Shown here one piece after another: positions 1-64,000 of a stretch of DNA of 64,000 nucleotides. Made by a program: the position numbers and the translations under genes. The stretch covers positions 1-64,000 of the forward strand of contig MPDC01000006.1 of assembly GCA_001874255.1 (NCBI GenBank), given 5' to 3'. Under the pieces are notes generated by a model that was not told where the DNA came from, ran no database searches, and saw only the letters and a list, made by a program, of their open reading frames with translations. Within the stretch, counting starts at the first letter, position 1, and each line of letters opens with the position of its first letter. The stretch comes from Alphaproteobacteria bacterium MedPE-SWcel (GTDB lineage: Bacteria > Pseudomonadota > Alphaproteobacteria > Rhodobacterales > Rhodobacteraceae).

Positions 1-22
1 GCAGGGGCGCGCGCGGCGCCGG

Positions 23-47
23 TCGCTTCGGGCACAGCCCGAAGCGA
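23..47. terminator. Perfect 11-bp hairpin downstream of the CorC/HlyC-type gene
   Basis: An 11-bp perfect inverted repeat (TCGCTTCGGGC / GCCCGAAGCGA) with a 3-nt ACA loop lies about 45 bases beyond the stop codon of the leftward gene ending at 92. No T-run follows on either strand, so it is at best a weak or Rho-assisted terminator, or an RNA 3'-end stabiliser. Confidence 0.4.
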
Positions 48-91
48 AACACCTCATCCGTCCGGATCAGCTGGATGATCGGGGTAGGCGG

Positions 92-1405
92 CTACCCTTC
101 GAGCGGGCGGATTTTCAGGCCCGTGACCCGGTTGCCGTCCCGTGCGGTGACCTCGAAGCGGAAACCATGGAAGGAGAACACCTGACCGACCGTGGGGATC
201 ATCTGTGCCTCGTGAATCACGAGCCCTGCGACCGTGTTGGCCTCGAGGTCGGGCAGGTTCCAGTCCATCGCGCGATTGATGTCGCGAATGGTGGTCGCCC
301 CCTCGACGATATAGTTGCCGTCTCCGGTCTTGCGGGCGAAACTCTGCTCTGCCGGGTCGAATTCGTCGGTAATCTCGCCCACGATTTCTTCGAGGATATC
401 CTCGAGCGTGATCAGCCCCTGCAACGAGCCATATTCATCCACGACAAGGGCAAAATGCGTACGGACGCGCAGGAATTGGCGCATCTGATCGTCGAGCGTG
501 GTGGTTTCCGGGATGAAATACGGCGGCTTGGAGACTTCGGTGATCTTGAAGTCGCGCAGGGCAGAGGCATCCCCGTCCGGCCCGCCGATCTTGGCGTACA
601 TCTTCCGCAAGAGATCCTTGGCGTGCACAACGCCGATGATGTTCTCCTGGTCATCGCGAAACACCGGCAGCCGCGTATGCGAGGAGGTCAGGCATTGCTC
701 CAGAATGGCCTCCGGGTCCGCGCCTGCGTCGATCATTTCGATCTTGGAGCGGTGGAGCATGATTTCCTCTACAAACCGGTCCGACAAATCCAGCGCCCCG
801 AGGATCCGGTCCCGGTCTTCCTTTTCGACCACGCCCTCGGAGTGGCCGATCTGCAAGGCGCCGACGATTTCCTCGCGCACGGCCATGATATGGCTGTCGG
901 GATCGATCTGCACCCCAAAGACCCGCAAGACGCCCCGCACCAGAAGGCGCACCGCGCCAACGATAGGGGCCAGCACCGTCACCAAGGTGCCGATCACCGG
1001 GGCGACGGCGGCGGCGGCTTTTTCGGAATTGGTGATCGCGTAGGTCTTTGGCAGGACCTCGGCAAAGATCAGCACGAGGAAGGTCATGACGATGGTGGCC
1101 AGTGCAACACCGCTTTCGCCAAAGATCTTCGTGAACAGGGCGGTAGCCAGCGAGGCTGCGAGGATGTTGACGAGGTTGTTGCCCAGCAGCACGGAGCCGA
1201 TCAGGCGCTCGCTGTCTTCGGTGACCTGCAGGGCGCGCTCCGCCCCGTGAGACCCTTTGTCGGCCTGGCTGCGCAGTTTCCCGCGGGAGGCGGCGGTCAG
1301 GGCTGTTTCTGACCCGGAGAAAAACCCCGAGAGCACCAGCAGAAGAAAGATGCCGCCGGTGGTGATCCAGAAAGAGCTGTCGAAAACCGTGGTGATATTG
1401 TCCAT
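92..1405 (-). CDS. CNNM/CBS-domain membrane protein (CorC/HlyC family)
   Basis: The 437-aa protein has an N-terminal CNNM (DUF21) membrane domain, with hydrophobic segments near residues 12-32, 70-90, 95-120 and 130-165 and the SGFFSGSETA signature of the family. A pair of CBS domains follows (about 200-330, including the LITLEDILEEIVGEI segment), then a C-terminal CorC_HlyC domain. Family members are inner-membrane proteins linked to Mg/Co efflux or homeostasis; the old name hemolysin is misleading. It is the last gene of a leftward group after xerD, with about 100 bases between them. The start is ATG at 1405. The family call is secure, the transported ion is not. Confidence 0.9.
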   Translation of the reverse strand: MDNITTVFDSSFWITTGGIFLLLVLSGFFSGSETALTAASRGKLRSQADKGSHGAERALQVTEDSERLIGSVLLGNNLVNILAASLATALFTKIFGESGVALATIVMTFLVLIFAEVLPKTYAITNSEKAAAAVAPVIGTLVTVLAPIVGAVRLLVRGVLRVFGVQIDPDSHIMAVREEIVGALQIGHSEGVVEKEDRDRILGALDLSDRFVEEIMLHRSKIEMIDAGADPEAILEQCLTSSHTRLPVFRDDQENIIGVVHAKDLLRKMYAKIGGPDGDASALRDFKITEVSKPPYFIPETTTLDDQMRQFLRVRTHFALVVDEYGSLQGLITLEDILEEIVGEITDEFDPAEQSFARKTGDGNYIVEGATTIRDINRAMDWNLPDLEANTVAGLVIHEAQMIPTVGQVFSFHGFRFEVTARDGNRVTGLKIRPLEG

Positions 1406-1509
1406 TGGGGGTCCTGAACTGCCGTCGTGTTTATAGGGTTATGAAGGTCTGCCGGAACGGGATCAAGCGCCGTCAGCCGGGCAAGGGCCCCGGAGGCGGT
1501 GTGATCCTG

Positions 1510-2469
1510 TCACTCGGGGTCCTTGTCGCGCGCCAGAGGGTGGTGGCGATGCACCAGTTCGGCCAATCTGCTGTCCAGAACATGGGTGTATATTTCCGTG
1601 GTCGCGATATCGGCATGTCCCAGCAGCGCCTGAATGGCCCGCAGATCGGCCCCGTTGGCAAGAAGATGGGTGGCGAATGCGTGGCGCAGGGTGTGGGGCG
1701 TGACCTTGTCCGGCGAAACGCCGCCCGCAACCGCCAGTTCCTTGATCAGCAGGTAGAACCGGTGGCGGGTCAGATGGCCGTCCTTGCCGCGCGAGGGAAA
1801 CAGAAAGCGGGAGGGCTTGCCGCCCTGTGTCTCGCGGGTGTGCTCCGTGCTGTCGCGGTCCCGGAGCCAGGCCGCAAGGGCCGCGCGGGCGGGCGGCGAC
1901 AGCGGCACCATCCGTTCCTTGCCGCCCTTGCCGAGGATCAGCAGCATATTGGGATCGCCCCGCGCGGCAGCGGCGGGCAGGGAAACCAGCTCGCTGACCC
2001 GCATGCCGGTGGCATAGAGAAGCTCCATCAGGCAGGTGTTGCGGAGCCGATCCGAGGGGCTGCGCCCGACCTTGCGGGCGGCCTCGAGAAGCCGGTCGAC
2101 CTCGGCCACATCCAGCGTCTTTGGCAGGGATTTGGCGCGTCCGGGGCCTTTGATCTGCAGGGCGGGATTGTCCTGTCGCCAGCCTTCCTCAAAGGCGAAG
2201 CGGTAGATTTGTTTGAGCGCGGAGAGACGCCGCGCGCGGGTGGCACGGCTGAGACCTTCTGCATCGCAGGCAATCAGATAGGATTCGATATCACCCTGTT
2301 GCGCGGTCGCAAAGCTCAGTCGGTGGCCGGAGAACCACTGCACGACGCTCTTCAGGTCGCGGCCATAGGCCAGCAGCGTGTTGCGGGCGGCGCCCAATTC
2401 GGCGGCCTGCGCCTCAAGAAAGGTCGAGATCCATTGATGATCGCTGGCGGGGGCAGTCGGCATCGTCAT
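1510..2469 (-). CDS. xerD: Site-specific tyrosine recombinase XerD
   Basis: This 319-aa protein has the length and layout of XerC/XerD: an N-terminal SAM-like core-binding domain (about 10-95) and a C-terminal catalytic domain. The catalytic residues are visible: Arg in ATGMRVSELVSL, His and Arg in HTLRHAFATHLL, His in LLGHADIATTEIYTHV, and the nucleophilic Tyr in that last motif. With XerC it resolves chromosome dimers at dif at the division septum. Its ATG overlaps the stop of the 510-aa gene by 4 bases (ATGA), so the two are probably translationally coupled. XerD is preferred to XerC on sequence feel; no dif site was recognised in the window. Confidence 0.88.
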   Translation of the reverse strand: MTMPTAPASDHQWISTFLEAQAAELGAARNTLLAYGRDLKSVVQWFSGHRLSFATAQQGDIESYLIACDAEGLSRATRARRLSALKQIYRFAFEEGWRQDNPALQIKGPGRAKSLPKTLDVAEVDRLLEAARKVGRSPSDRLRNTCLMELLYATGMRVSELVSLPAAAARGDPNMLLILGKGGKERMVPLSPPARAALAAWLRDRDSTEHTRETQGGKPSRFLFPSRGKDGHLTRHRFYLLIKELAVAGGVSPDKVTPHTLRHAFATHLLANGADLRAIQALLGHADIATTEIYTHVLDSRLAELVHRHHPLARDKDPE

Positions 2470-3998
2470 GATCCCCGCGACAGCAGGACGAGCTGCAGCG
2501 CCGCCCGGCGGGCGGTATCTTCGAGCCCCATCCGCCGGAACGCGGCGAGCGACAGAGAGGCGGCTTCGAGATTGCCGTCGGCGCCATGAGAGAAGCTCTT
2601 CATGGTGACCAGAATAGCCTCGCCCAGCCGCCCCTGATCGAGCAGGAGCTGTTGCGCCGCAGGCAGGTCGCTGTCGGGGGCAAAGCCCCGTGCAATGGCG
2701 CGCTCCAGATCAGACGAGGCAAGCGCGGGCTCCGGCTGCCCCTGCGCGAGGCCTGCGATGAACCGGGTTTGTTGCGACTGGTCCGGCAGGCTGGCGGCGG
2801 CCTGTTCATACTCTGCCGACAGCATGCGCAGCTCCCAGGAAATTCGGGCGGCGTGTCCGGCCAGCGGCACCGTCGCCAGGCGCGGTGCAAAAAGCTCTGC
2901 CATGGCCGATTGGAGCCCGGCCTGCTGCGCGGCGGACCAAAGACCGGGCAGCGTCTTGCGCACGGCTTCGGCGCTGCCTGCCGTCAGGGCGGTGTCCAGC
3001 CGTTGCACCGCCTCGACCCGGTCCCAGACCCCGCCCGATGCCGCTGGCTGGCGGGCGGTAAAAAGGCCGAGCAACTGATTGGGGTTCATCGCCCGGCTGC
3101 GGGTCAGGCGTTCAGCGGCTTCGAGCTGGGCTTTCCAGCCGACGATGTCGCGGAGGTCGGCACTGGCAAAGGCCCGCGGCAATGCGGCTGTGGGCATCGG
3201 CTCGCCAATGGCTTCGAAGAGGCGGAATTCGAGCGGGGTCGGGGATTTCGGCACGGGCAGCGGCGGCATGCCTTCGTAGATGTCGGGGTTCAGGAACCGG
3301 TCCAGCAAGGCCAGTTCGGATGTGGAAATCAGATCCAGCGCATGGGCAGTTTCCAGCATCAGGGCGGCGGTCGGCCAGTCCCCGCGCCGGGCGGCACAGA
3401 AAATCCGCGCCCGGTAGTCGGTCATCAGATAGGGGGCGGCGGTCAGCGCCGCACAGCTCCGGTCCTCGTCGCCATTCAGCAATGTCGCATCGAACCAGCG
3501 CGAAAACCGCTGGGCATTTTCGGTGGGGCCGGCCTCCTGCACCAGCGCCTGAACCGGATCGGTGGCCCCGATGTCGCGCAGCCGGTCGAGACGGGCCAGC
3601 AAGACCTGATCGTCGTCGTCAAACGGGGGCCGCGTCTCGGCCAGCAAGAGCGTGATCAGCAGCGATTGCATCGCGGGCAAGCCGCTGACGGGCACGTCGC
3701 GGATCAGATCCGCGAGCCGATGGGGCGGGCTGCTCTGCCACAGGGTGATCGGCAGGCCGGTGCGGTTCTGCGCCACCAGCCCCACCGGCGGCAGCAGGCG
3801 TTGCAGCGGGGTGACGGTGATCGCCGGGCCATCCGCCGTCTGTGCCACCGGTGGCTCCATCAGCAGGGGCAGCGGGATATTGGCCACGGGGGGCGCGGAG
3901 TCCAGCCAGTCGATCGCGCTCAGCGGTTCGCGGGCCTGTGTGGCGATGGCTGTCAGCACGAATGCGCCGAAGGCCAACGCTGCGGCTCTAGTCGGCAT
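2466..3998 (-). CDS. Conserved exported protein of unknown function, xerD-linked
   Basis: The predicted 510-aa protein starts at the ATG at 3998, because a hydrophobic signal sequence (about residues 5-22, ending ATQA) follows directly. A longer reading starting further upstream would run across the 49-aa gene and into the divergent promoter. The rest is Ala/Leu/Arg-rich and helical, which suggests a TPR- or Sel1-like solenoid, but no diagnostic motif is visible. It overlaps the upstream 49-aa gene by 11 bases and xerD by 4, so it sits inside a coupled operon. Periplasmic or membrane-associated location is inferred from the signal sequence. I do not recognise the family. Confidence 0.75.
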   Translation of the reverse strand: MPTRAAALAFGAFVLTAIATQAREPLSAIDWLDSAPPVANIPLPLLMEPPVAQTADGPAITVTPLQRLLPPVGLVAQNRTGLPITLWQSSPPHRLADLIRDVPVSGLPAMQSLLITLLLAETRPPFDDDDQVLLARLDRLRDIGATDPVQALVQEAGPTENAQRFSRWFDATLLNGDEDRSCAALTAAPYLMTDYRARIFCAARRGDWPTAALMLETAHALDLISTSELALLDRFLNPDIYEGMPPLPVPKSPTPLEFRLFEAIGEPMPTAALPRAFASADLRDIVGWKAQLEAAERLTRSRAMNPNQLLGLFTARQPAASGGVWDRVEAVQRLDTALTAGSAEAVRKTLPGLWSAAQQAGLQSAMAELFAPRLATVPLAGHAARISWELRMLSAEYEQAAASLPDQSQQTRFIAGLAQGQPEPALASSDLERAIARGFAPDSDLPAAQQLLLDQGRLGEAILVTMKSFSHGADGNLEAASLSLAAFRRMGLEDTARRAALQLVLLSRGS

Positions 3999-4137
3999 TG
4001 AGCACCACAGGTTTGCGGACCTCGACGGCGGGGGCCGAGAAATCGGCGCCGAACCAGGGGCCGACATAGGCATAGGCGACCAGCGCGACAGCGGCCAGAA
4101 GAATGAGGAAAGCCAAGTATTTTGCCAAACGTGCCAT
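3988..4137 (-). CDS. Small single-span membrane protein (49 aa) heading the xerD operon
   Basis: A 49-aa reading frame begins ATG at 4137 and ends TAG at 3988. It encodes a basic N-terminus (MARLAKY), a strongly hydrophobic stretch (about 8-27, FLILLAAVALVAYAYV) and a short polar tail ending VVLNAD. Its last 11 bases overlap the start of the 510-aa exported protein in another frame, an arrangement typical of coupled translation. It is oriented away from aroK, with 83 bases between the two starts. Function is unknown; it may be a membrane partner of the exported protein. Confidence 0.65.
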   Translation of the reverse strand: MARLAKYLAFLILLAAVALVAYAYVGPWFGADFSAPAVEVRKPVVLNAD

Positions 4138-4220
4138 GGGTGTCCCGGTGCCTGCTTCTTTGCTTGTTTTACGAGTTTTATATATGGCCTTTTCGGCAAT
4201 ATCACGTCATTCACGGAAGA

Positions 4221-4811
4221 ATGAGCGAAAAAGACCAAATCAGCGGTGCGGTGGCAGAAAGTCGCGCGCCGGGACATCTGAAGAAAACCATTGTGCTGGT
4301 GGGGATGATGGGGGCCGGGAAAACAGCCGTAGGACGGGCTTTGGCCGCGCGGCTTGAGGTGCCGTTTCTCGACAGCGATCACGAGATCGAAGCGGCCGCG
4401 AACATGACGATCCCGGAGATCTTTTCCCGCTACGGCGAGCCGTTTTTTCGCGAGAAGGAATATCAGGTCATCTCTCGTCTGCTGCAGGAGGAATGCGGCG
4501 TTTTGTCAACCGGGGGCGGTGCCTTTCTGGCCGAGCGCAACCGTAACGTGATGTCCGCCTCTGGCGTGTCGGTGTGTCTGCAGGCGGATCTGGATGTGCT
4601 GTGGAAACGTGTCAAAGGGCGCGATTCGCGGCCCTTGCTGCGGTCGGCTGATCCCTATCAGACGCTGGCGGATCTGTATCAGGCGCGGGTGCCCGTCTAT
4701 GCGCAGGCGGATCTGGTCGTCCCGTCGGATGGGGTGGTTTCGATCGAAACAATGGTGGACCGGGTGCTTGAGGCGCTGGCGGCCCGCCCTGACGTGCTGG
4801 AGGCAGAGTGA
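4221..4811 (+). CDS. aroK: Shikimate kinase
   Basis: AroK phosphorylates shikimate at the 3-hydroxyl with ATP in the chorismate pathway, in the cytoplasm. The 196-aa protein shows the Walker A motif VGMMGAGKTAVGRAL, the shikimate-binding DSDHEIE, the STGGGAF loop and the RPLL lid region. I chose ATG 4221 (MSEKDQISG); an upstream in-frame ATG at 4122 would add a hydrophobic extension that overlaps the divergent gene's start. The gene overlaps aroB by a TGATG junction, so the two consecutive-pathway enzymes form an operon. Confidence 0.93.
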   Translation: MSEKDQISGAVAESRAPGHLKKTIVLVGMMGAGKTAVGRALAARLEVPFLDSDHEIEAAANMTIPEIFSRYGEPFFREKEYQVISRLLQEECGVLSTGGGAFLAERNRNVMSASGVSVCLQADLDVLWKRVKGRDSRPLLRSADPYQTLADLYQARVPVYAQADLVVPSDGVVSIETMVDRVLEALAARPDVLEAE

Positions 4812-5971
4812 TGGAACGGACTGTACATGTTCCCCTTGGTGATCGCGCCTATGATGTGGTGATCGGCCCGGATCTGGTGGGGCAGGCCGGGGCGCGCCTT
4901 GCGCCGCTGCTGCGTCGGCCGAAAGTGGCCGTGCTGACGGATGAGACAGTGGCGGCGCTGCATCTGGAGACCCTGCGGGAGGGGCTGGCGAAAGAGGGCA
5001 TCGCGATGGAGGCGCTGGCGCTGCCGCCCGGCGAAAGCACCAAGGGCTGGCCGCAGTTCACCCGCGCCGTCGAGTGGCTGCTGGAGACGAAGGTGGAGCG
5101 CGGTGATATCGTGGTCGCCTTTGGCGGCGGGGTGATCGGCGATCTGGCGGGGTTTGCGGCGGCTGTGCTGCGGCGCGGTGTGCGGTTTGTGCAAATCCCG
5201 ACCTCGCTGCTGGCCCAGGTGGACAGTTCGGTCGGAGGCAAGACCGGCATCAACGCGCCGCAGGGCAAGAACCTGATCGGGGCCTTTCACCAGCCTGCTC
5301 TGGTGCTGGCCGATACGGCGATCCTCGGCTCGCTGGCGCCGCGGGATTTTCTGGCAGGCTATGGCGAGGTGGTGAAATACGGCCTGTTGGGGGATGCGGA
5401 TTTCTTCGCCTGGCTGGAAACCCATGCGGTCGCGATGGCGACCGGGGATCTGGCGCTGCGCACCGAGGCCGTCGCACGGTCGGTACAGATGAAAGCAGAC
5501 ATCGTGGTGCGCGACGAGACCGAGCAGGGCGACCGGGCGCTCTTGAACCTCGGGCACACGTTCTGCCACGCCCTGGAGGCGGCGACGGGCTATGGTGACC
5601 GGCTGCTTCATGGCGAAGGGGTCGCGATCGGCTGCGCATTGGCGTTTGAACTGTCGGCGCGTCTTGGTCTGTGCAGTCAGGAAGATCCGAGCCGGGTGCG
5701 GGCGCATCTGAAGGCGATGGGAATGAAGACCGATCTCTGCGACATCCCCGGAGCCTTGCCGCCGGCGGCGGATCTGGTCGCGCTGATGGGCCAGGACAAG
5801 AAGGTCGTGGACGGGCAGCTGCGGTTCATCCTCGCGCGCGGCATTGGCGCCGCCTTTGTGACGGCGGATGTGCCGGGCGATGCGGTTCTGTCTGTCCTGC
5901 AGGACGCGCTGGCACAAAGACCAGACGAACAGCGGGGCTTGGGCTCCGGGACAGGGGGCGGTCGTCTCTGA
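4811..5971 (+). CDS. aroB: 3-dehydroquinate synthase
   Basis: AroB converts DAHP to 3-dehydroquinate using NAD and a divalent metal. The 386-aa protein carries the NAD-binding FGGGVIGDLAGFAA, the VDSSVGGKTGINAPQGKN active-site segment, and the metal ligands in GYGEVVKYG and LNLGHTFCHALE, at normal family length. I take ATG 4811, which overlaps the aroK stop (TGATG); a GTG three bases earlier is an alternative. The C-terminus (about the last 20 residues) is Gly/Arg-rich and lies only 50 bases before the left end of the insertion element. Confidence 0.94.
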   Translation: MERTVHVPLGDRAYDVVIGPDLVGQAGARLAPLLRRPKVAVLTDETVAALHLETLREGLAKEGIAMEALALPPGESTKGWPQFTRAVEWLLETKVERGDIVVAFGGGVIGDLAGFAAAVLRRGVRFVQIPTSLLAQVDSSVGGKTGINAPQGKNLIGAFHQPALVLADTAILGSLAPRDFLAGYGEVVKYGLLGDADFFAWLETHAVAMATGDLALRTEAVARSVQMKADIVVRDETEQGDRALLNLGHTFCHALEAATGYGDRLLHGEGVAIGCALAFELSARLGLCSQEDPSRVRAHLKAMGMKTDLCDIPGALPPAADLVALMGQDKKVVDGQLRFILARGIGAAFVTADVPGDAVLSVLQDALAQRPDEQRGLGSGTGGGRL

Positions 5972-5980
5972 CAGGGCAAT

Positions 5981-6010
5981 GATCCCGCCTGTGTTGATCC
6001 CGCCTGTGTT
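5981..6010. repeat. 15-bp perfect tandem duplication after aroB
   Basis: GATCCCGCCTGTGTT occurs twice back to back (5981-5995 and 5996-6010), between the aroB stop and the left end of the insertion element. It is probably a local slippage duplication. It does not reappear at the right end of the element, so it is not the target-site duplication. Confidence 0.8.
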
Positions 6011-6021
6011 TTTCGAAAGGA

Positions 6022-6064
6022 AAAGCCCGGCAGCGGAAGCGGCGCTATTCCGAGTTATAGGACA
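6022..6064 (+). repeat. Left terminal inverted repeat of the element
   Basis: This end contains AAAGCCCGG, then GGCGC, ATTCCGAGTTA and AGGACA. They match in order the reverse complement of 8865-8909, with single C/T differences in the inner 24 bases and a four-base block mismatch plus two one-base gaps further out. Confidence 0.8.
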
Positions 6065-6074
6065 TCGTTAAGAG

Positions 6075-6110
6075 AGCCTGCCGACCCAGAGGTCGGCAGG
6101 CTTTTGTTTT
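6075..6110 (+). terminator. Rho-independent terminator just inside the left inverted repeat
   Basis: A perfect 12-bp stem (AGCCTGCCGACC / GGTCGGCAGGCT) with a CAGA loop is followed by TTTGTTTTT. It is oriented to stop rightward transcription coming from aroB before it reaches the element's gene. It starts 10 bases inside the left inverted repeat, so it belongs to the element but can also end the aroKB transcript. Confidence 0.85.
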
Positions 6111-6248
6111 TATGCCCTAATTTCGGCCAAAATCCGTGTTCTTAGGAGAATTTGGCGGGAAGTTCGAACGTCCCGCGCGGATCGTGTCTATCCACACAAT
6201 CTATTTCGTCATCGGCCAGTAAGGCCAATATAGGAGGCACGCGAGCTC

Positions 6249-8819
6249 TTGACCAAACGGACGAAGGGACCGAATGAGATGAAGAGCCTCAACAACCTCA
6301 CGCTCGCGCAACTGTACCCGCTCGTGTCGGGTGATACAAATCTCAACTGCTGCGGCGACCCCGACTGCGGCAACTACGGAATTGAGCCTGCGCCCACGAA
6401 GCATTCGTTCGTCGGCAGGGGGCTCGGGAGAAGCGCCTGCGTGCAGCAATTTCCGACGCGTCCATTGCAAGGGGCGTGGGTCGCTACAAGATCACCGCCG
6501 AAGGCGAAAAAAAGCTCCATCGCGAGACCAGCGCTTTCGAGTTCTCCGGTGCCCCGAGGGCTTGGGAAGACGGGCGGATGCTCACCTGCCAGCACCTGCG
6601 TGGGAACGCAGAATGCGGGGTGAGCTCGAAGCTCCTGTCGAATAGAAGAGCAGAACCGCCTCTGGACGCAGAATGGCGCTTTGGAAGGCCCGAGGTGCGG
6701 GAACTGCGGCACCGGGTATTTGGAGGCACCTGAGGAGTTTGTCTTCAATGGTGCGAATGGCACACCATCCAGGTCAGTCGGTCGGAAGAAGGGTGCAAAA
6801 ACACGGGCGCGGTCGGTGAGGGTGATCCACAAGCCCTGCAAGGGCGCCCCCGGCGCACGGGTTACGGTCTCAAGCGAGCACCGTCGCCAAAAGAAGCGCG
6901 ATAAGAACCTCCGCATTCTGGCAATGATCGTGAACGGCAATAGGCTTCACGATATGCGGCGCATGCTTCGCACTCCGCGTGGCGAGACAGAGCTCGGGAT
7001 GTCGCGATTGTATGATCGGATCTTCTGGCTGGAGAAAGTCCTGCTGGCCTATGAGCGCGCTCAACTCGCGGAGTGGCGGACCGAGGTCGAACGCCAGCGT
7101 ATCAAAGACGAAAAACCCTACACCCATACCCGGATCGCGCACGACGATATCTCGATCAATTTAAACTGGGAGACGAGGACCGATCGGCGGCTGACACAAC
7201 TGAACTGTTCAATCAGCGCGGATATCAGGTCAGGCTATGTCTTCCGTTGTGATGCCGATTTCGACCCGAAGATCGACCCCCTGGAGGTCGTAGAAGAACA
7301 CTATTTAGGCTCCACACAGTCCGTCAATCTCCGTAAGCAATATCGAAACGGCGACGGGGCATTCACCGCGCCACTGATGCACTTCCAGCGTCCGACGGCT
7401 CGGTTTGATGAACCCGCGCTCTTCGCGTCGGCAATCGGCAAACTGCACCGATTGATCTATCGGACGGACAAGGCCTTTGATGCTGCTAATCTGCCGCGTT
7501 CTCCCGATGCGAAAAAGTCCCGAAGCGACGGCGAACGGCGTGCCACGGAGATCGAATTTCTGCGCGACAAATGGTTCAACTTCGTCAAGCAGGAGCGCGA
7601 CGGACGCGGAAGCTTCCAAGGCATTGTGACCCGCGATACCTATACGAAAGCCGCATCTCTCGCCTGCGTGAAGGATATGATTCCATTGGGAAAGATGACC
7701 TTGGTTGGCGAGCAGGAAGGCACAATGGGGCGTGTCGTGCCGCACGTTTTTCGGAAAGACATCCTGAATGACAGGTTTGAGTGGGCGATCGTCTCCTTCA
7801 ACAGGGAGGCCTCAAGCGACTGGATTGATCAGCGAAAGGATGAGTTCCACATAAGCTTTGAAGTTTGGCGGGACGCCCATCCGGGGCTCGGGTATTGGGA
7901 CGCGCTGCAGGCTTGGGCTGCGGCGAACATCACGCCGGCGTTCCAATCACTGCGTGATGGTAGCAAAAGTCCTTGGCCGGGGCCAAACTTTGCCTCCAAG
8001 GCCTATCCGCAGCTATGGCTTCGCAGTCCCGTGCCTCGTGCCAACGAGGTGGACAAGGTCATTGGGTTTCCGATCTCGTCACCGCGTTGTCGGTCCGAGT
8101 ATCGCAAACTCGGCATCGACGACACGATCCAAGATCCCGAGCTGCGGTCAGCCATCACGAGAAGAATGACAATGGCAACTCTTCAGCCAGTCTCCACTTT
8201 CCAGAACGCTCTGCGGAATCGTGTCAGTCTCGTCGAGCGGGCGGGCGGCCGTAGCGCTCGCAAGGGCTCCAGCTACGTCAATGGTTCAGCATACAATCCT
8301 CGGGTCCTGATTGCGATGCTGAACATCTGGCGGATCTACTACAACGTCTTCGATTGGCGAACCTAAGCATCACCGGACGAGGAAGAGAAAACGGCCAAGG
8401 AGAAAGAACAATCTGCGACTCCAGACAAGGATGAAGTCGAGATCAATAGCGGAGATGCCAGGGCCGTGCGTCGCCTGAAGGTGCTTGGAACCAATGGAAC
8501 CATTGAAGTCCCATTGCGGCGAAAGACCCGTGTTTGAAGAACCACCCCAGCGATGCGCATGGGGGGTCATTCGGCTCAATATTCAGCCCGCCAATCCGCG
8601 AAAATGAACGCGGAGATGGGAGGCAGCGCGGATAACAATCGGGATCCCGACGAGGCGCAGCAAGAGATCCTCCAAGCAGGGGAAGGCCTGGATCCTCCCG
8701 AACAGAAAAAGGACCGGCGCCGGGATGATCGACCGCATCTCCCGAATCTCTCAAGGATACTCTACCAGCCTTGGCAGTTCCACGGCACGCCGATGTGGGC
8801 CAAGCTTCGAGGCCGTTAA
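6249..8819 (+). pseudogene. Broken zinc-ribbon/HTH transposase-like gene of the element
   Basis: One long gene can be reconstructed across two frameshifts and two in-frame stops. It starts at TTG 6249 (AGGAGG at 6232) or ATG 6279, in a frame reading NLTLAQLYPLVSG and a Cys motif CGDPDCGNYG. Near 6410-6428 the sense moves to another frame (EKRLRAAISDASIARGVG, then CQHLRGNAECGVSSKLLSNR). Near 6640-6650 it returns to the first frame (CGNCGTGYLEAPEEF, then an HTH-like stretch and RLYDRIFWLEK) and runs to TAA at 8364. The same frame continues past that stop and TGA 8535 to LSRILYQPWQFHGTP, ending 8819. Cys pairs suggest zinc ribbons; NLNWETRTDRRLTQL and SADIRSGYVF could belong to an RNase-H-like core. 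The transposase role is inferred from context and recollection of similar proteins of about 700-850 aa. Confidence 0.65.
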
Positions 8820-8834
8820 AACTCTCCCTGAAAT

Positions 8835-8865
8835 GAAAACGAGCGGCAGAAAATCTGCCGCTCGT
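8835..8865 (-). terminator. Inward-facing terminator-like hairpin at the right end of the element
   Basis: A perfect 12-bp stem (ACGAGCGGCAGA / TCTGCCGCTCGT, 3-nt loop) abuts the right inverted repeat. On the minus strand the stem is followed by TTTTC, so it would stop leftward transcription entering from the ssb side. On the plus strand there is no T-run. Confidence 0.65.
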
Positions 8866-8909
8866 GTCCTGTAACTCGGAATGGCGCCAGCGGAAGCTGA
8901 CCGGGCTTT
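8865..8909 (-). repeat. Right terminal inverted repeat of the element
   Basis: The reverse complement reads CAAAGCCCGG, CAGC, GGCGCC, ATTCCGAGTTA, AGGACA, matching the left end in order. The inner 24 bases differ at only two positions. Confidence 0.8.
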
Positions 8910-8924
8910 GATGTGATTTGGGCC

Positions 8925-9068
8925 GCCTGAAATTCCAGTCGCCTGAGTTTCCAGTCGCCTGAGTTTCCGGTCGCCTGAATTGCCACTCGCGTGACCCTCC
9001 AGCGGCCTGTTCTTCCAGGGGGCTGTTCCCCCAGCCGACTGTTCCTCCAGCTGACTGATTTTCAAACA
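8925..9068. repeat. Nine tandem copies of a 16-bp unit
   Basis: The 144-bp stretch divides exactly into nine 16-bp units beginning at 8925, 8941, 8957, 8973, 8989, 9005, 9021, 9037 and 9053. The first three are nearly identical (GCCTGAGTTTCCAGTC), while later units diverge but keep CTG at positions 3-5 and a CC pair near position 11. A 16-bp period is not a codon multiple and no gene is evident. The array lies 15 bases outside the right end of the element and 60 bases beyond the ssb stop. Confidence 0.85.
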
Positions 9069-9129
9069 CCCCGATCTCTGGGCCGCCCGACCGGCGCAAT
9101 GGCAATCGCGCCGGGACGGGAGACCGCGC

Positions 9130-9693
9130 TCAGAACGGGATTTCGTCGTCGTCGATGTTCTGGGAAGGACCTCCCTGGCCGCCGCCGAAGCCGCCACCCG
9201 ACTGACTGCCGCCACCGCCGTAGCCACCGCCCGACTGGCCACCACCGCCGTAGTTGCCGCCGCCGTAGTCGCCGCCACCGCCACCGTAGTCGCCGCCGCC
9301 CTGGCCACCACCGCCAAAGCCGCCGCCACCGCCGCCTTCGCCACGACCGTCAAGCATGGTGAGCGTGGAGCCAAAGCCCTGCAGCACCACCTCGGTCGAA
9401 TAGCGGTCCTGGCCGCTCTGGTCCTGCCATTTGCGGGTCTGCAGCTGGCCTTCGATATAGACCTTGGAGCCTTTGCGCAGATATTGTTCCGCGACGCGCA
9501 CCAGACCTTCGCTGAAGATCGCCACGGAATGCCATTCTGTCTTTTCGCGGCGTTCGCCGGTGGTCCGGTCCTTCCAGTTCTCAGAGGTGGCGATGCGCAG
9601 GTTGCACACTTTGCCTCCGTTCTGGAAACTGCGGACTTCCGGGTCGCGGCCCAGATTACCGATGAGCATTACTTTGTTCAGGGAGCCGGCCAT
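9130..9693 (-). CDS. ssb: Single-stranded DNA-binding protein
   Basis: SSB coats single-stranded DNA during replication, repair and recombination. The 187-aa protein has an N-terminal OB-fold (about 1-110: [39 protein letters not shown]), a long Gly-rich linker (about 118-175) and the acidic tail DDDEIPF that recruits partner proteins. Start ATG 9693 follows an AGGA. In many proteobacteria ssb neighbours uvrA; here that side holds the repeat array and the insertion element. Confidence 0.96.
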
Positions 9694-9951
9694 ATGGATC
9701 CTGTCCTTTGTTTCTTTCTATGTCGAGAGCGTGTGCGACGGGTCGCCTAGACAGGATGTCGAATCCCGTCCGTTGCCTGGCCGTTACACTAGCCGCCCCT
9801 GCGGTGTGATGAAAGGGCAGGACGGGGCCTCCAGGGGCGGGAAACGGCGCAATTTCACCCTGCGGCGGTCAGAAGATGTGGATATCTTTCTTTTCGCCCA
9901 GAGATGACTATATTGCCCGCACCTGAGGAAACAGACGGGTCCATTGCCACG

Positions 9952-10527
9952 ATGCGACGCTTAACCACTGCTGCCCTGATCTTGACGACCTGCGCTGCCC
10001 CCGTGGCGGCCTCTGACCTCTTCACGAGCAAGAACAAGCGCAAGACCTTTGCCGCCCAGACCCGGTTTCTCGACACCCGGGCGGCCAGTCAGTACCAGAA
10101 TTCCGAACGGCTGCGGCCGGACAGTCTGAAGGATGATATCCTGCCGCTCTATAGTGGCAGCTACCGGGGCGAATACCTCGAGGTCGCCCGCAGCGCGGCG
10201 CGTGCCAACGGGGTGCCGGAAGACCTGTTCCTGCGTCTGGTGCAGCAGGAGAGCAACTGGAACCCCACCGCGCAGTCGCACAAGGGCGCCCTGGGGCTGG
10301 CGCAGCTGATGCCGGGGACGGCGCGGCTGTTGGGGGTCGATCCGCTGGTGCCTGCCGAGAACCTGCGCGGGGGCGCCAAATATCTGGCGCAGCAATACCG
10401 CAAGTTCGGCTCGTGGCGGCTGGCGCTCGCGGCCTATAATGCGGGCCCCGATGCGGTGCGCAAATATGGCGGGGTGCCCCCGTTTGAGGAAACCATGACC
10501 TATGTGCGCCGAATCCTCGGCAGCTGA
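9952..10527 (+). CDS. Lytic transglycosylase (SLT/GH23 domain), exported
   Basis: This is a peptidoglycan-cleaving enzyme of about 191 aa. Residues after the start ([21 protein letters not shown]) form a signal peptide, which is why I take ATG 9952; ATG 9904 is an in-frame alternative adding 16 polar residues. The catalytic Glu lies in VQQESNWNP, followed by [26 protein letters not shown] and the [17 protein letters not shown] motif typical of soluble lytic transglycosylases. It should act in the periplasm in cell-wall turnover. It diverges from ssb; no partner gene is adjacent. Confidence 0.9.
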
Positions 10528-10665
10528 GGGCGCCGGAGCCGTGCCCCAGCGCGCCCGGCGGGTCGCGACCGCGCCGTTAACCATTTGCCTTGCCGTTTTC
10601 GTTAACCGGTCATTAACCTGCCTTAATCGGAGGTAAATATTGGTCCCAATACGGAGGGATCGGGT

Positions 10666-11043
10666 ATGAGTGGCAAGACGTTTGAGGGACAAGTGGACCG
10701 CATGAGCTGGGTCCCCGGCGCAGAGCCCCGTCCGGAACTGGTGGAGGCGATCCTGTCGCATCACGGGCAGGCGGCGCAGCGGCGCGAGATCGGCCCGACT
10801 CTGATGGCCGTCGCCATGGGGGCGTTGATCGGGCTCTTGCTCAAGGGCATGGCCCTGCCGGGGGTGGCCTGGGGACCTGAGACCGGAGTGATCGGTGCCG
10901 TGGTCGGCTCTGTCGCCTTGCTGGGCTTCGGGGCCTCTGTCGCCGCCGCTGGTCTCGCCTTTGTCATCGGCCGTCGCCATCCGCTGCTGCTGCAATGGGC
11001 GTCAGTCAATCTTCTGACGCTGGTGATCGTGCTGCTGGCCTGA
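10666..11043 (+). CDS. Small membrane protein of unknown function
   Basis: A 125-aa protein starts at ATG 10666 with a strong GGAGGG ribosome-binding site. A polar N-terminal third (about 1-42) is followed by three hydrophobic segments near 46-66, 75-100 and 108-125. No enzymatic motif is visible. It stands alone between the transglycosylase and the di-haem peroxidase, with about 140 bases on either side. Confidence 0.7.
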   Translation: MSGKTFEGQVDRMSWVPGAEPRPELVEAILSHHGQAAQRREIGPTLMAVAMGALIGLLLKGMALPGVAWGPETGVIGAVVGSVALLGFGASVAAAGLAFVIGRRHPLLLQWASVNLLTLVIVLLA

Positions 11044-11187
11044 TCGATACGGAGATACTGGCTCTGCGGGTGGGTCCGGGAGCGTGAGAGCAGGACGCGG
11101 CCTGACCGGGCTGCGTCCTTTCTGCATCTGGAAAATCCCGCAGATCTGCGCTAGAGCACGGTCCTGATACTCGGAGATCTCCCGCCC

Positions 11188-12318
11188 ATGGTGCTGCGCG
11201 CTGCCGCTTGCCTGATGTTGTTGGCCTCGCCTCTGCTGGCGGCGGGCTATGACAGCGCCGTGGAGCTTGGCGAGGCGCTGTTCTTCGAGACCGAGCTGTC
11301 GGCAAACCGGACCCAGTCCTGCGCCAGCTGTCATGATCCAAATGCAGGCTTTGCCGATCCCCGCCGGGATGCTGCGGGTGCCTTTTCGCGTGGGGATGAC
11401 GGCGAATCACTGGGCGCGCGCCATGCTCCGAGCGCCGCCTATGCCGCTTTGTCGCCCGCCTTTCACCAAACCGAGGAGGGCGCATGGGTTGGCGGGCAGT
11501 TCTGGGACGGGCGGGCCGCCGATCTGGCAGCACAGGCCGGCGGGCCCATCCTCAACGGGATCGAACTGGGCCTGAGCAGTGAGGCCGAGGCCGTCGCCCG
11601 TCTGGCCGAAGATCCCGACTATGTCGCAGCCTTTGCCGCGCTTTATGATGTGGACATCAGAACGGATGCTGCGGCCGGGTTTGCGGCTTTGACTGCCGCT
11701 CTGGCGGAATTTGAAGCCAGCCCGGTTTTTCAGCCCTTTGACAGCAAATACGACCGCTTCCTGCGCGGCGAGGCGACCCTGACCCGCGCGGAAGAGCTGG
11801 GGCGGCTGTTGTTCTTTTCCCAGCAGTTCACCAATTGCAATCAATGCCACCAGCTGCGGCGCAGCGCCATCGACCCGGCCGAACCGTTCACGGATTTTCG
11901 CTACCACAACATCGGCGTGCCTGTGAACGTTTCGGGGCGGCAGGAAAACGGCGTGGCGGTTGATTGGGTGGACAATGGCCTGCTGGACAACCCACAGGTC
12001 GATGATCCGGCGCAACGGGGCAGGTTCAAGACGCCGACGCTGCGCAATGTCGCGGTGACGGGGCCCTATATGCACAATGGCGTGTTTCAGGATCTGCGCA
12101 CGGTGGTTGCCTTCTACAATAAATACAACAGCGCCTCGGAGGCGGCCCGGATCAACCCTGAAACCGGGCGCCAATGGGGCGCCGCACCGGTGCCGGAGAC
12201 GCTGTCGACAGAGGAGCTGACCCATGGGCCGGCGCTTGATGCGCGCCGGATCGATGCGCTGGTGGCGTTCCTGGAAACCTTGACGGATTCTCGCTACGAG
12301 TCGCAGCTGCGGCGCTGA
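11188..12318 (+). CDS. Di-haem cytochrome c peroxidase (MauG/CcpA family), periplasmic
   Basis: The 376-aa protein has a signal peptide (about 1-19) and two c-type haem sites, CASCH (residues 45-49) and CNQCH (217-221), the hallmark of bacterial cytochrome c peroxidase/MauG. Other family landmarks are QFWDGRA (about 104-110) and RFKTPTLRNVAVTGPYMHNG with a distal haem ligand. It would use cytochrome c electrons to reduce hydrogen peroxide, or oxidise a protein or substrate in MauG fashion. No methylamine-utilisation genes lie nearby, so a peroxidase role is more likely. Confidence 0.9.
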   Translation: MVLRAAACLMLLASPLLAAGYDSAVELGEALFFETELSANRTQSCASCHDPNAGFADPRRDAAGAFSRGDDGESLGARHAPSAAYAALSPAFHQTEEGAWVGGQFWDGRAADLAAQAGGPILNGIELGLSSEAEAVARLAEDPDYVAAFAALYDVDIRTDAAAGFAALTAALAEFEASPVFQPFDSKYDRFLRGEATLTRAEELGRLLFFSQQFTNCNQCHQLRRSAIDPAEPFTDFRYHNIGVPVNVSGRQENGVAVDWVDNGLLDNPQVDDPAQRGRFKTPTLRNVAVTGPYMHNGVFQDLRTVVAFYNKYNSASEAARINPETGRQWGAAPVPETLSTEELTHGPALDARRIDALVAFLETLTDSRYESQLRR

Positions 12319-12468
12319 GATGTCCGGTTCGGCGCGGCAAACCCGGCGAGTAAGGCAGGTTTGCGTGAATTTCCAAGAAAAAGACACAATTTTGAACCAG
12401 CCGCTTTACCGGTGATTCACTTCTCTGCAGCAGGGTCGGGCGCATCGTTATAGAAGGGCGAACGTTTC

Positions 12469-13884
12469 ATGCTGGTAGAAAACAGCCAAATTCCCGATGC
12501 CTTGACCGAGGCATTCGCAACCGTCGACGGCCTGATGGCCACGGGCAAATATGCGCGATCTCTCAGCGTGATGTTGCCGCATGTGCAATCAGGCGAGCTT
12601 GATCCCGGCCTGCTGGAGCGCACGGCCGACTGTTTCTTTGAAATGCGTGATTTTGATAACTCTATCAAGATTATGACGCATCTCACCCAGAATGCTCCGG
12701 AGGATACCGCGAGCCTTGGCAAACTTGGGCTGATGCTGCAGACCAATGGCGATCTGGCCGGGGCGGCCGCGGCGTTTGAAGAGGTGCTGCGCCGGGATCC
12801 GAACTCCATTCCGGCGCTGACGGCGCTGAACGGCATCGAGACGTTCACCGTTGACAGCCTTTATGCCCAGCGTCTGCTGTCTCTGTCGGAACGCGAAAAT
12901 CTGGAACCGAACCTGCGCGCCCTGGTGCACCACGCGCTGGCCCAGATTGCGCATGCTGCGGGCGAGACGTCGGTCGCCTACACGCTGTTTCAATCTTCCC
13001 GTCAGGAAGTCGCCGGTGCCTTCGCTCCCGCGATTTTTGACGAAATGGTCGCAGAACAGGAACGCCTGTTCGAACCCTGCGCCACCTCTGAAGAAGCAGC
13101 TCTTTTGCCGAGCATAGTCTTTGTCGGCGGTATGCCGATGGCGGGCACCGGACTGGTGGAGCGTATCCTGTCCAAACATCCCGGCGTCTTCAGCGTCGGT
13201 CAGAACACGGCCCTGTCGCGGACGCATGGTGCGATCCGCATGCATATGGCCAAAACGGACCGTCCCTGCAATTACTGGGACTGGATGGATCAGATGACCG
13301 CTGAGGAAATCGATATTTTCCGTCAGTATTATCTGGAACGCGCCCTGGGCGGGCAGGTTGCAGGCGGCAAGACAATCGTCGATGCACATCCGCTCGGCTG
13401 TCTTGAATTTGCATTGGCGCAATTCCTGTTCCCGGAGGCGAAATTCGTCTTCATGTCGCGTCATCCGATGGAAACTGCGCTGGCCAATATTGCTTCCAAC
13501 GTTCTGAACGGCAACGCGCTTGCCTCTCGTGCGGAGTGGATCGCGCAGGTGACCGGTGCGGTCTATTCCTCGGCAACGCATTATGCCTCGAAGTTGGGTG
13601 ATGCGCTGCGGCTGCAGTCCTACGAGGCGTTGGTGCAGAATCCGGAGGCCGAAATTGCCCTGCTGCTGGAGCATGCCGGTCTGCCGTTCAAAGACGCGTG
13701 CCTGTCGCCCAACCCGCTGTGCAATCTCGATGCTCTGGCGAACACACTGGGCCACGAAGAACTGTCTCCCGCCACGCAGGGTCAGTGGCTTGCCTACGCG
13801 GAAGAGCTCAAGCCGGTCTCCGAAGCGCTGGGAGGCGATCCTTGGATCGCGGCCTGGGAGACCTTTGACGAGACGCTCCGCTAA
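12469..13884 (+). CDS. TPR protein with sulfotransferase-like domain
   Basis: The 471-aa protein has a helical N-terminal half with TPR-like repeats (about 25-185) and a C-terminal sulfotransferase-like domain (about 215-450). The PAPS phosphate loop is degenerate: GMPMAGTGLVERIL stands where active enzymes have a PRSGTT-type motif, so the usual basic residue is missing. The second element, FVFMSRHPMETALAN, keeps the 3'-phosphate-binding Arg. Activity is therefore uncertain; it may bind rather than transfer. RBS and start at 12469 are acceptable (GGGCGAACGTTTC before ATG). Confidence 0.78.
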   Translation: MLVENSQIPDALTEAFATVDGLMATGKYARSLSVMLPHVQSGELDPGLLERTADCFFEMRDFDNSIKIMTHLTQNAPEDTASLGKLGLMLQTNGDLAGAAAAFEEVLRRDPNSIPALTALNGIETFTVDSLYAQRLLSLSERENLEPNLRALVHHALAQIAHAAGETSVAYTLFQSSRQEVAGAFAPAIFDEMVAEQERLFEPCATSEEAALLPSIVFVGGMPMAGTGLVERILSKHPGVFSVGQNTALSRTHGAIRMHMAKTDRPCNYWDWMDQMTAEEIDIFRQYYLERALGGQVAGGKTIVDAHPLGCLEFALAQFLFPEAKFVFMSRHPMETALANIASNVLNGNALASRAEWIAQVTGAVYSSATHYASKLGDALRLQSYEALVQNPEAEIALLLEHAGLPFKDACLSPNPLCNLDALANTLGHEELSPATQGQWLAYAEELKPVSEALGGDPWIAAWETFDETLR

Positions 13885-13900
13885 ACCGCACCGCCCTTCC

Positions 13901-13965
13901 CTGATCTGATCGGGCGAGGGTCCGCCTGCCGTTCCGGCCGGTGGACCCTGGCGTGATCAGATCAG
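13901..13965. terminator. Long imperfect inverted repeat between convergent genes
   Basis: CTGATCTGATC (13901-13911) pairs with GATCAGATCAG (13955-13965), and inside it AGGGTCC (13917-13923) pairs with GGACCCT (13943-13949). It lies between the convergent sulfotransferase-like gene and the ABC transporter operon, where a bidirectional terminator is expected, but no strong T-run follows. Confidence 0.5.
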
Positions 13966-14054
13966 TATAACGAGGCCGTCTCATCCCTTTGTGGGGGGAG
14001 GCGGCTTTTCATGCGGAAAGACACCGGATCAGGCCGGGGCGGACCCATCGCCGA

Positions 14055-16142
14055 TCATTCTGCGGCGATTTTGATCACGGGTTCCATACTGGCAAGCACG
14101 TCCTCGTTCAGATGGCATTTGATCTGATGGCCATTGGACGATGTGCGGATCGGGGGAACCTCTTTTTCGCATAGACCGCCGGGCACCTGCGACTTCCACC
14201 GGCATCGGGTCTGAAAAGGACAACCCGAGGGCGGGTTCATGGCAGAGGGAATATCCCCCTCCAGAACGATATGCGTCTTCTCGACGGATGTATCGGCGAT
14301 CGGCACCGCCGACAGCAGGGCCTCGGTATAGGGGTGATAGGGTGGCGAGAACACCTGATCGGTGTCGCCCAATTCCACCACATGGCCCAGATACATCACC
14401 ATAACCCGGTCCGACAGATACCGCACGATGGAGAGATCGTGGCTGATGAACAGCAGCGTCGTCTTTTCCTTGCGCTGGATCTCCATCAGCAGATCGGTCA
14501 CCGCCGCCTGGACCGACACGTCCAGCGCCGAGACCGGTTCATCCGCCACAACGATACGGGCGCCACCGGCAAAGGCACGGGCAATACCGACCCGCTGTTT
14601 CTGACCGCCGGACAATTGCCGCGGCATCCGATCGGCAAAGGCGCGCGGCAGTTTGACCAGATCCAGCAGTTCAAACATCCGCTGCTTGCGATCGCTGTCG
14701 CTCTCGCCAATGCCAAAGATATCCAAGGCCCGGAGGATCTGACGGCCGACCGTCATGGAGGGGTTGAGCGTGTCGAATGGGTTCTGAAACACCATTTGAA
14801 TGTCGGAAATCGTGCCCGGGTCCCGTTTCTGAATCGGAATTTGCTCGATATTGCGATTGTCGAGCAGGATTTGTCCCTCGGTCGCCGTCTCCAGCCCCAT
14901 CAGGACCTTGGCAAAGGTCGACTTGCCGCAGCCCGATTCTCCGACAATGGCCAGGGTCTCGGATTCGCGTGCTTCGAAACTGAGGGTTTCATTGGCCTTG
15001 ACCACTTTGGTCGTGCCGCCGCCGAACAATGCGTTTGCGGCGACCTCGTAGTATTTCTTCAGATTGTCGATCTTCAGCACGACCTTGCCGGGTTCGTTCC
15101 GGGCCTTCTGGTCGCCCAGCGCAAGCGGTGCACTCCAGTCGATTTCGTCGAATTTCACACAGCGCGTGTGATGGCGCTCGTTGCCCGGGACGTGGTCCAT
15201 CGGGATCTCCCCCACATCACAGCGCCCGGCCTCGAAATAGTCGCAACGAGGGCCGAAATTGCAGCCGCGCGGGCGTTCGTGGGGCAGGGGGAAGTTCCCC
15301 GGAATCGCCACCAGAGGCCGCGCGTTCTTGTCGGCGCCCGGAAGCGGGATCGATCGGAACAGAGCCTGGGTATAGGGGTGGCGCATGTGATCGAAGACAT
15401 CCTCGATGGAGCCGCGCTCCACCGCTTCGCCGGAATACATCACGCAGATCCGGTCGCAGGTTTCCAGCACCAGACCCAGATTGTGAGAGATGAACAGCAT
15501 CGAGGTGCCGTATTTCTTGCCGAGATCCTTGACCAATTCGACGACGGCGGCCTCCACCGTGACATCGAGCGCGGTGGTCGGTTCGTCCAGGATCAGCAGA
15601 GAGGGCTTTGACATCAAGGCCATGGCGATCACGATCCGCTGCTGCTGCCCTCCCGACAGCTGATGCGGGTAGGAGCCGAGGATGCGCTTGGGATCCGGCA
15701 GCTTGACGTCGGTCACCACCTCGAGCGCGCGGGCGTAGGCCTCTTTTTCACCGATATTTTCGTGGATCATCGGCACTTCCATCAGCTGCTTGCCGATTTT
15801 CATCGCCGGGTTCAGCGAGGCCATCGGTTCCTGATAGATCATCGCGATCTCGTTGCCACGCACATCCCGGAGCTCTTCCGCGCTCAATTCGGCCAGATCG
15901 CGGCCTTTGAACTTGATCGACCCGCCGACAATGCGACCGTTCTTGCCAAGATCCTGCATGACCCCCAGAGCGACGGTGGATTTGCCACAGCCGGACTCTC
16001 CGACGAGACCCACGGCTTCGCCCGGCTGCACGGAGACGGAGAAATCCATCACGGCCGGGATCTCGCGCAGGCGGGTGAAGAAGGAAATCGACAGCTTGTC
16101 GATCTCGAGGATCGGGCCGTCATGTTCTGCGAGTTTGCTCAT
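14055..16142 (-). CDS. Fused double ATPase of a peptide/nickel-type ABC importer
   Basis: Two complete ABC ATPase domains are joined in one 695-aa protein, equivalent to OppD/DppD plus OppF/DppF. Domain 1 (about 10-335): Walker A GESGCGKST, signature LSGGQQQR, Walker B LLILDEP, and the oligopeptide C-terminal Cys cluster near CNFGPRCDYF. Domain 2 (about 355-680): Walker A GESGCGKST, LSGGQKQRVGIARAF, VVADEP, and CPFQTRCRWK. It powers the importer formed by the two permeases and binding protein encoded upstream on the same strand. Start ATG 16142 follows AGGGAGCC. Confidence 0.93.
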   Translation of the reverse strand: MSKLAEHDGPILEIDKLSISFFTRLREIPAVMDFSVSVQPGEAVGLVGESGCGKSTVALGVMQDLGKNGRIVGGSIKFKGRDLAELSAEELRDVRGNEIAMIYQEPMASLNPAMKIGKQLMEVPMIHENIGEKEAYARALEVVTDVKLPDPKRILGSYPHQLSGGQQQRIVIAMALMSKPSLLILDEPTTALDVTVEAAVVELVKDLGKKYGTSMLFISHNLGLVLETCDRICVMYSGEAVERGSIEDVFDHMRHPYTQALFRSIPLPGADKNARPLVAIPGNFPLPHERPRGCNFGPRCDYFEAGRCDVGEIPMDHVPGNERHHTRCVKFDEIDWSAPLALGDQKARNEPGKVVLKIDNLKKYYEVAANALFGGGTTKVVKANETLSFEARESETLAIVGESGCGKSTFAKVLMGLETATEGQILLDNRNIEQIPIQKRDPGTISDIQMVFQNPFDTLNPSMTVGRQILRALDIFGIGESDSDRKQRMFELLDLVKLPRAFADRMPRQLSGGQKQRVGIARAFAGGARIVVADEPVSALDVSVQAAVTDLLMEIQRKEKTTLLFISHDLSIVRYLSDRVMVMYLGHVVELGDTDQVFSPPYHPYTEALLSAVPIADTSVEKTHIVLEGDIPSAMNPPSGCPFQTRCRWKSQVPGGLCEKEVPPIRTSSNGHQIKCHLNEDVLASMEPVIKIAAE

Positions 16143-16234
16143 CTTTGGCTCCCTGGGAGGCTGGTGAGGTCTGATGCCTCAATCGGCCCAATATACCTTG
16201 GGGGTCGGGGACGCGGCCCCCGGCCTCGGTCATG

Positions 16235-17671
16235 TCAGTCCTTCAGGCTTTCTTCGCGCAGGCCGTCGGCCAGCAGGTTCAACCCCAGAACCATGGTCAT
16301 CAGCGCCACGGCCGGCGGCAGCGCCGGGTGCAGATAGATCTGCAGCAGCTTGCGGCCGTCATTGATGGTCGATCCCCAGTCGGGGCTTTCCGGTGGCAGG
16401 CCGAGGCCGAAAAAGCCGAGTGTTCCCAAAAGGATCGTCGTATATCCGATGCGCAGGCAGAAATCGACGATCAGCGGACCGCGCACGTTTGGCAGGATCT
16501 CCCACAGCATGATGTACCACGGGCGTTCACCGCGGGTCTGGGCCGCGGCGACATAGTCCCGGGTCTTGATGTCCATCGCCAGGCCGCGCACGATGCGGAA
16601 CACGGTGGGAGAGTTCACAAACACCACCGAGACGAAGACCACGAGCACACCGCCCGGAATGTCAAAGAAATCCAGCGGCCAGAAATCGATTTTTGACCCG
16701 GCGGAATTGATCAGCGACATATAGGTCAGGAACACTGGCAGCAGTACTGCGATCATCCAGCGTTTGTTCTTCTTCGGTTGGGTCCGGAAGCGCGAATGGA
16801 TCAACACGCCGCAGAAGATGATCGGAAAGGCAAAGAGCACCACCGCCATGAATTGCGGCAGGCCGGTTGCGACGATTTCGGGCGTCACCAGCAAATAGAA
16901 CAGCAAGATCACCGGGAATGCGAGGATCAGATTGGCAAGAAACGACAGGGCGGTATCGAGGCGGCCGCCGTAATAGCCCGCAGGCAAGCCCAGCGTGATC
17001 CCGACCATAAAGGCAAAGAGGGTCGCCAGCGGCGCGTATTTCAACACCTCCCATGCGCCTTTCACCATCCGGGAAAACACATCCCGGGCGAGATTGTCGC
17101 CGCCCAGCAGATACCAGCCGTATTCCCCGGCCTCAGCGCCGCGCACCGGTGTGCCGGGCAGCTTGTTCTTCATGCCGGACACCTGCGAGAGCGGATCATG
17201 GGTGGCGATCAGATCCATCGCTGCGAAAATGCCGGTGAAGACCCAGAACATCACGAGGGCAAATCCGATCAGGCCGATCGGGCTGTCAAACAGCTTGCCA
17301 TAAAGCCCGAGGCGGCGTTTGAAGCTCACCGAGAGGCCGAACAAAAGGGCCAGAGCAGTCCAGGTGGGCAGCAGTTGTCGCGAGATCGCCCCGACGATCC
17401 CGGCGCCGGAGCCGAGCAGCAGACCCAGCAGAAGATAGGCCAGCGCGATGAGAGCGACGGCGATAAAGGCGATGCGCAGGCCAAGGCTGGCGATGGCCTG
17501 CGGGTTGCCCGCCAATGTGACGCTGCCGTCGGCATTGGCCACCTGTCGACTGCCTGCGGCGGCAATGCTGAGCAGCATCCAGATCACGATGGCGGCTGCC
17601 AGCGCGATCAATGCGATTGCAAACAATGGGTTGAGAAAGGCCAGCGTGCCAGTCCACGTCAAAGGGTCCAT
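16235..17671 (-). CDS. ABC importer permease (DppC/OppC type), enlarged
   Basis: At 478 aa this permease is much longer than the usual 280-300 aa. The C-terminal half holds the conserved inner-membrane transport domain with the coupling (EAA) loop YVAAAQTRGERPWYIMLWEI. The extra length is an N-terminal block with additional hydrophobic segments (about 15-38, 65-95, 98-115) and a further hydrophobic insertion near 300-345. It pairs with the 350-aa permease encoded 15 bases upstream. The substrate is most likely a peptide or related solute, inferred from family only. Confidence 0.88.
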   Translation of the reverse strand: MDPLTWTGTLAFLNPLFAIALIALAAAIVIWMLLSIAAAGSRQVANADGSVTLAGNPQAIASLGLRIAFIAVALIALAYLLLGLLLGSGAGIVGAISRQLLPTWTALALLFGLSVSFKRRLGLYGKLFDSPIGLIGFALVMFWVFTGIFAAMDLIATHDPLSQVSGMKNKLPGTPVRGAEAGEYGWYLLGGDNLARDVFSRMVKGAWEVLKYAPLATLFAFMVGITLGLPAGYYGGRLDTALSFLANLILAFPVILLFYLLVTPEIVATGLPQFMAVVLFAFPIIFCGVLIHSRFRTQPKKNKRWMIAVLLPVFLTYMSLINSAGSKIDFWPLDFFDIPGGVLVVFVSVVFVNSPTVFRIVRGLAMDIKTRDYVAAAQTRGERPWYIMLWEILPNVRGPLIVDFCLRIGYTTILLGTLGFFGLGLPPESPDWGSTINDGRKLLQIYLHPALPPAVALMTMVLGLNLLADGLREESLKD

Positions 17672-17686
17672 AACAGGCCTCCTGCC

Positions 17687-18739
17687 TCAGGAAATTCGGA
17701 TGCGGGGGTTCAGGAACACATAGCCGATATCGGAAATCAGCTGCGTGAGCAGAACCACCACGACGGATACAACGGAAACGGCGAGCAGCAGCTCGATGTC
17801 ATTGTTGCTGGCCGCTTCGACCAGCGCCCAGCCAAAGCCTTTGTAATTGAACAGGCTTTCGACGATCACGACGCCGTTCAGCAGCCAGGGGAACTGCAGC
17901 ATGATGACGGTAAAGGGCGCGATCAGCGCGTTGCGCAGCGCATGTTTCAGCACGATATTGGGGAAACTGACCCCTTTGAGCCGCGCGGTGCGCACATATT
18001 GCGCTGTCATCACCTCGGTCATCGAGGCCCGCGTCATGCGGGCGATATAGCCCATGCCGTATAATGCGATGGTCAGCACCGGCAGAAAGAAATTCTCGAA
18101 GGTTGGGTTTTCCATCGCAGCAGTCGCCGTGCCCTTGAACCATTTGAGCCCCACGGTGGAAGAGGCAAAAACCGCGATGAAGATCACGCCGGAGACATAT
18201 TCCGGGGTGGCGGTGGTCATGATCGACAGGGTCGAGAGCGACCGGTCGGTGGCCGAGCCTTCGCGCATGCCCGCCAGCACGCCGACGATCAGCGCCGAGG
18301 GGATCATCAGGATCAGCACCCACATCATCAGATAGCCGGTATTGCCGAGCCGGGTCTGAATGATGTCGCCGACGCCGGTCTTGAACCGGGTGGAATAGCC
18401 CCAGTCTCCCTGCAGGATACCACAGAACTGCGGCGCCTCTGCCGCGGCCGTCGGATCCACGGCGCCTTTGATGCAGCGGCCGGTGGTCCCATCCTCGCCC
18501 ACACGGGTCCAGCCCGGCACCACGCCGAGCCATTGGCCGTATTTCACGATCATCGGTTGGGCGTAGCCGTTCTTGTCCAGCCAGCTGGCCACAGCCTCGT
18601 CCGACATGCGGAAGTTGCCTTCGGTCTTGGCGAGCTTTTCAAGGTTCGGGTAGAGATTTGTCAGAAAGAACACGATGAACGTCAGGCACAACGCCGTAAT
18701 GATCATCACGCCCGAACGACGCAATATGAATAGTCCCAT
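17687..18739 (-). CDS. ABC importer permease (DppB/OppB type)
   Basis: The 350-aa protein has the family's N-terminal transmembrane start (MGLFILRRSGVMIITALCL), a large periplasmic loop (about 40-125), then five hydrophobic segments and the coupling loop YVRTARLKGVSFPNIVLKHA. It forms the channel with the downstream enlarged permease. The intergenic gap to the binding-protein gene is 164 bases and contains a stem-loop, consistent with higher expression of the binding protein. Confidence 0.92.
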   Translation of the reverse strand: MGLFILRRSGVMIITALCLTFIVFFLTNLYPNLEKLAKTEGNFRMSDEAVASWLDKNGYAQPMIVKYGQWLGVVPGWTRVGEDGTTGRCIKGAVDPTAAAEAPQFCGILQGDWGYSTRFKTGVGDIIQTRLGNTGYLMMWVLILMIPSALIVGVLAGMREGSATDRSLSTLSIMTTATPEYVSGVIFIAVFASSTVGLKWFKGTATAAMENPTFENFFLPVLTIALYGMGYIARMTRASMTEVMTAQYVRTARLKGVSFPNIVLKHALRNALIAPFTVIMLQFPWLLNGVVIVESLFNYKGFGWALVEAASNNDIELLLAVSVVSVVVVLLTQLISDIGYVFLNPRIRIS

Positions 18740-18849
18740 GTGATCCCCTGCAGACTGGCGGTCGGCTGGCCCATATATGTGCCGGAACTGGGAATCCCGG
18801 ACAGGGGGGCCGTGTTCTTGTTGATTTTATTGTTTTTTGTGAGGCCCGC

Positions 18850-18870
18850 CCCCGGCGGCGATTGCCGGGG
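18850..18870 (-). terminator. Stem-loop between binding-protein and permease genes
   Basis: CCCCGGC / GCCGGGG with a 7-nt loop lies about 35 bases past the binding-protein stop. A GC-rich stem at this position usually stabilises the upstream message or partially attenuates read-through into permease genes; no long T-run follows directly. Confidence 0.45.
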
Positions 18871-18903
18871 ACGGATCTGGGGGTCGGGCGTGATCAGAGG
18901 TGA

Positions 18904-20568
18904 TCAGGCCGCCCAGCCCCATTTGTAGTGGTGGTGTTCAAAGGAGATATGCATGTCCGCACCGGAGACGCCTTCGCGCATGTGACGATAGAGCGACCGC
19001 CAATAGGGCTGGATGGTGACGCCTTCGTCCTGGATCAGCTTTTCCATCTTCTCCATCACCACACGCCGCTTGTCGGCATCCGCAATGGCAAGGGCGTCGT
19101 CGAGAAGGCCATCGAATTCCGCATTGGACCAGCCGAATTCGTTCCAGGCCTCGCCGGAGCGATAGGCGAGGGCGTGGATCTGCACGCCCAGCGGACGGTG
19201 GTTCCAGTTGGTGGAGCTGAAGGGATATTTTGTCCAGTCGTTCCAGAAGGTGGAGCCGGGCAGAACGGTGCGTTTCACCTTGAACCCTGCATCGCGCAGC
19301 TGTGCGGCGACCGCATCGGTGGTGTTCTTGCGATAGTCGTCGTCGATGGAGATGATCTCATGTTCGAAATCCATCATCCCGGCCTCTTCCATCAGGGCAC
19401 GGGCGCCATCGGGATCGACCGGCTGCGGGGGCAGTTCCGCATATTCCGGGTGGATCGAGCCGACATGGTGGTTTTCCGCCACAACGCCGCGATTGCCGTA
19501 GCCGAGTTCGAGGCAGATATTGTTGTCGACGGCCATCTGGATCGCCTGACGGACGCGTTTGTCCGCATAGGGTTGTTTGCCATCGACTTCGGCCAGCTGG
19601 TTGGGGCGAACCACCACGGTGGACATGGTCACCACCTCGGATTTGACAAAGCCCAGCGCGTCCATGACATCGATGAATTCACCGACGGATTCATAGAGCA
19701 TATCGACTTCTTCGGATTCGAGCGCGGAGAGCCAGGAGGACGGGTCGGTGCCGAAATCGATGTATTCGATACGGTCCAGGGCCGGCTTGCCAAAGACCTC
19801 TTCGCCCCACCATGTGTGTTCGGTGTTGCGCTCCAGCGTACATTTCACGCCGACCTCGAGTTCGGTCATCAGATAGGGTCCGGTGCCGACGTTCTGCGTC
19901 ATGTCCTCGGTCGAGAAGCTGGCATGGGTCATCGCCGCCGGATAATCCGCCATGCCCGCAATGATCGAGATATCGGATTTGGGCAGGTTGAGCTTGACCG
20001 TGTGGCTGTCGACAACTTCGACTGCGCCATCCAGCGCGGTTCCGGTGGCTTCGTCGATCAGGCTGGCGAAACGGCCCGCCATGGAGTTGCCTTCCAGCGC
20101 CTTGTCACACCAGCCGGTGATATTGCGCGCCACATCTTCGGCGGTGAAATCGTCGCCGTTGTTCCATTTGACGCCCTGGCGGACATTCAGCGTATAGACG
20201 GTCGCATCGTCGTTGACCTCCCAGCTGTCCAGCAGCATCGGCGTGATGGAGCCGTCGTTGTTGTATTCAACAAGGTATTCCAGCGTGCCCCGGCTCTCGT
20301 TGCCCATTTCGGACCAGTCGTAGGTGCGGGGATCTTTCAGGCCCTTGATGCTCATCTGCACGCGCAGGGTTCCGCCGTCCTGCATATGCGCGGCGGCCCG
20401 AACGGGCGCGCTCAGGCCGATCATGGAATAGGCCGCGGTGGCAGAAACGCCGAGGGCAGTGGCGCGGGTCAGGAACTCGCGCCGCGAGATCTTGCCCTTT
20501 TTCAGTTCCTGCGCATGCATCTCGGCCGCCCAATGGGGCGAGGCGCTCGTGGGTGTGGTGTTGGTCAT
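18904..20568 (-). CDS. Solute-binding protein of the ABC importer, Tat-exported
   Basis: The 554-aa SBP_bac_5 family protein captures peptides or similar solutes in the periplasm. Its N-terminus has a twin-arginine signal ([20 protein letters not shown], then a hydrophobic run ending APVRA), so it is exported folded by Tat. Family landmarks include [15 protein letters not shown], a [12 protein letters not shown] segment and [13 protein letters not shown] 20568 is preceded by GGGAGATATCC. It is the first gene of the four-gene leftward transporter operon. Confidence 0.92.
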
Positions 20569-20815
20569 GGATATCTCCCTGTTCTAGTCCGTCTGGGTCA
20601 GGGGCCTCTGCGGATGAGGGGCCAAAGCCGCGGGCTTTTTGTATCGTGTCGAGGCATATGTATTGTCACAATCTGTCCCGGCACCACCATACGGCAACAG
20701 AACCGGGGCAACGTCAATGCACAGTATCGGCAGCTTGAGGTAAAAAAACGACATCTGAGCCGTCGCGAATGAGAAAAGGACACTTCTGTCCAGTTTTCAT
20801 CCGAAATGACGCCAC

Positions 20816-21646
20816 TCAGGAGTGCAGGGCCTGCACTTTTGCGTCATCATGCGCAGATTTGCGCAGCGTGCTCGGGGTTTCGCCGGTGTGCTGTGTGATG
20901 AACCGGGTGAAATATGCGGCACTTCCAAAGCCGAGCGATTGCGCAATGTCGCGGATCGGCAGGCTGGTTCTGATCAGCAGGCTGCGCGCGGCGTGCAACT
21001 GGCGCTCGGTCAACAGGACGGCTGCCGTCTTGCCGGTCTCCTGTTTGCAGACGCGGGTCAGATGGGTTGGCGTCACGCCCAGCTCCGAGGCGTGGCCTGC
21101 CATGTTGAAGCTCCCTTCCGGGTCCTGTGCGAGGCGAGTGCAAAATGCCCGGCAGAGGCGGCGTGCGGCAGAGGCGCTGCGGTTTTCGGGCGCGGACTGC
21201 CACTGCCGTTTCAGATGAATGCCGAGCAGATCGGCGTAGCTTCGGATTGCGCGATGGGCGTGGTCATCGCTGACCTGCTGTTCGCGGAGCATGGCGTCGA
21301 AGAGACCATTGAGCCGCGCCTGTTCCTGCATGTCACTGATCCGGATCTGCATCGGCGTTTCCGGCAGGCCGCAGGGCACCGTTTCGCCGACGCGCAGCAC
21401 CTGACCGATGCTTTGACGACCGAGCTCCAGCGAGAATAGGGTCCGTGCGGGCAGGCTGATCGCCGTGTGGGGACCAAAGCCGCGACAATGCCCGTCCATC
21501 AGGATCCGGCCCTGGCCACGCGTGATCCAGATGACCAGATGACAGTCGCGTTCATGTGCCAATTCGATTTGCCAGGCACCGCCTGACATCAGTCGCAGAA
21601 GGGGGCTGACATCGAGTGGCCCAGTGGCTTTTGGATCAAAGGGCAT
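20816..21646 (-). CDS. AraC-family transcriptional regulator
   Basis: The 276-aa protein has an N-terminal AraC-binding-like sensor domain (about 25-130) and a C-terminal double helix-turn-helix (about 175-268) with the family signature LPIRDIAQSLGFGSAAYFTRFITQHTGETPSTLR. It is encoded 247 bases upstream of the ABC operon on the same strand and is a plausible regulator of it. The inducer is unknown. Confidence 0.88.
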   Translation of the reverse strand: MPFDPKATGPLDVSPLLRLMSGGAWQIELAHERDCHLVIWITRGQGRILMDGHCRGFGPHTAISLPARTLFSLELGRQSIGQVLRVGETVPCGLPETPMQIRISDMQEQARLNGLFDAMLREQQVSDDHAHRAIRSYADLLGIHLKRQWQSAPENRSASAARRLCRAFCTRLAQDPEGSFNMAGHASELGVTPTHLTRVCKQETGKTAAVLLTERQLHAARSLLIRTSLPIRDIAQSLGFGSAAYFTRFITQHTGETPSTLRKSAHDDAKVQALHS

Positions 21647-21779
21647 GGCGGTGGGACTGCGCTATTTGGTCAAAGTTGAAGGGAGCTTGGCGTGATGAGG
21701 TGATTCGATCAATTTCTTTGCCGTATTTTTTGCAAGTCCCGTGATAATCGCGCTAGAATCGTGAAAAAATCGTTCGATT

Positions 21780-22643
21780 TTACGATTTGGGGGCCAGTTT
21801 TGACCATTTTCCCATGCGAGACCGCAGCCAGGTGCGCTGGCGCTTGGCGTATTGGCGGGTCGCGACCGAGGCCTGTTCCTCGGCCTGATCAAGGGTCAGC
21901 TGCCCGGTGAGGTGGGCCATCAGCTCCGGAACGCCTATGGCTTTGCAGGAGGGCAGCGCCGGATCATAGCGATCCAGCATTGCGCGGGCCTCCTCCAGCG
22001 CGCCCTGTGCGATCATCGCGGAAAACCGGCGTCTGATCCGCGCTTCGAGCCATTCCTTGTCGGTTTCCACCACAAAGGCGGCGCAGGCGCTGCGCGGCAA
22101 GAGCGGAGCGGGGGTGTCATCCTGCCACTCCGCCAATGGCCGTCCGGTTGCCCGCAGCACCTCCCAGGCGCGCTGCACCCGGGCCCGGTTCTGCAGGTCG
22201 ATGCGCGCGGCGGTCCGGGGATCCAGCGTCCGTATCATGGTCTCCAGCGACAGGTCATCGCCTTCTGCGCGCAGTTCGGGCGGGGTTGCGGGGATCTCGG
22301 CCATGCCTTCGGTCAGGGCGAGGAAATAAAGCCCGGTGCCGCCCACGATGATGGGGCGCTCGGGGCCGGTCAGCAGCGGGGCGACCTCGCGCAACCAATG
22401 CCCGGCGGAATAGGCCGCGTCGTAGGGCAGGTGGCCATAGAGCGCATGCGGCGCGGCGGATTCGTCTGCCTCTGACGGGCGTGCGGTGACCACCCTCCAG
22501 CAGTCATAAACCTGACTGGCATCGGCATTGACGATCACCCCGCCTCGGGTCGTTGCGATCTCCAGCGCCAGGGAGGACTTGCCCGAGGCGGTGGGGCCGG
22601 CAATCAGGACTGGCTGATCGTCTGGGATATTATCGAGCTGCAT
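21780..22643 (-). CDS. miaA: tRNA dimethylallyltransferase
   Basis: MiaA adds dimethylallyl to A37 of tRNAs reading UNN codons. The 287-aa protein shows the P-loop [16 protein letters not shown], the [13 protein letters not shown] substrate segment, [11 protein letters not shown] and the [15 protein letters not shown] motif near the C-terminus. I chose ATG 22643 (MQLDNIPDD); an in-frame TTG at 22661 would add six residues. It diverges from pyrH with about 140 bases between the starts. Confidence 0.94.
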
Positions 22644-22785
22644 CAATCTGTTCCGCGGCAAAGTTCAGCATGTTTTCAGGTCATTTCGCGTTGATGAGGA
22701 ATAAAGCCATTGGCTGCATTGATCCCGGACGGCTTTTGCTCCATTTTGCCGACAGATTTAACCCCGACATATTGCGGAGCACAAC

Positions 22786-23532
22786 ATGCCCCAGACCAGT
22801 GAACAGCCGGACGCCTCGCCGGCCGCGTCCTATAACCGTGTCATGCTGAAGATATCCGGCGAGGCCCTGATGGGCACGCAGGGCTTCGGTCTGCATCCGC
22901 CCACCGTGCGCAGAATTGCCGAGGAGGTCAAATCGGTCCACGATCTTGGCGTCGAAATCTGCATGGTGATCGGAGGGGGCAATATCTTTCGCGGGCTCTC
23001 GGGCTCCGCGCAGGGGATGGAACGGACCACGGCGGATTACATGGGCATGCTCGCCACGGTGATGAATGCGCTGGCAATGCAATCGGCGCTTGAGGATCTT
23101 GGCGTCTTTACCCGCGTGATCTCTGCCATCCGCATGGATGAGGTGGCAGAGCCCTATATTCGCCGCCGCGCCGTGCGCCACCTGGAAAAGAAACGGGTCT
23201 GCATCTTTGCGGCGGGAACCGGAAACCCGTATTTCACCACCGATACGGCGGCGACGCTGCGCGCCAACGAAATGGCCTGCGAGGCGATTTTCATGGGCAA
23301 GAACGGTGTCGACGGCGTGTATGACAAGGATCCAAAGACCAACCCCGACGCGGTGCGCTATGAAAGCGTCAGCTACGACGATGTGCTGGCAAAGCGTCTG
23401 CGGGTCATGGATGCCTCTGCCATCGCGCTGGCCCGCGACAACAATCTGCCCCTGTTTGTCTTCGGCCTTGACGAACCCGGTGGCTTCCGCGGCGTTCTGG
23501 CCGGAGAGGGCACCTATACAAAGGTCATGTAG
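22786..23532 (+). CDS. pyrH: UMP kinase
   Basis: PyrH phosphorylates UMP to UDP, a hexameric amino-acid-kinase-fold enzyme of pyrimidine synthesis. The 248-aa protein shows [11 protein letters not shown], the glycine-rich [10 protein letters not shown], and the acceptor/ATP segment [19 protein letters not shown]. Start ATG 22786 has GGAG eight bases upstream. It heads the pyrH-frr-uppS-cdsA-dxr-rseP-bamA-lpx arrangement common in proteobacteria; a terminator-like hairpin separates it from frr. Confidence 0.97.
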
Positions 23533-23552
23533 CCCGGCGGGCGGGGCCGGAG

Positions 23553-23600
23553 CCGGTCAGACAGGGACCCGATCGGGGGTGCGTGTCTGACCGGATTTTT
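23553..23600 (+). terminator. Terminator-like hairpin after pyrH
   Basis: An 11-bp perfect stem (CCGGTCAGACA 23553-23563 / TGTCTGACCGG 23584-23594) with a 20-nt loop is followed by ATTTTTG. It implies that frr and the genes beyond have their own promoter, or that read-through is partial. Confidence 0.75.
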
Positions 23601-23712
23601 GCTCCGGTCTGCCGCTTTCGCGGGCAATGACCCACTGAGATCGCTATACAATACATCCGTGATGGCGTATGAGCCGTCGTCAAGACCACCTCAGCCAAGG
23701 GGAGAGAGCAGC

Positions 23713-24276
23713 ATGTCTGATGATTTTGAACTGGACACCGACGATCTGAAGCGCCGAATGGACGGTGCGATGAGCAACCTCAAGACCGAATTTGCCAGCC
23801 TGCGGACCGGCCGGGCATCGGCCTCCATGCTGGAGCCTGTGATGGTGGACGCCTATGGCTCCATGACACCGATCAACCAGGTCGGCACCGTGAATGTGCC
23901 GGAACCCCGCATGGTGACCATCAACGTCTGGGACAAGGGTCTGGTGGGCAAGGTGGAAAAAGCGATCCGCGAAAGCGGCCTCGGGATCAACCCGCAGCTG
24001 AATGGCACCATCATCATGCTGCCGATCCCGGAGCTGAACGAGGAACGCCGCCGTGATCTGACCAAAGTGGCCGGCCAATATGCCGAACATGCCCGCGTGT
24101 CGATCCGCAACGTGCGACGCGATGGCATGGACCAGATCAAGAAGGCCAAGGCGGACGGCATGTCGGAAGATGACCAGAAATTCTGGGAAACCGAGGTGCA
24201 GGAGCTGACCGACAAGATGATCAAAGTGGTCGATGAGGCGCTTGAGAGCAAGCAAGCCGAAATCATGCAGGTCTGA
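23713..24276 (+). CDS. frr: Ribosome recycling factor
   Basis: RRF with EF-G splits post-termination ribosomes. The 187-aa protein matches family length and shows [20 protein letters not shown] near the N-terminus, [16 protein letters not shown], and the [20 protein letters not shown] segment. ATG 23713 follows GGGGAGAGAGCAGC; an earlier in-frame start would only add sequence running back into the pyrH terminator. Confidence 0.97.
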
Positions 24277-24285
24277 TAGCATCTG

Positions 24286-25056
24286 ATGCCACTTCGGACC
24301 AACAGCGGGACTTGTGAGCAGACCGGCGGTGACGGCGACATGTCCGGGCCGGACTGCGGTCCGCGTCATGTTGCGATCATTATGGATGGCAATGGCCGCT
24401 GGGCTCAGGCCCGCGGCAGGCCCCGCCTGTTCGGGCACCACGCCGGCGCCCGCAGAGTGCGCGAAGTCGTCGAATGTTGTCCGGCTTTGGGCGTGAAGTA
24501 CCTGACAATATTTGCGTTTTCGACTGAAAACTGGAAACGCACGCAGGTGGAAGTGGCCGGGCTGATGAGCCTGTTCCGCCGCTATATCTCCAAGGAAATG
24601 AAGGCGCTTGCCGCCAAGAATGTGCGTGTCCGCTTTATCGGCGATCGGGTCCGGCTCGATGCCAAGCTGATCAACCTGATGGACGCGCTGGAGCGCGAGA
24701 CCGCCGAAAACGACGGCACCCATCTGACCATCGCGCTGAACTACGGCAGCCGGGACGAGGTGGCGCGGGCCATCCGTCGGCTGGCGCAGGATGTCGCGGA
24801 TGGCAGGCTTGATCCCGCCGATGTGGATGAGGAAACATTGCCGCGCTATCTCGATACGCATGTTCTGCCCGATCCGGATCTGGTGATCCGCACCAGCGGC
24901 GAGGCGCGGATTTCCAACTTTCTGCTGTGGCAGTCGGCCTATGCGGAATATGAATTCATCGACACGCTCTGGCCGGATTTCACCGCCGAAGAACTCGCCG
25001 CGCTCTGTCAGAGCTACGGACGGCGGGACCGACGGTTTGGCGCGGTCAAGCCATGA
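24286..25056 (+). CDS. uppS: Undecaprenyl diphosphate synthase
   Basis: UppS makes the C55 lipid carrier for peptidoglycan and O-antigen by cis-prenyl transfer. The 256-aa protein has the catalytic HVAIIMDGNGRWAQARG, FAFSTENWKR, RFIGDR and the RTSGEARISNFLLWQSAYAE signature. The start is uncertain between ATG 24286 and ATG 24340 (18 residues shorter), since neither has a strong ribosome-binding site. It ends in a 4-base overlap with cdsA, indicating coupling. Confidence 0.95.
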   Translation: MPLRTNSGTCEQTGGDGDMSGPDCGPRHVAIIMDGNGRWAQARGRPRLFGHHAGARRVREVVECCPALGVKYLTIFAFSTENWKRTQVEVAGLMSLFRRYISKEMKALAAKNVRVRFIGDRVRLDAKLINLMDALERETAENDGTHLTIALNYGSRDEVARAIRRLAQDVADGRLDPADVDEETLPRYLDTHVLPDPDLVIRTSGEARISNFLLWQSAYAEYEFIDTLWPDFTAEELAALCQSYGRRDRRFGAVKP

Positions 25057-25826
25057 CCGCGCGGGGACGATGGGCTGATCTGCTGCCGCGCACCCTCTCG
25101 GCGCTGGTGTTGCTGTCGGCGGGGGCCGGGGCGCTGTGGTGCGGGGGGCTGGTCTTCACGATATTCGTGGCGGTTCTGACCGGAGCGGTCATGTGGGAGC
25201 TGGCGCGGCTGCTCGATGCCTCCAACCCCGAAGTCGCGCTCAATGTGGGAATACTCTCGGCGGCGGCTCTGGTGGTGGCGACGGTGTCCTATTCGGCAAT
25301 GGTGCCGGTCATGTTGCTGGTGCCGCTGGCCCTGGGGCTGATCCGCCTGAGCCGTCAGAGGGGGCGCTTTGCCACATTGGGCCTTTGGGTCATGATCGGT
25401 GCCTTCGGCTTGATATGGCTGCGCAACACGCAGGGACTTTCCTGGGCGATGTGGTTGATCCTCGTGGTGGTTGCCACTGATATCGCAGGATATTTCGTTG
25501 GAAAATATATCGGCGGGGCAAAGTTCTGGCCCGCCATCAGCCCAAACAAGACCTGGTCCGGAACGGCCGGCGGTTGGGTGGCTGCGGCGCTGGTCGGGGT
25601 CGGTTTTGTCGTTCTGGGGGCATTGCCTGCCGCCCTGATCGGGCTCTCTGTCGGCGTCTCGCTGGCCAGCCAGCTGGGCGATATCGTCGAAAGCGCGGTG
25701 AAGCGGCGGATGGGGGCAAAGGATGCGAGCAATCTGATCCCGGGGCACGGTGGCGTCTTTGACCGGTTTGACGGCATGCTCGGGGCGTCTGCCTTGTGTT
25801 TCCTCGTGGTCGTTATCTGGGGGTAG
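25053..25826 (+). CDS. cdsA: Phosphatidate cytidylyltransferase
   Basis: CdsA converts phosphatidic acid and CTP to CDP-diacylglycerol for phospholipid synthesis in the inner membrane. The 257-aa protein is almost entirely hydrophobic, with about seven or eight membrane segments. It carries the family signature SNLIPGHGGVFDRFDGMLGA near the C-terminus, plus PNKTWSGTAGGW and LGDIVESAVKRR. ATGA overlap with uppS; three bases separate it from dxr. Confidence 0.95.
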   Translation: MTARGRWADLLPRTLSALVLLSAGAGALWCGGLVFTIFVAVLTGAVMWELARLLDASNPEVALNVGILSAAALVVATVSYSAMVPVMLLVPLALGLIRLSRQRGRFATLGLWVMIGAFGLIWLRNTQGLSWAMWLILVVVATDIAGYFVGKYIGGAKFWPAISPNKTWSGTAGGWVAAALVGVGFVVLGALPAALIGLSVGVSLASQLGDIVESAVKRRMGAKDASNLIPGHGGVFDRFDGMLGASALCFLVVVIWG

Positions 25827-25829
25827 CCC

Positions 25830-27002
25830 ATGCGCAGGATCTCGATCTTCGGGGCCACCGGCTCCATCGGGCAGAATACCATTGATCTGCTGCGCCGTGA
25901 CAAGGCCGCCTATCAGGTGGTTGCCCTGAGCGGCGGGCATAATATCGCCCGTTTGGCGCAGGATGCGCGCGAATTTCAGGCCGAGATCGCGATTACCGCC
26001 CATGACGCGCGGCTGGATGAGTTGCGCGCGGCGCTCAAGGGGAGCGGGATCGAGGCGGCGGCCGGCAGCCGGGCGCTGATCGAGGCGGCAGGGCGTCCTG
26101 CGGATTGGATCATGTCGGCGATCGTCGGGGCCGCGGGCCTTGCGCCGGGACTTGCAGCGTTGAAGCAGGGCAGCACATTGGCCCTTGCGAACAAGGAATC
26201 GCTGGTCTGTGCCGGGCCTTTGCTGATGCAGACGGCAGCGCGATACGGCGCCCGTATTCTGCCGGTCGACAGCGAGCATTCCGCCGTCTTTCAGGCCCTG
26301 GTGGGCGAGCGGATCGAAGAGGTGGAGCGGATCATCATCACAGCCTCCGGCGGCGCGTTTCGCGACTGGCCGCTGGAGGATCTGAAATCCGCCACCCTGG
26401 CGCAGGCCTCGTCCCACCCGAATTGGGATATGGGCCAGCGCATCACCGTCGACAGCGCGTCCATGTTCAACAAGGCGCTGGAGGTCATTGAAACCAAAGA
26501 ATTCTTCGGCGTCGATCCCGCGCAAATCGAGGTCCTGGTGCATCCGCAATCCCTGGTCCATGCGCTGGTCGGGTTTCGCGATGGCGCGCTGATGAGCCAC
26601 CTGGGCGCGCCGGATATGCGTCATGCCATCGGCTATGCGCTGCATTGGCCCGATCGCAAGTCATTGCCGGTGGCGCGGCTGGATCTGGCTGCGGTGGGAC
26701 AGCTGGAGTTTCGCGCCCCCGAGCAGGGCCGCTATCCGGCGCTGCGTCTGGCCTATGACGTGATGGCGCGGGGCGGTTTGTGCGGCGCCGTGTTCAACGG
26801 GGCCAAGGAACGCGCGCTCGATCACTTTATCGCGGGGCGGCTTGGCTTTCTGGACATGGCTGGCGTAACCGAAGATGCGCTCGCGCAGATTGAGACTGAC
26901 GCGGGTCTTATTGATGACGCAATGACACTTGAAAACGTGTCGCGAATGGACGATCTGGCGCGGCAGGCCGTCGATCGTCGTGTGGCTGAAAAAGCAGGGT
27001 AA
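25830..27002 (+). CDS. dxr: 1-deoxy-D-xylulose 5-phosphate reductoisomerase
   Basis: DXR makes 2-C-methylerythritol 4-phosphate, the committed step of the MEP isoprenoid pathway that feeds UppS and MiaA. The 390-aa protein has the NADPH-binding FGATGSIGQNTIDLL, the LANKESLVCAG segment, the metal/substrate motif VDSEHSAVFQAL and the SSHPNWDMGQRITVDSASMF stretch. Length is typical. Confidence 0.96.
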   Translation: MRRISIFGATGSIGQNTIDLLRRDKAAYQVVALSGGHNIARLAQDAREFQAEIAITAHDARLDELRAALKGSGIEAAAGSRALIEAAGRPADWIMSAIVGAAGLAPGLAALKQGSTLALANKESLVCAGPLLMQTAARYGARILPVDSEHSAVFQALVGERIEEVERIIITASGGAFRDWPLEDLKSATLAQASSHPNWDMGQRITVDSASMFNKALEVIETKEFFGVDPAQIEVLVHPQSLVHALVGFRDGALMSHLGAPDMRHAIGYALHWPDRKSLPVARLDLAAVGQLEFRAPEQGRYPALRLAYDVMARGGLCGAVFNGAKERALDHFIAGRLGFLDMAGVTEDALAQIETDAGLIDDAMTLENVSRMDDLARQAVDRRVAEKAG

Positions 27003-27006
27003 GATT

Positions 27007-28359
27007 TTGGACGTAGTATCGCTGATCACGCAACTTGGTAGTTTTCTCTTCACGATCGGCAGCTTTGTCGTTGTTCTGTCCGTCATCGTGGCGGTGCATG
27101 AATATGGCCACTATATTGTCGGCCGCTGGAGCGGCATTCATCCGGAGGTCTTCTCTCTCGGGTTCGGCCCGGTTCTGCTGAGCGGCGTGGACCGGCGCGG
27201 CACCAAATGGCAAGTGGCGGCGATCCCCTTTGGCGGTTTCGTGAAGTTTCTCGGCGATTCGGATGCGGCATCGGGCAAGGACGCGGCGCAGATCGCGGCG
27301 GCGGGACAAGACCCGGAGATGCTGCGCAAAACCATGCACGGAGCGCCGCTTTGGGCGCGCTCGGCGACGGTGGCGGCTGGTCCTATCTTCAATTTCCTGC
27401 TGTCGATCGTCATTTTCACGGCGGTGAACATCAGCCAGGGGCAGGTGCAGGAGCCATTGGCCGTGGGCGAGATCCGGGATCTGCCCGAACAGGGCTACAC
27501 ATTGCGTCCGGGCGATGAAATTCTGGCGGTTGCCGGTGTGCCCATCCCGCAGGCTGCCGAGGGCGGGTCCTGGGACCAGTTTCAGGCGCAGGTCCCGGTG
27601 GCGCAGCCGCTGGAGTATCGTGTCGGTCGCGGCGGCAGTGAGCAGACGGTCTCCGGCCCCTATTTGATGCCCAGTCTGGTGTCGCGCATCGCTCCGCGCA
27701 GCGCGGCTGCGGATGCGGGTTTGCGCGCGGGTGATGTCATCACCGCGGTGGACGGAGAGGCGATATTTGCCTTTTCCCAACTGAAGGAAAAGGTCGAGGC
27801 GGGCAACGGTGCGCCGTTGTTGTTGACGGTCTGGAATGACGGGGCCTCGCGCGAGTTGACGCTCAGCCCGCGCCGCACCGACGAGCCGACAGCCGATGGC
27901 GGCTTCGAGAGCAACTGGCGGATCGGCATCGCGGGCGGGCTTGCCTTTGATCCGGCGCGCGAGGCGATGTCTCCGGTGACGGCTGTCGCGCAGGGGGCGG
28001 CCCAGGTCTGGTTGATGATCGGCCGCTCGCTCTCCGGGTTGAAACATATGATCACCGGCGACATCAGCACCTGCAACCTTTCGGGGCCTGTGGCGATTGC
28101 CGAAACGTCGAGCACGATGGCGTCGCAGGGCGCGGTGGATTTCATCTGGTTGATCGCTGCATTGTCGACCGGCATTGGCCTGTTGAACCTGTTCCCTGTG
28201 CCGGTTCTGGACGGCGGTCATCTGGTGTTCTTTGCCTATGAGGCCGTGTTCCGGCGTCCGCCCAATGATCGGGCGATGCAGATCCTGATGATGATCGGAC
28301 TGGGGCTGATTCTGAGCCTCATGCTGTTTTCCATCAGCAATGATTTGCTGTTTTGCTGA
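27007..28359 (+). CDS. rseP: Site-2 intramembrane zinc metalloprotease RseP
   Basis: RseP cleaves membrane-anchored substrates such as anti-sigma factors and signal-peptide remnants. The 450-aa protein has the zinc-binding HEYGH at residues 31-35 in the first membrane segment, two PDZ regions (about 120-200 and 205-285) and the second metal motif NLFPVPVLDGGHL near the C-terminus. I chose the TTG at 27007, with GCAGGG just upstream, because the resulting N-terminus matches the family and begins 5 bases after the dxr stop; an ATG at 26929 lies inside dxr. Confidence 0.92.
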   Translation: MDVVSLITQLGSFLFTIGSFVVVLSVIVAVHEYGHYIVGRWSGIHPEVFSLGFGPVLLSGVDRRGTKWQVAAIPFGGFVKFLGDSDAASGKDAAQIAAAGQDPEMLRKTMHGAPLWARSATVAAGPIFNFLLSIVIFTAVNISQGQVQEPLAVGEIRDLPEQGYTLRPGDEILAVAGVPIPQAAEGGSWDQFQAQVPVAQPLEYRVGRGGSEQTVSGPYLMPSLVSRIAPRSAAADAGLRAGDVITAVDGEAIFAFSQLKEKVEAGNGAPLLLTVWNDGASRELTLSPRRTDEPTADGGFESNWRIGIAGGLAFDPAREAMSPVTAVAQGAAQVWLMIGRSLSGLKHMITGDISTCNLSGPVAIAETSSTMASQGAVDFIWLIAALSTGIGLLNLFPVPVLDGGHLVFFAYEAVFRRPPNDRAMQILMMIGLGLILSLMLFSISNDLLFC

Positions 28360-28527
28360 CGTCACACGCACGGCCTGAGGACCCCAACATATGGCCTGAG
28401 CGGCGGCAGGGTGATCGAATGCTGCCGCTTTGCCGCCCCTTTCTCGCCACAAACCCTAATTAATCTTGGGCTTGGGTGAGTGATTCCGAACGCTCTGTTC
28501 GGATCGTATGAAAATTGGGAGCATGTC

Positions 28528-28656
28528 ATGCAAACTTTGCAGCGGCCATATACGGGCCTTGGCCTTCTGGTGCGTCTGAATGCCGACCGGGCGTTGTGCG
28601 CCGGCGCGATCGGCGCGGCGCTCATGTTGGGGACCTGGATTGCGTCGGGGCTCTGA
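28528..28656 (+). CDS. Small protein (42 aa) between rseP and bamA
   Basis: A 42-aa reading frame starts at ATG 28528 with GGGAG at a good distance and ends TGA 28656. It has an amphipathic N-terminal half (MQTLQRPYTGLGLLVRLNADR) and one hydrophobic segment (about 24-41). It has its own leader of about 170 bases after rseP and is followed by two hairpins, so it looks like an independent transcription unit. Function unknown. Confidence 0.6.
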   Translation: MQTLQRPYTGLGLLVRLNADRALCAGAIGAALMLGTWIASGL

Positions 28657-28665
28657 CGAAGAGGC

Positions 28666-28690
28666 CAAACCGTTTGAACTCAACGGTTTG
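28666..28690 (+). terminator. 9-bp hairpin after the 42-aa gene
   Basis: CAAACCGTT / AACGGTTTG with a 7-nt loop begins ten bases after the stop. It has no T-run of its own and precedes the stronger terminator at 28713. Confidence 0.45.
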
Positions 28691-28712
28691 TGAAACCGAC
28701 GACCCAAGTTGA

Positions 28713-28750
28713 AGCAGCGGCAAGATGCCTGCTGCTTTTCTTGTTTTTGA
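28713..28750 (+). terminator. Rho-independent terminator before bamA
   Basis: AGCAGCGGCA and TGCC/GCTGCT pair with one bulged base and a 3-nt loop, followed by TTTCTTGTTTTT. It would end the 42-aa gene transcript and separate rseP from bamA. Confidence 0.75.
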
Positions 28751-28810
28751 CAACCGGTGACAAACCCGATACGCAGATTTTAAGCTGCTATAACAATTGG
28801 GTTAAAACTG

Positions 28811-31234
28811 ATGGTCTGGGGGAAAAACGCGGCAATTGTCCGCGAGGCGCGCCGCGCGTGTGCTCTGTCTGGTTCTGCAATCTCTGGTTCCGCAAAGGGC
28901 ATTCTTGGCTCCACCGCGCTGTCAGCGGTCTTGGCTGTCGGGCTTGGCATGGCGCCAATGGCCGCCATGGCGCAGGATTTCAGATTCACAAACGTCCGTG
29001 TCGAAGGAAATCAACGCATCCAAAGCGCCACCATTGTCGCCTATACCGGTCTGGAGCGGGGCGAAACGGTCAGTGCGGGGGCGTTGAACGACGCCTATCG
29101 AGGGGTCTTTGACAGCGGTCTGTTCGAGACCGTGGAGCTGGTGCCAAACGGCAATACGCTTGTGATCAAAGTGGTTGAATACCCCACGATCAGCCGGATC
29201 AATTTCGAAGGCAACCGCCGGATGAAGGATGACGCCCTGTCGGAGGTGATCCAATCCTCGCCACGCCGCGTCTTCAGTGCGGATCAGGCCGAACGCGACG
29301 CGGCTGCCATCGCGGATCTCTACAAGGCGCAGGGGCGTCTTGCCTCGACGGTGACGCCCCGGATCATCCGCCGCAACGACAACCGGGTCGATCTGGTCTT
29401 TGAGATTGCCGAAGGCGATACCGTCGAAGTCGAGCGCGTCTCGTTTGTGGGCAACCGCGCCTATTCTGACCGCCGTCTGCGCCGGGTGCTGGAGACCAAG
29501 CAGGCGACGTTCCTGCGGGCGCTGATCAACCGCGATACCCTGATCGAGGACCGGATCCAGTTCGACCGTCAGGTGCTGAGCGATTTCTATCAATCGCGTG
29601 GCTATGTCGATTTCCGCATCAACAGCGTCAATGCCGAAGTGACAAAGGAACGCGACGCGGTGTTCCTGGTTGTCGATGTGACCGAGGGGCAGAAATATGC
29701 CTTCGGCGACATCACGGTCACCAGTGAGTTTGCCGATGCCGATGCGGATCTCTATCGCCAACAGCTGCGGGTCAAGCCGGGGGTGACCTATTCTCCGCTG
29801 GTCATCGAGAACGCGGTGACCACGCTGGAACAGCTCGCGGTGAAGCAGGGGATCGACTTTCTGCGGGTCGAGCCGCGGGTGACCCGCAATGATCGCGACC
29901 TGACGCTGGATGTGGAATTCGCGATGGTGCGCGGGCCGCGCATCTTTGTCGAACGCATCGATATCGAGGGCAATACCACGACGCTGGACCGCGTGATTCG
30001 TCAGCAGTTCAGAATCGTCGAAGGGGATCCGCTGAACCAGCGTGAGATCCGCAATTCGGCCGAACGGATCCGTGCTCTGGGCTTCTTTTCCGATTCAGAG
30101 GTCGATGTCCGCGAAGGCAGCACGCCCAGCGACGTGATCGTTGACGTCGATGTGGTCGAGCAGCCGACCGGCTCCTTTACCCTGGGCGGATCCTATTCCG
30201 CGGATGACGGGATCGGCGTCGCAATCGGCATTTCAGAAGACAACTTCCTGGGACGTGGTCAGAAACTGTCGTTCAATATCTCGACCGCCGAGGACACCGA
30301 AGCCTACAACCTGCGCTTTGTCGAACCCAAGCTCTTGGGGCGGGATCTGCAGTTTGCCATCGACCTTGGCCTGAGCGAAACAGAATCCAGTTTTGCGGAA
30401 TACGACACCTCGTCGATCATCTTCCGCCCGTCGATTGGCTTTGACACCAGCGACACGACCTCGCTCTCGTTGCGCTATTCATGGGACAAGAACGAGATGA
30501 TTTCTCGCGGCGACGATGGCAACGGCGACCCCTATGCGGGTCCTGTGTTTCGCAGCGATATCGCAGCAGGCGAGCGGGTCACCAGCTCTGTCGGTGCGAC
30601 CTTCACCTATGACAGCCGTCGGACCGGTCTGAACCCCACGGCCGGCTTCCTGATCCAGGGCGGTTTTGACTACGCGGGTCTTGGCGGCGACAATGAATAC
30701 ATCCGGGCGACCAGCAAGATGGTGGCGCAAAAGCTGGTGTTCAACGAAGAGGTGACCCTCCGGGCGACCTTTGAATCGGGCTACCTGGGCTGGCTTGGCG
30801 ACAACAACAGCCGCACAGTTGACCGGTTCCTGTTGTCTTCGGAACTGCTGCGCGGGTTCGAACCGGGGGGCATCGGTCCGCGCGATGTGTCGCCAATTGC
30901 CAGCGGCGGCAACTATAGCGATGCCCTGGGCGGCAATCTCTATGCCGTGGCGCGCTTCGATGCGGAGTTCCCATTGGGGCTGCCGGAGGAAATCGGCCTG
31001 AAGGGCGGTGTGTTCTATGACGTCGGCAACCTTTGGGGGCTGGACGATTCCAACGCTTCGGCAGCCGGCACGAATGTTGTCGGACGCAATGGCTCCTTCC
31101 GCCATGTGGTGGGGTTCTCGCTGTTGTGGACCACGGGGCTGGGCCCGCTGCGGTTCAACTTCTCCAAGGCCATCATCAAGGAAGACTTCGACAAGGAACG
31201 GAACTTTGACCTGACCATTCAGGCGCGGTTCTGA
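28811..31234 (+). CDS. bamA: Outer-membrane protein assembly factor BamA
   Basis: BamA inserts beta-barrel proteins into the outer membrane. The 807-aa protein has a long N-terminal signal region (cleavage probably after MAAMAQ, about residue 55), five POTRA domains (about 60-430, starting FTNVRVEGNQRIQ) and a C-terminal 16-strand barrel ending in the aromatic signature TIQARF. The RRFSVGIGP-type loop is represented by the SLLWTTGLGPLRFNFSK segment. It follows rseP and precedes the OmpH/Skp-like gene by only 4 bases, the standard gene order. Confidence 0.96.
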   Translation: MVWGKNAAIVREARRACALSGSAISGSAKGILGSTALSAVLAVGLGMAPMAAMAQDFRFTNVRVEGNQRIQSATIVAYTGLERGETVSAGALNDAYRGVFDSGLFETVELVPNGNTLVIKVVEYPTISRINFEGNRRMKDDALSEVIQSSPRRVFSADQAERDAAAIADLYKAQGRLASTVTPRIIRRNDNRVDLVFEIAEGDTVEVERVSFVGNRAYSDRRLRRVLETKQATFLRALINRDTLIEDRIQFDRQVLSDFYQSRGYVDFRINSVNAEVTKERDAVFLVVDVTEGQKYAFGDITVTSEFADADADLYRQQLRVKPGVTYSPLVIENAVTTLEQLAVKQGIDFLRVEPRVTRNDRDLTLDVEFAMVRGPRIFVERIDIEGNTTTLDRVIRQQFRIVEGDPLNQREIRNSAERIRALGFFSDSEVDVREGSTPSDVIVDVDVVEQPTGSFTLGGSYSADDGIGVAIGISEDNFLGRGQKLSFNISTAEDTEAYNLRFVEPKLLGRDLQFAIDLGLSETESSFAEYDTSSIIFRPSIGFDTSDTTSLSLRYSWDKNEMISRGDDGNGDPYAGPVFRSDIAAGERVTSSVGATFTYDSRRTGLNPTAGFLIQGGFDYAGLGGDNEYIRATSKMVAQKLVFNEEVTLRATFESGYLGWLGDNNSRTVDRFLLSSELLRGFEPGGIGPRDVSPIASGGNYSDALGGNLYAVARFDAEFPLGLPEEIGLKGGVFYDVGNLWGLDDSNASAAGTNVVGRNGSFRHVVGFSLLWTTGLGPLRFNFSKAIIKEDFDKERNFDLTIQARF

Positions 31235-31238
31235 CCCA

Positions 31239-31862
31239 TTGCGGGGCTGTGCATCAGTATGGAGCTTTTGGATCGCCGGGCTTTTGGCCGGCCTGTCCTG
31301 TAGCGTTGCTGTTGCGCAGACCCCGGTTCCCGGTACCGGTGTCGGACAATTTTCTGCATTCCAGAACCTTGGTCTGCCCAATAGCCAACTGCTGACGATC
31401 CATTCCGACCGTCTCTTTGCCGAAAGCGCCTATGGGCTGCGGGTGGCGCGGGAGACGGAGGGGCGCAGCGCGGTTCTGATGGCGGAAAATCGCAGGATCG
31501 AAGCGGAACTGCGGGCGGAAGAGCTGGATCTGGCCGAGCGCCGGTCCACCATGGAGCCGGAAGCCTTTCGCGCGCTGGCCACTGCGTTTGACCAGAAGGT
31601 GCAGGAAACCCGGCGCACTCAGGAAGCCAAGTTTCTGGAAATCACCACGGCCCGCGATGACGCCAGGCGCGCGTTTCGTCAGACGTCGATCCCCATTCTC
31701 GAACAGATCATGACGGAGACCGGGGCGGCGGCAATTCTGGAACAGTCGACTGTGCTGCTGAGTGCCGATGCCATTGACGTGACCGACCTTGCCATCTCGC
31801 GTGTGGATGCCATCCTCGGTGAGGGGGCCGCATCCGGCGCGCCCGAGGCAACGCAGCCCTGA
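31239..31862 (+). CDS. OmpH/Skp-family periplasmic chaperone
   Basis: The 207-aa protein has a signal peptide (hydrophobic 8-25, ending VAVAQ), a long Ala/Glu/Arg-rich coiled-coil middle (about 60-150) and a short C-terminal domain, as in OmpH/Skp chaperones that escort unfolded outer-membrane proteins to BamA. No ATG or GTG is available in frame before the signal peptide, so the start is the TTG at 31239, four bases after bamA. This suggests reinitiation or coupling with bamA. Confidence 0.85.
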   Translation: MRGCASVWSFWIAGLLAGLSCSVAVAQTPVPGTGVGQFSAFQNLGLPNSQLLTIHSDRLFAESAYGLRVARETEGRSAVLMAENRRIEAELRAEELDLAERRSTMEPEAFRALATAFDQKVQETRRTQEAKFLEITTARDDARRAFRQTSIPILEQIMTETGAAAILEQSTVLLSADAIDVTDLAISRVDAILGEGAASGAPEATQP

Positions 31863-31925
31863 ACTTGCCCCCTCCGCCGGGACTTGTTAGGACAATCAAC
31901 GACCTGAAACCATTGGAACATGATC

Positions 31926-32408
31926 ATGACCTCTGACGCCAATTCCGACCTGAAAAGCGCCGATATCGGCCTGATCCAGCAAATCCTGCCCCATAGGTAT
32001 CCGTTTCTTCTGGTGGACAAGGTTCTGGATATCAACGGTTTTCAGTCCGCGCGCGGCATCAAGAACGTGACCATGAACGAGCCGCATTTTCAGGGCCATT
32101 TCCCCGGCGCCCCGATCATGCCGGGGGTCACCATCATCGAAGCGATGGCGCAGACCTCGGGCGTCATGCTGGGCGTCGGCATGGATCTGATCGGCACCGA
32201 TATGCTGATTTATTTCATGAATATCGACAAATGCAAATTCCGCCGCAAGGTGGTTCCCGGCGATGTGTTGGAGATGCATGTGGAAACCCTGCGCGGCAAG
32301 CCGGGCGGGAAGATTTTCAAATTTTCCGGACGTGCCACCGTCGAGGGTGAACTGGCCGCCGAGGCGGAATTCACCGCGATGATTGACCGCGACGGGAAGG
32401 ACGGCTGA
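31926..32408 (+). CDS. fabZ: 3-hydroxyacyl-ACP dehydratase FabZ
   Basis: FabZ dehydrates beta-hydroxyacyl-ACP in fatty-acid elongation and competes with LpxA for its substrate. The 160-aa protein has the hot-dog motif [20 protein letters not shown] with the catalytic His and later Glu. ATG 31926 has GGA eight bases upstream; ATG 31920 is a close alternative. It overlaps lpxA by one base (TGATG). Confidence 0.95.
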
Positions 32409-33193
32409 TGAGCAAAATTCACCCCAGCGCCATTATCGAAGACGGTGCCAGACTTGGCGAGGGTTGTGAAATCGGTCCCTTCTGCATTGTCGGCGCTGAG
32501 GTGGTTCTGGGCGACCGGGTGGTGTTGAAATCCCATGTGGTCATCACGGGCGATACCGAAATCGGTGATGAGACCGTCGTCTTTTCCTTCTCCGTGCTCG
32601 GAGAGATTCCGCAGGATCTGAAGTTCAAGGGTGAGAAATGCCGGACCGTGATCGGCAAGCGCAATCGCATCCGGGAGCATGTGACCGTCAATGCCGGAAC
32701 CGAGGGCGGCGGAGGTCTCACCAAAATCGGCGATGACGGCCTGTTCATGGCCGGCTGCCATATTGCCCATGATGCCCAGGTCGGCGATCGGGTGATCGTG
32801 GTGAACTCTGCCGCGATTGCCGGTCATTGCGTATTGGAAGACGACGTGATCATCGGCGGTCTCTCGGGCATTCACCAATGGGTGCGGATCGGGCGCGGCG
32901 CCATTATCGGTGCCGTCACCATGGTGACCAATGATGTCATTCCCTACGGTCTGGTGCAGGCCTCGCGCGGGGAACTGGACGGGCTGAACCTGGTCGGGCT
33001 GAAGCGGCGGGGCGTGACCCGGTCGGATATCACCGCATTGCGGGCGGCGTTTCAGATGCTGGCGCAGGGCGAGGGGACCTTCTCGGAACGGGCGCGGCGT
33101 CTCGGCGAGGAAAGCGAGAGCGCCTATGTGCAGGAAATCGTTGCCTTCATCACCGGCGAAAGTGACCGCCATTTCCTGACGCCAGGTGGTTGA
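32408..33193 (+). CDS. lpxA: UDP-N-acetylglucosamine acyltransferase
   Basis: LpxA adds a 3-hydroxyacyl chain to UDP-GlcNAc, the first step of lipid A synthesis. The 261-aa protein shows the hexapeptide-repeat left-handed helix (IHPSAIIEDGARLGEGCEIG onwards), the catalytic His in GCHIAHDAQVG, and the helical C-terminus. Position between fabZ and lpxI/lpxB is the classical arrangement. Confidence 0.96.
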   Translation: MSKIHPSAIIEDGARLGEGCEIGPFCIVGAEVVLGDRVVLKSHVVITGDTEIGDETVVFSFSVLGEIPQDLKFKGEKCRTVIGKRNRIREHVTVNAGTEGGGGLTKIGDDGLFMAGCHIAHDAQVGDRVIVVNSAAIAGHCVLEDDVIIGGLSGIHQWVRIGRGAIIGAVTMVTNDVIPYGLVQASRGELDGLNLVGLKRRGVTRSDITALRAAFQMLAQGEGTFSERARRLGEESESAYVQEIVAFITGESDRHFLTPGG

Positions 33194-33208
33194 GAAAGGC
33201 CTGAGACC

Positions 33209-33997
33209 ATGATTGCACTGATTGCCGGCCGCGGCCATTTGCCTGCCGAACTGCTGGACCGTTTGCCCAACCGACCTCTGGTCTGTGCCATGGCAGGCTC
33301 GGAACCGGATCAGGTCGATGCGGAGATTATCTTTCGGCTCGAGCAGCTTGGCAGCTTTCTCGAGCGCCTGAAGGCCGCGGATGTGACCGAAATCTGTCTG
33401 GCGGGGGCGGTTGCGCGACCGCATATCGACCCGTCGGCCATTGACGCGGCGACGCTGCCATTGGTGCCGGTGTTGCAAGGCGCGATTGCCCTGGGCGACG
33501 ATGGTGCATTGCGCGCCGTGATCGCCATTCTGGAGCAGAGCGGCTTTGCGGTGCGGGCCGCGCATGAGATCGCGCCGGACCTGCTGATGGAAGCGGGCAT
33601 TCCCACCAAAGTGAAGCCGGGCGAAATCGACAAGGCGGATGCGGAGCGGGCGGCGTCGATTGTCGCGGCATTGAGCGCCGTCGATGTGGGGCAGGCCTGC
33701 GCGGTTCGCTCCGGTCAGGCCATTGGTCTCGAGACGCTGTTCGGCACGGACTGGATGCTGGCAAATCTGGCCGCGCGCCCGGATGGGCAGGGCGGGCTTT
33801 TGTTCAAGGCGCCCAAATCGGGGCAGGACCGTCGCGCGGATCTGCCGACCATCGGTCCGGCAACGGTTGAGGGCGCGGCCATGGCGGGTCTGAACGGGAT
33901 CGTCTTGGAGGCGCAGGGCGTCATTGTGCTTAACCGCGAGGAGGTCATCGCGGCCTGCGATCGGCGGGGCATGTTCCTTTGGCTGCGACAGGGTTGA
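33209..33997 (+). CDS. lpxI: UDP-2,3-diacylglucosamine diphosphatase LpxI
   Basis: LpxI hydrolyses UDP-2,3-diacyl-GlcN to lipid X, the alphaproteobacterial alternative to LpxH. The 262-aa DUF1009 protein starts MIALIAGRGHLPAELLDRL and keeps the conserved LAGAVARP, KVKPGEID and ADLPTIGPATVEGAAMAGLNG segments near the C-terminus. It sits between lpxA and lpxB, which itself supports the role. Confidence 0.94.
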   Translation: MIALIAGRGHLPAELLDRLPNRPLVCAMAGSEPDQVDAEIIFRLEQLGSFLERLKAADVTEICLAGAVARPHIDPSAIDAATLPLVPVLQGAIALGDDGALRAVIAILEQSGFAVRAAHEIAPDLLMEAGIPTKVKPGEIDKADAERAASIVAALSAVDVGQACAVRSGQAIGLETLFGTDWMLANLAARPDGQGGLLFKAPKSGQDRRADLPTIGPATVEGAAMAGLNGIVLEAQGVIVLNREEVIAACDRRGMFLWLRQG

Positions 33998-33998
33998 G

Positions 33999-35183
33999 AT
34001 GACCCTTCGGGTTTTCATTCTCGCAGGCGAGCCATCGGGAGATCGGCTGGGCGCTGCGCTGATGCGCGGGCTGAAGACGCTGGCGCCGGGTGTCCGTTTT
34101 GACGGCGTCGGCGGCGCCCAGATGCAGGCCGAGGGGCTGATCTCACAATTCCCGATGGAAGAGCTCTCTGTCATGGGGATCGCGGAGATCCTGCCGAAAT
34201 ATTTCGCCCTCAAACGTCGCATTCAGGAAACCGCCGATGCGGTCCTGCGCCTGAAACCGGATGTGATGATTACCATCGACAGCCCGGATTTTTCCTTGCG
34301 GGTGGCGAAACTCGTGAAGGAAAACAGCACCATCCGCACCGTACATTATGTGGCCCCGTCGGTTTGGGCCTGGCGGCCCGAGCGGGCGGAGAAGATGGCA
34401 AAGGTCATCGATCAGGTCCTCGCGTTGCTGCCGTTCGAGCCCCCCTACATGGAGGCCGCCGGAATGGACTGCGATTTTGTCGGTCATCCGGTGGTTGCCG
34501 AAGCAAAAGCCACAGAGGCAGAAATCGCCGATTTTCGCGCAACCTACGGGATCGGCGAGGCGCCTGTCCTGCTCGCTCTGCCGGGATCGCGCCGCTCCGA
34601 GGTGGGCAGGCTGGCGGATGTCTTTGGCGCCGCCTTGATCCGGTTTCGCGCCGACCATCCCGGCCATCGTATCGTCGTCCCTGCCGCCGCCCCGGTGGCC
34701 GCATTGCTCCGGGAAAAATGTGCCGATTGGCCGGATGGTTGCCTGTTGCTCGATCCGACTGAGACCGAGAGCACCATCTTTGCCGCTCACAAACGGGCGG
34801 CTTTCGCCACGGCAGAGCTGGCTTTGGCGGCCTCCGGCACGGTCTCGCTGGAACTGGCGGCGTCCGCGACACCGATGGTGATCGCCTACAGGTTCAATTG
34901 GCTCACCTGGCAGATCATGAAGCGGATGGCGTTGATTGATACGGTGACGCTGGTCAATCTGGTCAGCGACAGCCGCGTGGTGCCGGAATGCCTCGGTCCC
35001 GAGTGCACGGCCGACCGCATTGCGGCGCAGCTGAATGCTGTGCTTGCCGCGCCGGATCAGCAGCAGGACGCGATGCGCCTGACGATGGAACGGATCGGCG
35101 CGGGCGGCGCGGCCCCGGGACTGAGGGCTGCGCGCGCCGTGCTCGATCGATTGGGTATCAAGACGTCACCGGCGGCGTCCTGA
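33999..35183 (+). CDS. lpxB: Lipid-A-disaccharide synthase
   Basis: LpxB joins UDP-2,3-diacyl-GlcN and lipid X into the tetra-acyl disaccharide at the inner membrane. The 394-aa GT19 protein shows ILAGEPSGDRLGAALM, HYVAPSVWAWRPERA, FVGHPVV and LPGSRRSEVGRL. ATG 33999 lies one base after the lpxI stop; earlier in-frame starts lie inside lpxI. Confidence 0.95.
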   Translation: MTLRVFILAGEPSGDRLGAALMRGLKTLAPGVRFDGVGGAQMQAEGLISQFPMEELSVMGIAEILPKYFALKRRIQETADAVLRLKPDVMITIDSPDFSLRVAKLVKENSTIRTVHYVAPSVWAWRPERAEKMAKVIDQVLALLPFEPPYMEAAGMDCDFVGHPVVAEAKATEAEIADFRATYGIGEAPVLLALPGSRRSEVGRLADVFGAALIRFRADHPGHRIVVPAAAPVAALLREKCADWPDGCLLLDPTETESTIFAAHKRAAFATAELALAASGTVSLELAASATPMVIAYRFNWLTWQIMKRMALIDTVTLVNLVSDSRVVPECLGPECTADRIAAQLNAVLAAPDQQQDAMRLTMERIGAGGAAPGLRAARAVLDRLGIKTSPAAS

Positions 35184-35228
35184 CCCCCTTTTGCTCTTTC
35201 GCAGAACCAGAAGGATCCGGGGCGGCGC

Positions 35229-36374
35229 TCAGGCCCCTCTCCAGATCCAGCCTCCGCCGAAGATCCGGCTGCTGTCAGGATCGTAGAACACGCAGGCCTG
35301 ACCGGGCGAGATGCCTTCTTCCGGTGTCAGCAGTTCCACCTCGGCTTCGGTTTCTGAGATCGGGCGGATAATGGCATCCCGCGGCGGGCGGGTCGAGCGG
35401 ACCTTGATGCTGAGATGCCATTCCTTGCGGCTGGTAAAGGGTTCATCCCCCAACCAATTGATTTCACGCACCGGTACGGTACGCGAGGCCAGCATTTCCT
35501 TGGGACCGACCACCACCTGTTTGCTGTCCACGTCCAGCTTCACCACATAGAGAGGGTCGCTCAGCCCGCCGATGCCGAGACCGCGGCGCTGACCGATGGT
35601 GTAATGGATGACGCCATTGTGTTCGCCCAGAACCCGCCCGTCCGCATGCACGATTTGGCCGGGTTCGGCCGCGCCGGGGCGCAGTTTTTCGATGACGGCG
35701 GCGTAGTTGCCGTCGGGAACGAAACAGATGTCCTGGCTGTCCGGCTTGTCCGCCACGGCCAGCCCGTATTGCGCCGCCATTTCGCGGGTGGCATCCTTGG
35801 AGGGCAGATGCCCGAGCGGGAACCGCAGGAAATCAAGCTGCTCCGGCGTGGTTGAGAACAGGAAATAGCTCTGATCGCGATTCGCATCCTCGGCGCTGTG
35901 CAGCTCTGGCCCGTTCGGACCCATCTTGCGCTGGATATAGTGACCGGTTGCCATGCAGTCGGCCTCCAGATCCTTGGCGGTTTCCAGCAGATCCTTGAAC
36001 TTCACCCGTTCGTTGCAGCGGATGCAGGGCACCGGAGTCGCCCCCGCCAGATAGCTGTCGGCGAATTCGTCGATCACGGCATCCTTAAAAATGTTTTCAT
36101 AATCCAGCACGTAGTGAGGAAAGCCCCGCTCCTCGGCCACCCGGCGCGCGTCGTGGATATCGATCCCCGCGCAGCAGGCGCCTTTCTTGGCCAACGCCGC
36201 ACCGTGGTCATAAAGCTGGAGCGTCACACCGACGACATCATAGCCCTGATCCGCCAGATATGCTGCCACCACAGAGCTATCGACGCCGCCAGACATGGCC
36301 ACGACAACGCGCGTTTCCGAGGGCGGTTTTGCAAAACCAAGCGAATTCACTGGGGCCTCATTGTCCAGTGCCAT
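35229..36374 (-). CDS. mnmA: tRNA-specific 2-thiouridylase MnmA
   Basis: MnmA installs sulfur at U34 of tRNAs for Lys, Glu and Gln. The 381-aa protein has the PP-loop [15 protein letters not shown], the first catalytic Cys in [13 protein letters not shown], the second Cys in [11 protein letters not shown], and a C-terminal beta-barrel region. I chose ATG 36374, preceded by AAGGAGAACACC; an upstream in-frame ATG lacks such a site. It converges with lpxB and diverges from sciP. Confidence 0.95.
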
Positions 36375-36531
36375 GGTGTTCTCCTTAAGGGTCTGAGTGG
36401 GGATCGGGAAAGCATCGAAGAATATAAGAAAATGCAACGTATTCTCAAGGGGTGCATTTCACTTAGCGTTAAGCCCTGCACGCCAATCTTCCCTAGAAAT
36501 AAAGAAGACGCATCCTAGTAAGGGTATAGCG

Positions 36532-36810
36532 ATGTTTTTGAAGAAAGTAGATGGCCCTCGTGCGGTCACATTGCCAGATGGTACAGTCATGACGCGGGCT
36601 GATCTGCCGCCGCAGACGACAAAACGCTGGGTCGCCTCTCGCAAGGCTGCTGTGGTGCGCGGAGTATTGTATGGGCTGATTCCCCAAGGCGAGGCGTTGA
36701 AGCTGTACAATTTAAGCGAAGAAGAGTTTCGAAGCTGGATTGCCGCGGTTGCCGATTTTGGCGAAGAGGCCCTGAAAACTACCCGTTTGAAGGACTATCG
36801 TAAACCGTAA
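36532..36810 (+). CDS. sciP: CtrA inhibitor SciP-type protein (DUF1153)
   Basis: The 92-aa protein matches the DUF1153 family, whose Caulobacter member SciP binds CtrA and blocks CtrA-activated promoters. It has a compact helix-turn-helix-like body (about 25-80, with KRWVASRKAAVVRGVLYGLI and SEEEFRSWIAAV). Start ATG 36532 has AAGGG about eight bases upstream. It is encoded 125 bases upstream of ctrA on the same strand, which strengthens the assignment and suggests a joint cell-cycle module. Confidence 0.88.
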   Translation: MFLKKVDGPRAVTLPDGTVMTRADLPPQTTKRWVASRKAAVVRGVLYGLIPQGEALKLYNLSEEEFRSWIAAVADFGEEALKTTRLKDYRKP

Positions 36811-36935
36811 GGAAAAAACACCTCCGTTAACTTGTGCGATTCCTCAAAATTAACCAACATGGTAACGGGACGTTAACCTTTTGCCAGCAAGGTTAATGCA
36901 ACTTGAGGAAAACAGAGTACAGGCGGAGACGAAAT
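36811..36935 (+). promoter_or_regulatory. sciP-ctrA intergenic region with a candidate CtrA box
   Basis: This AT-rich 125-bp region contains several TTAA elements. GTAACGGGACGTTAAC (36862-36877) fits the CtrA consensus TTAA-N7-TTAA with one mismatch in the first half-site. Other TTAA copies at 36827, 36850 and 36893 lack a partner at the right spacing. Autoregulation of ctrA is known in Caulobacter; here it is inferred from the motif. Confidence 0.5.
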
Positions 36936-37655
36936 ATGCGCATTCTTCTCGTTGAGGATGATCCTACGACAGCGAAAAGCATCGAGCTGATGCTCACTCA
37001 TGCAAACCTGAACGTTTACACGACTGATCTCGGCGAAGAAGGCATAGATCTGGCAAAACTATATGACTATGACCTGATCCTTCTGGATCTGGGCTTGCCG
37101 GACATGAATGGCCATGAGGTCCTGCGGCAACTGCGGTTGTCGCGCATCGAGACGCCGATCCTGATTTTGTCCGGTGCGGATGACACTGAAAACAAGATCA
37201 AGGGATTTGGCTTCGGCGCGGATGACTATCTGACCAAGCCCTTCCACCGCGAAGAACTGGTCGCACGGATCCACGCGATTATTCGCCGCTCCAAGGGTCA
37301 TTCTCAATCGATCATCAAAACTGGCAAGATCTCGGTCAATCTCGACGCCAAGACCGTGGATGTCGAAGGCAAATCCGTCCATCTGACTGGCAAGGAATAC
37401 CAGATGCTGGAGTTGCTGTCCCTGCGCAAGGGAACAACCCTGACCAAAGAGATGTTCCTGAACCATCTCTACGGCGGGATGGATGAACCTGAACTCAAGA
37501 TCATTGATGTCTTCATCTGCAAGCTTCGCAAAAAGCTCAGCACGGCAACCGACGGCGAAAACTACATCGAAACCGTGTGGGGGCGTGGCTATGTTCTGCG
37601 TGATCCTCAAGAAGATCACGCAACCGGTGGGCCGCGGATGGCCGTCGGGGCCTGA
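36936..37655 (+). CDS. ctrA: Cell-cycle response regulator CtrA
   Basis: CtrA is the OmpR-family master regulator of the alphaproteobacterial cell cycle, motility and, in Rhodobacteraceae, gene-transfer-agent and quorum-linked traits. The 239-aa protein has a receiver domain ([15 protein letters not shown], phospho-acceptor Asp in [13 protein letters not shown], Lys in DDYLTKPF) and a winged-helix output domain (about 130-230, ending [14 protein letters not shown]). ATG 36936 follows GGCGGAGACGAAAT. The DNA-recognition helix region [18 protein letters not shown] is as in CtrA proteins. Confidence 0.96.
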
Positions 37656-37682
37656 GGCCGCGTAATATACTGATCCCTATGA

Positions 37683-40052
<2,370 letters not shown>

Positions 40053-40059
40053 ACAGAGC

Positions 40060-42150
40060 ATGAGCGGTCGTCCGGAACAGCTGTTCCCTTTGTTTGGGGA
40101 ACTGGAGACATTGCAAGGCGTCGGTCCGAAAACGGCCGAACACTTTGCACAGCTGAATATCATCGCTCCGCGAGACTTGCTGTATTCGCTGCCGCATGGG
40201 GTCGTCGATCGGCGGCGGCGCGCCACCATTGTGGGAATGGAGCTTCCGACCACTGCCACGGTAGAGATCACGGTCGGTCAGCATCGCCCGGCCCGCAACA
40301 AGGGCGGCGCCTACCGGATTGACGTGACCGATCAGGACACCGCGTTTCAGCTTGTGTTCTTTCATGGCCGCAGCCGCTATCTGACGGCGCAATTGCCGGA
40401 AGGGTCCCGGCGCGTGGTATCCGGCAAGCTGGAGCTGTTCGACGGCGCCGCCCAGATGGTCCACCCGGACTACATGCTACCCCTTGATGAAGCGGATGAA
40501 ATTCCCGAATTCGAACCGGTTTACCGCCTGACCCATGGGATCACCCAGAAAACGATGTACAAGGCGGTGCAGAGCGCCCTTGCTCGGGCTCCGGAGCTGC
40601 CTGAGTGGATAGATCCGTCTTTCAAGGCGAAAAAAAACTGGTCGGACTGGCAGGATGCGATGCTGGCCGCGCATGCGCCTGCCGGGCTGGAGGATCTCTC
40701 GGCGGATGCGCCAATGCGGGCGCGATTGGCCTATGACGAGCTGTTCGCCCACCAGCTGACCCTGGCCATCGCCCGCTCGGTGGAGCGGCAGCAGCCGGGC
40801 CGTGCCTCTGTCGCCACCGGAAAGCTGCAAAGCAGGGTTCTCAAGGCTTTGCCCTATCGCCCCACGGGGGCGCAGGCACGGGCGATTGAGGAGATCTCTG
40901 CCGATATGGCAATGGCGCGTCGCATGAACCGGTTGCTGCAGGGGGACGTTGGGGCGGGAAAGACGCTCGTGGCCTTCATGGCGCTGCTGGTCGCGGTGGA
41001 GGCAGGCGGGCAGGGGGTGATGATGGCTCCGACCGAAATTCTCGCGCGCCAGCATCTGGAGGGGCTGCAACCGCTGGCCAATGATGCGGGAGTCGTGCTG
41101 GAGCTTCTGACCGGGCGTGACAAGGGCAAGGACCGCAAGGCAAAGCTCGACGCGTTGCAGCGGGGCGATATTCACATTCTGGTCGGCACCCATGCGGTGT
41201 TTCAGCAAGACGTGGCCTTTCACGATCTGCGGCTGGTGGTCGTGGACGAGCAGCACCGGTTTGGCGTGCGTCAGCGTATGGAGCTGGCAGAAAAAGGTCA
41301 GCGGGCCGATGTTCTGGTGATGACGGCAACACCGATCCCGCGCTCGCTGGCCTTGACCCAATACGGTGATATGGAGGTCTCGGTCCTCGACGAGAAACCT
41401 CCGGGTCGCAAGCCGATCAAGACGGCGATCATCAGTACGGAACGGATGTCAGAGGTGGTGGACCACCTGCGGACGGCCATCGCCGAGGGGCGACAGTGCT
41501 ACTGGGTATGCCCGTTGGTCGAGGAATCCGAGGTGATGGACCTGACGGCGGCAGAGGCCCGGTTCAAACACTTGCGCGCTGTTCTCGGCGAAGACGTGGT
41601 TGGGCTTGTGCATGGCCAGATGCCGCCACAGGAGAAGGACGCCGCGATGGCGGATTTCCAGAAGGGTCGCAGGCGGGTCTTGGTGGCCACCACCGTGATC
41701 GAGGTCGGCGTCAACGTCCCCAATGCCTCGATCATGGTGATTGAGAGAGCCGAGATCTTTGGCCTCGCCCAGCTGCATCAGTTGCGGGGGCGGGTGGGGC
41801 GCGGCAGCGCGGCCTCCACCTGTTTGCTGATGTACCAGCCCCCGCTGACCGAAGGCGGGCGCAAGCGGCTGGAGGTTCTGCGCCAGAGCGAAGACGGTTT
41901 CGTGATTGCAGAGACGGATCTGCACATGCGCGGCGCCGGGGATGTGATCGGCACGGCGCAGTCGGGTTTGCCGCGGTTTCAGATTGCGGATCTGGAGCGC
42001 CAGGCGGATTTGATGGCGATTGCGCAAAGCGATGCGCGCGCGCTTATGACCGCGGATCCCGAATTGACCGGAGCGCGGGGCCGCGCCGCGCGAACGCTCT
42101 TGTGGTTGTTGCGGCAAGACGAAGCCATCCGTCTGATCTCGGTTGGGTGA
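40060..42150 (+). CDS. recG: ATP-dependent DNA helicase RecG
   Basis: RecG remodels stalled forks and branched recombination intermediates. The 696-aa protein has the N-terminal wedge domain (LQGVGPKTAEHFAQL, OB-fold around 60-130) and two helicase lobes: Walker A LLQGDVGAGKTLVAFMAL, DEQH box VVVDEQHRFGVRQR, motif III MTATPIPRSLALTQYGDM, motif VI QLRGRVGRGSAASTCLL. ATG 40060 begins 7 bases after the ligA stop, so ligA and recG form a repair operon. Confidence 0.96.
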   Translation: MSGRPEQLFPLFGELETLQGVGPKTAEHFAQLNIIAPRDLLYSLPHGVVDRRRRATIVGMELPTTATVEITVGQHRPARNKGGAYRIDVTDQDTAFQLVFFHGRSRYLTAQLPEGSRRVVSGKLELFDGAAQMVHPDYMLPLDEADEIPEFEPVYRLTHGITQKTMYKAVQSALARAPELPEWIDPSFKAKKNWSDWQDAMLAAHAPAGLEDLSADAPMRARLAYDELFAHQLTLAIARSVERQQPGRASVATGKLQSRVLKALPYRPTGAQARAIEEISADMAMARRMNRLLQGDVGAGKTLVAFMALLVAVEAGGQGVMMAPTEILARQHLEGLQPLANDAGVVLELLTGRDKGKDRKAKLDALQRGDIHILVGTHAVFQQDVAFHDLRLVVVDEQHRFGVRQRMELAEKGQRADVLVMTATPIPRSLALTQYGDMEVSVLDEKPPGRKPIKTAIISTERMSEVVDHLRTAIAEGRQCYWVCPLVEESEVMDLTAAEARFKHLRAVLGEDVVGLVHGQMPPQEKDAAMADFQKGRRRVLVATTVIEVGVNVPNASIMVIERAEIFGLAQLHQLRGRVGRGSAASTCLLMYQPPLTEGGRKRLEVLRQSEDGFVIAETDLHMRGAGDVIGTAQSGLPRFQIADLERQADLMAIAQSDARALMTADPELTGARGRAARTLLWLLRQDEAIRLISVG

Positions 42151-42155
42151 AACCC

Positions 42156-42205
42156 GTTCTGTTCCGGTGTGTTCTCATTTGTTCCCGAATGTTCTTAAAA
42201 AGTTC
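42156..42205 (+). promoter_or_regulatory. GTTC array with a perfect GTTC-N7-GTTC (LexA-type) box
   Basis: Six GTTC words start at 42156, 42161, 42171, 42181, 42191 and 42202. The last two form GTTCTTAAAAAGTTC, exactly the GTTC-N7-GTTC operator described for LexA in Rhodobacter; the others fall at 10-base spacing, one helical turn. The array lies between recG and a 40-aa membrane peptide starting 82 bases downstream. LexA control is inferred from the motif. Confidence 0.65.
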
Positions 42206-42286
42206 TTTACACGACTCGCGCGAAATGAGAACAAAGGGTCAACAAGAGCGTCACGCTCGTTTGACAGAGAACGAAGAGGTCCCAAG

Positions 42287-42409
42287 ATGGTTACGCAATT
42301 CAAATCCGCCCTGCGCAATTCTCAATCGACGCTTGTCCAGGATGCTTTGGGGGCGGCCTCTCTCGTGGTGATGCTTGTGGTTGGGTTGCACCTGCCCGGA
42401 ATGTTCTGA
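42287..42409 (+). CDS. Small single-span membrane protein (40 aa) behind an SOS-type box
   Basis: A 40-aa reading frame starts at ATG 42287 with GAGG about nine bases upstream and ends TGA 42409. It has a polar N-terminus (about 1-20, MVTQFKSALRNSQSTLVQDA) and a hydrophobic segment (about 21-38, LGAASLVVMLVVGLHLPG), so it is probably an inner-membrane peptide. The upstream LexA-type box suggests DNA-damage induction, by analogy with SidA of Caulobacter, a tiny SOS-induced membrane division inhibitor. No sequence relationship to SidA is claimed. A terminator follows at 42569. Confidence 0.62.
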   Translation: MVTQFKSALRNSQSTLVQDALGAASLVVMLVVGLHLPGMF

Positions 42410-42568
42410 ACCTTCGGTCCTGCGAATTTTCTTTTTGCCTGTATTTTCGTGCCGGATGGGCCTGCCGTTTGTCTGGCTCGGATCGATTGCCTGTTCGATC
42501 CGCACCTGTGGCATCTGCCTTTGGTGTTTGGTTCCCTCCGGGTCCCGCATGAAAATACGATCACTTGC

Positions 42569-42604
42569 CGCCGCCATCTGCCCGGATGTGCGGCGGTTTT
42601 TTCT
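42569..42604 (+). terminator. Rho-independent terminator downstream of the 40-aa gene
   Basis: CCGCCGC (42569-42575) pairs with GCGGCGG (42591-42597), extended inward by CATC/GATG, and is followed by TTTTTT. It is about 160 bases past the 40-aa gene; no other gene is visible in between. Confidence 0.85.
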
Positions 42605-42661
42605 GGCGGGGTGACGGGAACTGGTTTGATGTCAGCGGGTAGTCCTGCAGCCGGGACGGGC

Positions 42662-43114
42662 TCAGGCGCAGTTCGATTTGAGCGCCGTCTGCATCGCTTC
42701 CAGGGTTGCTTCTAGGGCAAGCTGTATGGAGGCGTGGCGGTTTTTGAACTCACGCGCGGGGATCAGCACTTCCAGCCCGTCAAAGGGCGCATCGGGGACC
42801 GGGCCGGCTGCGGATAGCATTGCCTTGAGCTGATCACGAGCGGTCTCAACCTCGGCAAGCGTGCGCCCGATGATCGCCTGGCCGACGATCGCCGCAGAGG
42901 CTTGACCCAACGCACAGGCCTTCACGTCCTGCGCAAACCGCGACACTTTGCCGTTGTCGAGCGCGATATCCACCGTCACGGTAGATCCGCAAAGGGGCGA
43001 ACGGCGTTTGACGGTGGCATCCGCGGTCTCGAGGCGTCCCTGATGGGGGATCTCCGCTGCCAGCGCGAGGATCTTGGTCGAGTAGAGTTTGATCAGGTCA
43101 GTTTCGCCGGACAT
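42662..43114 (-). CDS. NifU/IscU-like Fe-S cluster scaffold protein
   Basis: The 150-aa protein resembles the IscU/SufU N-terminal NifU family, which assembles Fe-S clusters. Three Cys residues occupy family positions: in RSPLCGSTV, in KACALGQASAA and near the C-terminal end (SNCA). The third is almost terminal, as in several alphaproteobacterial SufU-like proteins. ATG 43114 has AAGGAA upstream. It diverges from hisI and has no isc/suf partner genes beside it. Confidence 0.85.
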   Translation of the reverse strand: MSGETDLIKLYSTKILALAAEIPHQGRLETADATVKRRSPLCGSTVTVDIALDNGKVSRFAQDVKACALGQASAAIVGQAIIGRTLAEVETARDQLKAMLSAAGPVPDAPFDGLEVLIPAREFKNRHASIQLALEATLEAMQTALKSNCA

Positions 43115-43192
43115 ATTTATTCCTTGGGGTTTCCCTTGCGCCGTGTTCTCCATACATAGGGGCGCACCCCGCAGATGCAAAAGGTTTTTCAA

Positions 43193-43564
43193 ATGCCAAC
43201 TCCGGTGACTTTTTCCGCTGAAACACTGAAATATAACGACGCGGGGCTGGTGCCGTGCATTGCGCAGGATGCGGACAGCAACGAGATCCTGATGATGGCA
43301 TGGATGAATGCGCAAAGCGTTGCCAAAACACTTGAAACCGGGCGCGTAACCTATTGGTCTCGTTCACGGCAATCGTTTTGGGTCAAAGGCGAAAGCTCGG
43401 GCCACCTGCAAGAATTGGTGGAGCTGCGCGTCGATTGTGATCGCGACGCTCTGCTTGCCATCGTGCGTCAGACGGGGCCCGCCTGTCACACCAACCGGCG
43501 CAGCTGCTTCTACACTGCCGTCCGGGATGGCAAAGAAGTTGAGATAATGGCGCCAATGACCTGA
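43193..43564 (+). CDS. hisI: Phosphoribosyl-AMP cyclohydrolase
   Basis: HisI opens the adenine ring of PR-AMP in the third step of histidine synthesis. The 123-aa protein is a stand-alone PRA-CH domain with the zinc ligands in ELRVDCDRDALL and PACHTNRRSCFY, and the MAWMNAQSVAKTLETG and YWSRSRQ segments. ATG 43193 has AAGG eight bases upstream; ATG 43175 would add six residues. No other his gene is present in the window. Confidence 0.95.
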   Translation: MPTPVTFSAETLKYNDAGLVPCIAQDADSNEILMMAWMNAQSVAKTLETGRVTYWSRSRQSFWVKGESSGHLQELVELRVDCDRDALLAIVRQTGPACHTNRRSCFYTAVRDGKEVEIMAPMT

Positions 43565-43566
43565 TT

Positions 43567-44427
43567 TCAAGTCACAATATCCCGCAGCCCAACCATCTCA
43601 CGAATGTCGGTCGGACTGGCCCCTTCGCTGCGATATTTCGCGATGGCCCGTGCGTCATCCCGTTTTGCCAGACGCTTGCCTTCGGCGTCGCGGATCAGCC
43701 TGTGGTGATGATACCGCGGCACCGGCAAGGAGAGCAGGCTCTGCAGGACCACATGGATCTGGGTGGTCTCGAAAAGATCGGCCCCGCGGACCACATCGGT
43801 TATGCCCTGATCGGCGTCATCCACCACCACCGAAAGATGGTAGGAGCTGCCCATATTCCTGCGCACCAGAATGATATCGCCGACACCGGTCAAGAGATGC
43901 TCCGGGTCAATCCGGATACATCCGCCGAGCTCCGGCGAGGTTTCGACAAAAGACAGCGCGCCCAACTGCGCCAGAGCAGCCCGCATATCAAGCCGGATGA
44001 CATCCCGGGGCGCGGGCGGGACAATGCGGCGGTCCCGACAGGTTCCCGGATAGATCCGACCGTCCGGACCAAATTGCGGAACCCCTTCCTGCGGCGCGCC
44101 GGCGGCGGCTTCGATATCGGCGCGATTGCAGCGGCAGGCGTAGGTCAGGCCCAGATCGGTCAGGGTCTGCAAGGCGGCCCGATAGCGGGGCAAGCGGTCT
44201 GACTGGCGCAGCACCGGACGTGGCCATTCCAGCCCGAGCCAGGCGAGATCCTCATAGATCTGCTGTTCCCAGACCGCGCGGGCGCGCGATTGGTCAATAT
44301 CTTCGATACGCAACAGAAACGAGCCATTGTGCTGTTTGGCCAGATCAGAGGCCAGCAACGCAGAAAACGCATGTCCGAGGTGCAAGGGACCCGTCGGGGA
44401 TGGAGCAAATCTTGTAATGAAGGTCAA
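43567..44427 (-). CDS. gluQ: Glutamyl-Q tRNA(Asp) synthetase
   Basis: GluQ attaches glutamate to queuosine-34 of tRNA-Asp. The 286-aa protein is a glutamyl-tRNA synthetase-like catalytic core without the anticodon-binding domain. It has the HIGH motif as HLGHAFSALLA, Cys pairs of a zinc site (CRCNR and a later Cys), and a KLAKR-type motif (GKRLAKRDDARAI). Its ATG overlaps the upstream methyltransferase stop by 4 bases, an unusual partner pair. Confidence 0.92.
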   Translation of the reverse strand: MTFITRFAPSPTGPLHLGHAFSALLASDLAKQHNGSFLLRIEDIDQSRARAVWEQQIYEDLAWLGLEWPRPVLRQSDRLPRYRAALQTLTDLGLTYACRCNRADIEAAAGAPQEGVPQFGPDGRIYPGTCRDRRIVPPAPRDVIRLDMRAALAQLGALSFVETSPELGGCIRIDPEHLLTGVGDIILVRRNMGSSYHLSVVVDDADQGITDVVRGADLFETTQIHVVLQSLLSLPVPRYHHHRLIRDAEGKRLAKRDDARAIAKYRSEGASPTDIREMVGLRDIVT

Positions 44428-45038
44428 ACTTTTTCAATCACGTAGACGTCAGAGTTCAAGTTCAGCCCGGGAAGGTGAGGGCCGTTTTCCCGAAACAGCA
44501 ACCGCGCGGCACCGCAATCCAGCCATTCATTGATGGCCCCGGTATAGGAGGGATCAGCAAGTGCATGATCATTCAGGGAAAAGGCGAGGAACTCCCCTTT
44601 TGAGAGACTATGCATCAGACGACCAAACACGGCGGGCGGTGCAGCTCCGGTTCCCAGCACGCCACAGGCGACAACTGCCCGATAGGTCCCGGCGGCAAAC
44701 GGCACGGAGCGATCGGTGTTCAGAAGGGACAGCCTGCGATGCGCCTGTTTCGTGCGCGCGACAGCCAGCATCCCCTCGGACGGATCAAGCCCATCTACGG
44801 TTTCATAGCCCACTCGGCGCAGGGCAATGCCCGACAGACCGGTGCCGCAGCCAAAATCAAGGACCGGAGCCTCGGGGGACGGCAGGACTGACCACAATGC
44901 ATCCGCGATCCGGCCGGGGGTGGCATAGTCGTTCTCTGCGATCTCCGCATCGTAACTCTCGGCCCAGCGGTCGTAATGCGCCAGAGTCTCTTCGACCGTC
45001 CCGAGCGCATAGGTTTTTTCGAGAAACTTTTCAGTCAT
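44424..45038 (-). CDS. Class I SAM-dependent methyltransferase
   Basis: The 204-aa protein has the SAM-binding motif I VLDFGCGTGLSGIALR (about 60-75), motif II VDGLDPSEGMLAVAR and a following region (AVVACGVLGTGAAPPAVFG) typical of small-molecule methyltransferases of the Methyltransf_11/25 type. Substrate is unknown. It is translationally coupled to gluQ (ATGA overlap) and lies 33 bases from trmFO, all leftward, so a tRNA-related role is possible but not shown. Confidence 0.85.
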   Translation of the reverse strand: MTEKFLEKTYALGTVEETLAHYDRWAESYDAEIAENDYATPGRIADALWSVLPSPEAPVLDFGCGTGLSGIALRRVGYETVDGLDPSEGMLAVARTKQAHRRLSLLNTDRSVPFAAGTYRAVVACGVLGTGAAPPAVFGRLMHSLSKGEFLAFSLNDHALADPSYTGAINEWLDCGAARLLFRENGPHLPGLNLNSDVYVIEKV

Positions 45039-45071
45039 GGCCCCAGTGTAGCGCCGGGACCACGACAGCGT

Positions 45072-46415
45072 CTATGAAAAGTTACCAAGCCAGTCCTGCC
45101 AGGCCACCTTGGCCCGGTCGGTATAGGCCTTGTACCGGTCCTTGCGGCCGCGACGCCCGCCTCTGACCCCATCCAGCGGGCGGAACAGGCCGAAATTCAC
45201 GTTCATCGGCTGAAAGGTCTTGGCCTCTGCGCCACCGGTAATATGGTGGATCAAGGCCCCCATGGCGCTGTCCTGAGGCACCGGAGGCAGCGCCAGTCCG
45301 AGCATTTCAGCAGCCGCGAGACGGCCAGCCAGAAGACCCATGGCGGCGCTTTCCACATAGCCTTCGACCCCTGTGACCTGCCCTGCGAAACGGATATTGG
45401 GACGGGACTTCAGGCGCATCTCGTGGTCGAGCAGGGTCGGAGAGTTCAGAAAAGTGTTGCGATGAATGCCGCCGAGCCGTGCGAAACTTGCGTTCTCAAG
45501 CCCCGGAATCATCCGAAAAACAGAAGTTTGCGCGCCGTATTTCATCTTGGTTTGAAATCCGACGATATTGAACAGAGTCCCCAAGGCGTTGTCGCGACGC
45601 AACTGGACAACAGCATGGGCCTTGACCTCCGGCTGGTGCGGGTTTGTCAGGCCGACGGGTTTCATGGGACCATGGCGCAGGGTTTCGCGGCCTCTTTCGG
45701 CCATGACCTCGATCGGCAAACAGCCATCAAAATAGCCGGCAGTTTCGCCCTCATGGAATTCGGCCTTCTCCGCAGCCAGAAGCGCATCAATAAAGGCATC
45801 ATATTGATCTTTGTCCATCGGACAGTTGAGGTAGGCGGTGCGCTCTTCCTCCGTCTCGCCCTTGTCATAGCGGGACTGCATCCAGGCCTTCGACATATCG
45901 ATGCTGTCGGCGTAGATGATCGGGGCAATGGCGTCAAAGAACGCCAGACGCTCGGTGCCGGTTTCACGCTGTATGGCGGCGCCGAGTGACGCGGATGTCA
46001 ACGGGCCGGTGGCAAAGATCCACTGACCCTCGTCCGGCAGTTCGGTGATTTCCTCATAGGACACCCGGACATTGGGCAGGGCCTTCAGCCTCGCGGTCAC
46101 GGTTTCGGCAAAAGGCTCACGGTCCACCGCCAGCGCGCCCCCTGCGGGCAACCGGTGCTGGTCCGCCGTGGCCATGATCAACCCCGCAGCCGCGCGCATT
46201 TCCCAATGCAGGAGGCCGACGGCATTTTGCTCGTCATCGTCGGATCGGAACGAGTTGGAGCAGACCATCTCGCCCAGATTGCCGGTCTGATGGGCAAATG
46301 TTTCAACCTTCGGGCGCATCTCGTGGATGACCACGTTCAGTCCCATGTGGGCAGCCTGCCAGGCTGCCTCGGATCCGGCCATTCCGCCGCCGACGATGTG
46401 AAGCTCTTGTGTCAT
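45072..46415 (-). CDS. trmFO: Folate-dependent tRNA-U54 methyltransferase TrmFO
   Basis: TrmFO makes ribothymidine at tRNA position 54 from methylene-tetrahydrofolate and FAD. The 447-aa protein begins with the FAD-binding [17 protein letters not shown] and has [24 protein letters not shown] and the C-terminal [12 protein letters not shown] signature. ATG 46415 gives the family's N-terminus; upstream in-frame residues are not conserved-looking. Confidence 0.95.
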
Positions 46416-46808
46416 GACTGGCCAAATAGGGCAGGCGGACTGCGGGCGCAATATCGCGGATGGGAGAGATCTGTCGGGGAGTGAAGAAAATTTGGGCCGC
46501 AGCTTCGTGAACGTCAAATCCGGGTGAGAGATCCGGTAGGAGGGACGGTTCGAAGCAGCGGCCCGAATTGTAACAAGCCATCAGGCCTGCCCAACTCTTG
46601 CCATTTTCTTGCCTTCATTGGTAGCCTCAATAGGGAAACAATAGCGCGCGATTGGTAAACAAAGACTAAATTTATGAAAAATTTTAGATAAATCTGAAGT
46701 GTTCAGGGGCAGGCGATGGGAAGAAGCAGCGTGCCGTGACGTTTCGCTTTCAATGGGGGATGTGAACGGGGCAGGCTGGCTGCAGGAAAGATGAGGGAGG
46801 ACAACGGA
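46416..46808. other. Long intergenic region between divergent trmFO and thioesterase gene
   Basis: This 393-base stretch is AT-rich in its middle (about 46620-46700) and should hold both divergent promoters. I see no gene, tRNA, strong hairpin or repeat in it. Confidence 0.5.
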
Positions 46809-47231
46809 ATGGAGCTGGTTTTTGATGCGCAGGAATTGGCTGCCTATCTGGAGGAGGTCTTTCCGCAGATACGTGGTGACTTCACGGTCGAAGCCCTGTC
46901 CCGCGGCAGTGTTTCGATGCGCCTCAACGTGCAGGAGCAGCACCTGCGTCCGGGGGGGACGGTGTCCGGTCCGTCGATGTTTGCGCTGGCTGATGTGTCC
47001 GTCTATGCGCTGGTTCTTGCTCATCTGGGCCGAGAGGCGCTGGCTGTGACCACGAATGCCTCGCTGGATTTCATGCGCAAGCCCGAAGCTGGACGGGATC
47101 TGATCGGCCAGGCCCGCCTGTTGAAGCTCGGCCGGTCGCTTGCCGTGGGCGATGTTCTTGTCTTTTCCGAAGGGATGGAACAACCGGTGGCGAGGTCGAC
47201 GATGACCTATTCGATCCCGCCGGCGCGCTGA
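46809..47231 (+). CDS. PaaI-type hot-dog thioesterase
   Basis: The 140-aa protein is a hot-dog-fold acyl-CoA thioesterase of the PaaI/YdiI group, with RPGGTVSGPSMFALADVSVY containing the catalytic-region Gly-Pro and Asp, and NASLDFMRKP. ATG 46809 is chosen because GGGAGGA lies seven bases upstream; ATG 46791 is in frame but overlaps that site. Substrate unknown. It converges with speE. Confidence 0.85.
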   Translation: MELVFDAQELAAYLEEVFPQIRGDFTVEALSRGSVSMRLNVQEQHLRPGGTVSGPSMFALADVSVYALVLAHLGREALAVTTNASLDFMRKPEAGRDLIGQARLLKLGRSLAVGDVLVFSEGMEQPVARSTMTYSIPPAR

Positions 47232-47249
47232 TACATACCGGCCGATTGC

Positions 47250-47275
47250 GCTCAGACTGGCTGAGCTTCTGTTTT
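47250..47275 (+). terminator. Short hairpin between the thioesterase gene and speE
   Basis: GCTCAG / CTGAGC with a 5-nt loop is followed by TTCTGTTTTC. The six-pair stem makes it a weak terminator candidate for the rightward thioesterase gene. Confidence 0.4.
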
Positions 47276-47285
47276 CAACCCGCTG

Positions 47286-48140
47286 TTATGGAATGAGCTT
47301 TTTTACATATCCCGGCAGGGCAAATGCGGCTTTGTGCACGGCCGGCGTATAATAGTCTGGAGCAATTCCAGCAGCCGCAAAACGGGCCTCCAAAGTGGCC
47401 AGATCAACGGTTCGCGCGCTTTCGGAGTGACTGCCCCAGCCAAGCGCCATCGGTCCGCCAACATAGGTGGGAATGGTCGCAAGATAGCAGGTGGCGTCGG
47501 CAAACAGCGCCTGAAACGCTCGCATGGTATTGGTCAACTCGGCGCCTTGCATGAACGGGACGCCATTTTGGGTCACGATAATGCCTTCTGACGTCAGGGC
47601 TCGGGCGGCGTGGCCGTAGAATGTGTCGGTGAACAACACTTCGCCGGGGCCGATCGGATCTGTGGAATCAACGATGATCACGTCGAATTTGGCGTCAGTC
47701 TCTTTCATGAAGGCCGCACCGTCATCGATCACCAGGTTGAGACGCGGATCGTCAAAGGCGCCCTGGCTCAGCATCGGCAGATATTCCTTGGAGAAATCCA
47801 CCACTCCGGCGTCGATTTCCACCATGGTGACATGGTCGACCGTGGCGTGTTTCAGCACTTCGCGCGCAATGCCGCCGTCGCCACCCCCGATGATCAGCAC
47901 CCGTTTGGCGGCCCCATGCGCCAGAATGGGCACATGGGTCAACATTTCATGATAGATGAAATTGTCGCCTTCGGTCGTCTGAACCACGTCATCCAGAGTA
48001 AGAACACGCCCGAAGGTTCCGTTTTGAAACACTTTCAGTCGCTGATGCTCTGTCTTGCTGTCATAGAGCATTTCGCCAATCCGCAACGATTGGGCAAAAT
48101 GGTCGTGCAAGCGTTCGGTGTTCCAGCCGTCCTCCGTCAT
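47286..48140 (-). CDS. speE: Spermidine synthase (polyamine aminopropyltransferase)
   Basis: SpeE transfers aminopropyl from decarboxylated SAM to putrescine. The 284-aa protein has the motif VLIIGGGDGGIAREVLKH, the acidic VEIDAGVVDFSKEYLP, and VIIVDSTDPIGPGEVLFTD with the catalytic Asp. ATG overlaps the speD stop by 4 bases: the enzyme making its co-substrate is encoded just upstream in the same operon. Confidence 0.95.
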   Translation of the reverse strand: MTEDGWNTERLHDHFAQSLRIGEMLYDSKTEHQRLKVFQNGTFGRVLTLDDVVQTTEGDNFIYHEMLTHVPILAHGAAKRVLIIGGGDGGIAREVLKHATVDHVTMVEIDAGVVDFSKEYLPMLSQGAFDDPRLNLVIDDGAAFMKETDAKFDVIIVDSTDPIGPGEVLFTDTFYGHAARALTSEGIIVTQNGVPFMQGAELTNTMRAFQALFADATCYLATIPTYVGGPMALGWGSHSESARTVDLATLEARFAAAGIAPDYYTPAVHKAAFALPGYVKKLIP

Positions 48141-48643
48141 GCAGCAACCTCTTTGGCAATCAGTTCTTCGCCGCGCAGCAATTCCCGCACTTCGACCATA
48201 TCCGTCTCAAATGCCGATTTCAGCACATCGACGGCGTTCCAGGGTTCCGCGTCGCCGCACATGAAGACGTCAAAGGCACCATAGCCGATTTCCGGCCACG
48301 TGTGCACCGAGATATGGCTTTCAGCCAGAACGGCCACGCCGGACACACCTTGTGGGCTGAATTTATGGGTATGGATATGCAGCAAGGTTGCGCCGCAGAC
48401 CTCGACCATCTTGCGAAAGGCATCCTCGATCCGGGTCTGACAATCCAGCCCGGTGCCTTTCATGACTTCGATGATCAGATGGGTGCCGGCAAACACCTTG
48501 CCGTCCCTGCGGATGAAGTGATCTTCACGATCCCCGTCCACCAATGTCTCAATCGTCGCGGTGGTTTGACCGCGGTTGGTATCTTCCTCTTGGGCGCCTG
48601 TTTCCAGACCGATCCCCAGTTGGAAGAGGTTGGCGTCTGTCAT
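48137..48643 (-). CDS. speD: S-adenosylmethionine decarboxylase proenzyme
   Basis: SpeD decarboxylates SAM to supply aminopropyl groups to SpeE. The 168-aa proenzyme is a prokaryotic small form; it self-cleaves at Ser109 in AESHISVHTWPE to create the pyruvoyl cofactor. His and Cys active-site residues are present in GYGAFDVFMCGDA. ATG 48643 is preceded by AAGGGGAG. Together with speE it forms a spermidine operon. Confidence 0.95.
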   Translation of the reverse strand: MTDANLFQLGIGLETGAQEEDTNRGQTTATIETLVDGDREDHFIRRDGKVFAGTHLIIEVMKGTGLDCQTRIEDAFRKMVEVCGATLLHIHTHKFSPQGVSGVAVLAESHISVHTWPEIGYGAFDVFMCGDAEPWNAVDVLKSAFETDMVEVRELLRGEELIAKEVAA

Positions 48644-48872
48644 GACACTCCCCTTCGTTCCAGTAGATGACAATCCAGACGGTCCTTAGCGCCCCCCCGA
48701 ATAAGAGTTCAGGGTTGGGATCGGTACCGAAAGTCAGCCGCAAATATAAAAGCAAAGAGATTCGATCAAGGGTAAATTTGATGAAATTCCCAGGTGACAC
48801 GAGGCAAAAAGGGCCGGGGACGTGCCCCGGCCTGACAGTTGGTTCTGGTCCCTCGATCACCTCGGGGGGAAA

Positions 48873-49103
48873 TCAGGGTCTCCAGAACGGAAGAGTTCCT
48901 TCGCGCATGGCCTCTTCACGGGAGAGGCCAATGTCATGCAACTGATGCGTGTCGAGGCGCATCAACTGGCGGCGCCCCCGTTTTCTGACGGACCATTTTG
49001 TCGCCAGAACAGCTACGCCAATCGCCAGTTCCGCAACCATCGGCAGGGCCGGGCGGTTGTTGAGATAGGCAAGGTGTGACGAGTGTTCTGAAACTTGTAT
49101 CAT
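48873..49103 (-). CDS. DUF1127 family small protein
   Basis: The 76-aa protein ends with the DUF1127 signature (about 45-68: RRQLMRLDTHQLHDIGLSR), an Arg-rich motif found in small alphaproteobacterial proteins. Some of these bind RNA or influence phosphate, carbon or stress responses. A hydrophobic stretch (about 22-36) precedes it. I chose ATG 49103; GTG 49115 would add four residues. It diverges from the MocR-type regulator, whose operator-like repeats lie between them. Confidence 0.85.
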   Translation of the reverse strand: MIQVSEHSSHLAYLNNRPALPMVAELAIGVAVLATKWSVRKRGRRQLMRLDTHQLHDIGLSREEAMREGTLPFWRP

Positions 49104-49137
49104 GGTCTGTCTCACATTTTGTATTGATGCAATTCAA

Positions 49138-49205
49138 TTGTACTGGCATGTATTGCGTACAAAGACCGACTTGATTTGTCTAAGAGGGGATTGTGATGGG
49201 TACAA
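49138..49205. promoter_or_regulatory. TTGTAC/GTACAA repeats between DUF1127 gene and MocR-type gene
   Basis: TTGTAC (49138-49143) and GTACAA (49157-49162) form an inverted pair 13 bases apart, and a second GTACAA (49200-49205) overlaps the start of the regulator gene. Repeats of this kind in a divergent gap are typical of MocR/GntR operators. Binding is inferred. Confidence 0.45.
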
Positions 49206-50611
49206 TTTGGCCCTCCACATTGACGGGATCCTTGGCTGAAAAGCCTGGGCCCAAATACAAACGGGTCGCAGATACGATACGTTCTGCGGTGGAAAATGGT
49301 ACATTGAATGTGGGCGCCAAGCTACCACCTGTGCGCGAGCTTGCTTACCAGTTGAGCATCACGCCAGGCACGGTTGCCCGCGCCTACACAATCCTCACGG
49401 ATGAGGGGCTTTTGCAGGCTGAGGTCGGGCGGGGCACATTCGTCGCGGAGCGCGAAACTGTGGTGATGGACGACGTCTGGTCCCGGCAGCTGCATCTGAT
49501 GGAACGGTCCAACCCCGATCATGTCAGCCTGTTCAGCCCGCGTCTGGTTGACGTGGGGCAGGTGAATCTCATTCGGGAGGCTCTCAGAAAATCGGCGGAT
49601 TGCGACCGGTTATCGCTTTTGAACTACCCCACGCGGGATGCCTATCAGGCCGTCCGTCAGGCCGTTGTTGACTGGCTGTCCGACACCCCGCTCGGGCCAT
49701 TGACGGAGCGCGATATCGTGTTGACCCATGGCGGGCAAAATGCGGTGATGACCGTGTTGCAGGCCATCCTGAAAGACAATTCTCCAACCATTCTGGTGGA
49801 AGATCTGTCCTATGCGGGGTTTCGCAGGGCGGCGGAAATTCTGCGCGCCAAGGTTGTGGGCGTGGCGATTGATGAACATGGTGTCGTCCCGGAGTCACTT
49901 GACGCGGCGATCCGGAATTCCGGCGCGTCCGTGCTTTGTACCAGTCCAGAAGTGCACAATCCGACCGGCACCTTCACCCCATTGGAGAGACGCAAGGCGA
50001 TTCTGCAGGTATTGCGGCGACATTCGGTACAAATCATCGAAGACGATTGTTACCGGATGGGCGAGGCGCGTGCCCCGACCTATCGGGCGCTGGCGCCGGA
50101 GCTTGGCTGGCATGTGACATCCATATCCAAATCCCTGACGCCGTCCTTGCGGGTGGGGTTTGCAATTGCGCCTGTGGGCAAATCAGCGGATCTGCGCCGG
50201 GTCGCTGAATATGGCTATTTCGGCCTGTCGCAGCCGCTTGCCGAGGTGACGCGGATCCTGTTGTCGGATCCACGCAGTAAACCGCTGGTCCAAAAAGTGC
50301 GGGACGAAATGGCGAGTTATGTGCGCGTGGCCGTCAATGCCCTCGGCGCGTTTGAGCTGACCTGGGATGCGCAGGTTCCATTCCTTTGGCTGAAACTGCC
50401 GTCAGGCTGGCGTGCGGGCGCTTTTACCCGCGCCGCCGAAGCCGAGGGTGTGCAGTTGCGATCGGCAGATGAATTCGCATTGCGCGACGGCCGTGCCCCC
50501 AATGCCGTGCGGATTGCCGTAAATGGCCATGTCACTCTGGCACGGTTCGAGGGCGCCATGGTGCGGTTGCGCATGCTTCTTGACAATCCACCTGAACAAA
50601 TCAGCGTTTGA
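49196..50611 (+). CDS. MocR-type regulator (GntR HTH fused to PLP aminotransferase-like domain)
   Basis: The 471-aa protein has a winged-helix GntR domain (about 18-82: LPPVRELAYQLSITPGTVARAYTILTDEG with flanks) followed by a fold-type I aminotransferase domain. The PLP-binding Lys lies in SISKSLTPSLRVGFA and the Asn/Pro pair in SPEVHNPTGT. Such proteins sense PLP or an amino compound and regulate a nearby gene. ATG 49196 has AGAGGGGA five bases upstream. The most likely target is the divergent DUF1127 gene or itself. Confidence 0.9.
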   Translation: MGTIWPSTLTGSLAEKPGPKYKRVADTIRSAVENGTLNVGAKLPPVRELAYQLSITPGTVARAYTILTDEGLLQAEVGRGTFVAERETVVMDDVWSRQLHLMERSNPDHVSLFSPRLVDVGQVNLIREALRKSADCDRLSLLNYPTRDAYQAVRQAVVDWLSDTPLGPLTERDIVLTHGGQNAVMTVLQAILKDNSPTILVEDLSYAGFRRAAEILRAKVVGVAIDEHGVVPESLDAAIRNSGASVLCTSPEVHNPTGTFTPLERRKAILQVLRRHSVQIIEDDCYRMGEARAPTYRALAPELGWHVTSISKSLTPSLRVGFAIAPVGKSADLRRVAEYGYFGLSQPLAEVTRILLSDPRSKPLVQKVRDEMASYVRVAVNALGAFELTWDAQVPFLWLKLPSGWRAGAFTRAAEAEGVQLRSADEFALRDGRAPNAVRIAVNGHVTLARFEGAMVRLRMLLDNPPEQISV

Positions 50612-50783
50612 AAGGGCATTTTGTGGGGTATATTGATACCTATTTTGCAAGTTGTTGATATTGCAGTATTTAATCTTTGTTGCCTGTGTTGACTGCTGTG
50701 TGACAGCGCCGTAAACCCCGTCCATCGAATTCAGGTGGAGTCGGCTGCGGCGCCATCGTCACGACAAACAGGATTGACCTGAC

Positions 50784-51242
50784 ATGAAAACCTACTCTGC
50801 TACCCCGGCAGATATCGACAAGAAGTGGATCATCATCGACGCCGAAGGCGTGGTGCTGGGCCGTCTTGCGTCGATCATCGCCACCCGCCTGCGCGGCAAG
50901 CATAAAGCCACCTTCACACCGCACATGGATATGGGCGACAATGTGATCGTCGTCAATGCTGACAAGATCCAGATGACCGGCAAGAAGCGTGAAGAAAACT
51001 TCTACTGGCACACTGGCCACCCGGGCGGAATCAAATCCCGCACCAAGCAACAGATCCTCGAGGGTGCACACCCCGAGCGCGTGGTCTTTCAGGCCGTCAA
51101 GCGCATGTTGCCGGGAAACCGCTTGTCCCGCCAGCAGATGACCAACCTGCGCATCTATGCAAGTGCCGAGCACCCGCATGAAGCCCAGAGCCCCGAAGTT
51201 CTGGATGTCAAATCCATGAACAAGAAAAACACCCGGAGCTAA
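50784..51242 (+). CDS. rplM: Large-subunit ribosomal protein uL13
   Basis: The 152-aa protein is L13, an early-assembly 50S protein: [15 protein letters not shown], the [19 protein letters not shown] motif and the signature [20 protein letters not shown]. It starts at ATG 50784 and is followed directly by rpsI, the conserved L13-S9 operon. Confidence 0.98.
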
Positions 51243-51247
51243 TGACG

Positions 51248-51736
51248 ATGGCTGATCAGATCACTACTCTCGAAGAGCTGGGCGCCGTCGCAGGCGTCGA
51301 AACCGCAGTCGAAGAGCCGGAAGCACCGCGCGAACCCGTTCGTGACGAGCTGGGCCGTTCCTATGCAACCGGCAAGCGGAAAGACGCAGTCTCCCGCGTC
51401 TGGATCAAGCCCGGTTCCGGCAAGGTTGTCGTCAACGGCAAGGAAATGAAGGCTTATTTTGCACGCCCCGTGCTGCAGATGATCCTGCGCCAGCCGTTCA
51501 CGGTTGCCGGTGTCGAAGACCAGTTTGACGTCTTCGCGACCGTCAAAGGCGGTGGCCTCTCCGGTCAGGCCGGTGCGGTCAAGCACGGCATCTCCAAGGC
51601 GCTGCAGCTCTATGATCCGTCTTTGCGCGGCGCACTGAAGGCCGCAGGTTTCCTGACGCGCGACAGCCGCGTTGTGGAACGGAAGAAGTTCGGCCGCCGC
51701 AAAGCGCGTCGCTCCTTCCAGTTCTCCAAGCGTTAA
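51248..51736 (+). CDS. rpsI: Small-subunit ribosomal protein uS9
   Basis: The 162-aa S9 has an alphaproteobacterial-style acidic N-terminal extension (about 1-33), then [14 protein letters not shown], the [19 protein letters not shown] signature and the basic C-terminal tail [13 protein letters not shown] reaching the P-site. ATG 51248 has GGAG nine bases upstream; ATG 51242, overlapping the rplM stop, is an alternative two residues longer. Confidence 0.97.
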
Positions 51737-51771
51737 TCGCTCAGAGACAGCTTTACAGCATGCAAATCCCG

Positions 51772-51802
51772 AAAAGGACCGCCCTCGTGGCGGTCCTTTT
51801 TT
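51772..51802 (+). terminator. Rho-independent terminator of rplM-rpsI
   Basis: A perfect 12-bp stem (AAAAGGACCGCC / GGCGGTCCTTTT) with a CTCGT loop runs into six T residues, about 35 bases after rpsI. Confidence 0.95.
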
Positions 51803-51916
51803 GTGCGCGCCTGATCCGCGAAACGGATTTTTCAAATTTGAGGCATTTACGCTGATTTCAAGATGGAACCGGTCGTCGTGGCGGGAATTGGTCTAAAGGG
51901 AGCTAGAAGCTGCACG

Positions 51917-52435
51917 ATGGACGGTTCAAACCACAACTACGAATTTACAAATGACTGGTTTCAGGCTGCTGCGATCAAGAACTGGGATAGCCTGGTACCG
52001 CAGATCAAACCGCGCAAGATTTTGGAAGTCGGTTCCTATGAGGGAGCTTCGGCCTGCTATCTGATCGGCAAGAACGATTGGCATGAGGATCTTGAACTCT
52101 TCTGCATCGATACCTGGGAGGGTGGGATCACTCACAAGGTCGCCAAAGTGGACATGGATGCGGTAGAGCAGCGGTTTGATCACAATATCTCCGTTGCCCA
52201 GACCGAGAGTGGGAAAAATATCTCCGTCCACAAAATGAAGGGCATGTCCTCGGATCTGATGCCGAAACTGATCGCATTCGACGACTGCCTCTGGAAGGAA
52301 AACAAGCCGCATGGCGATGATCTCACCATGTCACCCAAGCTTGCCATTGATGCATTCACAAATGTATTTTCACGCAAGTTGAAGATCGTGCCTGCGCCGC
52401 TCTATCAGCTTTACGTGCTGAAAATCGCGGATTGA
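51917..52435 (+). CDS. Methyltransferase-like protein with an apparent internal deletion
   Basis: The 172-aa protein begins like class I methyltransferases of the Methyltransf_24 type (PRKILEVGSYEGASACYLI is the SAM motif; FCIDTWEGG follows). After SSDLMPKL the sequence jumps straight to IAFDDCLWKEN. Related proteins usually have about 35-40 residues between, holding the FDxxxIDGSH strand and the next helix. The reading frame is kept. The protein probably cannot form a complete fold, so it may be inactive. ATG 51917 is chosen for its family-like start; ATG 51863 is possible. Confidence 0.65.
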   Translation: MDGSNHNYEFTNDWFQAAAIKNWDSLVPQIKPRKILEVGSYEGASACYLIGKNDWHEDLELFCIDTWEGGITHKVAKVDMDAVEQRFDHNISVAQTESGKNISVHKMKGMSSDLMPKLIAFDDCLWKENKPHGDDLTMSPKLAIDAFTNVFSRKLKIVPAPLYQLYVLKIAD

Positions 52436-52519
52436 GCGGGGGCGCATGAGGGATCCTGACCGGTCACGCCCTGTTGCTATTGCACAGATTTTCCGAGGCC
52501 GGTCAGAAATCTCCCTCAG

Positions 52520-53140
52520 TCAGCTGTCCGGGTCAATCAGGCCAAGGCCGCGCAGATAGATGCCGATGCCGCTTTCAAGCAGGTCTTCCGGTGCGTAGGG
52601 GGCCGTGGTGCCGGGCGCATTGCGCGCAAATAATTCGACGACGCCGTGGCTCATTGCCATGATATGCGCCGAAAACATTGAGGCGGGCGGGCGTTTGTCT
52701 GCCGGAATATGTTGGCTAAGCTCAGAGGCCGCGCGCTCCAGAACGCCGCGCGCCCGGGCCGCCGCACTCGCGAGGTCCGGTGTCCGGTTTGCGGAAATAC
52801 CGCTTTCAAACATGGCGATGTAGTGACCGGGGTGCTTGCGTGCAAAGGCCAGATAGGCACGCCCCGTCGCCTCGAATGCAGCAAGCGCGGAGGGCTGGTA
52901 CTTGTCGTAGGCATGCTGCATCAAATCGGCAAACATCAAAAAACCCTGCCGCGCGGCCTCTGCGATCAGGTCCTCACGGCCCTCAAAGTGGCGGTACACG
53001 GCCGCCGGGGTGACGCCGACCTGTTTCGCGGCTTCGGACAAGGTAAAGCCGGTCGGCCCTTTCGCCTCGATCAGGCTCAGGGCGGCTTCGACCAGCGCTT
53101 GACGAAGGTTGCCGTGATGATAGCCGCGTTTCTTAGGCAT
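52520..53140 (-). CDS. TetR-family transcriptional regulator
   Basis: The 206-aa protein has an N-terminal TetR helix-turn-helix (about 12-58: [27 protein letters not shown]) and a C-terminal WHG-type ligand domain. Its ATG overlaps the ppk2 stop by 8 bases, so the two are co-transcribed. The usual TetR target (an efflux pump or enzyme) is not adjacent, so ppk2 itself may be part of the regulon. Confidence 0.9.
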
Positions 53141-54002
53141 CCCAGATGTCCGGACCTCCGCAGATCAAGGGATCAGCTCTTCCAACCGCTTTGACATCCT
53201 TGTTGTCGTAGTCGGTGGCCAGCAGAACATGCCGGATGGCTTCGAGGCGGGCACGTTTCTTGTCGTCGGAGCGGACAACCGTCCAGGGCGCGTGGTCGCT
53301 ATGGCTGCGGTCGAAGGTCTCGCGAATGGCGGTGGAATAGGCATCCCACCGTTTCAGGCCTTCGACGTCAATCCAGCTGAGTTTCCAGTGCTTCAACGGA
53401 TCCTGTTCCCGGGCGAGAAACCGGCGCAGCTGTTCGCCACGGCCGACATTCAGCCAGAACTTGAAGAGATGAATGCCCTCATCGACCAACATCCTTTCAA
53501 AATCAACCACCTGCGAGAAGAAGTGTTCGCGTTGGCGATCGGTGCAAAACCCAAAGACGGGTTCGACGACGCCGCGGTTGTACCAGCTGCGATCGAAACA
53601 AACGATTTCTCCACCGGCGGGCAGCTGGCTGATATAGCGCTGAAAATACCACTGCGTGGCCTCGGTCTCTGTCGGCTTCGAGAGGGCAACGACCCGGGCC
53701 CCCCGTGGATTAAGGTTTTCGCGAAAGCGTTTGATTGTGCCGCCTTTTCCTGAAGCGTCACGCCCCTCAAACACGATCGCGACACGCTGCCCTGACGATT
53801 TGACCCAGGCCTGCAGCTTGACCAGTTCGATCTGCAGCGCGTCGAATTGGTCCCAATAGTCTTTCTTCGGAAGCACAGTATCATAGGGGTAGCTGTCGCT
53901 CAGGATGTCATCCTTTTTCGCAGCTTTGATGGCTTTGCGGATGGCCTTGGGGGCTTCATCATCAAAATATTGGCTGATCGCACCGTCAAAGGGCAGGGTC
54001 AT
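53133..54002 (-). CDS. ppk2: Polyphosphate kinase 2
   Basis: PPK2 transfers phosphate between polyphosphate and nucleoside diphosphates, often making GTP or ATP from polyP. The 289-aa single-domain protein has Walker [17 protein letters not shown], the lid [23 protein letters not shown] and Walker B region [23 protein letters not shown] 54002 (MTLPFDGA) has AAGGA upstream; the in-frame region before it consists of a 12-bp repeat and is probably untranslated. Confidence 0.92.
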
Positions 54003-54029
54003 GTTCGATCGGTCCTTTCTCGTTCCATC

Positions 54030-54065
54030 CAAATTCCGGGCCAAATTCCGGGCCAAAATACGGGC
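54030..54065. repeat. 12-bp tandem repeat upstream of ppk2
   Basis: CAAATTCCGGGC is present twice perfectly and once as CAAAATACGGGC, a three-unit array in the ppk2 leader. Being a codon multiple it keeps an upstream reading frame open, which can mislead start calls. Confidence 0.75.
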
Positions 54066-54106
54066 CAGACTGCCGGGCGCTCTGACCTGACGGGGCGCGC
54101 CACCGA

Positions 54107-55045
54107 TCAGGCTCTGAGGTCGGTGCTTTCCAGGCCAATCCGATTTACGTCATATGGCGTGGTCTGATAGATCTCGGATAGCCAGTTCCCATACAGCAGG
54201 TGCGCATGGCTGCGCCACCGGTTCAGGGGCTTCCGGCTTGGGTCATCGTCCGGATAGTAGTTGGCGGGCACATTGATTGCGGTGCCGCTTTCGACATCCC
54301 GGTCATATTCCTGTTTCAGCGTATCACTGTCGTATTCAAAGTGGTTGAAGATATAGAGCGCCCGGTGGCCGGGATCTTCGACCAGACAGGGGCCGACGGC
54401 GGAACTCCCCAGCAGTGTTGTCAGCCCGGGGGCGTTATTGATGTCGCTCTGGCTCATTTCTGTCCAACGCGACACCGGGATCACAAAATCGTCGGAAAAG
54501 CCCCGCAAATAGGGCGAGGTCGGCTGCAGGTTCAGATGCCGAAAACACCCAAAGGCCTTCTGCTCGAGGCTGTGTTTGGTGATGCCGTGGAAATGGTTGA
54601 TCATCGCCATCCCGCCCCAGCACACGCCAAAGGTGGAATGCACGTTGGTCTGTGTCCACTCAAACACGTCCTTCAGCTCCTCCCAATAGGTGACATCCTG
54701 AAAGGGAAGATGCTCGATCGGGGCGCCGGTGATGATCAGCCCGTCGAACTTCTGATCCTTGATCTCCTGAAACGGGCGATAGAATTCTTCCATATGTTCG
54801 GCGGCTGTATTTCGGGTTTGATGCTCCGTCATGCGGATCAGGGACAGTTCGATCTGCAGCGGAGTCGCGCCAATCAGCCGGGCAAACTGGGTCTCGGTCT
54901 GGATCTTTTTCGGCATCAGATTCAACAGGCCGATTCGCAGCGGGCGAATATCCTGACGTGCCGCATGATCCGGCGACATGACCATGACGCCTTCGTTCGA
55001 CAGAACAGAATAGGCGGGCAGGTCTGCGGGGATCTTGATGGGCAT
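54107..55045 (-). CDS. metA: Homoserine O-acyltransferase MetA
   Basis: MetA (MetAA) acylates homoserine, usually with acetyl-CoA in this group, at the start of methionine synthesis. The 312-aa protein has the nucleophilic Cys in [13 protein letters not shown], the [20 protein letters not shown] stretch, and the His/Glu region FNHFEYD. ATG 55045 has GAGGA upstream. Only 55 bases separate it from the next gene, and I see no SAM riboswitch there. Confidence 0.94.
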
Positions 55046-55100
55046 GTCTGGTCCTCGTTGAGTGGCACTGGGGTCTGGAAGATCCCCGTAGATAGAGCCG

Positions 55101-55964
55101 TTAGGTTTGGGCCTCAAGAGTAGATGAAATCAACTCCTCGAAATCGGAGGTCGTTTTGACGGCAGAAATCTGATCAGCCGTGACGGTCACCCCCCATTTG
55201 CGCGCCATTTCCTGATATCGCGGTTGCCGATGTGCCAGCGCCTGCGCATAGGTCCAGCGCAGGAAGGCCGGGGGATCAACATCCTCTGGTTGGACTTTGT
55301 GATTGCTGAGATAATCGCTCCAGACCTGGGTCAGGAACTCGGGTTGGTAGGCCATGGGTTTCGGGGCCCGGTCAAAGCGGCGGATCAATTCCTGCGTATG
55401 GGCCTCGGTGCCCTTGATCCAGATCAGAAGCGTGTCGCGGCTCAGCTCCCGCAGCAACGGATCGTCGGGGTCGGCGGCGTCGACCCATTCGCAGATCGAC
55501 CCACCGGTGTCGCAAATGAAATGGGGATAGCCATAGATCCGCTCGGACCGCTCGATGAAATAGCGTGTGTCCAGAAGGGCTTCGATTTCGGATCGACGAA
55601 ACTGTTCCTGCCGCCGCCGGTATTCTTCGATCTGCAGGCCGCCTTTGGCCCCATCACCCGGAACGCCCAGATAGGCGGCGACGGCGTTGAGGTTCTCGAA
55701 GGTTATATTGGGCGTAATGTCGATCGAGTCGTTCAGCAGAAGATTTCGCAGGAACGGGACGTTCATCGCCTCGGCCTTGGCGTTGTCGGCAATATATTCG
55801 CCCATGTAGCGGGTGCCGATCCGGTAATCGATGGAATAGTGAAACCAGTCGCCAGAGCTGCGCAGGATATTGCTGATATAGGTCTTGCCCAACCCGGACA
55901 TGCCGAAGAAGAGTACCCGTTTCGACGGCGCGTCACGCCAAGCCTGAGCGGAAGAATAAAGCAT
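55101..55964 (-). CDS. P-loop NTPase of unknown function
   Basis: The 287-aa protein has a Walker A motif [15 protein letters not shown] near residue 17-31 and a likely Walker B/sensor strand [12 protein letters not shown] (about 148-160). Between them is a helical segment; no second domain of a recognised family is visible. The Asp-rich switch-like ending ([19 protein letters not shown]) resembles kinases of the adenylate/shikimate type, so a small-molecule kinase is possible. It is encoded just upstream of metA on the same strand. Confidence 0.7.
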
Positions 55965-56070
55965 ATACCAGAAGCCTTTGTCGCGATCTTTGCCCCCTTG
56001 CTAGACAGCCGGATGAGCGCCGTCAATTCAAGCGGCCGCCAGGGGCGGGTACAATCGTCTCTGCGGCATG

Positions 56071-56098
56071 GAAAAGCCCCACCGAAAGCGGCGGGGCC
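56071..56098 (-). terminator. Rho-independent terminator of the FadL-type gene
   Basis: On the minus strand GCCCCGCC pairs with GGTGGGGC (one G-T pair, 6-nt loop), followed by TTTTC, about 40 bases past the stop of the outer-membrane protein gene. Confidence 0.8.
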
Positions 56099-56135
56099 AG
56101 ACCAGATCACCCAGCCAGATCAAACTCTGTGCGGA

Positions 56136-57275
56136 TCAGAAGTAGAAACCGACTTTCACACCAAAGCTGAGCGCGTCATTGTCTGTAAAACTGGCCCGCG
56201 CGGTGTCCGGCGTGCCCGTTTCGGCAAAGGCATCCTCGAGCATCGTGTAGCGCATGCCTGCGGTGACTTTGACTTTTTCGTTTTGATATTGGACGCCAAG
56301 ACGAATGGCTTGCGAGCCTTTGGTCGGAGCCAGAGGCGAGACCAGATCGTCGCCATCCACATCTTCGTAGATATAGGCCAGAGAGGCTGACCAGTTGTCG
56401 TTCAGACGCCGACCGACCCCCAGCGTATAGGTGATCGAGTCATCCAGTGTGATCAGCTCGACCGGCACCGGCAGGGCGGCATTCACGGCCGCGGGATCCA
56501 GGCGGGTGGTGCTGTGTTCGACCCAGCGAACGCCTGCCAACAGCAGCGTGTCCTTGGCAATGCCGGTCTGGAAGTCGATGTTGAGCGACTGCGGTGTCTT
56601 GGTCTCGTGTTCCGTCATGGCCGTCGTGCCACCAAGAGCCGTTGGGAAGTTCTCGGTAACCTGGAAATCATGTTTGATTTCTGAGCTGTAAGTGACCGCC
56701 AGGCGCAGCGCGATATCGGGAATCTCATAGGCGCCGCCTGCCACAAAACCAAAACCGCCCTCATTGGCGACGTTGACATTATAGCCAGACAGAGCCCCAT
56801 AGGCGGCGCCCGAAAGGGTCACATCGCCTTTGATTTCCTGATAGCGCAGGCCGCCATGCAGGCTGAACCGGTCAGTGAGCTTGTAGCGCAGCAAGGTGGT
56901 GATCGCATTGGAGGATGCATCCGCTGCGGTGCCGTTCAGCAGCGCGGAGCCGCCAGTGGCCGGATAGCTGACATCGACGCCCCAGGGCTGGTCGAAGATG
57001 ACTGCCAGCGCGAGCCGGTCGTTGAGGTCGGTCTTGAACCCGCCCGCCAGAGAGTTGAAACGGTTGCCAACATCGCCGCTGGCGGATTGCAACGGGTTGA
57101 AGGCTGACACGTCATTGCCGCTGATCTCCGGAGAGGTCGTGGCAAAAGAGAACTCTGCGTAGGTCCCCTCTTCAAAGATGATGCCGATTGGCTGTCCGGT
57201 CCGGTCAAGTCCGGCCGCAATGGCGCTTGATGCCATCAGGGTCGTCGCAACAGATGCGGCGATAACATATTTCAT
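56136..57275 (-). CDS. OmpP1/FadL-family outer-membrane transporter
   Basis: The 379-aa protein has a signal peptide (MKYVIAASVATTLMASSAIA) and an all-beta barrel pattern ending in Phe (GVKVGFYF), as in FadL/TodX channels for long-chain fatty acids and other hydrophobic compounds. The N-terminal hatch region is shorter than in E. coli FadL (446 aa). Substrate unknown. It has its own terminator; about 130 bases separate it from the EamA transporter. Confidence 0.85.
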   Translation of the reverse strand: MKYVIAASVATTLMASSAIAAGLDRTGQPIGIIFEEGTYAEFSFATTSPEISGNDVSAFNPLQSASGDVGNRFNSLAGGFKTDLNDRLALAVIFDQPWGVDVSYPATGGSALLNGTAADASSNAITTLLRYKLTDRFSLHGGLRYQEIKGDVTLSGAAYGALSGYNVNVANEGGFGFVAGGAYEIPDIALRLAVTYSSEIKHDFQVTENFPTALGGTTAMTEHETKTPQSLNIDFQTGIAKDTLLLAGVRWVEHSTTRLDPAAVNAALPVPVELITLDDSITYTLGVGRRLNDNWSASLAYIYEDVDGDDLVSPLAPTKGSQAIRLGVQYQNEKVKVTAGMRYTMLEDAFAETGTPDTARASFTDNDALSFGVKVGFYF

Positions 57276-57405
57276 AAGTTTCCTCCCTCAGGTGTGTCGC
57301 GAAAGAATGTTTCGCACCACAATCGCGGCGAGAGTAAAAAAAATGTGACGCCGCAGGCAATGTTGACGGAACGGCAGCTTCGAATTCCCTTGCGTCGCGT
57401 TTCGC

Positions 57406-58275
57406 CTACTGTTGCCGGGATGATACAATATTGATGAGGTTTCCGGCCAGGATGAGGGCTGCGCCGACGAACAGCCAGATTTCGACGGGCTCGTTGTAGA
57501 TCAGCCATCCCAGCAAAGCGATAAAGGGAAGGCGGGCGAAATCGATCGGAATGACCACCGCCGCCGGGGCCAGAGACAGGGCGTTGGTGATGCAAAAATG
57601 CGCGCTGAGCCCGGCGCAGCCGATGATCAGCAGCAGCGGCAGATTTTGCGCATCCGGAAGGGCGATATCCAGATCCCACCCGGCAAAGATCAGCCCGAAC
57701 AGCAACTGAAGAGCCGTCAGCCAGAACATGATGGACCAGATCGTCTCATGCCGGGTCAGGCGTTTGGTGGCGATACTGGTGAGCGCAAAGAACACGGCAG
57801 ATGCGGCCGCACAGGCCAGGCCGATGTTGAAGGTCGCGGGGCTCGGACGTGCGACGATCAGGATGCCGATGAAGCCCAACAACACAGCGAGCCCGCGCAT
57901 TCGAGTGAGTTTTTCGCCCAGCAGCACGGGGGCCAGCAGTATGACCCAGATGGGGGAGGTGAACTCCAGCGCAAAGACCTGTGCCAATGGCAGAACCGAA
58001 ACTGCGTAGAACCACAGATTCTGGCCGGCAAAGTGTACGGCGTTGCGCAGCCCGTGTTGCGACAGGCGCGCAGTGGCGACTGAGGTCCAGCGACCGAGCG
58101 CGGTGATCATTGCCGATACCACCACCACGCCAACACAGCTGCGGTACATCATGATTTCAAATGTATCGAGCGACAGGCTGGCCTCGCGGCCCGCCACGGC
58201 CATGGCTGAAAACGACAGGATCGCTCCGATCATCCAGACGGCCGCCCGGGCGGTTTGGGTTTGGCTGTCCTGCAT
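57406..58275 (-). CDS. EamA/DMT-family transporter
   Basis: The 289-aa inner-membrane protein has ten hydrophobic segments arranged as two EamA repeats (about 10-140 and 150-285), with the family's basic-loop positions (RARG-type GEKLTRMRGLAVLLGFIGI). Such exporters move metabolites such as amino acids or nucleosides; substrate unknown. ATG 58275 has AAGGA upstream; a TTG 18 bases earlier is less likely. Confidence 0.88.
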   Translation of the reverse strand: MQDSQTQTARAAVWMIGAILSFSAMAVAGREASLSLDTFEIMMYRSCVGVVVVSAMITALGRWTSVATARLSQHGLRNAVHFAGQNLWFYAVSVLPLAQVFALEFTSPIWVILLAPVLLGEKLTRMRGLAVLLGFIGILIVARPSPATFNIGLACAAASAVFFALTSIATKRLTRHETIWSIMFWLTALQLLFGLIFAGWDLDIALPDAQNLPLLLIIGCAGLSAHFCITNALSLAPAAVVIPIDFARLPFIALLGWLIYNEPVEIWLFVGAALILAGNLINIVSSRQQ

Positions 58276-58418
58276 GAAATGTCCTTGGGTCAAGATGCCT
58301 GCAGAAAGTCGTCAAATGACGTTGAGGTCAAGCCCCTGGCGCATATGGCTGCATATGGATTGGGCGGAGCGGGAAATATTGTTGTTGTTTGGCAGAAATT
58401 TGTTGGGTGATCTTCATG

Positions 58419-58458
58419 CAAAAACCTCCGGCCGATGGTTGGCGACCGGAGGTTTTCC
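58419..58458 (-). terminator. Terminator of guaA, probably bidirectional
   Basis: An 11-bp perfect stem (AAAACCTCCGG 58421-58431 / CCGGAGGTTTT 58446-58456) carries T-rich tails on both sides, 20 bases past the guaA stop on the minus strand. Confidence 0.9.
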
Positions 58459-58478
58459 TCAACGTTGCGAGCCGGAGC

Positions 58479-60041
58479 TTACTCCCACTCGATTGTTCCC
58501 GGAGGTTTGGAGGTAATGTCGTAGGTACAGCGGTTGATGCCCTTGACCTCATTGATGATCCGGGTGGCCGTCTCACCGAGAAATTCGTGACTGAACGGGT
58601 AGTAGTCAGCCGTCATCCCGTCGACAGAGGTCACCGCCCGCAGCGCGCAGGCATAGTCATAGGTCCGGCCATCCCCCATCACGCCAACGGTGCGGACGGG
58701 CAGGATCGCCACGAAGGCCTGCCAGATATCGTCATAGAGCCCATGCTTGCGAATCTGGTCGATGAAGATCGCGTCGGCTTCGCGCAGGATATCGAGCTTG
58801 GCCCGGGTAATCTCGCCCGGACAGCGAATGGCAAGACCCGGACCCGGGAAGGGGTGGCGGCCGATAAAACTGTCCGGAAGCCCGAGTTCACGCCCGAGCG
58901 CGCGGACTTCGTCCTTGAACAGCTCGCGCAGAGGTTCGACCAGCTTCAGTCCCATCTTCTCGGGCAGGCCACCGACGTTGTGGTGGGATTTGATCGTGAC
59001 CGAGGGGCCGCCGGAAAACGACACGGATTCAATCACATCGGGATATAGCGTCCCCTGGGCAAGGAACTCTGCTCCGTCGATTTGATCGGCATATTTCTGG
59101 AAGACGTCGATAAAGAGGCGGCCAATGATCTTGCGCTTGGTCTCGGGATCCGACTGGCCTTCGAGCTCCCCGAGGAAGAGTTCCGTTTCATCGGCGTGGA
59201 TGACCTGCAGGTTCATGTTGTCGCGGAACATGCCAACGACTTCCTGCGCCTCATTCTTGCGCAGCAGGCCGTGGTCTACGAAAACGCAGGTCAGCTGGTC
59301 GCCAATCGCCTCGTGGATCAGCGCCGCGGCGACCGAACTGTCGACGCCTCCGGACAGAGCACAGATCACCTTCTTGTCGCCAACCTCGTCGCGGATCTTG
59401 TCGACCATCTGCTCGCGGTAGGCGCCCATTGTCCAGTCACCGGCAAAACCTGCGAGTTTCACAAAGTTCTCATAGAGCGTCTTGCCGTTGGGCGTGTGGT
59501 GAACCTCGGGGTGGAATTGCACCGCATAAAACTGCCGGTCGAGATCGGCGGTGATTGCAAACGGGGCGTTGGGGGATGTACCATAAACCTTGAAACCAGG
59601 CGCGATTTCAGAGACATGGTCGCCGTGGCTCATCCAGACCTGTTCCTTGTTTTCCAGGAACCAGCCATTGAGAAGGTCAATCCGATCGGCGCTTGGCGTC
59701 ACATGGGCGCGTCCGAATTCCGCAGTGCCGTGGCCGGATTGCACCGTGCCACCCAGCTGTTGCATCATCACCTGCTGGCCGTAGCAAATGCCGAGGATCG
59801 GCACGCCATAGTCGAATATGTCCTGCGGGGCGCGCGGCGATCCGTCCCGTGTGACACTGTCGGGGCCTCCCGAGAAAATCACGGCCTTGGGCGCAAAATC
59901 GCGCACGAAGTCCATCGTGACGTTCTGATAGGGGTGGATTTCACAATAGACGTTCAACTCACGCAGGCGGCGCGCAATAAGCTGCGTCACCTGGCTGCCG
60001 AAGTCTATAATTAGAAGGCGGTCATGGGCTGTCTCTATCAT
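58479..60041 (-). CDS. guaA: GMP synthase (glutamine-hydrolysing)
   Basis: GuaA aminates XMP to GMP. The 520-aa protein has an N-terminal class I glutamine amidotransferase domain (Cys86 in [11 protein letters not shown], His/Glu in QFHPEVHHT), then the ATP-pyrophosphatase domain ([19 protein letters not shown]) and the C-terminal dimerisation domain ending in KPPGTIEWE. Start ATG 60041. Confidence 0.97.
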
Positions 60042-60289
60042 GCTTGGCTCTTAGGGTCTGCCGTCTCATCTGGCAAGGGGCCACGGCATGACGGCGCGGT
60101 GTTTTCCCACCCCTTCGGCGGGTCCGGGCGACGCAGCCTCCCGACAGGGCCTCCAAACGGGCAGCTCCGGCGTAAATTCCACCGCAGGATGTCGCATTTA
60201 TGCGAGAATAGCCGTTATCCTTCGGCGTCGACGGGGCGCGCTCGGATAATCAGACTGCACAGAATTTCATACTGTCGTGAGGAACAACA

Positions 60290-61834
60290 ATGACAGATGC
60301 AGCACCGCGTCGCCGTAGTCGGGGTGGCGGAGGCGCCGCCCGTCGTGCAGAACGGACGAGCGTCCATATCGAAACCGCCCGATACATCGAGCGCAATATC
60401 CCGAATTTCGAGGTGCTGAACGAAGAAGCGCTTCAGGTCATCGAGGCCAACGCCGAGATCATTCTCGAGGAGGTCGGCGTCAATTTCGTGGATAACCCCG
60501 TTGCGTTGCAGCGTTGGCGCGACGCGGGAGCGGATGTGCAGGGCGAACGGGTCCGCATTCCCCGCGGTCTTGCCCGCACGCTGTGTGAGACCGCGCCAAG
60601 TCAATTCACCCAGCATGCTCGAAACCCGGAGAAATCTGTGGTCATCGGTGGGAAAAATCTCGTTCTCGCGCCAGTTTACGGGCCGCCCTTCGTGCGCGAT
60701 GCAAATGGGGGGCGCCGCTATGCCACGCTTGAGGACTTTCAGAAATTCGTGAAACTCGGCTATATGTCCAAATGGCTGCACCATTCCGGCGGCACAGTCT
60801 GCGAGCCGACCGACGTGCCGGTGAACAAACGCCATCTGGACATGTTGATGGCGCATATGGAGCTCTCGGACAAACCCTTCATGGGCTCCGTGACAGAACC
60901 CAGCCGGGCGCAGGATTCCGTCGATATGTGCGGCGTGTTGTTCGGCAAGGACTTCGTGCAGGACAACACGGTGATGACCTCGCTCATCAACATCAACTCG
61001 CCGTTGACCTTTGATGATGTGATGATGGGCTCGCTGGAAGTCTATGCGCGCAACAATCAGGCCTGCATCATTTCGCCCTTTATTGTCGGTGGCGCCATGG
61101 CGCCCGTGTCCGTTGCGGGCACCCTGACTCAGGTCCTCGCCGAAGTCCTGGCCGGCGTTGCCTACAGCCAGTTGATCCGGGCCGGCGCACCGGTCATTTT
61201 CGGTGCATTTGTCTCTTCGATCGACATGAATTCCGGTGCGCCGACATTTGGAACGCCCGAGGCCTCCCTGGTGACCTATGGGGCCGGGCAGCTGGCGCGC
61301 CGTCTGAAGCTGCCGTTCCGCTCGGCCGGGTCCTTCTGCGGGTCAAAGCTGCCCGACGCCCAAGCGGCCTATGAAACCGCGAACTCGCTGAACATGGGCC
61401 TGATGTCTGGGGTCAACTTCATGTTGCATTCCTGCGGCTGGCTTGAGGGCGGATTGGTCGCGGATTTTGAAAAATTCGTGATGGATGCTGACCAGCTCGG
61501 CGCGTTGCATGGTCTGGCCAAGGGAATCACCGTGGATGAAACGGGCCAGGCGATGGACGCGATCCGCGAGGTCGGGCCGGGTGGTCACTACCTTGGCTGT
61601 GCGCATACGCAGGCGAACTTCAAGACCGCATTCTGGAAATCCGACCTTCTCGACTACAAGCCGTTCGAGACCTGGGAAGAAGAAGGCGCGCGCGACACCT
61701 ATAAATTGGCATCGGCCCGTGTGGATCGTCTGATGGCGACCTACAAGCAGCCGGAAATGGACCCCGCGACTCGCGAAGCATTGCTGGCCTTTGTGGCCGA
61801 GAAGAAAGCCTCGATGCCCGACGCTTTCATGTAG
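60290..61834 (+). CDS. MttB-superfamily corrinoid methyltransferase, non-pyrrolysine
   Basis: The 514-aa protein belongs to the trimethylamine methyltransferase (MttB/COG5598) superfamily: a TIM barrel with INSPLTFDDVMMGSLEVYAR, VGGAMAPVSVAGTL and MNSGAPTFGTPEASL. The frame has no internal UAG, so it lacks pyrrolysine; such members (for example MtgB) demethylate glycine betaine or related quaternary amines in a corrinoid-dependent way. An Arg/Gly-rich N-terminal tail (about 7-22, RRRSRGGGGAARR) is unusual. No corrinoid protein is encoded nearby. Confidence 0.88.
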   Translation: MTDAAPRRRSRGGGGAARRAERTSVHIETARYIERNIPNFEVLNEEALQVIEANAEIILEEVGVNFVDNPVALQRWRDAGADVQGERVRIPRGLARTLCETAPSQFTQHARNPEKSVVIGGKNLVLAPVYGPPFVRDANGGRRYATLEDFQKFVKLGYMSKWLHHSGGTVCEPTDVPVNKRHLDMLMAHMELSDKPFMGSVTEPSRAQDSVDMCGVLFGKDFVQDNTVMTSLININSPLTFDDVMMGSLEVYARNNQACIISPFIVGGAMAPVSVAGTLTQVLAEVLAGVAYSQLIRAGAPVIFGAFVSSIDMNSGAPTFGTPEASLVTYGAGQLARRLKLPFRSAGSFCGSKLPDAQAAYETANSLNMGLMSGVNFMLHSCGWLEGGLVADFEKFVMDADQLGALHGLAKGITVDETGQAMDAIREVGPGGHYLGCAHTQANFKTAFWKSDLLDYKPFETWEEEGARDTYKLASARVDRLMATYKQPEMDPATREALLAFVAEKKASMPDAFM

Positions 61835-61858
61835 GGAACACTGATCCAAAGAAGACTT

Positions 61859-61887
61859 TAACGGCGCCGTATTCGGCGCCGTTTTTC
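61859..61887. terminator. Bidirectional terminator between the MttB-family gene and the DUF6477 gene
   Basis: A 9-bp GC-rich stem (ACGGCGCCG / CGGCGCCGT) with a TATT loop has TTTT on the plus side and TTAAA on the minus side. It serves the rightward MttB-family gene and the leftward DUF6477 gene, whose restored reading frame stops at 61886. Confidence 0.88.
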
Positions 61888-62253
61888 ATTGTATTTCAGA
61901 TGATTGAACCGGTTTATACAGGTGGATCGGCCGGGGTTTGGCAGAGGGTTCGGCAGAGGGTTCACCTGGTGTTCGCGATGCCAGATAGACGCGGCTTTCC
62001 GCGGCGATGGCGATCAGAATCTCCACATGGCGTGTCAGGGAGAACCGGGGCTGCTGTTGCGGCGCGCGGCGTCCTGCTCGGCTTCGAGGTCCAGAAGGCG
62101 GATCAGGAGCAAGCTTTGCCGATTTGGGATAGCTGCCCCCAAGAGGCGCTTCAGGTCGCGGGACCGGGAGTAGTCATCCGCGCCAATCCGCGCCGCGCGG
62201 GATAGCAGGCGGGGGCGAGCAAGTGTAAATAAACGGCTGGTCAAGTCCTGCAT
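61886..62253 (-). pseudogene. Frameshifted DUF6477 family gene
   Basis: From ATG 62253 (GGGGA upstream) the sequence reads MQDLTSRLFTLARPRLLSRA and on to DLEAEQDAARRNS, matching the small Rhodobacteraceae DUF6477 family, but stops early at 62035. The missing second half is intact in the next frame: from about 62056 it reads FSLTRHVEILIAIAAESRVY and ends at 61886, right beside the shared terminator. A single indel in the CAACAGCAGCCCC stretch would restore a normal protein of about 120 aa. Function of the family is unknown to me. It may be a real mutation or a sequencing error. Confidence 0.7.
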
Positions 62254-62486
62254 GGATTTCCCCATTAATCTGTGAGTGACAGGCCGGATAATAGTCAACC
62301 CTTCCGGGTGTTGCAGACATTCGCAAGTTGGCGAACGGTGTATTCTCAATCGATTTGAGAATAGATGGCATGCTTTCAGAGCTGTCAAAAATTCAATCGT
62401 TCAAAAGAGTGCGCGAGACGGGAAAGGGAATTCGGCTCTGTCGTTCTTTCGTCAAAGTGCCTCTTGAGCAAAATTGGGGGTCAGTG

Positions 62487-63536
62487 ATGAGCAGTGTCAC
62501 ACAAACAAGTCTGCCAGCTTGGGTGTCGGATGAAGTATTTCGATATCTGGAACATACAATCGCACAAGTCTCGATCCGGGAGCTGTCTCGGAACGCGGAG
62601 TGTCATGCCTCGACCGTCCTGAGGCAAGTCCGTCGTCTGGAGCAGCTCCGGGAGGATCCACTTGTGGACGGAGCGCTCACGCGGCTTTCGGATGTGTTCT
62701 ACGAAGATGGAAAGTGCGCCAGATCGAGTCCTGATAAAACTCTTTTTTCCGAGGGTGATGCAGCGCGTTGTTTAACCATGCTAACGCATTCCGGTGCGGT
62801 CCTTGTTGCGGGGCGGGACATGCCGAAAGTCATCATCGTGCGGGGGGTGCACGAGGATATTCACAAGACGGTGGTCGACCGTGGTCTGGCGGAGATACTG
62901 GCTCTGCTGGATTGGATCAGCTGCTTTGCGTCCGGGCAAGTCTATCGCTACCGCATTTCCAAAGAGGGGCGCAGCGCCCTTGCAGCCATGATGGCAGCGG
63001 CGGAAAACAAGAAGCGTATTCGGGCAGAAACCCCCACCCAGTCGGGCATTGCCGCGGTTCTTGCGGGCGCTTCTGAAGGCGACGAGCTGGTCCAGAAGAG
63101 AGCTCGCTACGGTCAGCAGGAGACACCGATCCAAACGCTGGCAAGGCTCTCTGACCGGGACGGGAATCCCTTCCTGACGGCGGAAATGTTGCGTGCAGGA
63201 GAGAGGTTGCGCGAGGATTTTGAGTTGGCGCAAATCGGTCAGCACGTTGCCAGGGGGCATGCCGTCTTTGCCGATGGCGGCTGTCGCCCTCAGCCGCGGG
63301 ATTATGACACACCGGCCCGACAGGCGTTTCAGCGTTCGGCAGATGCCCTATGCGCGCTTGGCCCCGGTCTGAGCGATATCGCGCTGCGGTGTTGTTGCCA
63401 TCTTGAGGGGCTGGAGGCGGCAGAGCGAGAGCTGGGATGGTCGGCGCGGTCCGGCAAGATTGTGTTGCGAATAGCGCTGGAGCAATTGCACCAATATTAT
63501 CAATCACTCCCGCCGCAAAGCCAGATGATCGGGTAG
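62487..63536 (+). CDS. DUF6456 domain protein with HTH-like regions
   Basis: The 349-aa protein matches the Rhodobacteraceae DUF6456 family. Its C-terminal two thirds (about 215-345) hold the conserved block ETPIQTLARLSDRDGNPFLT, AGERLREDFELAQI and GLEAAERELGWSARSGKIVL, the last resembling a recognition-helix region. The N-terminus (about 30-60, VSIRELSRNAECHASTVLRQ) looks like a second helix-turn-helix. It is probably a DNA-binding regulator; the target is unknown. ATG 62487 has GGGGG upstream. It diverges from the DUF6477 gene. Confidence 0.8.
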   Translation: MSSVTQTSLPAWVSDEVFRYLEHTIAQVSIRELSRNAECHASTVLRQVRRLEQLREDPLVDGALTRLSDVFYEDGKCARSSPDKTLFSEGDAARCLTMLTHSGAVLVAGRDMPKVIIVRGVHEDIHKTVVDRGLAEILALLDWISCFASGQVYRYRISKEGRSALAAMMAAAENKKRIRAETPTQSGIAAVLAGASEGDELVQKRARYGQQETPIQTLARLSDRDGNPFLTAEMLRAGERLREDFELAQIGQHVARGHAVFADGGCRPQPRDYDTPARQAFQRSADALCALGPGLSDIALRCCCHLEGLEAAERELGWSARSGKIVLRIALEQLHQYYQSLPPQSQMIG

Positions 63537-64000
63537 GTTTTCATTTGACCATTCTGAGCGGGGGGTGTTTCTTGCGAGGGCGCGTATGAGTTTTGAATAT
63601 TGAAATATGGAGCAGAGCGGAATGCGGCGCGGAATAAATGGAGAACGAAATGGGAATGGGCGTGGTTTGATTTGCGATATGTTTGCAGGTTCTCTTTTTG
63701 TGCCATTTGCTGATATCGGCTCACCTTGAGTATTTCTGTATTGGCGAATTATGATTTGTCATCGTGTATTTTCCTTTGGACGGGAATTGAGTTTCTACCA
63801 TTTGCCGCAGGAAACAGGAATTGAGCCCCCTCGAAATTTAAGTTCTTTTGCCTCCTTCCGCCCGGGTTTGACGTTAACGACCTGGGAATGGAGAGGTCGT
63901 AGATTGCGTCGAGAACAAAGCAGGCATGCAGCACTGGCCGTGGCCATTGCGGGCTGATATGTTACGCTGCAGCAACCGACGTAGTCACAAGGAAGACCCT
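63537..64000. other. Terminal non-coding stretch with lower GC
   Basis: About 460 bases after the DUF6456 gene hold no convincing gene, terminator, tRNA or repeat. The part near 63600-63850 is AT-richer than the rest of the window. It is probably the upstream region of a gene beyond the window. Confidence 0.4.

Follow-up and report, generated by a model that had tools for sequence, protein, structure and literature searches.

A candidate two-product SOS locus behind recG in the Rhodobacteraceae: LexA-type promoter, small membrane peptide and structured 3′ RNA

SidA of Caulobacter crescentus, a 29-residue division inhibitor of the SOS response, acts on FtsW (PMC4211646), and Caulobacter LexA recognises GTTC-N7-GTTC (PMC12700426). 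The YneA helix binds FtsW, although by itself it does not block division (PMC13396833). Two Escherichia coli membrane peptides belong to type I toxin-antitoxin loci: DinQ, a 27-residue single-helix SOS peptide that depolarises the membrane, and TisB, which is SOS-induced (PMC3567139). In Klebsiella pneumoniae, DinR, a small RNA derived from the 3′ end of the LexA-controlled dinI mRNA, represses ftsZ; LexA-controlled small RNAs are rare, the DinR paper noting a lack of others under direct LexA regulation (PMC10907235).

Here we analyse a locus of the alphaproteobacterium MedPE-SWcel for which we favour, with a probability of about 0.55, the following reading of the sequence: a LexA-repressed SOS transcript behind recG with two products, a small membrane effector and a 3′ regulatory RNA. 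The locus lies in a window of 64,000 nucleotides (the whole stretch of DNA that was analysed). A first-pass annotation had picked out six GTTC words in front of a 40-residue open reading frame, and placed both correctly. Its overall interpretation, an SOS-type array before a SidA-like peptide, stands for its box and its peptide, for the association with recG and for the half-sites in phase, all of which are conserved, but it overlooked a GAAC element and a structured 3′ RNA. With this RNA and its terminator the unit reaches about position 42603, beyond the end at 42409 first given. Its features, in window coordinates, are:

40039-42150, + strand: recG, an open reading frame named in the first-pass annotation, its stop codon directly before the array
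42156-42184, + strand: four extra GTTC half-sites (42156, 42161, 42171, 42181), from sequence and conservation
42191-42205, + strand: operator O1, a LexA-type box GTTC-N7-GTTC, with its strict core conserved across the family
42206-42211, + strand: TTTACA, directly 3′ of O1 and −35-like (TTGAC in some relatives), role presumed
42229-42243, no strand assigned: operator O2, GAAC-N7-CAAC, LexA-like, in opposite orientation, presumed −10/start region
42273-42279, + strand: ribosome-binding site GAAGAGG, from sequence
42287-42409, + strand: 40-residue peptide MVTQFKSALRNSQSTLVQDALGAASLVVMLVVGLHLPGMF with one membrane-length helix, from its ATG reading frame, conservation, codon statistics, hydropathy and AlphaFold2
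42435-42562, + strand: structured 3′ RNA, from a model match, fold and covariation
42440-42452/42547-42559, + strand: closing stem of the 3′ RNA, enclosing inner hairpins
42480-42501, + strand: inner hairpin of the 3′ RNA whose loop holds TTGCCTGT, from the single-sequence fold
42567-42603, + strand: intrinsic terminator, hairpin 42567-42597 plus T-run, from the fold

The promoter and its operators

The GTTC words start at 42156, 42161, 42171, 42181, 42191 and 42202. The four from 42161 to 42191 follow each other in 10-bp steps, and the last two (42191/42202) form the exact GTTC-N7-GTTC. Counted by itself, the exact box is not rarer than chance: the window has two copies where 1.85 are expected, and the genome has 105, little enriched over the 84 copies of a reversed control pattern. 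The triple GTTC-N6-GTTC-N7-GTTC is present once in the genome, at this locus, and its reversed control is also present once. Because both lie near chance frequency, we dropped the bare box and the triple as evidence. Nowhere else in the window do GTTC words lie as densely as in this cluster of six; at other places at most three fall within 50 bp. It is conservation across the family loci that puts the array above chance and rules out a chance cluster of GTTC words.

Conservation was counted in 95 loci, made up of three own-genus loci and a single locus for each of 92 further genera in the family; 14 same-genus siblings were excluded to limit relatedness, and the counts use about one genome per genus, the genera themselves sharing ancestry. 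The strict core GTTC-N7-GTTC-TT(T/G) is present in 93 of these 95 loci, the two exceptions having a changed box base (L148) and N6-N6 spacing (L151). The phasing of the extra half-sites, remarked on in the first-pass annotation, is also conserved: 84 of the 93 core loci have a GTTC at exactly −10 from the box and 36 have one at exactly −20, against an expectation of 0.33 per offset derived from the GTTC frequency in DNA further upstream. Among 80 named loci, which partly overlap with the genomes of the 95-locus sample, the core is found in 77, and of these 73 have the −10 and 42 the −20 half-site. Moreover, a 45-bp composite promoter (up to 2 mismatches) matches in 283 of 394 family genomes, and its reversed control in 2 of 394 (G031, G074). 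The composite promoter is single-copy in each genome apart from G307 and G385, whose two matches each point to a possible duplication of the locus.

Three same-genus loci (L012, L015, L016) are without the −10 half-site and carry a second full GTTC-N7-GTTC 32-33 bp upstream, as if one mode of half-site multiplication had replaced another.

Might the array serve another direct-repeat regulator, instead of or alongside LexA? The conserved extra spacing is N6, with N7 (a GTTC at −11) in 2 of the 93 core loci, and its 10-bp step differs from the 11-bp step of LexA direct repeats. O1 also mostly ends in AGTTC, whereas the same-genus recA and lexA boxes, read on the other strand, show TGTTC (by eye). 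We nevertheless consider such a regulator quite improbable, since GTTC-N7-GTTC itself is retained at nearly every locus, the GAAC element resembles the recA and lexA promoters, and LexA is encoded in every same-genus genome searched, namely the own genome and 12 others (13/13; among 21 genomes searched).

The GAAC element stands downstream of the box: 88 of the 93 core loci have a GAAC at exactly +38, and 80 have a CAAC at +49. In three of them (L163, L174, L179) this element is a perfect GAAC-N7-GAAC, which favours reading it as a second LexA operator, O2. Its GAAC has the orientation of the same-genus lexA and recA boxes; by eye, GAAC-N7-GAAC is present in 13 of 13 lexA and 12 of 13 recA promoters of these genomes. 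The spacing of the same-genus lexA promoter, TTGACA-17-TAGAAC, suggests that GAAC there also forms part of the −10 element. By extension, O2 may overlap the −10 element of the peptide promoter in the same way; the −10 hexamer is weak, which counts against our best reading. LexA control of the peptide transcript is inferred from these DNA sites. LexA and peptide show no significant co-occurrence (Fisher p 0.14), and so no proven link: LexA escaped detection in 8 of 49 genomes without the peptide and in 1 of 31 with it.

Other boxes of the genome deserve mention. Its own recA promoter (C51:128443-128468) has three GAAC words in 11-bp steps (GAAC-N7-GAAC-N7-GAAC); inspection by eye showed this arrangement in 2 of the 13 recA promoters of the genus (L119, L067). 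AT-rich GTTC-N7-GTTC boxes ending in TTTGTTC lie near possible gene starts at C5:113920, C17:60156 and C27:34653, and perhaps mark further SOS genes.

The 40-residue peptide and its place behind recG

The first search (61 genomes, E≤0.1) found the peptide in 30: in 17 of 18 same-genus genomes (among them the own), 13 of 19 other members of the family and none of 24 from other families. One match (L030, E 0.076), which is without a box, reads as spurious and was excluded from later counts. With a profile of 25 peptides (E≤0.01) the peptide was found in 345 of 394 family genomes, from 393 genera. A class-wide draw of 289 genomes gave profile matches in four, all of the own family, and none outside it. 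The promoter pattern is present in five (G064, G097, G118, G341, G420) of the 49 family genomes outside the 345, and absent from the other 44. Two of these five were read, and each encodes a divergent peptide, of 38 or 40 residues, with a D-x-x-G core. Since divergent peptides of the same design sit behind the promoter in these two peptide-negative genomes, 345 of 394 is a lower bound. Box and peptide, whose conservation in other Rhodobacteraceae the first-pass annotation had put forward as the point to look for, are thus both conserved.

The reading frame, with its start and the ribosome site GAAGAGG, is coding by its codon statistics. Across 17 same-genus loci pS is 0.68 and pN 0.19, showing purifying selection on the peptide, and the 5219 pairwise differences fall at first, second and third codon positions in numbers of 1644, 615 and 2960. 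The peptide of one same-genus genome (G010) is 98% identical to that of the window. For the wider family, 80 further loci were taken from the better-scoring listed part of the 345, and residues were counted in the 71 peptides of 39-40 residues, leaving aside nine of other lengths. Each of D19, G22, L34 and P37 is conserved in 97% of these 71. The best 19-residue hydropathy is at least 1.6 in 70 of them, and AlphaFold2 predicts a helix over residues 2-39 (mean pLDDT 81.4, pTM 0.40), so that the single membrane segment first proposed agrees with both predictions.

Pfam gave no match to the peptide. In NCBIfam, single members of the 25 alone had matches (best E 0.0019), which we read as composition, and assignment to a known protein family by this route was rejected.

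The chromosomal setting is constant too. In 94 of the 95 sampled loci the C-terminus of RecG (last 150 residues, tblastn) is encoded upstream on the same strand, so that the neighbour named at the outset is a neighbour family-wide. A search of plasmids found no match to the locus.

A small membrane peptide under a LexA-type box might also act in cell lysis or in the release of gene-transfer agents. LexA is linked to gene-transfer agents in Rhodobacter capsulatus. Putative LexA sites are reported at the gene-transfer-agent cluster of Dinoroseobacter shibae (PMC6473078), and a membrane peptide would suit such a role. The constant neighbour is recG, however, and we regard a role in lysis or release as very improbable.

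The structured 3′ RNA

A terminator-like hairpin with a T-run follows the peptide gene in 78 of the 80 relatives, in 73 of these 78 at 143-219 nt after the stop codon, and the region between stop and terminator is conserved in words and length. Four of the 80 loci, whose terminator was not found or lay far off, were left out of the RNA counts. In the other 76, the word CTGCCTG occurs in 68 and CTGTCCC in 64. A second open reading frame here was rejected: the longest closed frame in the region reaches 30 residues in 14 of the 76 loci.

Single-sequence folds of many loci follow one plan, a long closing stem around inner hairpins with the conserved words in loops. These folds were viewed for 24 and 20 loci, some of them non-seeds, before seeds were chosen. 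When 48 rows were aligned without regard to structure, their consensus fold showed the terminator alone; a closer set of 14 loci yielded the consensus fold that became the search model. This model found the RNA in 71 of 95 sources (E≤0.1; 230,822 bases) that lie outside its seeds, yet were not all previously unseen, with one match per source; in the remaining 24 it found none. All 71 matches start 2-111 nt after the peptide stop, on the peptide strand. The copy in the window, from which no sequence had entered the model, scored 40.7 bits (E 6.7e-9).

The 71 rows then served to build a further model, R2. Since its searches include genomes of those rows, its results describe copy number and position, not new detections. 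Under strict filters (E≤0.01) R2 matched once each in 88 of 198 family genomes and not in the other 110; the match adjoins the peptide or promoter in all 74 cases with a listed coordinate. In the class sample it matched in 3 of 240 genomes, all of the own family. Among 25 chosen loci it recognised 23, including that of Ruegeria pomeroyi and one of the pair with divergent peptides, and missed Phaeovulum veldkampii (L265) and L211. Misses of the RNA may arise from divergence, loss or the strict filters. The genus of the window carries a weaker version of the RNA: the own copy has TGCCTG twice, is without CTGTCCC, and in its single-sequence fold deviates in detail from the family consensus.

Covariation supports the fold. 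In the 71-row alignment 89.2% of cells pair (68.4% in one weak hairpin) and double changes occur at all 27 modelled pairs. Double-change cells number 301, compared with 72.8 after shuffling and 32-51 when the pairs are slid. The 14 seed rows show a double change at 10 of the 27 pairs, with 19 such cells against 6.4 shuffled. Because the 71-row alignment leans to the model, we added an alignment-free test in which the 5′ and 3′ arms were exchanged among 62 non-seed loci. Own arms pair at −25.6 kcal/mol on average and swapped arms at −17.6 kcal/mol (duplex energies capped at zero), and none of 20,000 permutations reaches the own value; a displaced control arm gave a z of −1.4. The conserved words are unpaired with probabilities of 0.69-0.82, against 0.45 for the average base.

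These results bear on the simplest account of the region, that it is a mere stabilising 3′ UTR with a terminator and that its loops have no partners. Such an account would sit well with the terminator at the end of nearly every locus, with the weaker version in the window's own genus and with folding energies that, once the terminator is removed, are moderately below those of shuffled sequences (mean z −1.55, 30 loci). On the other hand, the loop words stay constant while the stems vary, as in RNAs that bind a partner, and compensatory changes keep the multi-branch fold, so we think a mere 3′ UTR unlikely.

If the loops do bind, what might they bind? The words are complementary to G-rich stretches. 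GGGACAG, the complement of CTGTCCC, occurs in a few same-genus lexA leaders (two by eye: L086, L094), and these leaders are a lead to an RNA target. In the leaders of the locus itself GGGACAG is found in 0 of 93 and GGACAG in 1 of 93; GAGGCA, the complement of TGCCTC, occurs in 13 of 93.

Self-inhibition of the Hok type, by pairing of the 5′ leader with the 3′ RNA, found no support: across 74 loci the own leader and RNA pair at −28.9 kcal/mol and swapped partners at −29.7 kcal/mol (z +1.9). This lack of an own-partner excess counts against a rival view, in which the locus encodes an SOS toxin that, like TisB and DinQ, depolarises the membrane and is active in persistence, with the 3′ RNA controlling the stability or translation of the toxin mRNA. 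LexA-type control, small size and a single helix would fit such a toxin, and the DinQ promoter is described as overlapping two LexA operators (PMC3567139), much as O1 and O2 are arranged here. Unlike mobile toxin loci, however, this locus keeps one chromosomal place across the family and gave no plasmid match. We hold the toxin reading to be doubtful.

A comparison of 16 relatives and the whole window with Rfam gave no match here that reaches the gathering score. Up to E 1, the stretch in the window has one match, to mir-2518 (21.5 bits against a required 61). The Xanthomonad small RNA sX13 has C-rich hairpin loops. It is the sole Rfam match (RF02232) up to E 1 in six relatives, at one locus, and its 22.5 bits (E 0.54), far below the gathering score of 50, are taken here as chance or analogy. 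Elsewhere in the window, at 17932-18110 (+ strand), Rfam RF02647 matches with 150.3 bits; this is the Ruegeria cis52 small RNA, tabulated as lying antisense to the gene of an ABC transporter permease (PMC4809877).

A proposed mechanism and its known counterparts

In our preferred reading, LexA in undamaged cells would occupy O1 at the −35 region, steadied by the 10-bp-phased half-sites on the same helical face, perhaps through cooperative binding. It would also occupy O2 at the −10/start region, and the promoter would be tightly shut. Very tight repression fits two LexA-like operators with phased half-sites, and is what one would expect for a product that harms growth. DNA damage would lead to cleavage of LexA, and a transcript of roughly 370 nt, starting near O2, would then be made. 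The first part of this RNA would encode the 40-residue peptide, forming one helix in the inner membrane, and the peptide would most likely slow some process at the membrane, in the first place division, in the way of Caulobacter SidA. By analogy, action on the divisome has a little less than an even chance; depolarisation of the membrane, likewise by analogy, appears doubtful.

The last ~170 nt would fold into the multi-hairpin RNA, with mostly unpaired TGCCTG, CTGTCCC and TGCCTC words and the terminator. This RNA most likely regulates in trans: like DinR it would act by base pairing, here with G-rich ribosome sites. One form of the proposal is a family-wide, two-product SOS checkpoint, in which a tightly repressed, double-operated LexA transcript would give rise to a peptide that stops a late step of division and an RNA whose repeated TGCCTG/CTGTCCC words silence G-rich ribosome sites. 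We offer it tentatively, with the odds against it.

The locus matters for several reasons. One family-wide locus seems to join a membrane peptide of the SOS response with a structured RNA, and the family has marine members such as Ruegeria pomeroyi. The locus may be this family's way to pause growth or division during DNA repair, and it gives a genetic handle on arrest after DNA damage in these bacteria. If the checkpoint reading is true, one transcript supplies both the protein arm and the RNA arm of damage arrest. The locus also adds an RNA family that matches nothing in Rfam at threshold. Whether LexA represses more tightly where extra 10-bp-phased half-sites are present is a question for which it provides a natural test. 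Among the literature matches listed, titles and abstract openings do not describe the peptide or the RNA; the supplementary table of LexA sites in one study (PMC6473078) might list the box.

How does the locus compare with the known systems? With SidA it shares LexA-type control, a length below 50 residues, one membrane helix (here predicted) and a home in the Alphaproteobacteria. It differs in that the peptide has 40 residues, is encoded behind recG, is followed by a structured RNA and is found family-wide; the two are likened by description, not by sequence. TisB and DinQ are likewise small hydrophobic peptides under LexA (here a LexA-type box), whereas the inhibitory 5′-3′ pairing was not found at this locus. 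For the RNA, the likeness to sX13 consists of C-rich loop words and the below-threshold match in one relative. DinR resembles it in having a LexA-type promoter, a small protein gene and a 3′-end RNA with a terminator, a resemblance here by sequence arrangement alone. Again likened by description, our RNA differs from DinR in being conserved and structured across a whole family.
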